From: Siphonodentalium dalli
Taxonomy: Eukaryota > Mollusca > Scaphopoda > Gadilida > Siphonodentaliidae
Direction of reading: 5' to 3'
Length of the DNA: 64,000 bases
Assembly (NCBI GenBank): GCA_032622095.1
Contig: CP136069.1
Span: forward strand, 181,463,122-181,527,121
Shown here one piece after another: positions 1-64,000 of the stretch. Positions within the stretch are counted from its first letter, which is position 1, and each line of letters opens with the position of its first letter. Below the pieces are notes generated by a model. The model did no database searches and had not been told where the DNA came from. It worked only from the letters and a program-made list of their open reading frames with translations. Position numbers and translations under genes: made by a program.

Positions 1-562
1 AGATTACGTCACTCTGCACGAAGCAGCAAAAGGTCATTATTAATTTTTACATTTAATCCCCTAATCCCCCATTCAGCCCATTGTCTGTCTGGTCACTCAC
101 GGCGCGCCAGCACAATGCATGTTTATGATGACATTGTATTTATGACGGTCGAGGTTTATGAGCACCAAGTGTAAGACAATAGCTTAATCAGCCAAATGTG
201 AATCACGACAGATATTTTGTGGCTATTTGTCGTCAATACCGATACAGTCAAAATAATATGCATGCTTTTATGACAGATTGTAATTTGATAATGGCGTAAC
301 AATATTAAGTTATTAGTTTCCAGATGTCACTTAGATATTTACGCAAGGATAAATATTTAATGATTTAAAAAAAGATATTGATATAAAACAAAAAAATAAT
401 GACATTAAGAGGGACAATCCCCCCCCCCCCCCAAATCACTCTTTCACATAGAGATTAATAATTTTTTAATAAATGATATATATACAAATTAATACTTCTA
501 GTTCATCAACATTATTTAAATTATTGTGTATTTTACCTGTGTCTGTTAGATTTTACGTTTTA
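1..562. other. AT-rich intergenic sequence, no gene seen
   Basis: No open frame of useful length and no recognisable RNA gene. A run of 14 C lies at 419-432 and is the only low-complexity feature. Confidence 0.6.
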
Positions 563-722
563 GTCATTAATTGTGAACCGAACAGAAAACGATGATTTAA
601 TCTGGCCAAAGTTCTTTTTAATTTGGCCAAACAACATTTGGCTAAAGTTTTTTTCATTTGGCTAATAAAATTTTCATTTGGCTAAACTTTTGGCTAAAGT
701 TTTTTCGGTCCAGCGTGAACAC
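563..722 (+). mobile_element. Short repeat rich in 'TTTGGCCAAA'-type motifs, copy 1
   Basis: This 160-bp block repeats 'attTGGC(C/T)AAA' several times and ends with 'TTTTTCGGTCCAG'. A second copy with the same beginning ('aattgtgaac') and the same end lies at 32419-32571. A more diverged relative lies near 30703-30806. The direct comparison supports a dispersed non-autonomous element. The family is not recognised. Confidence 0.55.
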
Positions 723-845
723 TGTCTATTATGCGATAGTTATGGGACATGGGTTATCGTGTTCATAATATGCGTGGCTTTCCGATATTGTTTTGTTGTA
801 TTCAACAGGATAGTAATCCTTTATGTAGCTTGTATGCCATATAGT

Positions 846-1985
846 AGCCTGTCATTTGTAAACAAAAATGGGTTTCATTTTGGGCAACATCTTTTTTCGT
901 AAAGCCCATATACTGGATACATTGTAAACCAATGATGACAAGCTTCTTATCGCTCAGTTGCCTCAAAAATGGCGTTACCATAGCTACAACATGTGATTTA
1001 TGAGATTTCTGGAAAATGATCATGTGAAGTATTTTAGTGTTGACAGTGGACTTATTGGTGGATATAGTTATAGTATTTGCATGTATATCACGTCCAAGAC
1101 GAGCCACCAGTACTGTTCTCAAGTGTCAAGGTCAAAGTGAAAGGTCATGGTCATTGTAAAAATTGCTGTTTTTATCACTGCATGTCCTATTATTTGTCTA
1201 TATGAGGAACCTTTCGAAATAGATTGAATGATGTTGATATTTTTTCATTCTGGAAATAAGGGCCTTTATTGTGAGCCATATATCATATCCATAGGATAAT
1301 TGTTACTTATGTGAGAGATTTTACGAAACATGTGACCGGGCCAATGCCCACACCTGAAATGAGAAATTGCTCTTCCCAATAAACAATGGCCACACAATCA
1401 GTGGGGCGGTTAGAGGACAAAATTGGCAATTGTATGGTAAAAGCATCAACGTTGGTACACATGTATATCACATGATTATTAGTCAATTTGGATATGATCC
1501 GAAGCTTAAACTTGTACACCGTTGCCATGGCAACCATTTGGGTGAAAACGCCTCTTTTTGCCATACTACTTATGTATTGCTAATGCCACTAATTAACCTC
1601 ATGGAAACCCATATACTTGTTAGAACATATCCATTTTATATATGGGTAAATTCAAAAATGCTGTACCCAAGAGTATGGTAATAAGACGCACGTACGTCAA
1701 TATTAATATAAATTTAACAACGGTTGAGCAACACAGATGACTTTTTGTCTAATTGTGAATTTGACAGAAAAAAAAATCAAAGTTGGTTTGAGATATTGTT
1801 GTGGAACAGGGATCAGTTCAGTTGAAATGCTTTACAGTTGTCGCCCTACATGCTAAAGTACACATGGGAGCCATAACTCAGGTAAAACATCTGCTTTGCG
1901 AAGATCGAGATATTGCTATAAAACATCCATTGATTAACTATGCATCAAATCGGTCGACGTTTGTTCAATCTATCGTTTTTGTTAT
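846..1985 (+). mobile_element. 1.1-kb dispersed repeat, copy 1 (inverted relative to 7745-8888)
   Basis: Read on the plus strand, this block matches the reverse complement of 7745-8888 along its whole length with moderate divergence. Shared landmarks are 'AGTAGCCTGTCATTTGT' at the left, 'GGAACAGGGATCAGTTCAG' near 1805, and 'ATGCATCAAATCGG' followed by 'GACGTTTGTTCAA' at the right. Open frames inside it are short and not conserved between copies, so it looks non-coding. The element class is unknown. Confidence 0.7.
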
Positions 1986-1990
1986 ATATA

Positions 1991-2067
1991 GACACCTAGG
2001 TGGTATTGGATATGCGGGAGAAACAACACCGTTGTTTCTCCCTCATATCCAATACCACTGAGGTGTC
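1991..2067. repeat. Near-perfect hairpin with 37-bp arms
   Basis: The arms 1991-2027 and 2031-2067 are reverse complements with few mismatches and a 3-bp loop. The left arm begins 'GACACCTAGGTGGTATTGG'. It sits directly between the 1.1-kb repeat and the foldback element that follows, so it may be a small MITE or a recombination by-product. Confidence 0.85.
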
Positions 2068-2077
2068 TGTCTTAGGG

Positions 2078-3019
2078 TACCCTCACACCATAGCGTGTGC
2101 TGAAACCTATGAGTTGGGTGTAAAAAATATTTGTATACGCACCAAACGCAAGCGAAATCAACAATTTTGTCAATTTGTAACCTATTCGACCTATGGGTTG
2201 CGTGTGAGTTGCGTGTGGGTTACATGTGGGTTGCGTGGTGGTTGCGTGTGAGTTGCGTGTAGAACTTACGAGTTGCGTTTGAGTTGCGTTCAAAACTTAC
2301 AAGTTGCGTTTGACCTGCGTGCTAGTTGCGTGGTATTTGCGAATATCTGTCACGTGATAAAAACTTATAAAAATTGCCGATTCATTATTTTCTTCAGTAC
2401 TGATTTGGTCATCGAAGAGTCAACATGTGGAAAGCTACCAAGAAATCAGATAAAAGTGACCCCAAAAGTTTATTTATACCATTTCTCAACACGCATGTAG
2501 TACGCAACTAACACGCAACTCACACGCAACTAATAGGTTGGATACGCAGGGCATAGGTTGGGGATACGCTGGGAATAAGCACAATAGGTTGGGGGTACGC
2601 TATACACGCAACATGATCGTAACAGGCACGCAACACGATCGCAAAATGATCGCAACAGGTACGCAACACATTCGCAACATGTACGGTACCAAAACCTGGC
2701 CGGATACCTCAAATTTGGACCTGCGATCACCTGCGTTCATAACTTATGAGTTGCGTACCTGTTGCGATCGTGTTGCGTGCGTAGCGTACCTGTTGCGTCC
2801 ATGTTGCGTATAAATTGATCGCAGGCATTCGCAGAGAATTATTGAACATGTTAAAAATTTCCGAACTTACTCTGCGTGTGTCTGCGATCACCTGCGTGCT
2901 TGTTGCGTACTTCAAACCTATAAAACTTATTAGTTGCGTGTGAGTTGCGTTCGGAACTTATGACCACTATTTTTTATTCGCAACCATACGCAACTGGTGA
3001 TCGCTATGGTGTGAGGGTA
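2078..3019. mobile_element. Foldback-like element with iterated 'ACGCAACT' motifs
   Basis: The ends are inverted: 'TACCCTCACACCATAGCG' at 2078 and its complement ending at 3019. The interior is built from many copies of a roughly 10-bp motif, 'GAGTTGCGTG'. It runs forward at about 2175-2340, inverted at about 2500-2680 and forward again at about 2745-2995. Reiterated inverted subterminal motifs are typical of foldback or hAT/P-like non-autonomous elements. No transposase frame is present and no convincing target-site duplication was seen. ORFs through it are by-products of the repeat. Confidence 0.7.
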
Positions 3020-5050
3020 ACTTTACTTAGAACATTTCTGACCGCAAGATGTCAGAAACCAGATTCCAGACAGAAGCAAATCATGTTAATTGATTGTGTA
3101 ATATACACACTTTGAAAAATTAAATTTATATATTCTATTACCCCCTTCGCGAGCCTCAAGCATGATATTGTCTTTGTCGCCGATCAGCTTACCCCACGCT
3201 GTAATGTAATTAATTAACACGTTGTTGTCGAGCGCATTTACCCATTGAATGTCTCCAATCAGCTACTCATTTCCATATCAGCACGGGTGAGAAGAGTGAA
3301 TTTTGCCAGTATCATAGCCTGAGTATAACTCATTTACAGTATGCACACGTCACAAAATACTGCCCGGCGTACGTTGCACTTGTTTGATAATTTTTCTCCA
3401 AAACTTTCAGAATGTGGACCGAACACACACGAACGAACATGAACATGAATATGACATTGGTTGAAAACGTGACGCGACCACACTCCGCATTCGAAAGGGG
3501 GACTTAAAGTTTGACCTAGCAATCTAGATAAGTAATGTTTAACTTATTATCAAAACTGATTCTGCATGTGTACTTGTGTGCTATTTTCGTCCGGCGAAGA
3601 CGAACGAAGTAATTTTCTAAACTCTAGAGAGTACTGTTCAATGATAGCGTGTTCCTGCACGGGAAAATATAAATCATGATAGCTAAAACGCCTCTTATTT
3701 AATACGCTCTCTTCAATTTTCTTGAGTAATCAATATGTACCTGAAGAGATTGTACCAACGAAGAACGGGTGAGAATTTGTATAGAAATTGTCAGCGCATC
3801 CGCACTCAATCAGACTTAAACGTCAGGTGCTAGTGTACGGCGAATTACAAATTACAATATATTTACTGCCGTGCGAATTGGCGCTATCGCAAGCCAGAAA
3901 GAAACAAATCGATAGCCCAGAAATGGACATATACTGTTTTTTTTTTTTTGCGATAAAGGTGAACAAATGAGATAAATACGATTGACGGTCTACATCAATG
4001 GTAAAATAACTTGTAGTCCGATACCTGTAGTTACTATGCGCTCGCTACAACGAAAAATGCTTGAACGAAGTCATGTATGATTTTTTAAGGAGATCAATTG
4101 CTCCAGCTTGACTTGAAATTAGTTGTATATCTATAATATACAAAAGGGGTCAGGGCAAAATAGTTTGCAACTTAAGAAGACCTTCCACGATGCCCCATTT
4201 CCCCCGGAACCCGTATAATATTCAAATAGGGACGGTGGTAATTACCTTTCTGCATGGGTTACACATTTCGCTGCTCTCAATTAGCATTTCAATTTAAGTA
4301 TATTGTTTGCCTTTATATTATAGAAGCTGTTAAACTAATATATGCATCAATTCATCATCTTGGTTCCCATTTGTTCAAATAATAAAAAATATTGTTTTTT
4401 TTCCCAATAAATTTTAATTCTGATCATAAACTTGTGAACATGAACAATATTCATCTATATATAAATATTCATTTTTAAATATTTTATTCTATAAATTGTG
4501 CCTATATAAAAATTCCTGGAGATATGGGCTTAGGGATCGCTCAAGGGGTGGGGTCAGCAATGCGACTATTCTGCAGTTGTAAAACGGACAGGCCCGTTGC
4601 ACCCTGAACAAATGTCTGTTTTTAAAATTAGACATACATGCAGATTAATGTAGGTTGATTCTTGAATTTACATGGGGTTATTCTGAAAGGACAAGTAACA
4701 GTTTTTTTGACATTGCGACGTATTTCACCAGATGGATAGCAGCGATCACAAATGGTAATAGGGTGGTCTAAATGATCTTTATATGGAGCAGGGTGGTGTT
4801 GGGAGGTGGTGGAATCATTTTTTCGACAACATATTATTTTTAATTCGCCGAAACTGGGGCGTGAAAATAAGGGCATAGCTGCCAATAATTTCATCAGCAA
4901 TGGCCTCCCCACATCATTCGCGCACTACATGCAGTTGTGATGGCCTTCCTATTTGCAATCGAGCTCAGTAGTCATGCAGACAACACACCACATGTCCACA
5001 CCGTGATGTCCGTGCAATGCACCGATCCCATGTAATATGTGCATATATAA
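3020..5050. other. AT-rich sequence, no gene seen
   Basis: No frame with recognisable domains. A 94-codon minus-strand frame at 4628-4912 contains several cysteines (for example ITICDRCYPSGE), but it matches nothing I know and has no supporting splice or codon evidence. Confidence 0.5.
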
Positions 5051-5425
5051 ATGGGACAACTTGCGAATGCGGTATTAATTCTGTCTGAAATGTCTTCATT
5101 GGAGATAGCACCCGTAGTGGAGTCTGTCCAGGTGGATAACGAGACTACGTGTGAGATTTCCGGTTTTAAAACTAAATTTAAATACAACTTGAAAATTCAC
5201 AAATCAAGACCCCATGAAACCCTGCCAAGTGCTACAGTAACAACCACACCAGAAGCAGACCACGTTTGTGACGTTTGTTGGAAGATTTACAAATCAAAGC
5301 CGGGTTTGGTTCTGCACAGGAAAGGGAAACATCTTTTATGGTATCGGAGTTCTTCACAGCAGTGCTTGGTGGTGAGATGGCTGATGATGTTATCGAATGT
5401 TAGCTCCCGCTTATTACAATATTGA
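5051..5425 (+). CDS. C2H2 zinc-finger-like ORF, one finger degenerate
   Basis: A 124-codon frame. Residues about 74-95 form a classical C2H2 finger: CDVC, 12 residues, H, four residues, H. An upstream segment starting CEISGFKTKF and continuing to HKSRPH has the same spacing, but its second cysteine is serine, so that finger is probably non-functional. The last 25 or so residues look like random translation after the second finger. This suggests a truncated copy, or an exon whose splice site I cannot place. It could be a host zinc-finger exon or a mobile-element nucleic-acid-binding domain. The finger pattern is seen; the function is inferred. Confidence 0.45.
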   Translation: MGQLANAVLILSEMSSLEIAPVVESVQVDNETTCEISGFKTKFKYNLKIHKSRPHETLPSATVTTTPEADHVCDVCWKIYKSKPGLVLHRKGKHLLWYRSSSQQCLVVRWLMMLSNVSSRLLQY

Positions 5426-7744
5426 CAGTGGTAGTTCTTCATAATCTGGAAAATAAAATGAGCCATTGTTCACCTGAAGAATAGCAAAACTCAATCATAG
5501 GGTGTTTAAATTGCAACGCGCAACCCCTAGGTTACAGTATGTTATTTTAGTATGCCAAATCGACTGTCCCTCCGTTACACATTCCACGTTTGCGGAGATA
5601 TTAGCCAGACACAACACAATTATGTAAATTAAAAGGACACTAGGCCACACGTCCCCCGAATAAGTTGGCTTTATTTGCCCGGGTTTTTTAGAAATAATTA
5701 TGCGAACAATCGCAATATGTTTATGGAGAAAAAGGGCGACAGCTCCGACAAAAATCACCAGACCTGAACCATATTCAAACCTGACTTGAACAATGGGATG
5801 GATATTCCTCATGCATGTAAAGTATCGTTCGGATTAGTTGATATTAACTGGAATTATCCGGACAAGACGAAAATGGCAATTTATAGGTCGAAAAACGATA
5901 AAAACTAATAAAAAAATCACCTGACCGAAACAATATTTGAACTAGACATCAATCTCAATAAGGCCAAAAAAAAAGATTGTATGTTTCCGCTAACGGAGCG
6001 AAAACATTATGGTAGGTAGGTAGGGAATATTTTTTATTATTTTATTTTGATTTTCTTCATCCAGCAGCATAAATATTGAACTACCTCGACCGAAGTGACA
6101 TAAAATGCCAACTCATGTTGTAGGTAAAGTATTACTTTATCAACACAGTGGAAATATACATTAAGATTTACTTGATCATGCAATTTTATACTATAGTTGA
6201 CAGTGGTTAGCATTATTTTTGGGCAATTAATTGATTCTGATAATTGAAGCGGCATTTCTAATAATGTTGTTGTTCGATCTGATATGAGGACCATCGAATC
6301 GGATTGAGTGCTTTTAATTTAACGAGAACAGGCTGGTATAGTTGTAAGTGTTGAATTTGTTTGGAACGCGTACATGTATAATACAAAATAGTGTTTTGAG
6401 TGGAAATAAATATCTCGCTCGTAACTGAGACAGATGTTTATTTCGGCTCATGACAACCCACTCAAAACACTTGTCTGGGTCACTCATTGGATAATTTTGA
6501 TACATGCACCCACTCAGAAATACTAGATACTGTGTACTCTTATATCAGAACAATTGGTTTAAAACGTAGGCTGTGTTGAGGGTATACTTTATAGAGCAAA
6601 CTGATCTCGTACGGGAATATCAGTAATTGCTATTGTCTGGACTTGTTATGCTGGCGAAAACTGTGCACTGCTGATGGTCTGTTGTTCAGACCAAACTCTA
6701 ACTCACGAGGATGCCTCACCAACAGCGCTACGTACTGTGTGATCAGTATGACATTACCACTGACCGCCGCCAAAAGAGTAGCTGATAACGTGTCACTTGC
6801 TACACGTAAGAAACAGCCGTCCACGCCATACTGTGACATAACCAATACAAAATCGAAGACTGCCCCTCCAATGTTTTTTTGTTCTTGAGGACAAAATTGG
6901 CACGGTTATTCACGCTGTTGGTGCAGGAATGTTATATATGACAACTTCATAAATTAGCAGTCTTCCGGGACTTAGTATCGAACGTGTTGTCCTTTTTTGA
7001 AAACAGTGAAAACTGGTTCAGCCAGTTACACAGGTCTTGACGATTTAAATGCAGACGGGGAACCACAGTGCAGTTATATGTGTCGATAACTTCCTGTTGA
7101 TCTCTCCGAGACAAAATCCATACATGGGAATGACATGATCACCATCCTATTTTCAATCTTTGAAATACATTTTCAATGGATAAACCCACGCACATGGATT
7201 AAATAATTGGATGGGACATGCCGTGACATGATATTTACCACTTGATACAATAAAGTGCACTAAGCCATAGACGCGTGTTTCGCTTAAATCGGAGCAGCAA
7301 TACATTTTCACTAAAGGATTTGTTCTGGATTGTGAGAGATGAGCAACATTGAGTACACATATCACCATCACTGACTATGAAATGAAAACAGCCATTAAGA
7401 CCAGCAAAAAATATTATAACTAAAGTCCATGCATGTAGGTTAAAATATTACATTACTTGGAGTATAAATAATAATTGAATAATACAATCAAACCACCAAA
7501 CACATGTAGTGTGCTTCCAAAGAAGAATATTTCCCTTCCCACGCTCTCTCTCCATTCTCCATCTATATCACCTTGTCTTTTACTCACCATTATCTCTCTC
7601 CCCCTCTACGTCTGTCTTACATATACTGTTTGTGTTCTATTGGATTGGTGTTCAACTATCCTTTCCCAATGTTCAGTCAGTCTAATTTTTCAAAGCAATC
7701 AAACAAAAAGAAAAGGCTCATTTTTCTATTTAAAAAAAATAAAT
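5426..7744. other. AT-rich intergenic region with one weak exon-like frame
   Basis: No gene can be supported. On the minus strand, 6630-6910 has an open frame with two hydrophobic stretches (around FDFVLVMSQYGV and GNVILITQYVALL). It could be an exon of a membrane protein, but I see no clear flanking splice sites and no family resemblance. Confidence 0.4.
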
Positions 7745-8888
7745 GTCGTTATCGCGATATATAATTTGAACAAACGTCCGCCGATTTGATGCATATTTGA
7801 TAAACGGATTTTTCATAGCAATACCTCGATCGATTTCGCAAAGTGGATGTTTTACCTAAGATATGGATTTAAAATTGTGTACTTGAGTAATGCCAGGGCG
7901 ATAACTTTAAAGGATTTCAACTGAACTGATCCCTGTTCCACAACAATATCTCGAAATAAATCAAACTTTGATGCTCAACCGTTGTTAATTTATATTATTA
8001 TCATACTGTTGGGGATAGCATTTTGAACTACCCATATATAAAATGTATATGTTCTAACAAGTATATAGTCCAATCAAAATAGATGCACCGTGAACAGTTT
8101 TCTATGAGGTTGCTGATCATTAGCAATACATAATGGCTAGACTATGGCAAAACAGGTGTTTTCACCAACAATTGGTGCCACGCCAACGGTGTACATTCTT
8201 CGAATCATATCCAAAATTACTTATAATGGTGTGATATTCATGTGTCAACTTTGATTCTTTTACCATAAAATTTACGATTTTGTCCTCTTTCCACCCAACT
8301 AATGGTGTGGCCATTGTCTATCGGGAAGAGCAATTTCTAATTTTAAGGGTCGGCAATTGGCCCGGTCACATGTTCGTAAATTCTCTCACACAGGCAATAA
8401 TCAGCCTATGAATATGATATGTGGCTCAAAATAAAGGCTATGATCTCCAGAATGGAACAAAATATCAATATGATGCCATAAATTGAGAACGGTTTCTCAT
8501 AAAGACAAATAATAGGCCATGAAGTGATAAAAACAGCAATGCTTGACAATGGCCTTGACCTTTCATAGTTACATTGACACTTGAGATCAGTACTGGCGGT
8601 TCGTCTTAGAGAATATATACATATAAGTATTATTATATAACTATATTCACCAATAAGTCCACCGTTCTCACAAAATACTTCATATATGATCATTTTCTAG
8701 AATTCTCAGAAACCACATACTGTTGCTATGGTAACGACATTTTTGAGGCAACTAATCGATAAGAAGCTTGTCAACATTGGTTTCCAATGTCTCCAGTATA
8801 TGGAATTTACGATAAATTACATTGCCCAAAATCCTCAATTTTTGTTTACGAAACCCATTTTTTTTATACAAATGACAGGCTACTAATA
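7745..8888 (-). mobile_element. 1.1-kb dispersed repeat, copy 2
   Basis: This is the reverse-complement partner of 846-1985. It starts at the conserved 'TTGAACAAACGTCCGCCGAT' region and ends at 'CAAATGACAGGCTACTA'. Internal indels and substitutions show that the two copies have been diverging for some time. No intact coding frame is shared. Confidence 0.7.
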
Positions 8889-8907
8889 TGTATAGTTTTA
8901 TATATTG

Positions 8908-10417
8908 ACTAGCAGGGTTACCCGGCGTTGCCCAGGTTAATGCGATGTGAAACCATCTGTATGCTGTGGATATTTGTGTTATACGTTTTCTCATAAATTG
9001 TATATTCAAATAGCATCACAAAACATGATTATTACAGTCATGGAATATAAGTAGTGGCCCACCTTGTCAATTGTCATTCTGTTTATCGCGATTAATCCGT
9101 TCCACCAATAATGAAGTATTTATTTATTTACAACTGCGTATACGTTATAATATGATACATGGACATCATAAAGACATTAGTTCGCATAAATAAAAGATGA
9201 CAATTGGGTTTTACATATTGAGATGTATCAATCAATCTAGTGGGTTTGACTAAGATCTCGAGGATACCTGGCTATCATATCTCCATGAAGATACAGATGT
9301 TTTAAAGAAATTTCCAGTTGCTCCTCTGTTCATGGTGCTATATATTGGCTAAATATTCTCTGTTTCAACGAAATGTTGCTGCGTGCATATCAGCTACATT
9401 TGTCACACACAGAGCGAGATTTTGAGTTGTTTATGTCAGTCGATGAGTCTGTTCTAAACCCCTTGTCAGATGTCAGTATTGGGAGGATCCTGAAAAGTCA
9501 TGTGCTACTAACTGCATTTTATTGTATATCGGAAGAAATTATATATGACTGCACACTGTGACCACTATTGTTGAACAGGCCTTCCATATATCCTGACAAA
9601 TTGTAACTTTTTGTGTGGAAACTGTATTGAATGGAACAGACTCAATTTTGTTATAATATATATGCAATCCTCTGACGGTTCGAGATCTCTCAGTTTGCAC
9701 GAATATATGTATCTCTTCAATAGAATGATAAATATACGTTTAATGCTTCTTCTATGTATCTCTTTTTGCTAGCTCATTGTGTGAATGTCCTGATTGCCAT
9801 TCCCATATAAATATGACAATTAAGAAGATATAATTGTTCAAGTGACTTATAAGTGGGTTACCATTTGTCGGGATTGTGAAATGTGAACGCCCAAATCTCC
9901 TTAAAATGATATGGAGATGGCCTGGGTGACTATATATAACTTATATGTGGATATCGGCGAATAGCAATCTTATCTATGATTGTGCTATCCGCTCGCCATC
10001 CGTGACGCAAACGACACCAAATCAGCGTTTGCCTCTTCGATTGTACCGCGTGAAGTTATATATAGAACACACAGACAGACAGAAAGACAGACAGACAGCA
10101 CAATTTGATTTCTTGTATCATCTGAGAAGAACGTGTCTGAATTTGATGGTAATTGGTACTAAAAATATTTTGTATCAGTTTTTGGTGACCCTCTCGTCCC
10201 TATTTCGGACTCAAGCTGCACACACTAAGACTCATTAGAGATTAGAGATGGATATATATGAAATTGGTGAAAATTGGCGAGTATACAAATTCGTATCAAA
10301 TTGAAGGAACCCATATCTCTCACCCATAGGGCACCAATTTATTGTGTCTAAACCACACGATAAGATTCCTCGTATCACGGAGAAGAATATGTATCAATCT
10401 GGTGGAAATCGGCACTA

Positions 10418-10457
<40 letters not shown>

Positions 10458-11459
10458 GTCCCTCTCATCTCTATACACCAATGACTCGAATGGCCCCACT
10501 TGTGACATCCTTCAACCACACAATTACACTCCTGATATCATGGAGATGATTGTTTATAAGTTTGGTGATAATCGGCGACTAGACAATGTTTTTTTTAATC
10601 AAATTTGGTGCCAATCCCTCCCTCCCCATCTCTCACCTACACAGCACCACTATGGCGTCTTTAAATCACACGATCAGATTCCTCGTATCATGGATAAGAA
10701 CGTGTATCAATTTGGTTGAAATTGGCGCCAAAAAAATTGTGCATCAATTTTGGTGCCCCTGTCCCTTTCAATACACCCCTAACTCGAATGAGGCCACACT
10801 TGACAGATATAAGCCACACCATTAGACTCCTCATACCACGGGGATGCTTTTGTATAAGTGTGGTGGCAATCGGCGACTAAACCAATTATTGTCAAATTTA
10901 GTGCCCACCCCCTCCCAATCTCTCATCCAAACGACAACAATTTGGCGTTGTTGAATCGCACAATTATATTCCTTGTATCATGAAGAAGAATATATATCAA
11001 TTTGGTGGAAATCGGCGCTAAAATTAGTTTTATCAATTTTGGTGCCCCTCTCCCCGTTCGTGCAAATCTGACTCGAACGACGCCACTTTTGACATATTTA
11101 AACCACACCGTCGGATTCATCATATCATGGGGACGATTATATGTAAGTTTCGTGGCAATTGGCGACAGAAAAAAATTCTGCCCTCCCCCTTCCGGGCACT
11201 CCTGACGCGAACGGCACGACTTTTGCCATATTTAAAACACACCATAAGTTTCCTCATACTATGGGGATGATTATATATAAGTTTCGTGGCAATCGCCGAC
11301 AAATGTTTTTTCTGCCCCTCCCCCTTTTCTGCCCCTGACAACAACGGCGTCACTTTAGAAAATTTTAACCCCGACCATTATCTTTCTCGTAAACAGTTGC
11401 TCCTAGTAGACCCCTTTGGCATCATCTAGATGGCCCCCTGTGAATTTCTATAGAACACC

Positions 11460-11511
<52 letters not shown>

Positions 11512-11515
11512 TTCG
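8908..11515 (+). mobile_element. Tandem-core element, family 1, copy A (pearl/Helentron-like)
   Basis: It begins 'ACTAGCAGGGTTACCCGGCG' and ends in a (GACA)n tract at about 11459-11512. About 1.1 kb of head sequence leads to a first, shorter GACA tract near 10071-10100. From 10103 there follow diverged tandem units of about 150 bp. Each carries 'TTTGGTGGAAATCGGCG', 'GGTGCCCCTCTCCC', 'ACTCGAACGGCGCCACTT' and 'ATTCCTCGTATCATGG'. An AT dinucleotide tract lies at about 10421-10455. Head, core repeats and tetranucleotide tail match the layout known for bivalve pearl elements and Helentron-associated elements. No Rep/helicase is encoded. The class is inferred. Confidence 0.6.
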
Positions 11516-12528
11516 CAAATATAGATATAGATATATGCTGCTTGGCCTTTCAATGTTCTACATATCTTCAGGCAACATATATAGACATTACTGTAATAAA
11601 TGCCCAATTGTCTATAGTTCCATAATATTTCAATTGAGATTAAAAGAGAACCTTGTTTATAATTACAGTGGGCCAGTGAGAAAATATGCTTCACTGGATT
11701 TCAAAGAGAAGTCGGGGAACCTTCTGGGTAGCATTATAGAACATTGCTTGAAGGGACTATTTATGGCGAATTAATTATCTTAGACATGATATTGATAAGT
11801 TTTTGGAGATTTTGACTCAACGCTGTATTATTGAGACAATTATAACCGAATTATATAGCAGGAGTATTTTGTCGAATCTAATGATTTTTACTGTGACGTA
11901 AGTCAGTCTGTTTATTAAAAACACGTCCCGACTTCTAGAAAATTCTAGCATGTGTGAAGATATATTGCGAGAGAGAAAATATGCTTTATTGGATTTCAAA
12001 AGCGCAAAGAAAATTCTGATGCCTATTAGGTATTGACATTGGCATATGTTTTATCGAACGCTGAATGATTGTTTTTGAGAATTCGATTACAGGTATTTGT
12101 CCAATTGTACCAATTTCTTAAAGGGGCTCTGTATGGTTAAGTTGTGAGAAGCAGTGTGAGATAAGCTTCGAGAACATTCGAGATATCGAAGGTTCCATAA
12201 CGATGCGTGGGTTTAAAATGTTCGAGAACGTTTGAGTTATAGAAAATTATGCGTGGGTTGATAAGCTTCCAGAAGGTTAAAAAAAGTATGCACAGAAAAT
12301 GAGGAGTTTAAGATCGTGTTGCATTTATTTTATTATAAATAATTAAACAAAGACCTACAAGAACAAAGCAACACAGAAAAGGAGGAGTTTCAGTGACATA
12401 CTCACTAACAAAACTATAGGGAATGGGCGTGATATAATCAACGAGGAGCCTCACACTCATAGGGGAGGCATATACCCATAGGGGAGGCAAAGTCCCACTT
12501 GGGGACACAGTACCGCGTATGCAGGACG
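11516..12528. other. Non-coding AT-rich stretch with weak internal duplication
   Basis: A segment around 11668-11760 ('GAGAAAATATGCTTCACTGG') recurs in diverged form at about 11968-12050. A phrase 'CGAGAAC.TT.GAG.TAT' recurs at 12172 and 12222. No gene is seen. Confidence 0.45.
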
Positions 12529-12556
12529 TATGTATGTATGTATGTATGTATGTATG
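12529..12556. repeat. (ATGT)n microsatellite
   Basis: About seven uninterrupted copies of a tetranucleotide. Confidence 0.9.
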
Positions 12557-13066
12557 AGTCCATGAATGTGTGCCCGTGTGACAGTGTGTCTGTGATTTGC
12601 CTCTACATGTACGCATAAAATTCCTGTACGAACACCTGTCACACTCTACTATGCATGTGTGGGTCACTGATTGGGGTTTAATGTCACTTTTATCAACTAA
12701 TGCCATATCACGACATTGCCAGTTTTAGTGGTGGAGGAAATCCGCACATTTACGGATAATCTGACAGTGATATCAATGGCTGATAAACTCGTCGACCACG
12801 TAGGGCAATCCACCGGCCATCGGCGAGTACCTGGCAACTGCAACAAATCACGATTTCGAGTTACGAAGTCCATAATGGAAAGGTGTGGAGTTGTACCCCT
12901 AACAGACTGAGCCAGCGATGATCCTTTCAAGTGTGGGTGTCTATACAATTGAATGCTTATATTTGTAAAGTTTGTTAATCTGCCGACTTATTCTTTACGT
13001 TTTACACCCAGATTGTGAACTTGTATATATGTTGTATTCTACAGCAACATAAAGAACTCGATTAAA

Positions 13067-13399
13067 ATGAATCGATATCTAGTATATTTGCCAGCCCATT
13101 TATCTAACTTCTTACTGAAAATACGAACATCAAACCATAAACTGCCAGTTGAAAAAAATAGATGGACGAAAGGAAAAGATAATAATGATTTAAACTGTGT
13201 TTTGTGCAGCAATAGCCCATGTGATGAGTACCATTTTATGATCATATGCCAAGAGCTGAAAAACGAATTATATATTCCAAAATATTACTGGGATAATCCG
13301 AACCGCAATAAATTCCATGGACTACTTTCTCTTGAAAACATGAGCGTTCTGAAAAGACTGAGCATATTTATTAAATTGGTATTGAAAAAGATTTCTTAA
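13067..13399 (+). pseudogene. LINE ORF2 C-terminal fragment
   Basis: The 110-codon frame contains CVLCSNSPCDEYHFMIICQ, the C-x2-C...H...C zinc-knuckle region found after the reverse transcriptase thumb in many non-LTR retrotransposons. The phrases PVEKNRW before it and IPKYYW after it fit the same family layout. Only this terminal piece survives, so the copy is 5'-truncated, as LINE insertions usually are. The sequence to about 13756, with an AATAAA at 13750, is its probable 3' untranslated region. The exact clade is not assigned. Confidence 0.65.
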
Positions 13400-13421
13400 T
13401 ATACTATTAGATATACAGATG

Positions 13422-13465
<44 letters not shown>

Positions 13466-13760
13466 ATATGTATGTGTATGCATGTTTGTATACAATCTAT
13501 ATATATATGTATGTATATGTATGTATGTATATATATATGTATATATATAATATGAGACACATCCATAAATTGGAAATTGCATAATTATGAATCGTATGTA
13601 TACGTGCTGTGTATAGTCATTATATTATGGTGAATTTGTTACGGAAGTATGATATGATAATTGTTAACGTATAAATTGTTTGTATAAATTGTTTGTTTGT
13701 ACATATGTATATATGTTTGGCTATGTTCCAACTTAAATGTTGGCTTTGCAAATAAACAAT
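13400..13760 (+). other. Probable LINE 3' UTR with TA-rich microsatellite
   Basis: A (TA)n tract at about 13424-13455 and ATGT-rich runs follow the LINE stop codon. An AATAAA hexamer sits near 13750. The Penelope-like frame begins immediately after it. Confidence 0.4.
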
Positions 13761-13761
13761 C

Positions 13762-14376
13762 AGAACTCGTCATTATTGGAGGAATATATGTAATGTAACT
13801 CAATCCACAAAAACACTGCTACCAATACTGCACAAGAGTCCTAAAATGAAATATCTCGTCAGTGAGGATAATATACTTCAAAGAAAGCGACAACCACCAA
13901 ATTTGAAGAAAATACTGACGAGAGCCCGTTTCGATACCAACAACGAAACAACATACAGAATTCGGACGTGTAGAGATTCCAGATGCGGTACATGCAAAAA
14001 CATAGTTACTGGTACTCAACTCAAGTTTTAAAATGGGACAGTAGTTCAACCCAAGGTGGATATGGACTGCAAATCACGGAACTTAATCTATATTATTATA
14101 TGTTCTGGATGTCATGAGTTTTATGTGGGACAGACGGGCAACACTGTGTGTGAGCGCATGAGAATACACCGCCCACAAATCAAACAACCAGAGCTGAGAC
14201 AAATTGATCTCAGCGAACATCTGGAAATTTGTGGCGGTTGCCCATTCACAGTATTTCCATTATACAAAATGCTATCAATGGACCAATTGAAAAGAATTCG
14301 GACGGAAACAATGTTGATAAAAAAACTTCGTACGAAACTAAATTCAGAAAAAAACTTAAAACCATCACTGGAATAA
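13762..14376 (+). pseudogene. Penelope-like retroelement fragment with GIY-YIG endonuclease domain
   Basis: One frame runs from the start of this feature through 14376, interrupted by one in-frame TAA at 14029-14031. Before the stop are the phrases RQPPNLKKILTRARF and TCRDSRCGTCKNI, the cysteine motif that precedes the endonuclease in Penelope-like elements. After the stop comes LIYIIICSGCHEFYVGQTGN followed by ERMRIHR, the GIY-YIG signature with its R...H catalytic region. The reverse transcriptase part is absent, so this is a 5'-truncated, inactivated copy. Family membership rests on motif order and wording recognised by eye. Confidence 0.8.
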
Positions 14377-14564
14377 ATATCCAGGGAAGTGACGTCACAA
14401 TGAAACCAAAATTCGGAAGTGACGTTAATTTTCATTATACATTATGATATTATACATTGTGTAACCTGAAGATCAGCAGTAGCTGTGAAAGGCCTAGTTA
14501 CAATACAATAATGTTTTTCTACGCCATGCTTTCAATTTATTCTTATATATATATATATATATAT

Positions 14565-17165
14565 ACTAACATGGTTACCAGGTGTTGCCCAGGTTAAAGT
14601 TATGAGAAAACCTCTGCTATAGATATTTGGTGGGGGATAGAAGATACTCTTGCTCAATGTAGTATACGTATTCTCATAAATGGTATATCCAAATGGCATC
14701 GCAAAACGTCATTCTTATAAAGGGATTGTACGTATCGCATAGCCTACCATGTCGGAGTGATTGTCATTTTGCTTATCGCGATTAATTCGTCTCACCAATA
14801 AAGTATTTATTTATTAACGAAGTTCTACTCATACATCAGACGTTATATTTTTTAAATCGTACAGTCGTCGTGGTTAAATTGACGTTTGTCGGTGTAACAT
14901 GAACATACTGAATACATTAGTTATTCTCATTTTAAAATAAATGTTGCTATATATCAGATATATGTGTCCGACACAGATTTTACGGTGTGTGTGTTAAGCT
15001 ATGAGTCTGTTCTAATAAAATGAAAAACATCCCCTGTAACTGGCAGATGTACCCTTGTCAGATGCCAGTGTTGGATGATTCTTAAAAGCCATGTGCTAAT
15101 GTGTTTTATTGTATCTAAGAAGAAACTATATTTGATTGATCAACAGTTTTGAACAGGTCTTCTATACAGTTCCACATCTCTTGACAATGTGTATCCTTTT
15201 TTGTGGAAAATATCGAATGGTAGAGACTCTCAATTGTTTTACAGTATATGCGCCATTCCAACATGCCCTATTCTTATGGTTCAATATCCCTCATTATGCA
15301 AGAATGTATGTATCTGTTAAATAGAATGATAAATATACTTTTAATGCTTTCTTCTATTTATCTGCTTTTTGCTAGCTCAATATATGAATGCCCTGATTCT
15401 AGTCCCCATATAAATCAAACAGTTGAGAAGATATAATTGTTCAAGTGACTTAATGAAGTTGTCGAAGTTGTGAAGTTTGAACTCCAAAAACTACATAGAA
15501 AGAATTATGGAGATGACTATTTATAATGGTTTGATTTGATTCCTCATATCTGTGCATGAATTTGATGGAAATTAGTGCTAAACATATTTTTATCAGCTTT
15601 GGTGCCCCTCCCCTCCCCATGCATAACTCGAACGGTGCCACTTTTGACATCTTTAAACAACACCATTAAACTCATGGTAGCATTGAGATGGTTATTTATA
15701 AGTTAAATTCAGTTTGGTGGAAATAGTCAACAAAACCAATTCCTATACAAATTTAGTGCCCCCTTCTCTCACACCAAACGGCAGCAAATTGGCGTTTTTT
15801 AAAACACATGATTAGTTTCCTCGTATCAGGGAGAAGAATATGTATCAATTTGGTGAAAATCGATGCTAAGAATAGGATATTATAATCAATGTTGGTGCCC
15901 CTCTCCGCCTCCGTGCATCACTGACTCGAACGGCGCCATAGTACGGAGATGATTATGTATAATTTTGGTGGAAATCGGCGACAAAAATAATTTTGGCTGC
16001 CACTCTCGTGTTTTGCCACCGACACCAACAGTGTCACTTTAGAACTTTTGACCGCATCCTTATCTTCCTCGTAAAAAGCCACCACTGTTAGACCCCTTTG
16101 GTGCTATCTGGATGGTCCCCCGTGAAGTTATATATAACACAGACTGACATTCAAAAATATAGGAACCACATGTGGCGTCTTTAACCTAAACGATTTGATT
16201 TCTCGTATCACTGGAGAAGAACGTATACGAAGTTGGTGGAAATCGGCGCTAGACATATTGTTATCAGTTTCTGGTGATCATCCATTCCCTATCCATAACA
16301 CAAGTGGTGCCACTGTTGACATCTTTAAACCACACAATTGAGACTCATTATGACGATGACTATATAAAACGGAAATCGGTGACTAAACACAATTTATGTT
16401 AAATTTAGTGCCCCCATCTCTCACACAAGCGGAACCAATTTGGCGTCTTTAAACACACCATTAGATTCCTCATATCATGGAGAAGAATGTGTATCAATTT
16501 GGTGGAAATCGGCGCTAATAATATGTTTATACATTGGTGTGCCCTCTTCCCATTCCGTGCACCCCTGACTCGAATTACGGCACTTTGTCTACAGCTTTAA
16601 CCTACTAAATTAGACATCTGATATCATGAAGATGATTATGAATAAGTTTGGTGGTAATCTGCGGCTAAACAAATTCTTATTAGATTTAATGCCACCTCTC
16701 TCTCTCATCCAAAATGCACAAATTTGACATCTTTAAATCACACGATTAGATTCTTATATCACTGAGAAGAACCTGTATCCATTTGGTGGAAATCGGCGTT
16801 AAATATATATTTTTTTTTTATCAATTTTAACGTCCCGCTCCCGGGCCCCTCCATGCACCCTGGCTCGAACTTTTGATATCGTTTTACCACATCATTAGAC
16901 TCCTGTTATCATGGAAATGATTAGGTAAAAGAGACTAAACAAATTATTATCACATGTATTGCCCCCCCCATCTCTCACACAAACGGCACACGATTAGAAT
17001 CTTCGTATCTTATAGAAGAATGTGTATCAATTTGGTGGAAATCGGCGCTAGAAATAATTGTATCAATTGTGGTGCCCCTCTCCCCTTTAGTGCACCCTAA
17101 CTAGAACGGCGCCACTTTTGACATACATCTTTAAACCACATCAATAGATCTAACATAATTGTATG
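14565..17165 (+). mobile_element. Tandem-core element, family 1, copy B
   Basis: It begins 'ACTAACATGGTTACCAGGTG', a diverged form of the copy A head. It follows copy A through the same head features (for example 'TTATCGCGATTAAT' and 'AAGCCATGTGCTAAT'), then diverged ~150-bp core units at about 15540-16070 and 16160-17165. Between them lies 'GTGAAGTTATATATAACACA' and a decayed GACA tract near 16140. No protein is encoded. Confidence 0.6.
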
Positions 17166-17560
17166 TAGCAGGATTGAAACGACTGAGAGCAAGGAAAACA
17201 GTAGAGTTGAAATTAATAACCTACATGGACACCATCCGGAAAGGGTTAAACAGGGACTATGGTTTTCTCTCACATTACGCTGTACTGCATAATTTCCGGG
17301 GAATTCGGCACTCGGGAGCAGCCGCGACGTAGATGCTTTCCGTCACTCTTGTTATTCACGTCATCGTGAGGGACACTTTCAACGTCAACGACTTTTCACT
17401 ATTTGTTCACTTCATACTTGATAAAGGCTACCAGATAGCCGAAAGCTCGTGTTTAAAAAAAAAACTCAAATGAGTCTTAAATGGTGTTACTTTATTTTAT
17501 TCCCATTTATAATTGTATGCATTGTGGTGTCCCTCCCCTTCAGTGCACACTGACTATATA
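17166..17560. other. Unassigned repeat-like tail with small stem-loop
   Basis: No gene is supported. 'GGCTACCAGATAGCC' followed by GAAAGCTCGTG near 17426 forms a small stem-loop. It resembles a motif I associate with ends of Penelope-like and other retroelements. This is weak evidence of another retroelement end. Confidence 0.3.
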
Positions 17561-17564
17561 ATCA

Positions 17565-17690
17565 CCACCCTCTTCACCATCCTCATCATTATCACCACAA
17601 TCATCATCATCATCATAATCATCATCATCGTCGTCGTCATGATGTCATCACCATATCATCATCATCGTCAGAAGCGACGTCGTCGTCTTC
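17565..17690. repeat. ATC/GTC trinucleotide-rich simple repeat
   Basis: Long runs of (CAT)n, (CGT)n and related trinucleotides. The 102-codon frame through them is isoleucine-rich and is not a credible protein. Confidence 0.85.
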
Positions 17691-18962
17691 GTCACTGTTG
17701 GAGTATCAGTCGTTGTGATAATTATGACATCATTTCTTTTATCCTTCTTAACCCGAGTTTAATAATAACGAACCAAAGCCCGACGCCGTGGGTCGCATAT
17801 AGGCTATATCTGATTTTGTAACGTCACCAATTATTATCTAATACGACACTGCTGTTTTGAATTTTTGCGAGCAATTTTGTCGCACAGTAGATATGTGGGC
17901 TTAAAGCATTAATGTCGTAATCTGAAATAGACGTGTGCGTCTTTCAATGGCCGGCGTTCCAAAATGAGGGGAGATCGGAATTATGCACAGTGAAGTTCAT
18001 TCGTAGCCGAGTTTTACATTTTATTGAGAACATAGTTATCACATATTATGGACTGTCAACTATTTGCAATGGAGTGGCCTAAAATATACATGTCGCGTGC
18101 AATGGGAAAATCTCAATCTCTCTGGCTGAGCTGGGGACAATACTGGAATCGAAATCGAAATTCATGATGCAAGCAAACGTTATTATATCGCGTTTAAATT
18201 ATCCTACATTGGAATATTACATAGTACATACGTGAATCCTCAGATATCCTTCTATTTTCATGAATCGACATGAAACACATACTTATGAACAAAGCAGAAG
18301 ATACATTCAGGTTATCGTAAATTCGGTCGATCGTGAAAGCTACATGATGACGTTGCTCCTCGAGTTTCGTTGAAATCGACATGATAACATTTTATGAATG
18401 AAATGAACATGATGAATTCGACAAGCTTCTTCGTATCGTACACATGGCAATCGGATTGCGCACACAACGTTAATAATGTACTGGTTAATTTCAGTAAAAT
18501 ACTCACCTCTAGACAACAACCAACAGTCTTGACTTTTGAATACTTTCAGTTTGATGTTGGTAGTTTATATTCTATACTAATTTGTTCAAAAGGAATGGCT
18601 TTTAAACGTTTTTTATTTAGGTTTTAAGTCTGAGTCGGTGAGCTCGTAGTCTGCTCGCAGTGTGAATCTCTGATTTCTCACATGCCTTGATGTATGATAT
18701 GTTTGAATTAATTTACACACGAAATTGCTATAGAACCCACTCTGTCGATGAACCCTTGTGCATCTCTGGAGTGTAATATATCATAATCGCACCACGATAT
18801 AATGCCTAAATTAATTTTATTTGAAGGGAATACGCATCTATGAAGTTATTTTATAGGACTCAAAAGACACAGTCATATCCTAGCTTATGCGTGTGTTTTA
18901 GTTGTGGTTCGATAATTACGCTAGCGAATGGTCATATTACTAATGTATGCTTGTGTAACCAG
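17691..18962. other. Upstream intron or intergenic sequence of the lectin gene, no exon identified
   Basis: The lectin gene must have at least one earlier exon with a start codon and probably a signal peptide. I could not identify one here with a convincing donor site. Confidence 0.4.
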
Positions 18963-19151
18963 GTGCACAGCAGACCGGTTATGTCCAGGCATATCACGCT
19001 GGAAGTCACAGTGACCTGAGAGTGGTCTACTCGAGTCAGGTCGGACACACCGATGCGGAAGCCGCCTGCGCTGCCATCGGATACCATCTAGCCTATTTCA
19101 AAGATCAGGACATTTACGACTTCTTCAACGACATCGCTGATCAATATCCAG
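18963..19151 (+). CDS. C-type lectin domain exon (internal)
   Basis: The exon lies between an acceptor AG (18961-18962) and a donor GT (19152-19153). It encodes about 62 residues in the phase that joins 22279-22529. The end reads DAEAACAAIGYHLAYFKDQD, the first helix of a C-type lectin domain with its first disulfide cysteine and the usual 'G..LA' turn. The exon ends in phase 1. An acceptor a few bases further in ('GCACAG') is also possible. The product is probably a secreted or surface lectin-like protein; that part is inferred because the N-terminus is outside this exon. Confidence 0.75.
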
Positions 19152-19434
19152 GTAACTATAGCATCAGAATAATATTCAGGTTATAAACAATTTTAAAGAT
19201 ATACTAAAGGCTCTATCCGTTAAGATAAAACAATAGCAACAACAACAACAAGAAATTAACAGTATTGCCACAAACAATTCAGTGACTTTTTCGCAAATAT
19301 ATATAAAAAATAACTCCAGACATGCAGCGCTGGTCACATGTCGATATAAGCAAACTTAATTTTCCTGGCGCAGTAAAACAAATTTTGAAATTCAGCGAAA
19401 GGAGACCTACTATACACATATTGCACGGCTTTGG

Positions 19435-19511
19435 GGTGACTATGCCAAAAGAGTGGTCCGAGGGGAGGAAGAGTACCCGAGCCGGAGTACCACTATTTTG
19501 GCATAGTCACC
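19435..19511. repeat. Hairpin with 23-bp arms in lectin intron
   Basis: The arms 19435-19457 and 19489-19511 ('GGTGACTATGCCAAAA...') are inverted with one or two mismatches around a purine-rich 31-bp loop. Probably a miniature element. Confidence 0.8.
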
Positions 19512-20643
19512 AACAAGCCTCGCAATATTTATTATATGTTATCCAACGTTCATCATCATTTATGCTGTCCCAGATCCCTCATTTAATGTATGTCGTTTTC
19601 ATTGTAAAAAGATTTTAGAATTTTCAGTGTGAATTGTGTTGTCTCTTTATTTATTGCTACATGGTCAAATTCGCTTCAATATATTGTCATTCTTGTAACT
19701 GTACAAATCTTAAATCTGCTTCTGAATGAGTTATTGTTACAATTTCGAATTATTTCGAAAACAATGGGAAGCAGGCATCGTAGTTGATAAACAATGCCGT
19801 CATATCAAAACACTATTATTTTTTTACCGAAAACAACATGAAGATTTTGCTTTAAAAAACTGTAGTGCGAACTTAGGAAATTGACAAAAGCGATATTGTG
19901 AACAAGGGTGAGGAAAACATGATAAATAGTCACTAAAAATTGAGAAAACATCACATATAACACAAACAATTTGCTTACGATAATTTATTGTGCTCTAGTT
20001 GTCGATTACAAAGACATTTCGGACAAACAAAATCTGAACTTTTGCAGCGAGGCGGAGACGACTTTCAAATTACCTCCCCGGGAATAGTGGGCATGCTAAA
20101 AATATATTTCTGGATTCTCCAAGCGATAGTGGGTGTGCTAAAATTAGGAGGCCCACTATCGTGTCGTGGACGACACTGTCGACAATTGCGAACGTCAAGC
20201 AACCAATCACAAGCGTGAATAAGGCTTAGCTAGTCACGTGAGATAAAATATTTTGCGAATAGTAACACATGCACATATAATAGAAGTAGAGACTGACCGA
20301 GACATAAATGGGAGCCGACGCCGCACCAACATTTTCTGCGCAATTGAGCTAATGTACATATTCATATGTCGAAAACACATCACGAATCATTTTCATTATA
20401 ATTACCATCGTGTTTACATCATCCATAGAGCACACGGTGTATTTTGCACTCATACATGGCTCATATTCATTCATTTGTTGCAAAAGATGGTCCGAAAAAT
20501 GGCCGGTTTTAGTGTACAGTACCCCTTCAACATGCATGTCTTTATATAAATAAATTGCCCGTTTATCAGCCTTGAACTTTTCTAATTTATACAGCAATCG
20601 ATATATGTAGGTGTGTCATGGCTATAGTTTGGCATAAAACATT

Positions 20644-22084
20644 CACTGTTAGGAAATACTGTCGGTTTAACAGTGTCGGACCGTCATAATCTGACGGTCC
20701 CATACCGTTTCATCAGTTGTACGGTGAATCACCGTTGTTTTATGTGCCCGTGAAAATGGTCTAAGTTAAAAAAATTCGTGATTCAAAGTTCATGCGTCAA
20801 AATTCAATAGTATAGTTATCGGCGACCAAATTATATACGGCAATGACTACATACAGTATGACTGAATCTGATTCTGCTGATATTTAATATGTATTATTAA
20901 TTGTTTGTATTGAATACAATGATCCTGCATTAATTCTGTGTTATGCGGGTCCGTCTTCACTTGAGTACGTAATTACGTTATTGTGACGCGCTGTGACGGA
21001 TGATCACATATCTGCAATTCCAACTTACAAGTACAACTATTACAATTACACGGACCGAATCATCCCATGTTCATCAATTTTCCTTCAAACGTGTGGATAT
21101 GAAACATTGTCATAATTCGCCGTATTATCGCCCAGTTACATGTATTACGACAATTTACGGATCGGGAGTCCACTATTGGTTGGATGTTCTTATCAAATTA
21201 TATTTGGCTGACTCACTGATATGGATACTAATTGTCATGATGTACACATGTACTGATTCACCTGTTAAACAAAAAACAGTGTTCACAAGTGACTGGACAA
21301 TTTCATGCATTACATGTTACTAAAAAGTATGCCATTCAGATTTTTACTTTTACATATACATAAATTTGAGTTCTAACTGTGATACATGTCGCTTTGTTCT
21401 TTTAGGTCTTAAAATGGCATGGCAATTCATATGTTTTAGAATGGTCGAAATTAGTATTACTCGTAACTGAATACTGATGCGTTGGCTTTTCTGCTACTAC
21501 TAGTATCGTTTTTTATCTACAGCCGTATTTATACAGTAGTCAAAGATAAACACATCACGCGTGCACAGCCTTTTTACGGATTAAATTCCACGAGGCAGAT
21601 AACAAGTTTGGTACTCCGCAAACAGCAAAGTTTCATAAGTATTGTTTATCACTTTATGCATTGAGGATTTAGGTTTCATCAAAACTATGATCGTAACAGA
21701 AGAACCATGATGTATTTTTCAGTTACGAATAATACTAGTTTAGACCATTCTAAACATATGAATCGTAATGGCTATCGGGAAATCATATCGTCACCATGGG
21801 AACTTGGCTAATTATAGTGTATTAGCAAATTAAGAGCAAAACATTGGTGCTGACCCGTGAAAACTACCATTGGTCTGAACTTTATTAGTTACGGTCTTGA
21901 TATTAATTAAAGGGTGTTGGACCGTAAAAAAATACAACGGTCTGACAGTTACTGGTTACAGTCTGCCAGTTACTTAAACGGGTTTATACATGATACAGCC
22001 TGACCGTATGTTTAACGGTCCAACGTTGGCAGCGATTTTGTGCGGTATGACACCGTTAAAGAGACGGGCTTTTTTCTAACAGTG
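20644..22084. mobile_element. CACTA/EnSpm-like non-autonomous element in lectin intron
   Basis: The ends are 'CACTGTTAGGAAA' at 20644 and its inverted partner 'TTTTTTCTAACAGTG' ending at 22084. Subterminal zones at 20660-20760 and 21895-22070 contain many 'ACCGT/ACGGT' and 'GGACCGT' motifs in both orientations, as in CACTA-type subterminal arrays. No transposase is encoded. A 2-3 bp target-site duplication is not clear (ATT at the left, TAA at the right), so the superfamily is tentative. Confidence 0.6.
21415..21772. mobile_element. MITE nested inside the CACTA-like element
   Basis: Inverted termini of about 46 bp are seen at 21425-21470 and 21719-21763. They share 'ATTCATATGTTT' and 'TAGAATGGTC', then 'TTCGTAACTGA' or 'CTCGTAACTGA'. 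The interior is non-coding. Nesting shows it arrived after the host element. Confidence 0.7.
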
Positions 22085-22278
22085 TAACTATTTACAAAAA
22101 AATACACATTTGTTTCAAATCGAGGCAAACAAAATGCAATGATGGCGGTCAAGATGGCGGTTACTCACATGATGTAGGGACATGATACAGCCTCATCCAT
22201 ATATATTAGTAGATTTGACATCTGATTGGTCGATTTAATTGGAGACATGGTAAAATATTGTGTTTATCTATCCAACAG

Positions 22279-22529
22279 TGATAGACACAGTGAGCGGACT
22301 GAAGGTGTACCACATCGGAGGATTTTGGGGTGACGGTAGTGCACCAGTCTGGGGAGATTCCTCACCAGTGACGTACACCAATTGGCTAACCGGACCTCTC
22401 CCTGGTTGCTCGGTGACTGAAAACTACCTGGCAATGTTTGACAGCACTGGAACAGAGCCCAGGAAATACCTTCTTGATGATGTGTGTGACACTTGGGCTT
22501 TCCAATACATCTGCCAGTATCACTACTGA
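22279..22529 (+). CDS. C-type lectin domain terminal exon
   Basis: The acceptor CCAACAG precedes 22279, and the exon restores frame with the phase-1 donor at 19151. It encodes 82 residues and a TGA at 22527-22529. Visible landmarks are HIGGFWGDGSAPVWG and VTYTNWL, equal to the WIGL and 'v.Y.nW' core of the fold. Three more cysteines follow (PGC, DDVC, YIC), giving the canonical four with the upstream exon. The loop motifs EPN/QPD and WND that bind calcium and sugar are absent (LLDDVC stands at the WND position), so canonical sugar binding is doubtful. The domain call is strong; the ligand is unknown. Confidence 0.8.
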
Positions 22530-23494
22530 TCAAACAGAATGTCACTAGAAACTACATGTTCTCCTGCAAGCAGGGACGTCGCGACATGAGGTTGTGGCGT
22601 GTGAGTCTCATCCCAATCTTATCTATCATTTTCGAAAGTTAGAAATTCCATGACTGACACAACATCCAACACAAGGGATGAAAATGGAATTTCGAGGATT
22701 GAAAATTTGAATCTGGTTGCAATTGTCTGGTTCAACGGGTTTGCATTTGTAAATTACAACACACGATGAACCCCTAGCCACCCCCTGTCGGCGTGTATTT
22801 TCAAGTTACTAGCATTATATGAGCTCTCAATTTCTCCGCGATTACCATGTCTCACTCTGATGGTATATATAAATTATTTATCTTTCTCTCTTGAAGTACA
22901 TGTATAGGTATATAGAATGGGATCTCAATTTAAAAATCTATATAAATATATCTCTCTCTGCCAAGATCAGCCGGTATATCATAATTGATAAAACAATCTT
23001 TTTCGCCGATGTTCCTTCAAACTTCACCAAACTTACTCTATAGTTATCTACATGATACAACGTATTTGTATAACGGTATAGTCGAACTATTCCTACGTGA
23101 CTCCGTCCGAGTGGGGATGTGATATGGGACACCACGACAGTTATGGGTGTATACGGACCGTTTAATTTGGCATTCAGCCAAATTAACCGATAGAAAACAT
23201 GTTAAACGTTATGGTAACGTAACTTGTGAATATAGGGACGTGGCTGGGTGGTCTCCGTTGTGGGGTGTCCAAATCATATTGGTGTTTTCAAGTACCTCAC
23301 AAAAATGGGCGTGGTTAACGAGTAAAGCACATAAATAAAAACAATCTAAACTATGTACTAGAGGTCTGATGCCTTGAAATAAGATATATTAGGTTTACTA
23401 TATGTATAGGTGTATTCCTCTTCATGTGCTTCGTGATTTGCTGTTAGACTTTACTTGAATCAACATTTCGACATATATTGCATGGTTTTATGTC
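22530..23494. other. 3' flank of the lectin gene, no further gene
   Basis: The lectin 3' UTR must begin here. The first good AATAAA I noticed is near 23333, which would make a long UTR. A small inverted repeat, 'TTAATTTGGC' with 'GCCAAATTAA', lies at about 23161-23185. Confidence 0.4.
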
Positions 23495-23575
23495 GTATGG
23501 TTCGAACCGGCGTGGATGGTTTATGACAGTCTAATGCATCATGTTCCTAACCAACTGAGCTCCGTTTACCCCCAG
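23495..23575 (-). mobile_element. tRNA-derived SINE head or tRNA pseudogene
   Basis: On the minus strand, 'GGAGCTCAGTTGGTTAGG' fits the RNA polymerase III A box and D arm. 'GGTTCGAACC' (23499-23508) is a perfect B box, about 45 bases downstream. The acceptor stem does not pair and there is no clean anticodon arm, so a SINE head is more likely than a working tRNA. A body would extend left towards 23340. Confidence 0.6.
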
Positions 23576-24092
23576 CCAAATATTGAGTTCGATTCGGTAT
23601 GAATATATTTGGGGGCTAATTACCGCCCTTCCGCGGGATCCTCAAATCCTCTTCACCTTTCGCGAAATTTGGCGCCTGTATGGTGACAATATCGTAATCT
23701 AGAGCTAAATGGTAGAAAGCATCACTGGGCGAAAAGTGACGTATAGAGATATGGCGATTTTATGTATTTCCATGAATCGAATATACGTGACATTTACGAC
23801 ACTTTTATTCTCTTTCAAATATAGAAAATCTTTAAACTTGGAGTTTGGAACCGCGTATAAGTACGTAAAAATGGAGACAATGACATCCCAAGGGACCGAA
23901 GCAATTTGTAATAGCTGACATGTTCGCCGCTATAACTGACCACGGCTCGTATTATATAACTCGTGTCGGCTCTATCGGTGGCGTTTATGTTAGGGTTAGA
24001 CCAACCACAATAGTTGTTCTTTATCAGAATAAATCGTGTCGAATACCATAATGGTCTCCATATTTGGAGGAATAAAACATATCTCTAACCGA
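23576..24092. other. Intergenic sequence, no gene seen
   Basis: Nothing beyond short chance frames. Confidence 0.4.
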
Positions 24093-24441
24093 TTTAGAGC
24101 ACAATTTATCCCACACAATGCAATCAACTAGAAATGTGTCATTGAGCGTGTTTAATTTGACCACGACGCAGAATCCGTGCGCTGGCCGCGATTGGACACA
24201 ATAGCAGGTTAGCCACGCCCAACAACGTGCTTAACATGCACTGATCGCCGTTGAATGTGAATATATATGTCCGAAACAACACGGACTGGTCCCACTTTAA
24301 AGCACCCGTGCGATTTGTTTGTTGCGTGTGCCTAACGGTGGTATAATGACTTAGCTAATCCTTCGCCAGCCTTGGGATCCGGAATTGGTGTGCTTTACCA
24401 AAAATCAGGGAACGATTGTAACAATGGGATTGTGCTCTAAA
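24093..24441. mobile_element. MITE with 'TTTAGAGCACAAT' termini
   Basis: The left end 'TTTAGAGCACAATTTATCCC' pairs with the right end, whose complement reads 'TTTAGAGCACAATCCCATTG'. Length is about 349 bp, non-coding. The target-site duplication is not resolved. Confidence 0.55.
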
Positions 24442-25300
24442 TTAATTTACAAGACTTAAGCCACATACACGCTCGTATGAGTAATCTGACTTCAATGTAC
24501 AATTGAACAAAGGCAGCACACATATATGGAGATCTGTCTGAATCAGACCAAATGTGCCACGCAGATGTGGAGTAAACCTCCGGATTGCTGTGTGAGAGTT
24601 CGAATTCTAGGAATGTAGAATTTCGGCAATTTGTATATAGGATTTCATGGGTATAATACTATAATTTATATTTTCTCTTTCTATTTTCCAGGTAATAACC
24701 ACTTTGCAGTGTTGTCATATTTGTGAACATTGTTTAGCATTTTGTCGTACCAACTTAACCCATTTCCCTCTACTATAAGATAAATATCTTACAATTATCT
24801 ACCAAGGCTATATGCTATTGTTTGACATGGATTATGCCGTCTATTATTATGGATTAAACTGATTTTAAAGATGCTTAGCATTGGAAAATGTAAAGTTTCT
24901 CGTAAACGGCGCATATAGATGTGGATATAAATGCATCCATAAATTGTGTTATTTCGAATATAAATTGCACGTATTTTTTAAATCGAACGTGGAGATAAAT
25001 CCCACGTAAATGTGGAAAAATACGTGTCTGTAAATCCCACGGAAGTCCCACGTATATGTCAAGTTTATGGAAATTACGTTACCCGTATATGCCGTAAATA
25101 TAGACTTTAATGGAAAATACATGACGTTTACGTGAAATTAAATTCAAATTTTGTGCAGTACATATTAAGTGACCATAACTCAGGTATTTCGCATTTAAAT
25201 AAATTCTATCAGTTTTTGGATTCAGTATATTTTAGTAGTTTTAATGACGGAGGAATGACCGCACATCTTGTCAATTAATAATAATTCCAGTACATCATCG
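24442..25300. other. AT-rich non-coding stretch with 'CCCACGTA' repeats
   Basis: Around 24895-25135 the phrases 'CACGTAAAT', 'CCCACG' and 'ACGTTTACG' recur in both orientations. This suggests remains of a foldback-type element. No gene is seen. Confidence 0.35.
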
Positions 25301-25384
25301 CTACACAGAGTCGTTAGCATCTCCGTAATAGTGAGTTAACTGTAATAGAGAGATAACTCTATCACAATCGGTAGCGCCAGCTGA

Positions 25385-26090
25385 GTGCTTCACTGTCCGC
25401 TTTAAAACTTGAAAAATCGCACTAATGTTGCCTGTAGATGCTACAAAACACATGCACTGATCAAAATATAAAAATTCACATTCGCGATTTTTCCAATTGT
25501 TTCCACTTAACGAGTTTTGGTGGAATTTGTCAAAAGCCTCGACCAAACCTGTCGGGCAAGTTGCTTTCATAGTAGATGGGTGAAACTTTGGGGGCGTACC
25601 TAGAATATATCGATGTACCTGCTCGTGTATTAGCCCTGCTCCTTGAATAGTCCCGTTTCATATTGTTGTCGTAAAATAGAGGGATTGAGTTACAGCAATA
25701 CATAACACTTGTTAACAACGTTATACGCTACCAGGAGTAAACCGTCCACACTAAAACATATAAAATCGCACTAAATGTTGCGCGTGGATACCACTAATCA
25801 CATCCACACGTCAACAAGTTGTTATACCATTGTTTGATATTTGGAGTGTTTTCACCATTCGATTTTCGGTGGAATTTGCCAAGTCTGAACCCACCCGACG
25901 CGTGCCCTCCGTTGAGTTGATTGCATTTATAGTAGATCGGTCAAACTTAGGGGCGGACGTATACAGTATACCGACGGAAGTTTTCTTGCATTAAGCACGC
26001 TCCTTCATAAGCCCGTTTGGATTTGGTGCTAAACATAGGTCAGTGATACACAACTTTCATTATTTACGTTATATAACTGTTCACTCTAAA
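25385..26090. repeat. Two diverged tandem units of about 350 bp
   Basis: Unit 1 (about 25395-25745) and unit 2 (about 25750-26085) share 'AAATCGCACTAA.TGTTGC', 'TT.GGTGGAATTTG.CAA', 'TAGTAGAT.GGT.AAACTT' and the following segments in the same order. The minus-strand frame over unit 1 is not open in unit 2, which argues against coding. Confidence 0.6.
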
Positions 26091-27250
26091 AAAAATTAGT
26101 ATGTTAAATAAACACTCACACCTTTCGTTCTCACGCAAATCGATCATGAAACAAATGACAAATTTCACAAAACAGTAAAGTTAGAACGAACAATGACAAA
26201 GCAAAGAAAGTGTATACATGTATGTACTTGTTTAGTGTGTGGTGATATTCTATACAAAGAAAATATCAACCCAATCATTTGTCGAAGAAGCAGCTTCACG
26301 GTAAAATTAACACGTGCTTGTGAAGATTGATGGCCATTCCACATTCCAACTGAGGCATACCTCAACAGCAATGTTAGCTGTTATATTATAAATTGTGCTC
26401 CCGCAATAACGTCCTCAAGATTGGCCAATCATAAAAGTTTCACACTGCAACAATGAGACATTCGCGAAGAAAACTTCGCGAATACACACATCCTGCAAAA
26501 ATGCTAACCAGTACCCAATATAGCTATTACATATTTAATAATTTCCTAAAATAACTCGAATCGTATGAAACCCGAAATGTGTTGTTCTGCGGGATTTCCA
26601 CATAGATCTATTGACACGGTATACATATTGCCACGGTTAAATAAGAACATATTTATAGACGGGGGGGGGGGGGGGGGGGTGAAGGCTACATCATTCCCAT
26701 TCAGTAAATTACAAGGATAAACTCGTGCCACACAGTACTATTATATAATATATATAACTATAATTCCATATGCATATCATCGCGATATAGTTAGTCGTTG
26801 CACACCTAGACAAAACCACATTGAAATATTCGATATCATTTATCTTCAAAACATGTAAATGCATCTGACACAAGTACACCCTGTAGAACAAGCCTCCCCT
26901 CACTAATCACTTCATCTTTCGAATTTTCAGAAGGGATGAACCTTGAGGGAGAATGCTTCTTTTGTCCCATGTATCCAGTAAAGGGACACGGATGACCATA
27001 CACAATTGCATAATTATAAATCGCATAATTATCATCATGATAATCAGACGATATGCACAAACAGCTATACAATTAATCGACTATGCTACGATGTTTGCTT
27101 TAATACAGTGCACCACCTAATGTATGTGAGATGCTCTGTGCCATTCTTACATATCCAACTACACATAATCTGGCAAATTAAATGACGACTATAAGATTAG
27201 ATTACACTATATATAGATTTTCCGTTAATAGTTTAGTGGTATTTGTGTCC
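26091..27250. other. Intergenic region with one weak minus-strand frame
   Basis: The minus-strand frame 26836-27072 (78 codons; contains YGHPCPFTGYMGQKKHS and EGRLVLQGVLVSDAF) reads like protein but has no recognised relative or splice support. Nothing else is seen apart from the poly-G tract. Confidence 0.3.
26661..26679. repeat. Poly-G tract of about 19
   Basis: An uninterrupted G homopolymer. Its length is prone to sequencing error. Confidence 0.9.
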
Positions 27251-27257
27251 CAAAAAG

Positions 27258-27300
27258 TTTAAATTCAATTCAATATTCTTTATTCTCAACACCTTAAGTA
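27258..27300 (-). mobile_element. Possible LINE 3' tail
   Basis: On the minus strand, 'AATAAAGAATATTGAATTGAA' style sequence resembles the (AAATTC)n-type tail of the LINE that ends at 62172. No coding part is attached. Weak evidence. Confidence 0.3.
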
Positions 27301-27574
27301 TAGGTACACATAGTAAATATTTAACATAAATACCAACACAAATTATGCACATGGTGCGAGGTTAACGCACATGGTTCAGTGTTAATATGTATATACGTGA
27401 AAGCACGGTCACAAATACAAACATATAGACACAATTTAATTTACTGTTGAAAGTCTGTCCGGGTAGATATAGCGCATATTTAACTATATAGCCTTATTAT
27501 ATTACGATTTTTTGGTCATTGTTTATACTACAAAGAACAGTTATTTACAGCCTCGATATATATGTATATCATCT

Positions 27575-28644
27575 AATACATATTTTGGGACTTCTGTCTG
27601 TTTGTCTGTTAGCTATGGCTGGGAAAACAGCTGGACCGATTGAGCTCCCAATCTGAGGTTAAAAACGACGGGCAGTGTTTACCTCCGTCTTGGAGAAGAT
27701 CCGAGCACCCCTTCTCCACTCTCAGTCACCGAAATGACCGTCCTTGGCACTGTGGGGTTAATCGCGTTGATAGTTAAAGAGCGTTCGTTTCCGCAGTGTC
27801 GTTGATAAAGAGCGTATGCGTGTAGTGTCATTCTTATGTCTGGGGCCAGACGTGAGTGTGTCTGTATCCAGACATGAGCTTGTTGTGTTATTCTTATGTC
27901 TGTCTTCGTACTTAGGGGTTCCAAGGAACGGGGGAGATTTTCATCGGGTAAGTTTTTCCGCCCGAGGTGATCTTCACCTTGAAACGGTACGCAGTGATCG
28001 CGTTTGGCTAACGAAAACGACATCGGTAATTTTGTCCGGGGAGTGTTTTGGACGGGTCAAATTGTGACCCCGACCTGACCTTGACCTTCAAAATGGTCAA
28101 TTCAAGGTCAAATCGGGTAAAACTGACGGATTTAGCTAGGAGTACTTTTGTCCGGGGAGTGTTTTAGACGGGTTAAATCGTGAATCCGGCCTGACCAAAA
28201 TGGTCAATTCAGGGTCAAAGCCCGGACGAAATCGGGTAAGTTTTTTCCGCCCGAGGTGATCTTCACCTTGAAACGGGTACCCACAAACGTACCTCTTTTA
28301 GGGACGGGTACCATCACGGGACGGGTACCATCATTTAAAAAAGGCAGAATTAACTCAAATTAAATTAACGGTAATTCGACTAAATTTGATGCCTAGGGAT
28401 ACTTTTGTCGGGGGAGTGTTTTCGACTGGTCAAATCGTGACCCCGACCTGAACTCGACCTTCAAAATGGTCAATTCAAGGTCAAATCGAGTAAAACGGAC
28501 GGATTTCGACGAAAATTTATACATAGGGGTACTTTTGTCCGGGGTGTGTTTTGGACGGGTCAAATCGTTACCCCGACCTGACCTTGACCTTCAAAATGGT
28601 CAATTCAAGGTCAAAGCCCGGACGAAGTCGGGTCACCTGCTAGT
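27575..28644 (-). mobile_element. Tandem-core element, family 2, copy 1
   Basis: Read on the minus strand it begins 'ACTAGCAGGTGACCCGACTT', then 'CGTCCGGGC', and ends in a GACA-type tract at about 27590-27615. The interior carries repeated units of about 140 bp with 'TTTGACCTTGAATTGACCAT', 'GACCTTGACC' and 'AAAACACTCCCCGGACAAAA'. The layout is the same as family 1 but the sequence differs. Frames such as 27816-28067 and 28466-28669 are products of the repeat. Confidence 0.6.
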
Positions 28645-28776
28645 ATTATATATTATAGGCAGCTTGTGACATGTATGTAAATTGTTCGTCCCTATTAACT
28701 AATTCATACCGAGACGCTGACATAATGCGTATATATCTGAACTGAACACTCACATATCGCCACAAATATGGCAAAA

Positions 28777-28990
28777 AAAAGTTTCCCCAAATGTCAATTT
28801 TTCAGATTTAAAGAAAATTTTGGACCCAACATTTGTATTGCCAACAGTACACGCTAAAACGTTAGCACTGAGGCCTATGGAAAACATTTACACCAGTGTA
28901 ACCTCTAACACAGCTCATTAATTTATTAGTTGGCGACCATCTTATCAGCGACATAGAGTTATTGCACTTGGTTAAGCCGATTGATGTGAT
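28777..28990 (+). repeat. 215-bp direct repeat, copy 1
   Basis: Nearly identical to 31550-31764. It starts 'AAAAAGTTTCCCCAAATG' and ends 'AAGCCGATTGATGTGAT', with only a handful of substitutions. High similarity implies a recent event. Confidence 0.85.
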
Positions 28991-29104
28991 CAAATAAGAG
29001 AAAATAATTTCCGCCACGAAGTCTAACAAGAAAACTAAGATGCATGCATCAGGTCGGCCGTGAACTATCTACCATAGAATTGTTGTAGCTATCGATTATA
29101 CATT

Positions 29105-29487
29105 TTGGAACACCTGTCTGTATGTATGTGTGTATGCATGAATGCATGTGTGTATGTGTTATAGACTCTAACACTGCTCGACTGATCCGACTCGGATTTG
29201 GTATTTAACGTGTCAACTAATTGACATCGCTCATAGGCATGTTTCTGGACCTTGACCGATCCGACTAAAAATTTGTGTGTATGACTACTTCGATCCCGGG
29301 AGCAATATGGACGGGTCCAATTTCACGTGGGACCATGTTCTCGAACGTGCTGATATAGGCATGTTTCTGGACCAATTGAACAATAGTTTGGCCAGACGCT
29401 GTATATACTGGGTACTGTCCAGATGGAGGCGATCACAAAAAAATCCCTATATAGCCCGAACGAATTCGAGTACATCAGCTTGTTTAA
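29105..29487 (-). mobile_element. Fragment of a tandem-core element
   Basis: A decayed tail ('ACCTGTCTGTATGTATG') and two copies of 'ATAGGCATGTTTCTGGACC' about 120 bp apart suggest a partial relative of family 2. Confidence 0.35.
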
Positions 29488-29979
29488 TATTTTTGGACAT
29501 TTGTCTGTCTGTTTGTCTGTTAGCTATGGCCGGGAAAACTGCCGGACAGATTTGACGAAATTTGATACCTATGGGGAAATTATTTCCAGGGAGTATTTTG
29601 GACGGGTAAAATCTTGATCCCGACCTGACTTTGACATTCAAAAAGATCAATTCAAGGTCAAATCTGGTAAAACGGAAGTATTTCAACGAAATTTAATACC
29701 TACTGTTACTTTTGTCCCAGGAGTGTTTCGGGTGGGTCAAATCATGACCCTGACCTGATCTTGACATTCAAAATTGTCAATTCAAGGTCAAATCGGGTAA
29801 AGCCGGGCGGATTTCGACGGGTACTTTTGTCGTGACTTTTGTCCGGGGAGTGTTTTGGAAGGGTCAAATCGTGACCCGACATGACGTTCACCTTTAAAAT
29901 GGTCAATTCAAGGTTAAATCGCGAAATTCTCCGAAAATCAGAGGGGAACATCCCGGACGAAGTCGGGTCCACCAGCTAC
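29488..29979 (-). mobile_element. Tandem-core element, family 2, copy 2
   Basis: The GACA-type tail is at 29502-29520 in minus orientation. Diverged core units with 'TGACCTTGAATTGA' follow, and the head 'GGACCCGACTTCGTCCGGGA' lies near 29972. It shares the order of parts with 27575-28644. Confidence 0.6.
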
Positions 29980-31549
29980 TATTATATATTTCTAGATTTA
30001 GTTACAAACAATTCAAACGTTGTTGTATTCCATGTCCCAGCCCGGACATATACACCAAATTTCAATAATATTCATTGAGAAACAACGGACCAAACGCCAT
30101 TTAACACGCCGTATACATCTTTTATTCCGAGCTGGCCTTTTATTCCGAGTTGGCGCACGCCGATTGGGGCGAGTTAGCCCTGGGGCGAGTACGCCGCTTC
30201 CGGCACCTTCTATATTTGCAGCAGGTATACGTTTACGCCTCTGTTATTGATTATCAAGTTGCTATACATTAAAAACGACAAATTCACATGCTCGTTCAAG
30301 CGCAGTAGTCTATTTTCCCCATGTTAAAGGACATCCACAAATACTAAATAACGCTAACCTACTGCCGAATGTTTGACACGACAAGTGTTAACATATTTGG
30401 GCTGAATTCATCTGACGCGGTATTATTCCTCAAAATAAACAACAAAACCATCGTTACTTGGAAATGTAGTTTGGGCTAACATTTACATAAATCCTCCACA
30501 TCAATTATCCCGACACACACGTCAGATGAAAAGCAGCCATGAAGTAAACGGCCAAATTGGCCGAAATGACACAAAATCCTTCCAGGAAATTGTCAACAAC
30601 CCCATGCCCTCTCCCAATAACACTATCTCGAAACAAATACTTTGAATATTACTAACCACATTAATTGATTGATGCTGCACGTCCCATCAATATTATCGCT
30701 AGTGTTCGCACTGTCGGCGGCCAAATTGCGCCAATGGCCCTTATTTTGTTTCGAAATTGACCAACACAAATTTCATGTGGCCAAACTTTTGGTCAAACTT
30801 TTGTTTATCCCAAATGGAGACGGAAAGCTAATTCAAAAGCGCTGAATAGACCGACAGTGCCGACGACGTCAGGCGACGAAAGTGTCTGGTTTCGTACTTC
30901 GGAAATATCGTACCATGAACACCCAAATTTAAAAGTTATTATGATGTACGGGAGCGTTGATTGAAAGGGATTTGAAACGATACTCGTCGAAACGCTTACT
31001 CTGTACACTTGTGATGTAATGTTTTGTTGATTAGGCAGTACAAACGAGGAGTAGTATACTTAATTCAATGACACGTCAGTTACGCAATGTGTCATAGACT
31101 GCCTCCCGTCTTATTACAACAACATGGCGTCGCATGTCGCATCATAACAGGTTTGGATACAATGGATATTCAATAGTTATCACCTCACGATAATAAGCAA
31201 CAATGTTTTTATCTCGGCGAAAATGGTGATGACATCTAGGTTACACTGGTGTAAATAGGGTACGGAGTGACATATAGTGTGTGCGGGAGGAATATAATAT
31301 AATAGGAGAGAATAAAATAGACACTGGGGCCTGAGCGGTCAATAGCCTTGTGTGCTTTTTGCTTTAAAAAATCATCACACCTCTTCCCTATGATTTCCCA
31401 TAGGTAAAATATCCATTGGCACAGGAATTAACCATTTTAGTTAAGTTTGAATTTTTTGGTGTGGTCTAAAATATGCGGTTCTAACACTAGTTTCGAAAAC
31501 ACAAGATTTAAAGGCGAATTCCCTGCTAGACAGACATGATTTTTTGCGT
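29980..31549. other. Intergenic sequence, no gene seen
   Basis: Apart from the diverged repeat at 30703-30806, only short chance frames. A 15-bp phrase, 'TTTTATTCCGAG', occurs twice near 30120-30150. Confidence 0.4.
30703..30806 (+). mobile_element. Diverged 'TTGGCCAAA' repeat
   Basis: Contains 'GGCGGCCAAATT', 'CATGTGGCCAAACTTTTGGT' and neighbouring motifs like those at 563-722 and 32419-32571, but is shorter and more diverged. Confidence 0.4.
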
Positions 31550-31764
31550 AAAAAGTTTCCCCAAATGTCAATTTTTCAGATTTATAGAAAATTTTGGACC
31601 CAACATTTATATTGCCAACAGTACACGCTAAAACGTTAGCACTGAGGCCTATGGAAAACATTTACACCAGTGTAACCTCTAACACAGCTCATTAATTTAT
31701 TAGTTGGCAACCATGTTGTCAGCGACATAGAGTTATTGCACTTGGTTAAGCCGATTGATGTGAT
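31550..31764 (+). repeat. 215-bp direct repeat, copy 2
   Basis: Partner of 28777-28990, same orientation, very high similarity. Confidence 0.85.
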
Positions 31765-31844
31765 TATAATTATATCGAATGTTAGTTTTATTGTTTACAT
31801 TGATGGCCCGGCGATTTCTAACTTCAATTTCCACCGTGTTTTTT

Positions 31845-32262
31845 GTATATTTGACCCGCCATATCAAATCCAGTCGTAAGTCGCCTCGCATATATAAGAG
31901 AATGCATTGGCCTAACCATTTTTTATCATTTGTTTTAAATAAATGTTTCTTACAATTTTTAGGACATAAAATAAAAAACATCCATTACCCTGCAGGGAAC
32001 CCCACACATATATAGAAGCATATAGAAGAGTTTCGTCTGCTCGTGTTTGTCTGGGGCTCTGTATGGGTGAAATTATAAAATTGTTAAAGAATACAAGAAA
32101 AAATTATTAAAATTGTAAAAAATTGTTAGGCCACCAATGCATTCTCTTATATATGCGAGGCGACCTATGATCGACTCGCATATATAAGAGAATGCATTGG
32201 CACAGGGTAAAAAAAAATCCCGACTTACGACTGGATTTGATATGGCGGGTCACATACGGTTA
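31845..32262. mobile_element. Inverted-repeat element containing an internal hairpin
   Basis: The outer arm 'GACCCGCCATATCAAATCCAGTCGTAAGTCG' region near 31852 pairs with its complement near 32223-32255. The phrase 'CTCGCATATATAAGAGAATGCATTGG' occurs at 31886 and 32175, and inverted at 32134. It is probably a MITE with an internal rearrangement. Confidence 0.65.
32134..32200. repeat. Perfect hairpin, 26-bp arms
   Basis: The arms 32134-32159 and 32175-32200 are exact reverse complements around a 15-bp spacer. Confidence 0.9.
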
Positions 32263-32418
32263 GATATGAAATCTCGTCGTATTTTGCATAAATGAATATT
32301 GACTTACTGTATCTGTCTTTAAAGTGTGTTATGTTGTTCGTATACTATTATGTTTTTAAAGTTGTTTTAATTATGTTGTCATTCTGAGTAACAAATAAAG
32401 TTTAAAACAAATATTTTT

Positions 32419-32571
32419 GTCATCAATTGTGAACCTCCAAGAAAATGAGATTTAATTTGGCCAAATTGTTATAATTTGGCTAAAAAAAACATTTGGCCAC
32501 AATTCTTTTTTTAATTTGGCCAATACAATTTTCATTTGGCCAAACGATTTTTCGGTCCAGTACGATCACTG
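32419..32571 (+). mobile_element. Short 'TTTGGCCAAA' repeat, copy 2
   Basis: Direct counterpart of 563-722, ending in the shared 'TTTTTCGGTCCAG'. Confidence 0.55.
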
Positions 32572-33279
32572 ATTATCACTTAAACACAAAACCAAACCTG
32601 GATCGATGTATCACTTTAATGTGATATTGCTATTGAGAAACGACGAATAGAGTTATCAACCCTCACTTGTTTGTTACTTCCGATCGAAGTAATATAATAA
32701 ACAAAACATGCTCGCAACAGATCGCCCATGAACTAATTTACACGATTTAATCACCTATATTTGGAAAGTATTATAAATTTAATATATAGAGCATCTATAA
32801 GTCGCAATTCTATACGAAATTAAAAAAAATATTAACCGAGTGCACTAAATTCGATTTGTTCCGAGCTTTAGCGAGGAATGAATAGACTTTAGTGCCGTCG
32901 GTTAATACATTTCATATAGAATTACGACGAATTTGAGATCCTTTTTATAACATAATCGCATTTTAAAAAGGAAAAATTATCTCGAAACGGCAGGGGTTAA
33001 AACAATTAATATTGATTTCCTTATCACAACCAAAGAAGAAGAAAAGACATCTTCGAGAAAACATATAGATCCATTATAAATGTGTCTTTTCATTCTGACA
33101 AAATCACCCATGTTTATATCACAGTCAACCAAACATAACTCAACACTGTTATTAGCTTAAATACATTGTAATTAACACAACAATAACATTGGTAAGTTTA
33201 TGAACTGTGTCATCCCGTCGGGGGCCTTGGCTGGAAATTAGGTCAAATCGTCACTGGCTATTCTCGGAATCGCTTTCAA
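32572..33279. other. Probable 3' flank of the minus-strand terminal exon
   Basis: No gene is seen. It lies downstream of the exon at 33280-33602 and should hold its 3' UTR. I did not find an unambiguous polyadenylation signal. Confidence 0.35.
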
Positions 33280-33602
33280 TCACACGAATTCTCCTGCGTA
33301 TTGACGCAACTGGACCTTTCTCTCGGTTGTAGATGTTGAGATGTAGTGTTCCTCTGGATATGTCACCTCCAAATATTGTAAATAGTTGCTATACGGCTGG
33401 GCATTTAGTTGTATTGAGAGCTGCATTGATTCGGGAACGACCACCGAAGGAGTGAGATAACTGTTGTTTACATCCACAGTTATTTCCTGTGAAGTCGAAG
33501 GTCGACATGTTTGGAAACCATCGTGGTTCAAATGTTCACACGCGGAACTATCATTGCTCAGAATCTTGGAGATGTTCCGACGTTGCTCGTCATTTATGTT
33601 AT
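33280..33602 (-). CDS. Terminal exon of an unidentified gene
   Basis: On the minus strand an acceptor-like ATAATTACAG ends at 33603. An open frame of 106 codons follows to a stop at 33280-33282. The acceptor is AT-rich, with only a modest pyrimidine tract. The sequence has low internal repetition and a protein-like composition. It is polar, with several tyrosines in acidic or proline contexts: NNSYLTPS, YSNYLQYLEVTYPEEHY. This would suit the cytoplasmic tail of a receptor, but that is inference and no family is recognised. Upstream exons should lie at higher coordinates on the minus strand; I could not identify them. Confidence 0.5.
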
Positions 33603-33684
33603 CTGTAATTATTTATGGATGTCATATTGTTGTGTCAAGTAATCTGAATTATTTGAGTTGGAGGAATATCTGACTCACTGGCCC

Positions 33685-34120
33685 GATTAGTCATCTCCGG
33701 TTTAAACCTGGTCTACGTAAACCTCTAGGTTTAAACCGCCGTGAGTCAGCAACATCCGTGGTTTAAACCCGCGAACGCAGGTTTAAGTGACGCATTCGTA
33801 ATCTTTGGTTTAAACCTGGTCCAGCCAGACCGTTGGTTTAGCAGTAGTGTCTCTGTATCGTCGAGATAATTAACCGTACTTTCCTAATGCGGACCGCCTC
33901 GTTTTATTGATTGTGAAAATCAATAATTACGACAGCGACCATATTTTGATTGGAAATTTATAAGCGACAAGCACTCACACCTATACAGCGTGCGGGGATA
34001 AGTTTTTGTCAATTTCGATAATTTGTCTGTGTTTTATAAGCTTAAACCAGCAACTAAACCATCTAATTCGGCGGTCCAGCTAAACCAGCTTTACCGAGGC
34101 TAAACTTGAGATGACGAATC
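33685..34120. mobile_element. MITE with 'GGTTTAAACC' motifs
   Basis: The inverted ends are 'GATTAGTCATCTC' at 33685 and its partner 'GAGATGACGAATC' ending at 34120. Inside are at least four copies of 'GGTTTAAACC' or 'GGTTTAA'. It is non-coding and lies within about 80 bp of the acceptor of the exon at 33602, so it sits in that gene's last intron. Confidence 0.65.
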
Positions 34121-35879
34121 CGTCTTTTCTTCATCGCGGTTTAGAATTGTCAAGCAATCAATCAAAGGGTGGAGCTGTAAATTATCTCGAGTGAGGGCGT
34201 GTCTACGTGGCAACTGCCGACTGGTGTTATCGTGTCACAGTTGATTCGTTCGCATGTGAGCGTTGCTCAGATATGGACAAGTCCCTTCAATATAATGTTT
34301 ACAACTATATTGTGGCAATCACAAATACAGGTGTTTTCTACGAATTCATTTGAAGGGTTGAACGTTTTAATTATGACACCAAACGATGCTACTACATGAC
34401 CATATATGATATACACAAAGTTCAACCCGTGTACCTGATATCACCAAGCCGGAAGGTATCACGAAACCGGACCATGCGGTTTTTGATAAATGAACATATC
34501 CTCCCTCAGATGAATGTATTTATCGCCCGGTTGATGTTGCTATCCCACTATTTAAAACATAAATTCGTAAAGCGTAATGTTCCCTCATTATGATAGCTTG
34601 CTGTCGCCTCGCTACATTTAATGGACATTCGGGCTCATATCCGTTTTTATCATAAATCCTAGACACTTTTTGACGTTAGATAGTTCGTTTGAGGACTAAA
34701 TTAGCCGCCGCTAACGGCGGAAAATGCGTGTATCAATAGAAAATATATGTTCGAGTAACCTTAAGTTGTTCCACCCTACAGTGCGATTCGTAAAGAAAAA
34801 AAATCACTAACCGCGATCAAGTGTGGGTACCCACCATAATTATGGGGGTCAAAGCCGCGGATCGACACTGCAATAAGATGTCGCCAAACCGGAGTTGGGA
34901 TGTCAAAGATGCGGATTATATATTTCGCATTTTGACTGTTTTTGTCTGTGAATTAGTACTGATAATCACTCAATGTCAGTCACGCATTCTAATGAATCGA
35001 TTTTCAATTATTATAATAATTATGTAATATATAATAAGTCATACTTCATTATAAAAGCTATCAATTTTGTCAGTTATTCACTTATGAATTGTTGACGGCG
35101 GTGTGGTCCATATAGGATGCAGACCGCCTAACATTTCCTTAAATAATTGGTGAAGCTGGTTCCGCCATTTCGGATTCGCGTGCACGAAAGAAAATCCGTA
35201 GAATGGCACATACGTTAGGACTTGAGCTAGTAAAATATCCCCATTATATGGAATATACCATTATCTTTCGGACAGGTCTGCACATGGCAGATGTTTCTTT
35301 GTCGTTGTGTGTGTTGGTGGGCGGGGGAGGGGTGTATGTGCACATGGGTGGGCGTATTCGTATGTTTGTTTGTGTTTTAATTTCATGCTAATAAATGCCT
35401 TGTATATAGTAGGATATTTTCAATAATATAGGCCCGGAACTGTACATGGTAGGGGAAAATTAAACAGTGTAAATCTTTGATGGATAGGGACGTGGCTGTA
35501 TAGGGTCTCAGGTGGTGTGTCCACCTAAGATTTTCTTAATGCGCATGCACCCCCGGATTGAGTAGTTCCATTTGCACCCTATGTTATAGTCCAGTCACAA
35601 TACGACATATACCGGTTGAAAATGTTTACAGAATTTATTTTATTCTTAATGTATGCAGGGGCTTCTTCCTGACAACATATAAAACATTCGCTGCGAGATC
35701 TGTTGGTAATGTATGGAAATTGTAATCGTTTCTCCCAGTTACCATAGTTCTTTTCGATCGCATTTGTTTGAGGGTAGTTAGATTGAAATGGACCCAACAA
35801 GAAGTGCATTTAAATACATGTAGTGGGGACATGTTATATACCAAACGAAATGGCGTGCATTTCTATATACAACGGGGGT
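34121..35879. other. Intronic or intergenic sequence, no exon identified
   Basis: Short frames only. If the exon at 33602 belongs to a larger gene, this would be its intron. Confidence 0.35.
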
Positions 35880-36092
35880 GTATGTGGTTGTGAATATCTG
35901 ATCTAGGTCAACCAGGTCAAAAGGTCACAGAGTACAAACTTAAAAGCTGGATTCTGTTTTCCGGATGCTAACTAGAAAAAGTGACCTTTCAGACTCCAGA
36001 AAAAATGGCGTCTATCATGGCGGCCATTTTGTTTGATATGCCCCAGACTATAGTATAGTACAGAATGTTCTATACAATCCATCACAAATAGT

Positions 36093-36336
36093 ATGCACAG
36101 AAATTCATATACAGCTGTTTACAGTGAATTCCTCCCCGCAAGTCAGGGGGGAGTCGGAAAAAATTTGCAGGCACGTATGCTGATTTTTGATTTTCGACCC
36201 TTGTTGGTACCCACCCACCCCCGCGTCCATTTTTTTTCCGTTTTCGGCAGTTTTTTCCGACCATTTTTGGACACCCAACCCCTTTTAACACAGTGGGGAA
36301 ATTCACTGTAAACAGCTGTATATGAATTTCAGTGCA
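36093..36336. mobile_element. MITE with 40-bp inverted termini
   Basis: The termini 36093-36132 and 36296-36336 are nearly perfect inverted repeats ('ATTCATATACAGCTGTTTAC'). The interior is purine/pyrimidine biased, with 'TTTTTTCCGACCATTTTTGG'. Confidence 0.85.
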
Positions 36337-36509
36337 CACTATTAGTCATGGATGTTAACATTGACATGTAAATAGGAACGAGTCATTTTGGGGTCATTCG
36401 GTCAAAAAAGACATGGCTGCCAGCAGCCATCTTGGATTTCAAAATTCAATCCATTAGCATGGGCTACAGGCTATACTGTTTGTATAATATTTTTGAGTTG
36501 CGGAAAAAA

Positions 36510-36740
36510 TTGTTTGTTGGTCCTATCGACCACCCACCCACCCTGGCATATGTGCCCGGAAAAAAACATTTTTTCCACCCCCTGCGCAAATCTCTGTTTT
36601 AGTGTCCAAAAATGGTCGGAAAAAACTGCCGAAAACGGAAACAAATTTGGACGATGGGGTGGGTCCCAACAAGGGTCAAAAGTAAAAAATCAGCATGCGT
36701 GCCTGAACATTTTTTCCGACCCCCCCCCCCCCCCCCCGGA
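36510..36740. mobile_element. Inverted partial copy of the MITE interior
   Basis: The segment carries 'CCAAAAATGGTCGGAAAAAA' and 'AACAAGGGTCAAAAGT', which are the reverse complement of the 36170-36290 interior. It ends in a poly-C run. Terminal repeats are lacking. Confidence 0.6.
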
Positions 36741-39670
36741 CGCATAATTATTTATCTTTTGTTGCGAAGGTTTGTGTCAGATTTATCATTGCTTTGTTCA
36801 CTTAATTGATCCAACACTCTAATAACTACATTGGTCTCCTTGTTGAACGGTTTGATCGAGGTTGGGCGAGATATCACCCCAGTAAAAAATTAAAAACACA
36901 AGCCCTGTCTCTGAGGACAAAATTTAATGCATGGCAAGTAAGATGAAGTGGCTTTATTATATATGGCAGGATAACCTCCTTAATACATGGTATTAACTGT
37001 GTCCACAACATGTCCGTCTTATATTACCATAGTCGTATGGTATTGTTTCCGCCCCTTGACATCTATCTGGACCGAAAGTGGTCCCACCCTATTGAGAATG
37101 ACATGTGCTTTTTTTTAAATATGTTCGATCCTATGCTTCTTGACAAAATCAATTATATACCGTCCACTGCAGCAACTCGTGGGTAGATTTGTATGTCTAT
37201 AGCATGATTTTGCGATGTGTGTGATTTAGAATGGGGATAAACATGCTGTCTGCTTGATTTGTGACGTTTTTCGGTAGGTTTTCCGATGCAAAATATCCGT
37301 TTTTACTGGCTACACGCTGCGCCGGTATTTAAAACTGTATTTTCCATCTCAAATCTCCACCGATAATCGTTCCAAATCACACCAGAAAAACATGTTTATC
37401 CTCTACATATCTGACGCTCGTTGTATTACCATATCAGGAATAGACTAACTAGAACGCTCCTTATTATTCTTTGCTCTGAGAACAATCAGTACCCAACTTA
37501 TCTATGACTTGACCAACATCTATACATCGATTTCCAAACTATTAGTGCGGACCCCTATTGAGATAATGGCTCCCGGAGCATCAGTAATGATCTCCAGTCT
37601 GACTTTGCTCAACTATAGTTTTCGTGTTCAATCCTGCAAACTAATGAGAACATTTTAATGAGAATTTACGCCGCCATAATTATACCAAACATTGTGACTT
37701 TTCGATGCTGAAAATTTCTTAGGGTGTTTAAATGCCGATGCACATTACATGGCCATGGTTCGTTCATACTTCCATATATTTGGAAGAAGGTAAAGATGGG
37801 TCGCTAAATACACGAATTGCTGATCGAAAGAAAAACATTTGTATACCCTGAAAAATCTTTCCAAAATAATATCATTTTGCCAGCTGCTTCCAATCGTTGA
37901 CATATAAAATAAACGCTCTTTATTTGTCAAATCAGAATAGATCCCCAATCACACAGCCGCAAAATTATTATATTATTATGACATTAATTGTTATTAATTT
38001 GGGAGAACGCTCTTTATTCTTCTATTCTGCTCTGAAGAAAAATCGGCTCAAACTAATCGGTGACTTGAGTAAGTCTTTCTGTGAGTCCGTCTGTCCAAGT
38101 TTCCTTCGACGTGAACCAGCTAGTGTAATATGTTGGGATAATGCTGGTTTTACGTCGAAGTCTCGAAATCAGACTTTACGCCTATATCCAGTCACTTTAA
38201 TTGATGTTTAATATTGGTGATTAAATACACAAAATGCCGACAATCTTAGTATAATCTGAAATGTCTTGCAAAAAGTGGTCGCAAATTTGAAGTTCTTTTC
38301 AATCTTTGATATATAACATACACACTCTTTATTGTTTCATATAGTCTGAAGAAAATCGGAACAGAACTTGGTATGACTTTCTGAAACACATGAAGTCCGT
38401 ATACAATTAAATGACCAATATCCGGTGAAGTTGAACATCGATTCCATGGTATTAGTGCGGACCCCTATTGAGATAATGATTCCAGGAGCACCGTTAAAGA
38501 TGTCCTACCTGACTTGACTCCACTATAGTTTTCGTTTTCGATGTTGAAAGCTAATGATAACATTTTAATGAGATATTTACGACGCCAGTTATCGACATTT
38601 GTGACTCTTCGATGCTGAAAATAATGAGAAATGTCCTTGATATGTTTAGAGAGTGTATACGCCCTCCGTTACAAACTATCTACACACATTAAACGGGAAT
38701 GGTTCACATGAACCTCCAAATGTATCGACGAGTAATAGACAGAGAGCCCAGGGAGTTTCAATTGCACTATCGCATACGAAATATTTGATGCCTTCGATTT
38801 GGTATCACGTTTGGACCACCGCAGAAACCCCATTCTGAAGTGTAACAATCCTGGCGTTTTGTGGCCGCTTAGACTCCAGACAAGATGGCGTCTGTCATGC
38901 CGACCATTTTGCTTGATATGCACCATACTATAGTATATACATGAAGTACAGAATGTTTCATATAGGCGGTCATGCTTTCCACGCGATTCGCCAGAGTTAT
39001 ACACCAGATCTATAATTGAGCCACAAACCAGACTAAGATAACATTGACTTCGGGTGTAGCCCGAAAAATGCATGGATATATAGATTTGTCTCCCTGATGA
39101 ACGGTTTGAATGAGGTTGGGCGAGACACCCCCAGTTAAAAAAAACAGAAACACTGTCTCTGATGACAAAATTTAATGCATGGCAAGTAAGATGACGTAGC
39201 TTGAATCTATATGGGCTTTTTCGCCATATTGGGTCTCAATACGCACCTGATTATGATACGACTAAACTGATATCCGAACCGACAGTATGCATGTTCTTGT
39301 GATCAGGGCCTTATATATACGTAATCTTTCATTCGCCTATTTGTTTGAGCAAATTTGACTGCTGAGATGGATGTTCAATTAATTTAATTAATCGATCCAT
39401 AATAGATGTGTATACATGATTCGAAAATGGTATTCATATTTAGATGAGATACGCTCAACTCATTAGTCTCCGATACACACGAAAACACGCGAAAACTCAC
39501 CAGAACTCTATCAATACTATCAAATCTAAGATCGGGTGTTATCGACATTTTGATTCGCAACTTTGACATCTATCTGGATCGATAGTGGTCCCACCATATT
39601 GAGAATGACACGTGCTTTTAAAAATATGTTCAATTCTATGCCTCTTTGACAAAGTCAATTATATACGGAC

Positions 39671-40489
39671 ATATTGTCGGCAGTGTGGAAGGCCGCTGAT
39701 TATGTTAGTGAATAGATTTTCTTGAAAAATTGAGAGAGCAAAACAGAAAAGACTATTGAAATAATTCGCTAAACATTGGTTAATGGTTAGATCTGGGAAA
39801 CCCGACTGACATCGGGTGGGTAAATATTCCTTCTTCGTGTGGTTCCTTGTCAGTTTTACATTGAGAAACACAATATTCGCATATTATATGCGTGAAAATT
39901 CTTTCCCATTTGGTCCGGTTTGGTGATACCTTCCGGGTCGGTGATACCAGGTACACGGGGTGTAGTTTGCAATCCTAAAATTATATTTCTTTATGGGTCA
40001 AATTTGATAACCCATTTTGGTGCAGATCATACCACAAAGCTCTACTGCATGTGGTTACGCCCATACATTCACATAATATTCCACCTGTTCATTTAAAGCC
40101 TGGGAAGTTTTTTTGGAGAAATTTATAACATTGAAAAAAGCAACGCATGTAATATATTTCTTTATTAAAACCTGTCCAACAGTTCAGATGCCGCTTCTGG
40201 TGAATACTCAGAAGCAAATTGCCTTTACTTGACTGACCTCTTGGTGCAGGATTGACTGGAGCCTTTATTCAACGTCAGAGGCGCCTGCGGCCCCTTTGTG
40301 CGATAGGAGCCTGCGACACCTTTGCGCACACTTTTATCATTTGAAAATTTTAATTAAAAAAAAATATATTTAATTAAATTTAAAAAAACACAAATTAATT
40401 TACATTTTGTTTCTTCTTAGATTCAACTTCTTTCTCAATTTAACAACACTATGTTTTCTTCTTTTTTTTAATTACATTTTTTTATTTTA
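39671..40489. other. AT-rich sequence, no gene seen
   Basis: Poly-A/T-rich stretch at 40330-40500. Nothing coding. Confidence 0.4.
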
Positions 40490-40549
40490 AAAATAAAATT
40501 TTGAAAACCTGACGCTGTTATACCATCCTCCTAGTTACCCCGAGTCACC

Positions 40550-40632
40550 ACACATAATTTGATTGAAATCGGTCCAGGGTCTGGGAGAAAAGTTGCGAAC
40601 AGACAGACGGACAGACAGATAAATAGACAGAT
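40550..40632 (+). mobile_element. 3' end of a tandem-core-like element
   Basis: 'TTGAAATCGGTCCAGGGTCT' is followed by a GACAGACGGACAGACAGA tail ending at about 40632. It abuts the 3' boundary of the nuclease-gene element exactly, so that element may have inserted at this tail. Confidence 0.45.
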
Positions 40633-40931
40633 TAGTGTAGGTAGTTAGCGACAAAAAATGCTCGGATCGACACAAGTCGGATAAAAGCGCCATTTTTTGA
40701 TATCATGTAGGACTGCATCTCTAGTCCAGGAATTTTCTCAAGAACCAACTTTTTGACCCGAAAATTCAAAATGGCGTCCAAGATGGCGGCCGGTCTGCCC
40801 GATTTGACGGTGGTACACCTAATGGTTTTGCTTCTCAGTTTGATATGGTAAGCATAACAAATGCCAAAATATTATCAAAGAATGGTGATTCTAGAATAAC
40901 AACCCAAACTTTTAATTGAAAAATGGCCACA

Positions 40932-40937
40932 TTTATT
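40932..40937 (-). promoter_or_regulatory. Possible polyadenylation signal of copy 1
   Basis: AATAAA on the minus strand, about 830 bp after the stop codon (about 365 bp if the copy-1-specific block is discounted). The same hexamer is retained in copy 2 at 48571-48576. Confidence 0.4.
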
Positions 40938-41094
40938 GAAGATGGATGCCAAAATGGCGGCCAAAACATGACAATTGGGTTTTTTTTCCTTATTTTTTTT
41001 CAATTCTTTATAATTTTCTAGATAATATAAGGTAAGATATCATCAATGTCTTCACTATCTGATGGAATAACCACCGTAGAAGAGTCATGCACAT

Positions 41095-41560
41095 TAAAGC
41101 TGAAGTAGTATTGTTCGTTCTGGTAGAAATGTGAGGCAGAATATGTGTTATGTAAAATGAACGAAATTATTCTCAGACAGGATTTCATTCTGTAAATGCT
41201 TAGAATCCAACCATGAATGACATTGATGTCTTCAGTTCTATTTGCGACACTACCATATGGTTGGATCAATTAAATAAACATTTGAATGTCGAGATGTTTT
41301 AAATATAAATGCGATTCAGTAGTGGATTTACCACGAAATTAGGAAACACTCAATGACAAAACCTATAATCGTCAAATTCCATTTTGTTTTCAAAACAGGA
41401 ACACATGGAACGTATTCTGCAACTTATCTTCATCATCGTGTTCACATTAGCAATATTTAAATTTAGTGTTTATGTCCAATTATACACAACATTATTGGGG
41501 CATAAACTCGTAAGTATATTTGAGGTCGGAATAACAACTAATATTGCTTCCTTGTAACAT
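41095..41560. other. 466-bp block present only in copy 1
   Basis: Copy 2 joins directly across this block. The four bases ACAT occur at both edges, so it is either an insertion with a 4-bp target duplication or a deletion in copy 2 at microhomology. The edges do not give GT-AG on the minus strand, so it is not a normal retained intron. Confidence 0.7.
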
Positions 41561-41768
41561 ACAGTTCATGCTAGCGCAAGAGGAAATCACAGACACCCTT
41601 GGATATAGCCCAGATTCAATAGTATATGTATTAGTGCAATGTATTGCATGTATATGTATGATTTTATTCTACTATTGTTGCTGGTATATGCTCCTGGGAG
41701 CATGTGGTGGGAAGATGGGATCAGTAAATTTGAAAATGCATTTTGTTTAATGAACCGATTTGGACAAT

Positions 41769-43088
41769 TCACTTCTCACAACCACATCTGCACAACTTCG
41801 TGCATGGAAGTTTGTTTTTTGAGCATTTGCACCTTGAACAAACTGACTTGCAGACACATTTAATTAACTCGGTGCACACTCTAGCCGCTTCTGGGATTGT
41901 CATCCATACTGGAACAAATGAACCGTCAATCAACTTCCATCCGAAGGAGTCAGGAGCTGGAAACTTTGCATCCACTATGGGGCTCAAAGTCCATATACCA
42001 GCCTGATATATAGCACGATTTACATGTTGCAGAAGCGCGTTTCTCGTTGGTGGTAAATGTTCAAGTGTACGGCCTTTGCTGAACATTTCGCGTCTAGCTT
42101 CATTAACTGAGGTAAGGTTTGCTGTTTTGTCATAAATAATTACAACGAAACGCTCAATGCACTCAAATAATGGAGACGAAACATCAAGTACCACAAAAGG
42201 TTTCTTTATAATCGACATCAAACATTCTGTGAGGTCTGAGTAAGCTTTCCAGGCATCCCAAAATGTGCGCTTACCTTTGCCAAAGAAAAACGAAGTTGAG
42301 TCACATCCTGATAGCGCATGGAACATTGGAAGTACAGTTGACTTTTCTGAACCCATTGTATTGTAGATATCAACTATGTTGTAGGTAAAATGTGATTTAG
42401 ACTTTCCGAAAGACACAAACAGTTTCAAATCTTTGCATTGAAGTAACATATCATGCATATGTCCCAACAGAATCACAATAATATCTGTGTCAACCGTGCG
42501 AACAATAATCGACGAAAAATCAGTCTGTAGCATATTAAATATATGTCCGACTAATCTGCTGTCAGCTTCTTCGTGCGTACATCCGATCAGAATAGGTTCT
42601 ACGTTAGGAGCATTGCATACCGTGTTAGCACCCTCTGTTACAAAGATGGTTTTCCCTGTCGGGGTGTCCACTTTCAAAATACATTCATTAATCAATCCAA
42701 ACAATTCTTGCTTGTTGGTGGTATTTCTCAGAAAGTCATTCCAATTCGATGGAATTTTTGTGGTAAGCCCCGCCTTACGTCGAATGCCACAACCACGTTT
42801 CTCTCTCGTTCCCGTTTTGACACTGCCCTCCAAATACCTGTCCCATACCAAGTCAACTCTGCTACAGTCTGCGAGCTGCATCATGACATACGGAATGAAC
42901 GTTGTACTAATATACATCGAGAAGGTATGCCCGACTTTAGGTGGCAATAAATGTATGAGAGCACCCCCGTCGAACACCTTACATTCGACCTTTGGATTCG
43001 GCTCTGCAGTGTCTGCGTTGTTTGAAACGGCTGGGATCTTCATGAAGCTTAGTAAATCACATTTATTACCGCTCCTCATTTCGCCCAC
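41769..43088 (-). pseudogene. C-terminal FEN/XPG-like nuclease and CXC domain, copy 1
   Basis: 439 codons. Acidic positions are arranged as in flap endonucleases: D40 in KVFDGGALIHLL, D83 in VDLVWDRY followed by the basic TREKRG, E173/E174/D176 in THEEADSR, D200/D202 in VRTVDTDIIVI, and D263 in LSGCDSTS with a GKGK motif just after it, where FEN1 has its helix-two-turn-helix. Residues 411-437 hold nine cysteines in the pattern of a Tesmin/TSO1 CXC DNA-binding domain. The inferred activity is a metal-dependent nuclease or nuclease-like protein targeted by the CXC domain. The motifs are seen; the activity is inferred. It is separated from the upstream part only by a one-base frameshift. Confidence 0.8.
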
Positions 43089-44101
43089 TTTGGATATGGA
43101 TGGGGGAACTGCTGGTTTTCATGTGAGAAGAACATGGATGGGTCACCCTGCCGAACTTGGTTGGAAATATACAATCTGCCGAAAAGATTAATGTCATTTT
43201 TTAAAAGCTTGACGACTCCTGATTTTGATAACTTCTTCGGTTTTGGTGATTTCAATAGGGCCAACTTGTTTTTCTTAATGGGATCATGTATGTCTCTTTG
43301 TCTGTCTATCATAACATCTTGATAAAATTTCTTGAACTGTTCTTTCCCTAATATTTTAATTTTCTTCAATGACTCTACGACTGAGGCATCTGCACAATTT
43401 CGAGAGTCAATAACAATAAGTTCTTTGCCATCCTCACGGAAGGGATTCCCGAAATCACGAACGGAGTCAGAAAACGAACCGACTTGTTTGACAAATTTAC
43501 TCTGTGAGGATGCGCCTTCCTCGTGGTGTTTTGATGGTGTACTGTCGTCAATGTCTAGAAACAAACGTTCGTACTCTGTTGTGACCCTTACTACCTCTGG
43601 AGAAGACACAGACCATCTCTCAAGTGAGTGAATGTTGTCGACCAGACCGATGAGACCTCCGCTACCTTTTAGTTTTTCATTTTCTTGTTCGTGTGTCTGG
43701 TCGATGGCGAGACATGAAAAGTTACGAGTGGTTTTCTGAACTACCCAATTCTGGCGAAACTCGGAACTGTCGGGTAACGATCTCATATCTCGTAAATGTA
43801 CAGACAACCATCTACTATAATTATAATGGTCGAGGGAGAAAAACAAGTACATCAGTTCATTAAGGGAAGACACGTATAGCTCGAAGTTCTTAGTGCGATG
43901 TGCCTTGATGAATGTTAGGATTAATAGTTCCGTTTCTAGAATCATATCCCAAAACAGAAATGTCGGGCTATCTTGGCATTGCTGTTCTCTCCATGACACA
44001 AACATTGTCTCGTCGTATGATTCGTGAAGCTTCTCGTTGCAGAATAGAGAGCCCAGCGGCCGTAACCTGATGGGCATGTCTTGTCCGGAGTATATGTGCA
44101 C
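43076..44101 (-). pseudogene. Middle segment of CXC/flap-nuclease protein, copy 1
   Basis: About 341 codons that continue the same protein after the 11-bp deletion; the first methionine is not a genuine start. It is rich in charged residues, with HESYDETMFVSWREQ, FFSLDHYNYSRWLSVHLRDM and WVVQKTTRNFSCLAIDQTHE. The last phrase matches the style of multi-copy transposon-associated proteins in aquatic animals. The frame ends after NQQFPHPYPKWAK. A G-run at about 43095 has five G here and six in copy 2, so one lost base shifts the frame. Confidence 0.75.
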
Positions 44102-46241
44102 AGTTTATGAACGAGTTGGCAGTTCCAGATGAAGCAATTCCTGCTTCAGTCAGAATTGTAGTCCACCCTGAAGAATCAAGTAGATCGCCTAATGCATTCC
44201 ATAGTCCCTTTTCAATGTGCAGTCCACCAAACATGACGGTGATGTTGCCCTCGCCGAGAGTTACCGGCCATTTCCACTGAACTAGTTTGCATTTTGCGAA
44301 TATTGGACAGTCGCATGCGATCACTGGAATCTGACCTGCATTCAGAAAATTGGTTGTTGTTTTAACAACTTCCATAGCATGTTTAACCATAGAAGGGCTG
44401 TCCGCCTTTTCAAAGAACACTGGCAGCAGGGAAACTACAGCAATATTTCCAACAGTTATACCAGAATTATTCGCGTGAAATGCGGCCCATGAAACATTTT
44501 TCGGGGATTCTACTGCTTGTTCTATCATATTGTTAACGGTGCTAACCCACTTCTGTTCGTCCTGCAGAGCACATTGCAGTGGCTCGTTGTTAACAGATTG
44601 TTGCGCACAGATAGCAGGTTGTACTTGAACCGATGCTTCATTGAAAGTTATGGCATTCACAAGTTTATAACACTCTGGAAGTTCACACTGGCCGCTTCCT
44701 CTTGGTGTGTTTACATATTCATATTCTCGTGGTCTCTCGTTTTTCGGTTGGTGCTGGATAATGCTTATTCCCGTTCCATGGAAAGAAGAATTTGCTGTGT
44801 TTGAAGAAGGGTTGTGGTCTATATTATCGAATGCACACACGGTGTATACATTTTTGACCATAGCTGGTGGGCACACGAGACCGTCGGACATGTAAATTTT
44901 ACTGACAGAAACCGCTAGCGAATTTTCAATGTCCATTACTCTGTTGTATGAAATCGATATGCCAAGGTCACACAGGCGTTCCACGAGTAGTTTACTCCTA
45001 GTCATTGAGTGAACTTTCAGGCCAACATACACAGGAACAGGTGGCTCGCGGAAACGATTTGACCTTTGTGGATCGAGCACCCGTATTTTAGATCGGCGCT
45101 TTTTGGCATTCAAGGCGAGCAATTGAGTGATTGAATGGCAAGCTTGGGTTTCAGCATGTCCTTCGTGTATGTTTGTGCCATATAATATCATCGAGATCAA
45201 CATTCTCGTTGTGGGCCCAAACCTTTGTGAATCAGCATGGAAGGTACCTTGAAACTCTGTATCATGGTCACAGAGTAGTTCCTCTCGACATATTTTGGCG
45301 ACTTTTGCAAACAGTTGGGCTTCCTCTGTGTAATCACGATCTTGCAACTTTGTTTTCAGAATAGTCTGCATGGCCGCCGGAAATACAAGGAGGGTGTTCT
45401 TACCATCGCTCTGTTCTTGGATCCCTGTTCCAGCGAAATGAGACATAATTGAAGTCTTAAGTCGATGCACGTTGATTGATGTCTCACAGTCCAATTGTCG
45501 TAATCGACGTTCGTAGTCACGGCGCAAATCACTCAACTTGTGAACAAGTGTCCCGTCCTCGACATCATACTTTATGTGGTCCGTGAGCTCTACAAACACC
45601 CTCGCCTTCACCATCCGAGCTTCAGCAGAACAATCTATTTTCATGCTTCTAAGCAGGGACCGATACCGGTTTCGAAAATCTACCATGCATAGTGTATGAT
45701 ACTTCGCCTCAATAGCGACAAGGTCTCCATCGGAAATCCGTATCAACAGATCAGACTCGTTCATTTCTTCTGCCATGTCTCTCAGGGATGTTTCAGCATT
45801 AAATGTTTCAAACGAATGTAACGATCCTTGCCTCTTACCACAACACAAAATACAATCTGCCTTGAGTAAAGACCCTTCGTCTTTGGTGCACAGTCGTTTG
45901 GATCGCCTTTCATCTGCCATGGACTCATCTTTCGTTTTGCGTTTTTTCGCTCTCTCCAGTTTGGAATTACTGAACCTCTGACGACAACTGTGGTGCCAGC
46001 TAGCCCGATTTGCCAGCAGTAACTCTGGTGTATAATCAGTTCCGAAATCTGCATCGAGCCCAACAGGAAGCTGGTCGATTTCGCGAAAAGTTTGAACGTT
46101 ATCCAGGAAGGTCTTGTATACCGATAAGGCATCTGCGTTCACGCGATCTTGTGGACAAAGTAGGGGGTCCCCGGTAATCAGTTTGCATATTACACATAGC
46201 ATCCAGTTCATCTTCCAGTCAAACCTGGAATATATAATCAT
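43968..46241 (-). pseudogene. N-terminal half of CXC/flap-nuclease protein, copy 1
   Basis: A 757-codon frame, of which the last 25 or so residues are out of frame after a deletion near 44030. Residues 16-86 (C16, C19, H83, C86) and 130-185 (C130, C133, H182, C185) form two CxxC...HxxC modules, probably zinc-binding, separated by a basic stretch (AKKRKTK). A central region contains VYVGLKVHSMTRSKLLVERL, a DNIDHNPSS motif and FHGTGISIIQH, wording I recall from multi-copy uncharacterised proteins of corals, molluscs and fishes. The start may be M11 (46211). An acceptor-like TATTCCAG directly precedes that region, so a 5' exon is possible. Compared with copy 2, 11 bp are missing at about 44028. 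Confidence 0.8.
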
Positions 46242-46379
46242 ATATTCACATTTCTGGAATCTGGATATATATGGGACTGTTCTACGCTAATTTTCCGACT
46301 AGATTATGAATTTGTGCGAATATCTGTGGTTTACAACAGAAGGAAACTTTATAAAAATGTTTGCATATTACTTTGGCCA

Positions 46380-46500
46380 AACAAGAAGGAGGGTATCACC
46401 CCCTCCCCTGAATCCTGAATACCAGTTAATTTGGGAGGGAGTGAATCCTGAAGACAGTTATTTGGGGGGGGGGGGGGTGAATCCTGAATACATGTTAATA
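46380..46500. repeat. Short 'TGAATCCTGAA' repeats with poly-G
   Basis: Three spaced copies of 'TGAATCCTGAA' and a G-run of about 15. Confidence 0.7.
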
Positions 46501-46800
46501 AATAATATGCGATAAATATACACATACATAGACACATTATGATCCATTATATGTGACATGATATTGGAGTAGAGTATTTGAGGAGATACATTGACAAGTT
46601 AATCTATTGAGGACATGTTATCCTTAACGGTTTGTGATTTTTTTTTAATGTTTCTACAGATTGACAATATAATAACTTCATCCTTAACCCTTTCTATACT
46701 GGAACATCATTTATGAGTAGTTATCCCATAGGAAATGTTTGTATAATAAGTTCAACAAACGACCTTTATTATCTGAACATTTCCCTCAATACATTTGACT
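46501..46800. other. No gene seen
   Basis: AT-rich spacer between the copy 1 5' end and the C-rich tandem array. Confidence 0.4.
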
Positions 46801-46804
46801 CAAT

Positions 46805-47497
46805 CTTGGACAGAATAACAGAATCACCCCCCCCCCCAGAAACATTGGGACATAGTTCTGTACCCTAGGCCCCAGAAAATAAATGGACAGCATTTTGTTT
46901 CCTAGGCGCTTGCCAGGATATTTTGCCCCACCCGTTTCCAAACAAAATCATCCCCTGCCCCCCACCCCCCCCCCCCCAGAAAAAAAATTGGACAGAATTA
47001 TGTTTCCTAGGCGCTTGCCAGGATATCTTGCCCAACCCATTCCTTTATAAAATTATTCAACCTTTCCCTACGCCTAAACAAATGGACAGCACCCCACCCC
47101 CAATGGACAGCATTTGTTTGTAGTCACTTGCCAGGATATCTTGCCCCACCCGTTCCCAAACAAAATCACCCCCCCCCCCAGAAAAAAATTGGATAGAATT
47201 CTGTTTCCTAGGCGCTTGCCAGGATTTCTTGCCCCACCCATTCCTTAAAAAAATTATTCAACCTTTCCCTACGCCTAAACAAATGGACAGCACCCCACCC
47301 CCCCCCCAATGGACAGCATTTGTTTGTAGTCACTTGCCAGGATATCTTGCCCCACCCGTTGCCAAACAAAATCACCCCCCCCAGAAAAAAATTGGCTAGA
47401 ATTCTGTTTCCTAGGCGCTTGCCAGGAATTCTTGCCCCACCCATTCCTTAAAAAAATTATTCAACCCTTCCCCACGCCTAAATAAATTGGACAGCAC
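46805..47497. repeat. C-rich tandem array, ~202-bp period
   Basis: 'AGAAAAAAATTGG' recurs at 46979, 47180 and 47383. Each unit has 'TTCCTAGGCGCTTGCCAGGA', 'TTATTCAACC', 'AATGGACAGCA' and a poly-C run of varying length. Partial units flank the array. Frames through it are rejected as coding. Confidence 0.8.
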
Positions 47498-48030
47498 TCC
47501 GCTTTTATTTCTCGTTTTGCTATAATAGCGTCCTCACAAAGTTGGGACCACAAACACACATGCATCCTTACATCCGCATACAAACCCACCACCCCTCCAC
47601 ACCCCCCCCCCACACCCTCACACCACGGACGATTCTATGAATTAGTATGCAAAGCCCCGCTGTTTCTTTTTTCATGATTTTTAGATGTTTATATCATTCT
47701 ATCTCATCTCGGCAAAATCGGAATCAAATGGATGCGCCGGATAAAACATATATATTATTACCCAGGCATAACGGCATTTGACACATAACAGAAAGCGAAA
47801 GATAACTATTTATTTGAAACTGATGTGGCACCGAAGTGGTTAATAGTACAAAATAGAAATGCGTGTCGCATTTGTGAATTGCCTGTTGTCGGTAAATTTG
47901 TGAGGACATTCACGTATCTACACACTAATATGTGACCATAATGACCTTTGTATATCAATGTTATATATCGAATTCACATAGCAGTAATATTATGCTATTA
48001 TATGATGTAATTTGACGTTATTGTGTTTGT
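47498..48030. other. No gene seen
   Basis: Sequence rich in ACACC and CCC runs near 47580-47620, then AT-rich. Confidence 0.4.
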
Positions 48031-48038
48031 TTATTTAA

Positions 48039-48287
48039 GTGGAATTTCGTCCCGAAGAAACTTTTACGGGACATAACTCTATGCAGAATAATAAGTACGT
48101 ACCTTTGAAACTTCGTACCAGGGTGAATGTTCATCGGCAGTTCATGGGTGAACCAAGAACTGAAAAGTTGGTTCTTGAAGCGATTCTTCATGGCAATGGT
48201 CTGTTGATGCTTCTTGCAAAAAACCGCGCTTTTATCCGACGTGTATTGATCAAAACGCTAACTACATACACTAGTGTAGGTAGTTAG
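48039..48287 (+). pseudogene. 82-codon frame related to the 3' module of the nuclease element
   Basis: Residues about 42-75 read EKLVLEAILHGNGLL then AKNRAFIRRVLIK. The minus-strand translation of 40640-40790 (and of the same part of copy 2) reads KKLVLEKIPGLEMQS then SKNGAFIRLVSIR, a clear protein-level match. The two run tail to tail and meet at 48271. This is probably a fragment of an older, related element in plus orientation. Its function is unknown. Confidence 0.5.
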
Positions 48288-48331
48288 CGACAAAAAATGC
48301 TCGGATCGATACAAGTCGGATAAAAGCGCCA
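48222..48331. repeat. Imperfect palindrome at the 3' junction of copy 2
   Basis: 'CGCTAACTACATACACTA' directly abuts 'TAGTGTAGGTAGTTAGCG'. The inverted similarity extends with gaps over about 60 bp on each side ('GCGCTTTTATCCGAC' with 'GTCGGATAAAAGCGC') and weakly to about 125 bp. Confidence 0.85.
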
Positions 48332-51300
48332 TTTTTTGATATCATGTAGGACTGCATCTCTAGTCCAGGAATTTTCTCAAGAACCAACTTTTTGACCCGA
48401 AAATTCAAAATGGCGTCCAAGATGGCGGCCGGTCTGCCCGATTTGACGGTGGTACACCTAATGGTTTTGCTTCTCAGTTTGATATGGTAAGCATAACAAA
48501 TGCCACTATATTATCAAAGAATGGTGATTCTAGAATAACAACCCAAACTTTTAATTGAAAAATGGCCACATTTATTGAAGATGGATGCCAAAATGGCGGC
48601 CAAAACATGACAATTGGTTTTTTTTTCCTTATTTTTTTTCAATTCTTTATAATTTTCGAGATAATATAAGGTAAGATATCATCAATGTCTTCACTATCTG
48701 ATGGAATAACCACCGTAGAAGAGTCATGCACATACAGTTCATGCTAGCGCAAGAGGAAATCACAGACACCCTTGGATATAGCCCAGATTCAATAGTATAT
48801 GTATTAGTGCAATGTATTGCATGTATATGTATGATTTTATTCTACTATTGTTGCTGGTATATGCTCCTGGGAGCATGTGGTGGGAAGATGGGATCAGTGA
48901 ATTTGAAAATGCATTTTGTTTAATGAACCGATTTGGACAATTCACTTCTCACAACCACATCTGCACAACTCCGTGCATGGAAGTTTGTTTTTTTTACACC
49001 TTGAACAAACTGACTTGCAGACACATTTAATTAACTCGGTGCACACTCTAGCCGCTTCTGGGATTGTCATCCATACTGGAACAAATGAACCGTCAATCAA
49101 CTTCCATCCGAAGGAGTCAGGAGCTGGAAACTTTGCATCCACTATGGAGCTCAAAGTCCATATACCAGCCTGATATATAGCACGATTTACATGTTGCAGA
49201 AGCGCGTTTCTCGTTGGTGGTAAATGTTCAAGTGTACGGCCTTTGCTGAACATTTCGCGTCTAGCTTCATTAACTGAGGTAAGGTTTGCTGTTTTGTCAT
49301 AAATAATTACAACGAAACGCTCAATGCACTCAAATAATGGAGACGAAACATCAAGTACCACAAAAGGTTTCTTTATAATCGACATCAAACATTCTGTGAG
49401 GTCTGAGTAAGCTTTCCAGGCATCCCAAAATGTGCGCTTACCTTTGCCAAAGAAAAACGAAGTTGAGTCACATCCTGATAGCGCATGGAACATTGGAAGT
49501 ACAGTTGACTTTTCTGAACCCATTGTATTGTAGATATCAACTATGTTGTAGGTAAAATGTGATTTAGACTTTCCGAAAGACACAAACAGTTTCAAATCTT
49601 TGCATTGAAGTAACATATCATGCATATGTCCCAACAGAATCACAATAATATCTGTGTCAACCGTGCGAACAATAATCGACGAAAAATCAGTCTGTAGCAT
49701 ATTAAATATATGTCCGACTAATCTGCTGTCAGCTTCTTCGTGCGTACATCCGATCAGAATAGGTTCTACGTTAGGAGCATTGCATACCGTGTTAGCACCC
49801 TCTGTTACAAAGATGGTTTTCCCTGTCGGGGTGTCCACTTTCAAAATACATTCATTAATCAATCCAAACAATTCTTGCTTGTTGGTGGTATTTCTCAGAA
49901 AGTCATTCCAATTCGATGGAATTTTTGTGGTAAGCCCCACCTTACGTCGAATGCCACAACCACGTTTCTCTCTCGTTCCCGTTTTGACACTGCCCTCCAA
50001 ATACCTGTCCCATACCAAGTCAACTCTGCTACAGTCTGCGAGCTGCATCATGACATACAAAATGAACGTTGTACTAATATACATCGAGAAGGTATGCCCG
50101 ACTTTAGGTGGCAATAAATGTATGAGAGCACCCCCGTCGAACACCTTACATTCGACCTTTGGATTCGGCTCTGCAGTGTCTGCGTTGTTTGAAACGGCTG
50201 GGATCTTCATGAAGCTTAGTAAATCACATTTATTACCGCTCCTCATTTCGCCCACTTTGGATATGGATGGGGGGAACTGCTGGTTTTCATGTGAGAAGAA
50301 CATGGATGGGTCACCCTGCCGAACTTGGTTGGAAATATACAATCTGCCGAAAAGATTAATGTCATTTTTTAAAAGCTTGACGACTCCTGATTTTGATAAC
50401 TTCTTCGGTTTTGGTGATTTCAATAGGGCCAACTTGTTTTTCTTAATGGGATCATGTATGTCTCTTTGTCTGTCTATCATAACATCTTGATAAAATTTCT
50501 TGAACTGTTCTTTCCCTAATATTTTAATTTTCTTCAATGACTCTACGACTGAGGCATCTGCACAATTTCGAGAGTCAATAACAATAAGTTCTTTGCCATC
50601 CTCACGGAAGGGATTCCCGAAATCACGAACGGAGTCAGAAAACGAACCGACTTGTTTGACAAATTTACTCTGTGAGGATGCGCCTTCCTCGTGGTGTTTT
50701 GATGGTGTACTGTCGTCAATGTCTAGAAACAAACGTTCGTACTATGTTGTGACCCTTACTACCTCTGGAGAAGACACAGACCATCTCTCAAGTGAGTGAA
50801 TGTTGTCGACCAGACCGATAAGACCTCCGCTACCTTTTAGTTTTTCATTTTCTTGTTCGTGTGTCTGGTCGATGGCGATACATGAAAAGTTACGAGTGGT
50901 TTTCTGAACTACCCAATTCTGGCGAAACTCGGAACTGTCGTGCAACGATCTCATATCTCGTAAATGTACAGACAACCATCTACTATAATTATAATGGTCG
51001 AGGGAGAAAAACAAGTACATCAGTTCATTAAGGGAAGACACGTATAGCTCGAAGTTCTTAGTGCGATGTGCCTTGATGAATGTTAGGATTAATAGTTCCG
51101 TTTCTAGAATCATATCCCAAAACAGAAATGTCGGGCTATCTTGGCATTGTTGTTCTCTCCATGACACAAACATTGTCTCGTCGTATGATTCGTGAAGCGC
51201 GATGAATGCTTCTCGTTGCAGAATAGAGAGCCCAGCGGCCGTAACCTGATGGGCGTGTCTTGTCCGGAGTATATGTGCACAGTTTATGAACGAGTTGGCA

Positions 51301-51676
51301 GTTCCAGATGAAGCAATTCCTGCTTCAGTCAGAATTGTAGTCCACCCTGAAGAATCAAGTAGATCGCCTAATGCATTCCATAGTCCCTTTTCAATGTGCA
51401 GTCCACCAAACACGACGGTGATGTTGCCCTCGCCGAGAGTTACCGGCCATTTCCACTGAACTAGTTTGCATTTTGCGAATATTGGACAGTCGCATGCGAT
51501 CACTGGAATCTGACCTGCATTCAGAAAATTGGTTGTTGTTTTAACAACTTCCATAGCATGTTTAACCATAGAAGGGCTGTCCGCCTTTTCAAAGAACACT
51601 GGCAGCAGGGAAACTACAGCAATATTTCCAACAGTTATACCAGAATTATTCGCGTGAAATGCGGCCCATGAAACAT
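48272..51676 (-). mobile_element. CXC/flap-nuclease gene element, copy 2 (5'-truncated)
   Basis: Nearly identical to copy 1 from the shared 3' boundary up to 'ATGAAACATTT' at 51676. There it switches abruptly to a tandem-core family 2 element. The corresponding copy 1 point is about 44500, so roughly the first 580 codons are missing. Differences include the missing 466-bp block, a nonsense codon, a 6-bp deletion in the CXC domain and scattered substitutions. Confidence 0.75.
48942..50732 (-). pseudogene. C-terminal 596 codons of CXC/flap-nuclease protein, copy 2
   Basis: Continuous where copy 1 is frameshifted, because the G-run at about 50267-50272 has six bases. It covers the end of the middle segment, the full FEN/XPG-like region with all acidic motifs (FDGGA, VWDRY, EEADSR, VDTD, SGCD) and the CXC domain. 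In the CXC domain a 6-bp deletion removes one cysteine and one serine compared with copy 1 (SRCKKNKLPC instead of SRCKCSKNKLPC). It is preceded by a TAG that stands for GAG in copy 1 (VTT-stop-YERLF at about 50740). Confidence 0.8.
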
Positions 51677-51800
51677 TTGGTCCGGGCTTTGACCTTGAAT
51701 TGGCCAATTTGAAGTTCAAGGTCAGGTGGGGTAACGATTTGACCCGTCCAAAACACTGCCCGAACAAAAGTACCCGACAAACGTGCCCGTCGAAATCCAT
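50742..51800 (-). pseudogene. Chimeric frame: repeat leader fused to middle segment, copy 2
   Basis: 352 codons. The first 42 or so residues (FGRVKSLPHLTLNFKLANSR) are translated from the adjoining family 2 repeat. From VSWAAFHANNSG on it is the nuclease-element protein, through the position where copy 1 has its 11-bp deletion; copy 2 keeps those bases (QREAFIALHESYDE). It ends at the nonsense codon shared with the previous entry. The join is probably a chance in-frame fusion rather than a working start. Confidence 0.7.
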
Positions 51801-52415
51801 CCGGTTTTACCCGATTTGACCTTGAATTGATCATTTAGAAGGTCAAGGTCAGGTCGGGGTCACGATTTGACCCGTCCAAAATGGTCAGTGGACAAAAGTA
51901 ACCCTATGTATCAAATTTCGTGGAAATCCCATCAAAATTGGCGATTTGACCTTGAATTGACCCGGTTTCAAGGTCAATGTCACGTCGCACGGGCAAATGA
52001 ATATGCTTATGAGACTCCCCATACGAAAGTACCCCCACATACCAAGTTTCATCGAAATCAAGTGATATTCGGGCGTTTGACCTTGAAATGACCCGATTTC
52101 AAGGTCAAGGTCACGTCGCACGGGCAAATTAATAGGCATATGCCACTTCTCGGCCGAAAATACCCCCACATACCAAGTTTCATCGAAATCCCGTGATATT
52201 CGGCATTTGACCTTGAAATAACCCGATTTCAAGGTCAAGGTCACGTCGCACGGGCAAATCAATAGGCCTATGTTAACCCCCGGCCGAAAATACCCCCACG
52301 TACCAAGTTTCATCGAAATCGGGTCTGTCGTTTTTGAGTTCATCGATTACACACACACACACAGACAGATACACACACACACACACACACAGATCTTTCA
52401 AAATATATAATAGAT
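51677..52415 (+). mobile_element. Tandem-core element, family 2, copy 3
   Basis: It begins 'GGTCCGGGCTTTGACCTTG' at the junction with copy 2, lacking the usual 'ACTAGC...' head. Several units of about 120 bp follow, with 'TACCCCCACATACCAAGTTT', 'CATCGAAATC' and 'AAGGTCACGTCGCACGGGCA'. It ends in (CA)n/(GACA)n at 52350-52395. Confidence 0.6.
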
Positions 52416-52421
52416 ATATAT

Positions 52422-52518
52422 AACAAAATTATTTATTATACTGAGGATATTTTGTCAAAGGAATGACTTTTGTAGTATATAATGTTGTGTTGCCAACAGT
52501 TTTCAGGACATGCTACTA
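52422..52518 (+). repeat. 97-bp direct repeat, copy 1
   Basis: Matches 53087-53183 with one visible substitution. It starts 'AACAAAATTATTT' and ends 'GGACATGCTACTA'. Confidence 0.85.
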
Positions 52519-53086
52519 TATATATATATTTCAACTGAACACATATGGCTACAAAGGCTTGTGAGTGAGACTTACCTTATACAGAACGGTATTTTCTTAT
52601 TTGTGCCGCGCATGTCGGGACAGTGATCACAACTGACAATAGATACGGCATTACATGCACTCAATATTTGACAATAAGTTTAGGATGGCATCCAAATCGG
52701 CCAACAAAATCTCACACTTTCCATCACAAACGTGACTGAGTTCGTTATCTGGGGACAAGGGACTTGTTAATCACGAGTTCACTGGTAACCATAAACAGAC
52801 CATAGAACCCTACTATTGTTTCAATTAATTTAAGCTAATGAGTAATTGGTTGTCCTAAGGACAATAGATAATCATTTATTGGGGGAATGCTTGATACAAG
52901 TCAATGTATAGAAAGATTAAAACAATCATCACTAAACATGTGCCTTTTGGACCAGTTTAGATAAGTAATATAATTTTATATAATTTTTCTGAAGAAAGTT
53001 TAAATTGTATGCCCAAATTACCAGCCTCCAATTTCAAGTTGCCTATCTCTGATGTAAACATGTGTTCAGGTGTAGTATTTTATGTT

Positions 53087-53183
53087 AACAAAATTATTTG
53101 TTATACTGAGGATATTTTGTCAAAGGAATGACTTTTGTAGTATATAATGTTGTGTTGCCAACAGTTTTCAGGACATGCTACTA
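53087..53183 (+). repeat. 97-bp direct repeat, copy 2
   Basis: Partner of 52422-52518, 665 bp downstream. Confidence 0.85.
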
Positions 53184-55857
53184 CTTCCTGGTCTATAATT
53201 TGAGTATATATAGTCCTTAAATGTTCTCTCACTCTACTCATCATATGAGTCGTCAAAATTAATACTATTTCGGTTATTGTAGACATTCCCGCAAACACCG
53301 TTACATGGTTATTTTGCGCTGAAACAAGATAATGTGTCAGATTCACATGAATCTTTGCAACCAAAGCCCAGTAGTTACAGTCCATCAGGAGAAGTATAAT
53401 CTGTCTGTTTTGTAGGAAACAATCAAAGGGCGACCATGTCATGGCATGGTACACCAGGGTTGGGAGTTAGTATGATATGCGAATCACTGATATAGTTCGC
53501 ACGAATATGTGTTGATGTGATTTCTTATGGAGTCTGTGGCTGCTGTTGGTAGAATATGTGTTCCAGTGTTCGGTTATACACTAAGAACGTGTGCATTAAT
53601 TTGTCGAATAGATGAAATTATGGCCCACCATAATATAGCCCACATGCAGACTCTTGGTAGGATATATCTTCAAAATTAATATATTACACAAATTGATGAT
53701 AATTTAAAGTCGCATCACATTTTACTGCTTTTGACTACTAAGTCAAACGGATTCATTTTATATGTATATGTGAATGTCGCAGCCTGTCAACGCGTGAATT
53801 GGAGGCAATGATTTACACACCTCATTGGACAATACTGTCCGCTATGTCGTTCACAGAAATGGCACATGACCTATTTTTGGATTTAGTATGAAGAACTATC
53901 CTAGCTCATATTCATTGAGAAACATAACATTATAGTATTTCGACATGTCCTCAGTGGAATAAAACAATAACTAGCTTCCGACCGAGGCGTGGTGCATTGG
54001 CTGCACGTAACAGTACCTGTATCCGCTTCCTCGTGGTAATATACTAGCACGAGAGCAGGAACTAACTGTTAGCGAACGTCGCCATTCGGGGACCATATCA
54101 CGTGACATTCCACCCCATGGCAAACATAATAATTCAGTGTTTTTGAAACACATGTAGATCATGCACACAACCATTCGCGAACAAAAATAGAAGCCTGCCA
54201 AGGAGTCTTTGTTATCACCATCTGATAAATATTTGGCATTGTCTGGAACTGTGTCATGGACACAGGGCGTGTGAAGCATTACCTGAATACCAGGATTGTA
54301 TTCTCGGGTTGGAGGAAAAGGGTAGCATAATGACTTATTCTGAAAAAGAATTGCAATGCATCATATTATTCAACATCTTCAACAATCTACTAATATCGAT
54401 GATGACCTACTTACATCCTGTCAAGAATTGCGATAAATGTTCTGTTGTTAAACAAGAATAACAAAAATTCAGACTTCTTAAGCAACACTTTTGTCGTGCA
54501 AACTATCAGGTAATAACTTGACACAATATCTCAACCCATTCTAGAATGCCATGTCCTTATAACCCTATGCAATTTGGGTGTGTGGCATATATAACCATAG
54601 CCCTATCTATAGTGGGCGAGATACATGTTTATGGTATATGACAACAACACTAGGCAGAGTGACATGAGGTGTCCCTAAAGTATGTCCCTTTACCTATATG
54701 CCCGTTTGAGTTTCATGTAAATAATGTCACTCCCTGCACAGAGAGGGAATAGTCAGCACCCAGATGCACATGCATAAACACGAATCTATAACCAATGAAT
54801 AAGCACGATTCAGGCATATTCATGATCGGCCAGTCTACTCTCGTTGTCCCTGTCATGCCCGTCGGGTTCATAGCATAGATCAACACCATGCTACTATTAT
54901 AATCTTCGGATTGCTAACAAACCCAAATTATTTCAGTTGACCAAGAATATATGCCCACAAGCTGGGCAGAAACATAAAAGCTAAACAGAGTCAAATATTT
55001 TCCTAAAATCCTGAAGTACTGCACCTCTTGACATGCAGTGTATCGGATCGCCCCAGGTAGCCCGGTCCATCTCCCAGCGCTAACATATAATCAAGCCATG
55101 TGAGTTCTGCTTGTCTCCCTCAATGTTGAAAATAGGTCTGTCTAAAATGACTCCGCAACAGAAGAACTGGTATATAAAGCATAGTTACCGTGCATGAGAT
55201 ATATGGGTGCATTTGTTTATATGGGTTTGGTTTTCCTTGAGGGCAATCGCATGGTCGTTGTGTGAGGGCCCGGAAGCCATACGCGTCATCAACGCATTGA
55301 TGACACTTCATCCCTCTCCAAATGCAGTTATAGAACTATTGCGATTTGCAATTGGCTACAACGAATCATGCGAATTGTTATTTAGCCGCCGACATGTCAG
55401 GATGTACTGGTATATGTAATGTGAGGATATCTGCTTGGAATAACCGAAGTTGTGCCAATTTTGACTTAACTGGCTACACTGAGGATGAGCAGATTTATTG
55501 GGCCTTTTCGTCAATAAATTATTCATCACAATAAATGAGTCGGTACAATATATAAGAGATCTTTAGTTTGTTGAGGAGCACCAGTGAATGAATTTCTTAA
55601 TGAACAATACCCTTATCCCCATATGACGAACCCAGTTTAATTTGTGTCTGTAAGTTTGAAAATGTTCGATGTTGGTGGCCGTTTTGGATTCCATCTTAAC
55701 ACAATTATCAAATAAGAAGTGTCCGATGCTGTATATATCGTCAATTGTGTCTGGTGTCACAAAATGCGCCACAAAATAAGAAAAAACCTCTCAGTAAAAC
55801 GTAAGTCTCACTCGTCAGCATTTGCTAGCCCTATGTGACCAGTTGAAATATATATAT
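53184..55857. other. Intergenic region with two weak minus-strand frames
   Basis: Minus-strand frames at 53101-53454 (117 codons) and 53971-54279 (102 codons, eight cysteines, preceded by GTATTCAG that could be an acceptor) read somewhat like protein but match no family I know. No other gene is seen. Confidence 0.3.
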
Positions 55858-58800
55858 ACTAGCCGATGAGCCCGACGTTGTCCGGGCTATTCATCCGGGC
55901 TATTCAAAAACCAAATTTCAAGTCGATCGCTCTACCCGTTTCCGAGATCTGGTCTGCGCATGCGCGAAGCTGGCGTCGCACGGGCTCGGCGACCCGATAA
56001 AATTCGTATCCGGGGCAAGATACATTCACATACCAAATTTCAAGTCGATAGCTCCACCCGTTTCCGAGATCTCGTCTGCGCATGCGCGAAGCTGGGGTCA
56101 CACGGGCTCGGCGACCCGATAAAATTCGCATCCGGGGCAAGATACATTCACATAGCAAATTTCAAGTCGATAGCTCCATCCGTTTCCGAGATCTCGTCAG
56201 CGCATGCGCGAAGCGGGCGCCGCACGGGCTCGCCAATATGCCGATGAGCCCGACGTTGTCCGGGCTATTCAAACACCAAATTTCAAGTCGATAGCTCTAC
56301 CCAGCCCGACGTTGTCCGGGCTATTCAAAAACCAAATTTCAAGTCGGTCCGGGCTATTCAAAAACCAAGTTTCAAGTCGATAGCTCCACCCGTTTCCGAG
56401 ATCTGGTCTGCGCATGCGCGAAGCTGGCGTTGCACGGGCTCGGCGACCCGATAAAATTCGTATCCGGGGTAAGATACATTCACATAGCAAATTTCAAGTC
56501 GATAGCTCCACCCGTTTCCGAGATCTCGTCTGCGCATGCGCGAAGCGGGCGCCACACGGGCTCGCCAATACGACAACGTTCACCGCCCGGTCAAACTACA
56601 CACACGTACCAAGTTTCGTCTCGATCGGTCGAGAATCGTAGATTTGTATAAATGACAGACAGACAAACAAACAAACATACAGACAGAGGTCTTCAAAATA
56701 TATATGAGACTAGCCGATGAGCCCGACGTCCGGGCTATTCAAAAACCAAATTTCAAGTTGATAGCTCTACCCAGTCCGATGTTGTCCGGGCTATTCAAAA
56801 ACCAAATTTCAAGTCGATAGCTCTACCCGATATGAGCCCGACGTTGTCCGGGCTATTCAAAAAACAAATTTCAAGTCGAAAGCTCCACCCAGCCCGACGT
56901 TGTCCGGGCCATTCAAAAACCAAGTCCGGGCTATTCATCCGGGCTATTAAAAAACCAAATTTCAAGTCGATAGCTCTACCCGTTTCCGAGATCTGGTCTG
57001 CGCATGCGCGAAGCTGGCGTCGCACGGGCTCGGCGACCCGATAAAATTCGTATCCGGGGCAAGATACATTCACCTACCAAATTTCAAGTCGATAGCTCCA
57101 CCCGTTTCCGAGATCTCGTCTGCGCATGTGCGAAGCTGGCGTCGCACGGGCTCGGCGACCCGATAAAATTCGTATCCGGGGCAAGATACATTCACATAGC
57201 AAATTTCAAGTCGATAGCTCCACCCGTTTCCGAGATCTCGTCTGCGCATGCGCGAAGCGGGCGCCGCACGGGCTCGCCAATATGCCGATGAGCCCGACGT
57301 AGTCCGGGCTATTCAAAATCCAAATTTCAAGTCGATAGCTCTACCCAGCCCGACGTTGTCCGGGCTATTCAAAAACCAAATTTCAAGTCGGTCCGGGCTA
57401 TTCAAAAACCAAGTTTCAAGTCGATAGCTCCACCCGTTTCCGAGATCTGGTCTGCGCATGCGCGAAGCTGGCGTCGCACGGGCTCGGCGACCCGATAAAA
57501 TTCGTATTCGGGGCAAGATACATTCACATAGCAAATTTCAAGTCGATAGCTCTACCCGTTTCCGAGATCTGGTCTGCGCATGCGCGAAGCTGGCGTCGCA
57601 CGGGCTCGGCGACCCGATGAAATTCGTATCCGGGGTAAGATACATTCACATAGCAAATTTCAAGTCGATAGCTCCACCCGTTTCCGAGATCTCGTCTGCG
57701 CATGCGCGAAGCGGGCGCCGCACGGGCTCGCCAATACGACAACGTTCACCGCCCGGTCAAACTACACACACGTACCAAGATTCGTCTCGATCGGTCGAGA
57801 ATCGTAGATTTGTATAAATGACAGACAGACAAACAAACAAACATACAGACAGAGGTCTTCAAAATATATATGAGACTAGCCGATGAGCCCGACGTTGTCC
57901 GGGCTATTCAAAAACCAAATTTCAAGTCGATAGCTCCACCCGTTTCCGAGATCTGGTCTGCGCATGCGCGAAGCTGGCGTCGCACGGGCTCGGCGACCCG
58001 ATAAAATTCGTATCTGGGGCAAGACACATTCACATACCAAATTTCAAGTCGATAGCTCCACCCGTTGCCGAGATCTCGTCTGCGCATGCGCGAAGCTGGC
58101 GTCGCACGGACTCGGCGACCCGATAAAATTCGCATCCGGGGCAAGATACATTCACATACCAAATATCAAGTCGATAGCTCCACCCGTTTCCGAGATCTCG
58201 TCTGCGCATGCGCGAAGCGGGCGCCGCACGGGCTCGCCAATACGACAACGTTCACCGCCTGGTCAAACTACACACACGTACCAAGTTTCGTCCCGATCGG
58301 TCGAGAATCGTAGATTTGTATAAATGACAGACAGACAGACAAACAAACAAACATACATACATACAGACAGAGGTCTTCAAAATATATATGAGACTAGCCG
58401 ATGAGCCCGACGTTGTCCGGGCTATTCAAAAACAAAATTGCAAGTTGATAGCTCTACCCAGCCCGATGTTGTCCGGGGTATTCAAAAACCAAATTTCAAG
58501 TCGATAGCTCTACCCGATATGAGCCCGACGTTGTCCGGGCTATTCAAAAAACAAATTTCAAGTCGAAAGCTCCACCCAGCCCGACGTTGTCCGGGCCATT
58601 CAAAAACCAAGTCCGGGCTATTCATCCGGGCTATTAAAAAAACAAATTTCAAGTCGATAGCTCTACCCGTTTCCGAGATCTGGTCTGCGCATGCGCGAAG
58701 CTGGCGTCGCACGGGCTCGGCGACCCGATAAAATTCGTATCCGGGGCAAGATACATTCACCTACCAAATTTCAAGTCGATAGCTCCACCCGTTTCCGAGA

Positions 58801-59637
58801 TCTCGTCTGCGCATGTGCGAAGCTGGCGTCGCACGGGCTCGGCGACCCGATAAAATTCGTATCCGGGGCAAGATACATTCACGTACCAAATTTCAAGTCG
58901 ATAGCTCCACCCGTTTCCGAGATCTCGTCTGCGCATGCGCGAAGCGGGCGCCGCACGGACTCGCCAATACGACAACGTCCACCGCCTGCTCAAACTACAC
59001 ACACGTACCAAGTTTCGTCCAGATCGGTCGAGAATCGTAGATTTGTATAAATGACAGACAAACACACAAACAAACATACATACAGACAGAGGTGTTCAAA
59101 ATATATATGAGACTAGCCGATGAGCCCGACGTTGTCCGGGCTATTCAAAAACAAAATTTCAAGTCGATAGCTCTACCCGTTTCCGAGATCTGGTCTGCGC
59201 ATGCGCGAAGCTGGCGTCGCACGGGCTCGGCGACCCGATAAAATTCCTATCCGGGGCAAGATACATTCACATAGCAGATTTCAAGTCGATAGCTCCACCC
59301 GTTTCCGAGATCTCGACTGCGCATGCGCGAAGCTGGTGTCGCACGGGCTCGGCGACCCGATAAAATTCGTATCCGGGGCAAGATACATTCACATAGCAAA
59401 TTTCAAGTCGATAGCACCACCCGTTTCCGAGATCTCGTCTGCGCATGCGCGAAGCGGGCGCCGCACGGGCTCGCCAATACGACAACGTTCACCGCCTGAT
59501 CAAACTACACACACGTACCAAGTTTCGTCCCGATCGGTCGAGAATCGTAGATTTGTATAAATGACAGACAGACAGACAGACAAACAAACAAACAAACAAA
59601 CATACATACAGACAGAGGTCTTCAAAATATATATGAG
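55858..59637 (+). repeat. Head-to-tail array of five family 3 tandem-core elements
   Basis: Five units each start 'ACTAGCCGATGAGCCCGACG' and end with a GACA/AACA tract, then 'GGTCTTCAAAATATATATGAG'. The starts are 55858, 56709, 57875, 58393 and 59112. Each contains a variable number of 122-bp core repeats ('GCGCATGCGCGAAGCTGG', 'AAATTTCAAGTCGATAGCTC', 'CACCCGTTTCCGAGATCTCG'). The last core is always a shorter variant with GCGGGCGCCGCACGGGCTCG. Unit lengths range from about 520 to 1170 bp. Many overlapping open frames on both strands come from a stop-poor 122-bp period and are not genes. Confidence 0.85.
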
Positions 59638-60735
59638 ATAATCGGCTTTGTACAAAAATTCAAATAAAAATTGAAAAAATATGAAATAGTTGACAAAAAA
59701 GTGATCATGTGAGGTTTTATGAATTTACATTTTCTGGACCAGGATCCTCGGTCACTTTTCCATACCCCTGTCAAAATTTAATCACAATATTGTAAAATTT
59801 TGAGAAATTTGTAAAAAAAAAAACATTTTTCACCATTTTTCCCAACATTTTCATCTTAAAACATATTCGGACAAGGTTGTTTATAATTCCCCTTCATCAA
59901 TCTCTACACCTTTTAATTGTATGCCCCTAAAGCATCCTTTGCATGCGGCATTCTAAGTGTAAACTATGCAATTCATTTTTCTAAAATTATATTTTAGGGG
60001 GTGGGGTTAAGTTTATGCCCACAGCGCATCTTCACATAAATATAATTATCAGTCCATCATACTAATTGTTTTGCTATGTCCTTGGGGCAATTTTTGATAA
60101 ATGTTGCGCGCGAATAGCCCATGTGTTTCACAAGTTATAGACAATTGTATGTGACACTATTTTTCAAAATTCAAGTAATTTTTCGCAATTTCAAAATATT
60201 TATCGGAATTTTTTCTAACTAACTTATACATTGGTCCAGTGTTGTATCAGTTGGATCAGTCTCGCAAACAATTTGATTAATGGTCACCCATGTAGTTGGG
60301 CTGTCTAAACTTACCATTCAGTTAAATAAGTTATGTTTAGTAACGTACTGATCACTTGTCGGTCCTAAATTAAATCTTAACATAACTTAATGAACTGGAT
60401 GGTAAACCTTATTTTTTTTTCATCTAAGCTAAACAAAATATATAATTAGATATTTAATTTAAAAAAAAACAACGAAATATCATATACAATGTTCACTAAT
60501 TGATAATATTAGGCATTACTTATTCTATAAAGCATGCACTCTTGCATTACAACGGGAACCTAAATAAATGCAAAAATATATCCAGTTATCCTCCAGTTAA
60601 TATCTTATCCCGAAGCCAGCAAGATAATCCTCTTATTTTCCCGATCAGAAATCACGTAAATTTAGTTCAAGTTAGGCTTCATCCTCTAGTCAAGTATCAC
60701 TAAGCAAACAAACCCATCAGATTTGGGAAATTACT
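59638..60735. other. AT-rich sequence, no gene seen
   Basis: Poly-A/T runs. No conserved frame. Confidence 0.45.
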
Positions 60736-61995
60736 ACGTCACGTGTGAAACAAGGTGACAATACATCGCCTACATTATTTTCCCTCTACATAAATGACTT
60801 GGCAGTGCAAATAAAAGAACTCAACATGGGAGTAAATGTTGGTGCGCGAAAAGTCAGTCTGCTATTGTATGCTGATGATATTGTGATGGTGGCGGAACAT
60901 GAAACTAACCTACAGACAATGTTAAATGTTGTGTCCAAATGGTGTTCCCAAATGGAGGTTAGCAGCCAACATTTCTAAGACCAAAATAGTTCAGTTCCGA
61001 CATAAACAAAAACCAAAGAGTGATTATGTATTCAGTATCGGAAACGATACCTTACAGTATGAGACTGAGTATAAATATTTAGGTGTTGTGTTCAGCGAAG
61101 ACTGCAGGTTTGAAAAAGCGGCGGAGCACTTATCAAAAGCAGGTGGTAGGGCATTAGGAGCAGTTATTTCTAAGGTACACGGATTCAAGGACTGTGGTAT
61201 TGGTATGTTCCAAAAAAATTTCTGAGTTGTGTGGTACCAGTTGTAGATTATTGTAGCGGAGTGTGGGGACATAGATATCATCATACGATCGAAAAGGTCC
61301 AGAATAGAGCTCAACGTTACTTTTTGGGAGTACATCGTTTCGTTCCAATTCCGGCTCTCAATGGGGAGTTTGCCTGGAAATCATCTATGCATCGGAGATG
61401 GTTACACGAAGTCAGACTTTGGAATAGACTTATTAAAATGGACCACTCTCGAGTTACAAAGCATGTCTTTATGGTGGATTTTTTCTCAAATAAAAGGGAC
61501 AACTGGTGTAATGGAATAAAATAAATATTAACTAAGGCGAAGCTACCAGAAGTGTTTGACTATTTGAAAACGTGTGACTTAGATTTATTGACATCTCAAC
61601 TCAATGAAATATCGCAGAATCAATGGCTAACCGACATTACCAGACTGAGAAAGCTGCGAACGTACATTATATTAAAGAATGAACTCATGTTAGAAAGCTA
61701 TGTTTCTTCGCCCGTTTTAACGAGACGTCAGAGATTGCTGGGACAATTCCGCTGTGGTATATTACCTCTGAGGATCGAAACTGTACGATTTCGTGGTGAG
61801 GAAGTAGCCGAACGCGTGTGCATGATATGTAATACGGAAGACGTTGAAAATGAATTACACTTCTTTGTCCGTTGTCGTGTCTACGAAGATGCCCACAGTA
61901 CGCTAATGACGCGTGTTGGTGATATACATAATACACCATCTAGAAACCGACGTCGATGTTATGGTTCACTGTATAAACAAGTTCCCTGTATATAG
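60736..61995 (+). pseudogene. LINE reverse transcriptase, 3' half, frameshifted
   Basis: The first frame (to 60978) begins within the polymerase domain: RVKQGDNTSPTLFSLYINDL, then the catalytic LLLYADDIVMV. An extra A near 60952 shifts the frame to WRLAANISKTKIVQF and EYKYLGVVFSEDC (60947-61222). A second slip in an A-run near 61215 leads to PVVDYCSGVWGHRY, and VQNRAQRYFLGVHRF follows. After one TAA (61522) the same frame runs on to RQRLLGQFRCGILPLRIET and the C-x2-C...H...C knuckle MICNTEDVENELHFFVRC. The order is that of a non-LTR retrotransposon ORF2. The endonuclease is missing, so the copy is 5'-truncated and dead. Confidence 0.85.
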
Positions 61996-62172
61996 AGCTA
62001 AATTTACTTTCAGAGGCTTATGACATAAGACAATCAAAACTTTCAAAATTCACACATGTGGCACCAATAATTAATTGTTTATCGTATTCAAAGTGACTTA
62101 TATGCCCTATGGGCCGGATGTTATAATTATATACATAATGTCACTATAATAAATAAATTCAAATTCAAATTC
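61996..62172 (+). other. LINE 3' UTR and tail
   Basis: It runs from the ORF2 stop to a terminal 'AATAAATTCAAATTCAAATT' microsatellite-type tail, the usual 3' end of such LINEs. Confidence 0.65.
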
Positions 62173-62173
62173 A

Positions 62174-62540
62174 TATTTGACAAAATTAGTAAATCTTTGG
62201 ACGAAGGGCGCGACGTTCGATTAATATTTCTAAATCAAGCGTTTGATAAAGTTTGGCACGAGGGTCTACTAAACTCTACTTTTTAAACTTCATGCAATAG
62301 TAATTCGCGATAACATGCTCCATTGGTTCAAAGTATGCCCGTCCGATCGCCAACAGCGTGTTGTGCTACGGTCTGGTCAAATGACCTGGGGGAAATAACT
62401 GCAGGAGTTCCCCAATTGTCAGTTTGGGTCCTATCCAATTTATTGTTTTAATAACGGCATTGTTGACGGACAACATGACATGTAATATTCGCCTTTTGCC
62501 GACAACACTTCGATTGCGCTGATTACTGATGATCCTAACA
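62174..62540 (+). pseudogene. Second LINE reverse transcriptase remnant
   Basis: Broken frames carry FDKISKSLDEGRDVRLIFL, AFDKVWHEGLL, RSPTACCATVWS (frame-shifted from the usual RQQRVVL), EITAGVPQLSVLGP and a decayed DDTS-like stretch followed by ALITDDPN. These are successive RT motifs of a LINE family different from the one just upstream. At least one stop and several indels are present. It abuts the tail of the first LINE directly. Confidence 0.7.
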
Positions 62541-64000
62541 CTGGAGAAATGATTAAACGTCCAGAGATTTTCATAAAAACCCCATTCACAATTGATAACG
62601 TGATTCGACTTCCGCTTGAGTGTCTACCTAAATGTGGGCCCGCCTCATAGAGAAGGAACATCAGAATGAGGTTAATGGGATCTAATATAAATGGTTCGTC
62701 ATGAAACTGAATTTTAGCTGCCATGATAAAATCCCACAACTATTGCCGGGTGTTTCCACCTGAAGTACCCGGACCAAATATGTTGACCCTCATGCTTTAT
62801 AACCCTTGTTATGAGGGACAATATTAATCCTTGTCGCCACTACCGGTTGTAACTAGCAATTTAATTAGCTAGAACGTCACGTTAGCTACAATGTCCCATT
62901 CACCCTTGATAGCAGGGTTTAATAGAACGTACCCGAAACATCGGGAATATATGAATACTTGAAACATCGGGGCATATGCATGAATGAATGACCCTTGAAC
63001 TGGCAGTTTCAAACTATCATGATGCCGAGATGACATCACCTTACGTCGTCTACTGAATTATTCGTATTGCTATGAACTAATGTGATAACCTATGAAAAAA
63101 CAATTAAATTGAGACCGTATGGTTATTGGTGTGGTGACAAAACCGTTATCTCCGCAACATCGTGGGGTACATAGAAATTGACATCCCTGATATCTCAATG
63201 CCTGATATTGTTTTTAAAAAAGATGTCAGGTACTAAACATACTCCCCAATTATTACTGGTTGGAAATTCCGGCAATGCGAACAATTTCAACCTATGTGCT
63301 GTGTAATAGTATTGTGTCAGGCATGATATTTCCAACTTGAAATGTTGTACCACCCCATGACGCCACATCCCCGACTATATACAAGAGAATCGCGCAGCAG
63401 ATACATGTGTTATGTACCAACCTATCACCACGTCCCCGACTATATACAATATAATCACACGGCAGATACATATACTGTATCACGATATCGCAATCTCAAA
63501 CTTCTACTTTAACACTGCACCCTCCGAACGGCACTTTTCAATTTCGCCGCGCCGTTTGGTTGCAATGTTCTAATTACTGACCCATCAAACCTTCCAAACA
63601 TATTATCTGACTCGTCCATCATTGTTTATGGCCACCAGATGAGGAAAATATAATTTGATCATGAATTCATATGTCAGCATATGTATATTTGTTATACATG
63701 TACATGGTTATGGTAAATATAGAGAGCGATTATTTCACTCACGTTCGGGAAGTTGATAACATTCTGATACACTTTTTTGACCCAAGTGACGTGGTTCGAT
63801 GGTCCCGGCGGCGGTGTCCAACTTAGATTTTTAACCTGCACCAGGTCCTTTGAATCAGACCAAATTCCCAGGTCCGGGAAATTCCATCAGCCACTCCCTT
63901 TCGGCCGAAATGTTCCAACCATATACCACACATTCCAACGGCTGCAAGAAATCAATTTTTACCAACAGTTGAAAACTATCTGACTTTTGGTCTAAAACAA
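62541..64000. other. Intergenic sequence, no gene seen
   Basis: Short frames only. A 63-bp tandem duplication lies at 63367-63473. Weak phrases 'GAAACATCGGG' repeat near 62936 and 62961. Confidence 0.4.
63367..63473. repeat. Tandem duplication, about 63-bp spacing
   Basis: 'TCCCCGACTATATACAA' followed by 'CAGCAGATACAT' or 'CGGCAGATACAT' occurs twice, starting near 63367 and 63430. Confidence 0.75.

Follow-up and report, generated by a model that had tools for sequence, protein, structure and literature searches.

Three minus-strand reading frames at 41769-46241 of the window (the whole 64,000-nucleotide stretch of the Siphonodentalium dalli genome analysed here) contain zinc-like modules, the acidic motifs of a flap nuclease and a cysteine-rich tail, raising the question of what kind of gene carries this combination and which of its enzymes moves it. 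The features on which the analysis is based are listed in Table 1.

Table 1. Features of the two transposon copies (window positions)
Feature	Position	Strand	Remarks
Transposon copy A, TIR to TIR complete, coding region broken	40633..48273	-	BLASTN 98.6 % to intact copy L021, and TIR positions
Copy A 5′ terminal inverted repeat (TIR), TAGTGTATGTAGTTAGCG	48256..48273	-	
Copy A 3′ terminal inverted repeat (complement of TAGTGTAGGTAGTTAGCG)	40633..40650	-	
Tandem array of ~201-bp units in the 5′ region of the element	46967..47497	.	Tandem Repeats Finder
Piece 1 of the copy A ORF (757 aa), coding for the zinc-like modules and the beginning of the transposase core	43968..46241	-	
Zinc-like module 1, CVIC...WHHSC	45984..46196	-	Ligands invariant in 5 families
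Zinc-like module 2, CILC...YHTLC	45687..45854	-	Invariant at the first and last Cys and at the His
Candidate catalytic Asp 1, FDNIDHNP	44808..44831	-	D487 invariant
Candidate catalytic Asp 2, ACDCPIFAKC (DQP in most relatives)	44289..44318	-	D659 invariant
GGLHIEK motif	44208..44228	-	His and Glu invariant in 7 aligned families
Piece 2 of the copy A ORF (341 aa), coding for the latter half of the transposase core and for the linker	43076..44101	-	
Candidate third catalytic acid, AIDQTHEQ	43685..43708	-	D866 invariant; in DUF6589 ORFs, ADLQMEHL aligns here
Piece 3 of the copy A ORF (439 aa), coding for the nuclease region of FEN/XPG type and the CXC-like tail	41769..43088	-	
FDGGA, first nuclease Asp	42960..42974	-	
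VDLVWDRY ... TREKRG, second Asp and basic stretch	42792..42857	-	Aligned with FEN1 VFDGKPPQLKSGELAKRS
EEADSR, acidic cluster at the place of FEN1 EAEA	42555..42572	-	E, E and D invariant in 22/22
VDTD, two Asp	42483..42494	-	Conserved in 22/22 and 21/22
SGCD ... GKGK, last Asp and H2TH-like loop	42270..42311	-	hhalign onto FEN1 LLGSDYCESIRGIGPKRA
Nine-cysteine CXC-like tail	41769..41858	-	Weak Pfam TCR match in relatives
Copy B, 5′-truncated, head to tail with copy A	48272..~51678	-	
596-aa ORF of copy B; its nuclease region and its CXC-like tail are intact	48942..50732	-	
352-aa ORF of copy B, covering part of the transposase core	50742..51800	-	

A single ORF in a damaged transposon

The three frames are fragments of one ORF of approximately 1,500 residues, which is intact in other copies in the genome. 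In the intact copy L021, which is 7.46 kb long and located elsewhere in the same 2.2-Gb genome, the gene is a single uninterrupted frame of 1,509 aa; relative to this copy, the gene in copy A has been split by deletions of 11 bp and 1 bp. Intact ORFs of 1,507-1,534 aa are present in several families. The order of motifs is shared by seven aligned families, with CxxC...WHxxC and CxxC...YHxxC followed by DNIDHNP (D487), DQP/DCP (D659), GGLHIE and DQxHEQ (D866), and then by DGA, RVDxVWDxY, TRxxRG, HEEAD(T/S)R, VDTD, SGCD, GKxK and the cysteine-rich tail. Neither relatives of the element nor matches to FEN1 queries were found in viral contigs.

The locus holds a damaged cut-and-paste TIR DNA transposon. 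The ends of the element were set by aligning copies from unrelated loci; the TIR starts with TAGTGTAGG, or in a longer reading TAGTGTAGGTAGTTAGCG, which complete copies carry at either end, and imperfect inverted similarity continues inside. The first appearance of the ends was of a 2-bp TA target-site duplication (TSD), which was dropped because the TAGTGTAGG reading yields 3-bp TSDs in 12 of the 14 copies having both ends (AAA, CTG, ATG, ATA, CAT, AAA, TTT, CAA, TTC, TTT, TTA and TAT), where the chance of a 3-bp match is 1 in 64 per copy. Three families contribute to this count, including L030 and L032, in which the TIRs differ but likewise start with TAGT. For the 16-mer of the TIR core, the genome has 347 occurrences, versus 22 for the reversed control. 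Copies at different, unrelated chromosomal sites are 98.6-99.5 % identical, therefore the spread of the element is recent. The mobility proposed for this gene by the first-pass annotation is thus borne out by the TIRs, the TSDs and the near-identical copies at unrelated loci.

Copy A itself is flanked by CAC and ATC and has no matching 3-bp TSD. Its 3′ flank is common to L024 over 2.4 kb, and L007 has flanking sequence too; because these flanks are shared on the same contig as the window, segmental duplication is seen to have multiplied the copy A locus, including L024 and L007.

Several other observations were made around these copies. The 3′ end of copy B and the 5′ end of copy A overlap by TA (48272-48273), which is all that lies between the TIR cores at this junction; duplication, recombination and a by-product of transposition are candidate origins. 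At 38178-44139 and 62560-64000 the window is 98-99 % identical to the L024 locus, which lies on the same contig at a distance of ~6 Mb. A GC-rich tandem array with units of ~122, 56 and 454 bp is present at 55902-59473, and on another contig a related stretch lies directly upstream of where L021 is inserted. In addition, many elements of ~4.7 kb carry the same TIR (for example, G000 C1:163638054-163642724). Where their ends were read, all except one have 3-bp TSDs, and at least one has only a decayed coding region. The observations suggest that the ~4.7-kb elements are large non-autonomous derivatives.

The putative transposase core

A conserved D..D..D/E core sits between the zinc modules and the nuclease in the same ORF. 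It had been proposed that the element belongs to a class without a DDE transposase, in which the nuclease is the mobility enzyme; this is not supported, as the DDE-type core, the TIRs and the 3-bp TSDs speak against it.

The core is related to the Pfam family DUF6589 (PF20231), which matches the divergent full-length relatives L053 (1,541 aa) and L055 above the curated cut-off (29.4 bits versus a cut-off of 27, E 4e-7, in L053); the L053/L055 lineages are ~24-30 % identical. The seven main-family ORFs, including that of the family in the window, had nothing above cut-off in the Pfam scan, DUF6589 included, and a profile search of the PDB with the transposase alignment gave no meaningful match. 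Stand-alone DUF6589 ORFs are collinear with the element around the first Asp (DRL..SY..DNI) and at D..(M/H)E(H/Q), at weak pairwise scores, so that the DNI and D..MEH motifs align. Unlike the element protein, the stand-alone ORFs do not have the nuclease region. They (L054, L138 and L139; 616-630 aa, with the motifs GDN, GGDQLTRERF, ELWHMGMNFL and MEHL) are located in the same genome and are probably transposases of another element type.

The Glu of GGLHIE was considered as the third catalytic acid and is disfavoured. The aligned DUF6589 ORFs have HMGM at this place and keep both D and E at the place of DQxHEQ, therefore the third acid is more likely to be there. The region upstream of the nuclease is predicted to form a D-D-D/E core of RNase-H-like type that contains a helical insertion.

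The putative nuclease region and DNA-binding modules

In piece 3 the nuclease motifs start at residues 39 (FDGGA), 78 (VDLVWDRY), 94 (TREKRG), 173 (EEADSR), 199 (VDTD), 260 (SGCD) and 270 (GKGK), confirming the series of acids in flap-nuclease order that was first read from the letters of the window. Conservation was investigated in 22 sequences that are on average 43 % identical to L021. Across families that are 30-47 % identical, the full set of eight flap-nuclease-type acids is retained, each acid being present in 20-22 of the 22 sequences. Ten of the 40 D/E positions in the region are invariant and nine of these ten are motif acids, which at this level of identity excludes a chance origin of the series. 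The acidic positions, the conservation of which in relatives had been suggested as a check on the nuclease reading, have therefore been kept.

A profile of FEN1/EXO1 and 67 archaeal FEN1 sequences was used as the target for hhalign, which puts SGCDSTSFFFGKGKRTFW of the element on LLGSDYCESIRGIGPKRA of FEN1 in register. This match, which covers the last Asp and the H2TH-like loop, scored 28.2, versus 24.0 for the best shuffle and 14.1 for the reversed alignment, and none of 200 column shuffles was as good; the hhalign probabilities for the FEN match are only ~5 %. Independently, smaller profiles aligned VWDRYLEGSVKTGTREKRG with the VFDG region of FEN1. With the Asp1-Asp2 part or the middle part alone, the register against FEN was right or nearly so and the score was not above the shuffles. 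An hmmsearch of the PDB with the nuclease alignment returned no FEN and no meaningful match, and AlphaFold2, run without an alignment on the window sequence alone, gave pLDDT values of 31 and 34.

The element resembles FEN1, EXO1 and XPG in having seven to eight acids in the same order, a basic stretch after the second Asp and a last-Asp region that aligns in register and is followed by a G(I/K)GxK-like loop. In contrast to these enzymes, it has HEEAD(T/S)R in place of EAEA, its nuclease is within a transposon polyprotein and there is no significant full-length sequence similarity. The order, context and conservation of the acids favour a PIN/FEN fold, which is considered likely, though short of demonstrated given the low hhalign probabilities and the low confidence of the single-sequence AlphaFold models.

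The two CxxC...(W/Y)HxxC modules described by the first-pass annotation are present in the first frame (piece 1). For its third module, a Tesmin/TSO1 CXC domain (PF03638), the label is plausible but weak: a nine-cysteine tail does follow the nuclease motifs, with a spacing (CxC-x3-C-x2-CxC-x6-C-x3-CxC-x-C) close to the CXC pattern, but the Pfam TCR matches on the tail of relatives (E 0.24 and 0.72) are below the cut-off.

Probable assignment to the Academ superfamily

The class of the element, which the first-pass annotation considered could not be named, can be named: TIRs, 3-bp TSDs, a transposase and an XPG-type nuclease fit AcademX, in which the X stands for XPG. AcademX is the nuclease-encoding lineage of Academ, with TSDs of 3 or 4 bp, while AcademH encodes a helicase and has TSDs of 9-10 bp (Kapitonov & Jurka, 2010; Kojima, 2020; summarised in PMC10045372). 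For Academ, a TSD of 3 bp has been reported (PMC5199201), the superfamily is counted among the DDD/E superfamilies (PMC9587614), and it is reported to be amplified in bivalves (PMC10294476). The element is a TIR DNA transposon with an element-encoded nuclease and a TSD within the published range, and it probably belongs to the AcademX lineage; the likeness is to the published description of architecture and TSDs, and no difference from AcademX has been established. AcademH is similar in belonging to the same superfamily and encoding an accessory DNA-processing enzyme, but differs in its helicase, for which the ORFs of the element had no Pfam match, and in its longer TSDs (PMC10045372). No mention of the CXC-like tail or of the DUF6589 relationship was found in the accessible AcademX literature. 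The element is a new family of an already described kind of transposon.

Other origins are less well supported. It is unlikely that this is a distinct, undescribed TIR superfamily, in which a DUF6589-type DDE core, a FEN/XPG nuclease and a CXC tail were fused independently and which is AcademX-like in architecture and TSD length only. Such a reading draws on the seven main-family ORFs with no Pfam match above cut-off, on the divergence of the L053/L055 lineages, and on the comparison with Academ being one of published descriptions. Against it, the combination of TIRs, 3-bp TSDs and nuclease is AcademX as published (PMC10045372; PMC5199201), and therefore a second origin is unnecessary. In the improbable event of a superfamily apart from Academ, a DUF6589-class DDE core and a flap nuclease in one chain would share the chemistry of transposition, with the nuclease cutting the non-transferred strand, and this would be a single-polypeptide eukaryotic counterpart of TnsA/TnsB.

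A class mobilised by its flap nuclease, without a DDE transposase, is very unlikely: the complete and conserved set of nuclease acids would suit it, but the same ORF has the independent, conserved DUF6589-related core, and TIRs with constant 3-bp TSDs are typical of DDE transposition. A host gene cluster, such as a family of DNA-repair nucleases, would account for long open frames under constraint and for local copies on C9 that arose by segmental duplication; as the TIRs and TSDs already refute it, together with hundreds of termini and the near-identical copies at unrelated loci, this explanation has almost no standing. Assignment to AcademX is preferred.

Possible roles of the nuclease and their significance

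In an AcademX element of this kind, a single protein would unite the two zinc-like modules with a DDE-type core that is related to DUF6589 and RNase-H-like, with the FEN/XPG-type nuclease and with a CXC-like tail for DNA binding. The DDE core would carry out 3′-end cleavage and strand transfer, leaving the 3-bp stagger, and the zinc modules and CXC tail may bind DNA, keeping hold of the target or of the transposon ends. At these ends the flap-type nuclease may cut or trim the other strand (5′), or it may act on 5′ flaps after joining. By analogy, it would complement the DDE core as TnsA complements TnsB in Tn7. We infer such a division of labour between core and nuclease. Processing of the 5′ strand at the transposon ends has a nearly even chance of being the role of the nuclease, processing of flaps or gaps after joining is possible but rather doubtful, and some other role takes up the rest.

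What was seen as an unnamed mobile nuclease can now be placed in a named transposon lineage, with ends mapped, TSDs and intact relatives. Because the element encodes a DDE-type core alongside the nuclease, the question shifts to the job of the XPG-type nuclease in Academ transposition. The function of DUF6589 is recorded as unknown, and its link to this element suggests that the family is a transposase core. The element is thus of an ordinary class with an unusual set of enzymes, in which the conserved role of the nuclease and the DUF6589 link are the useful leads.
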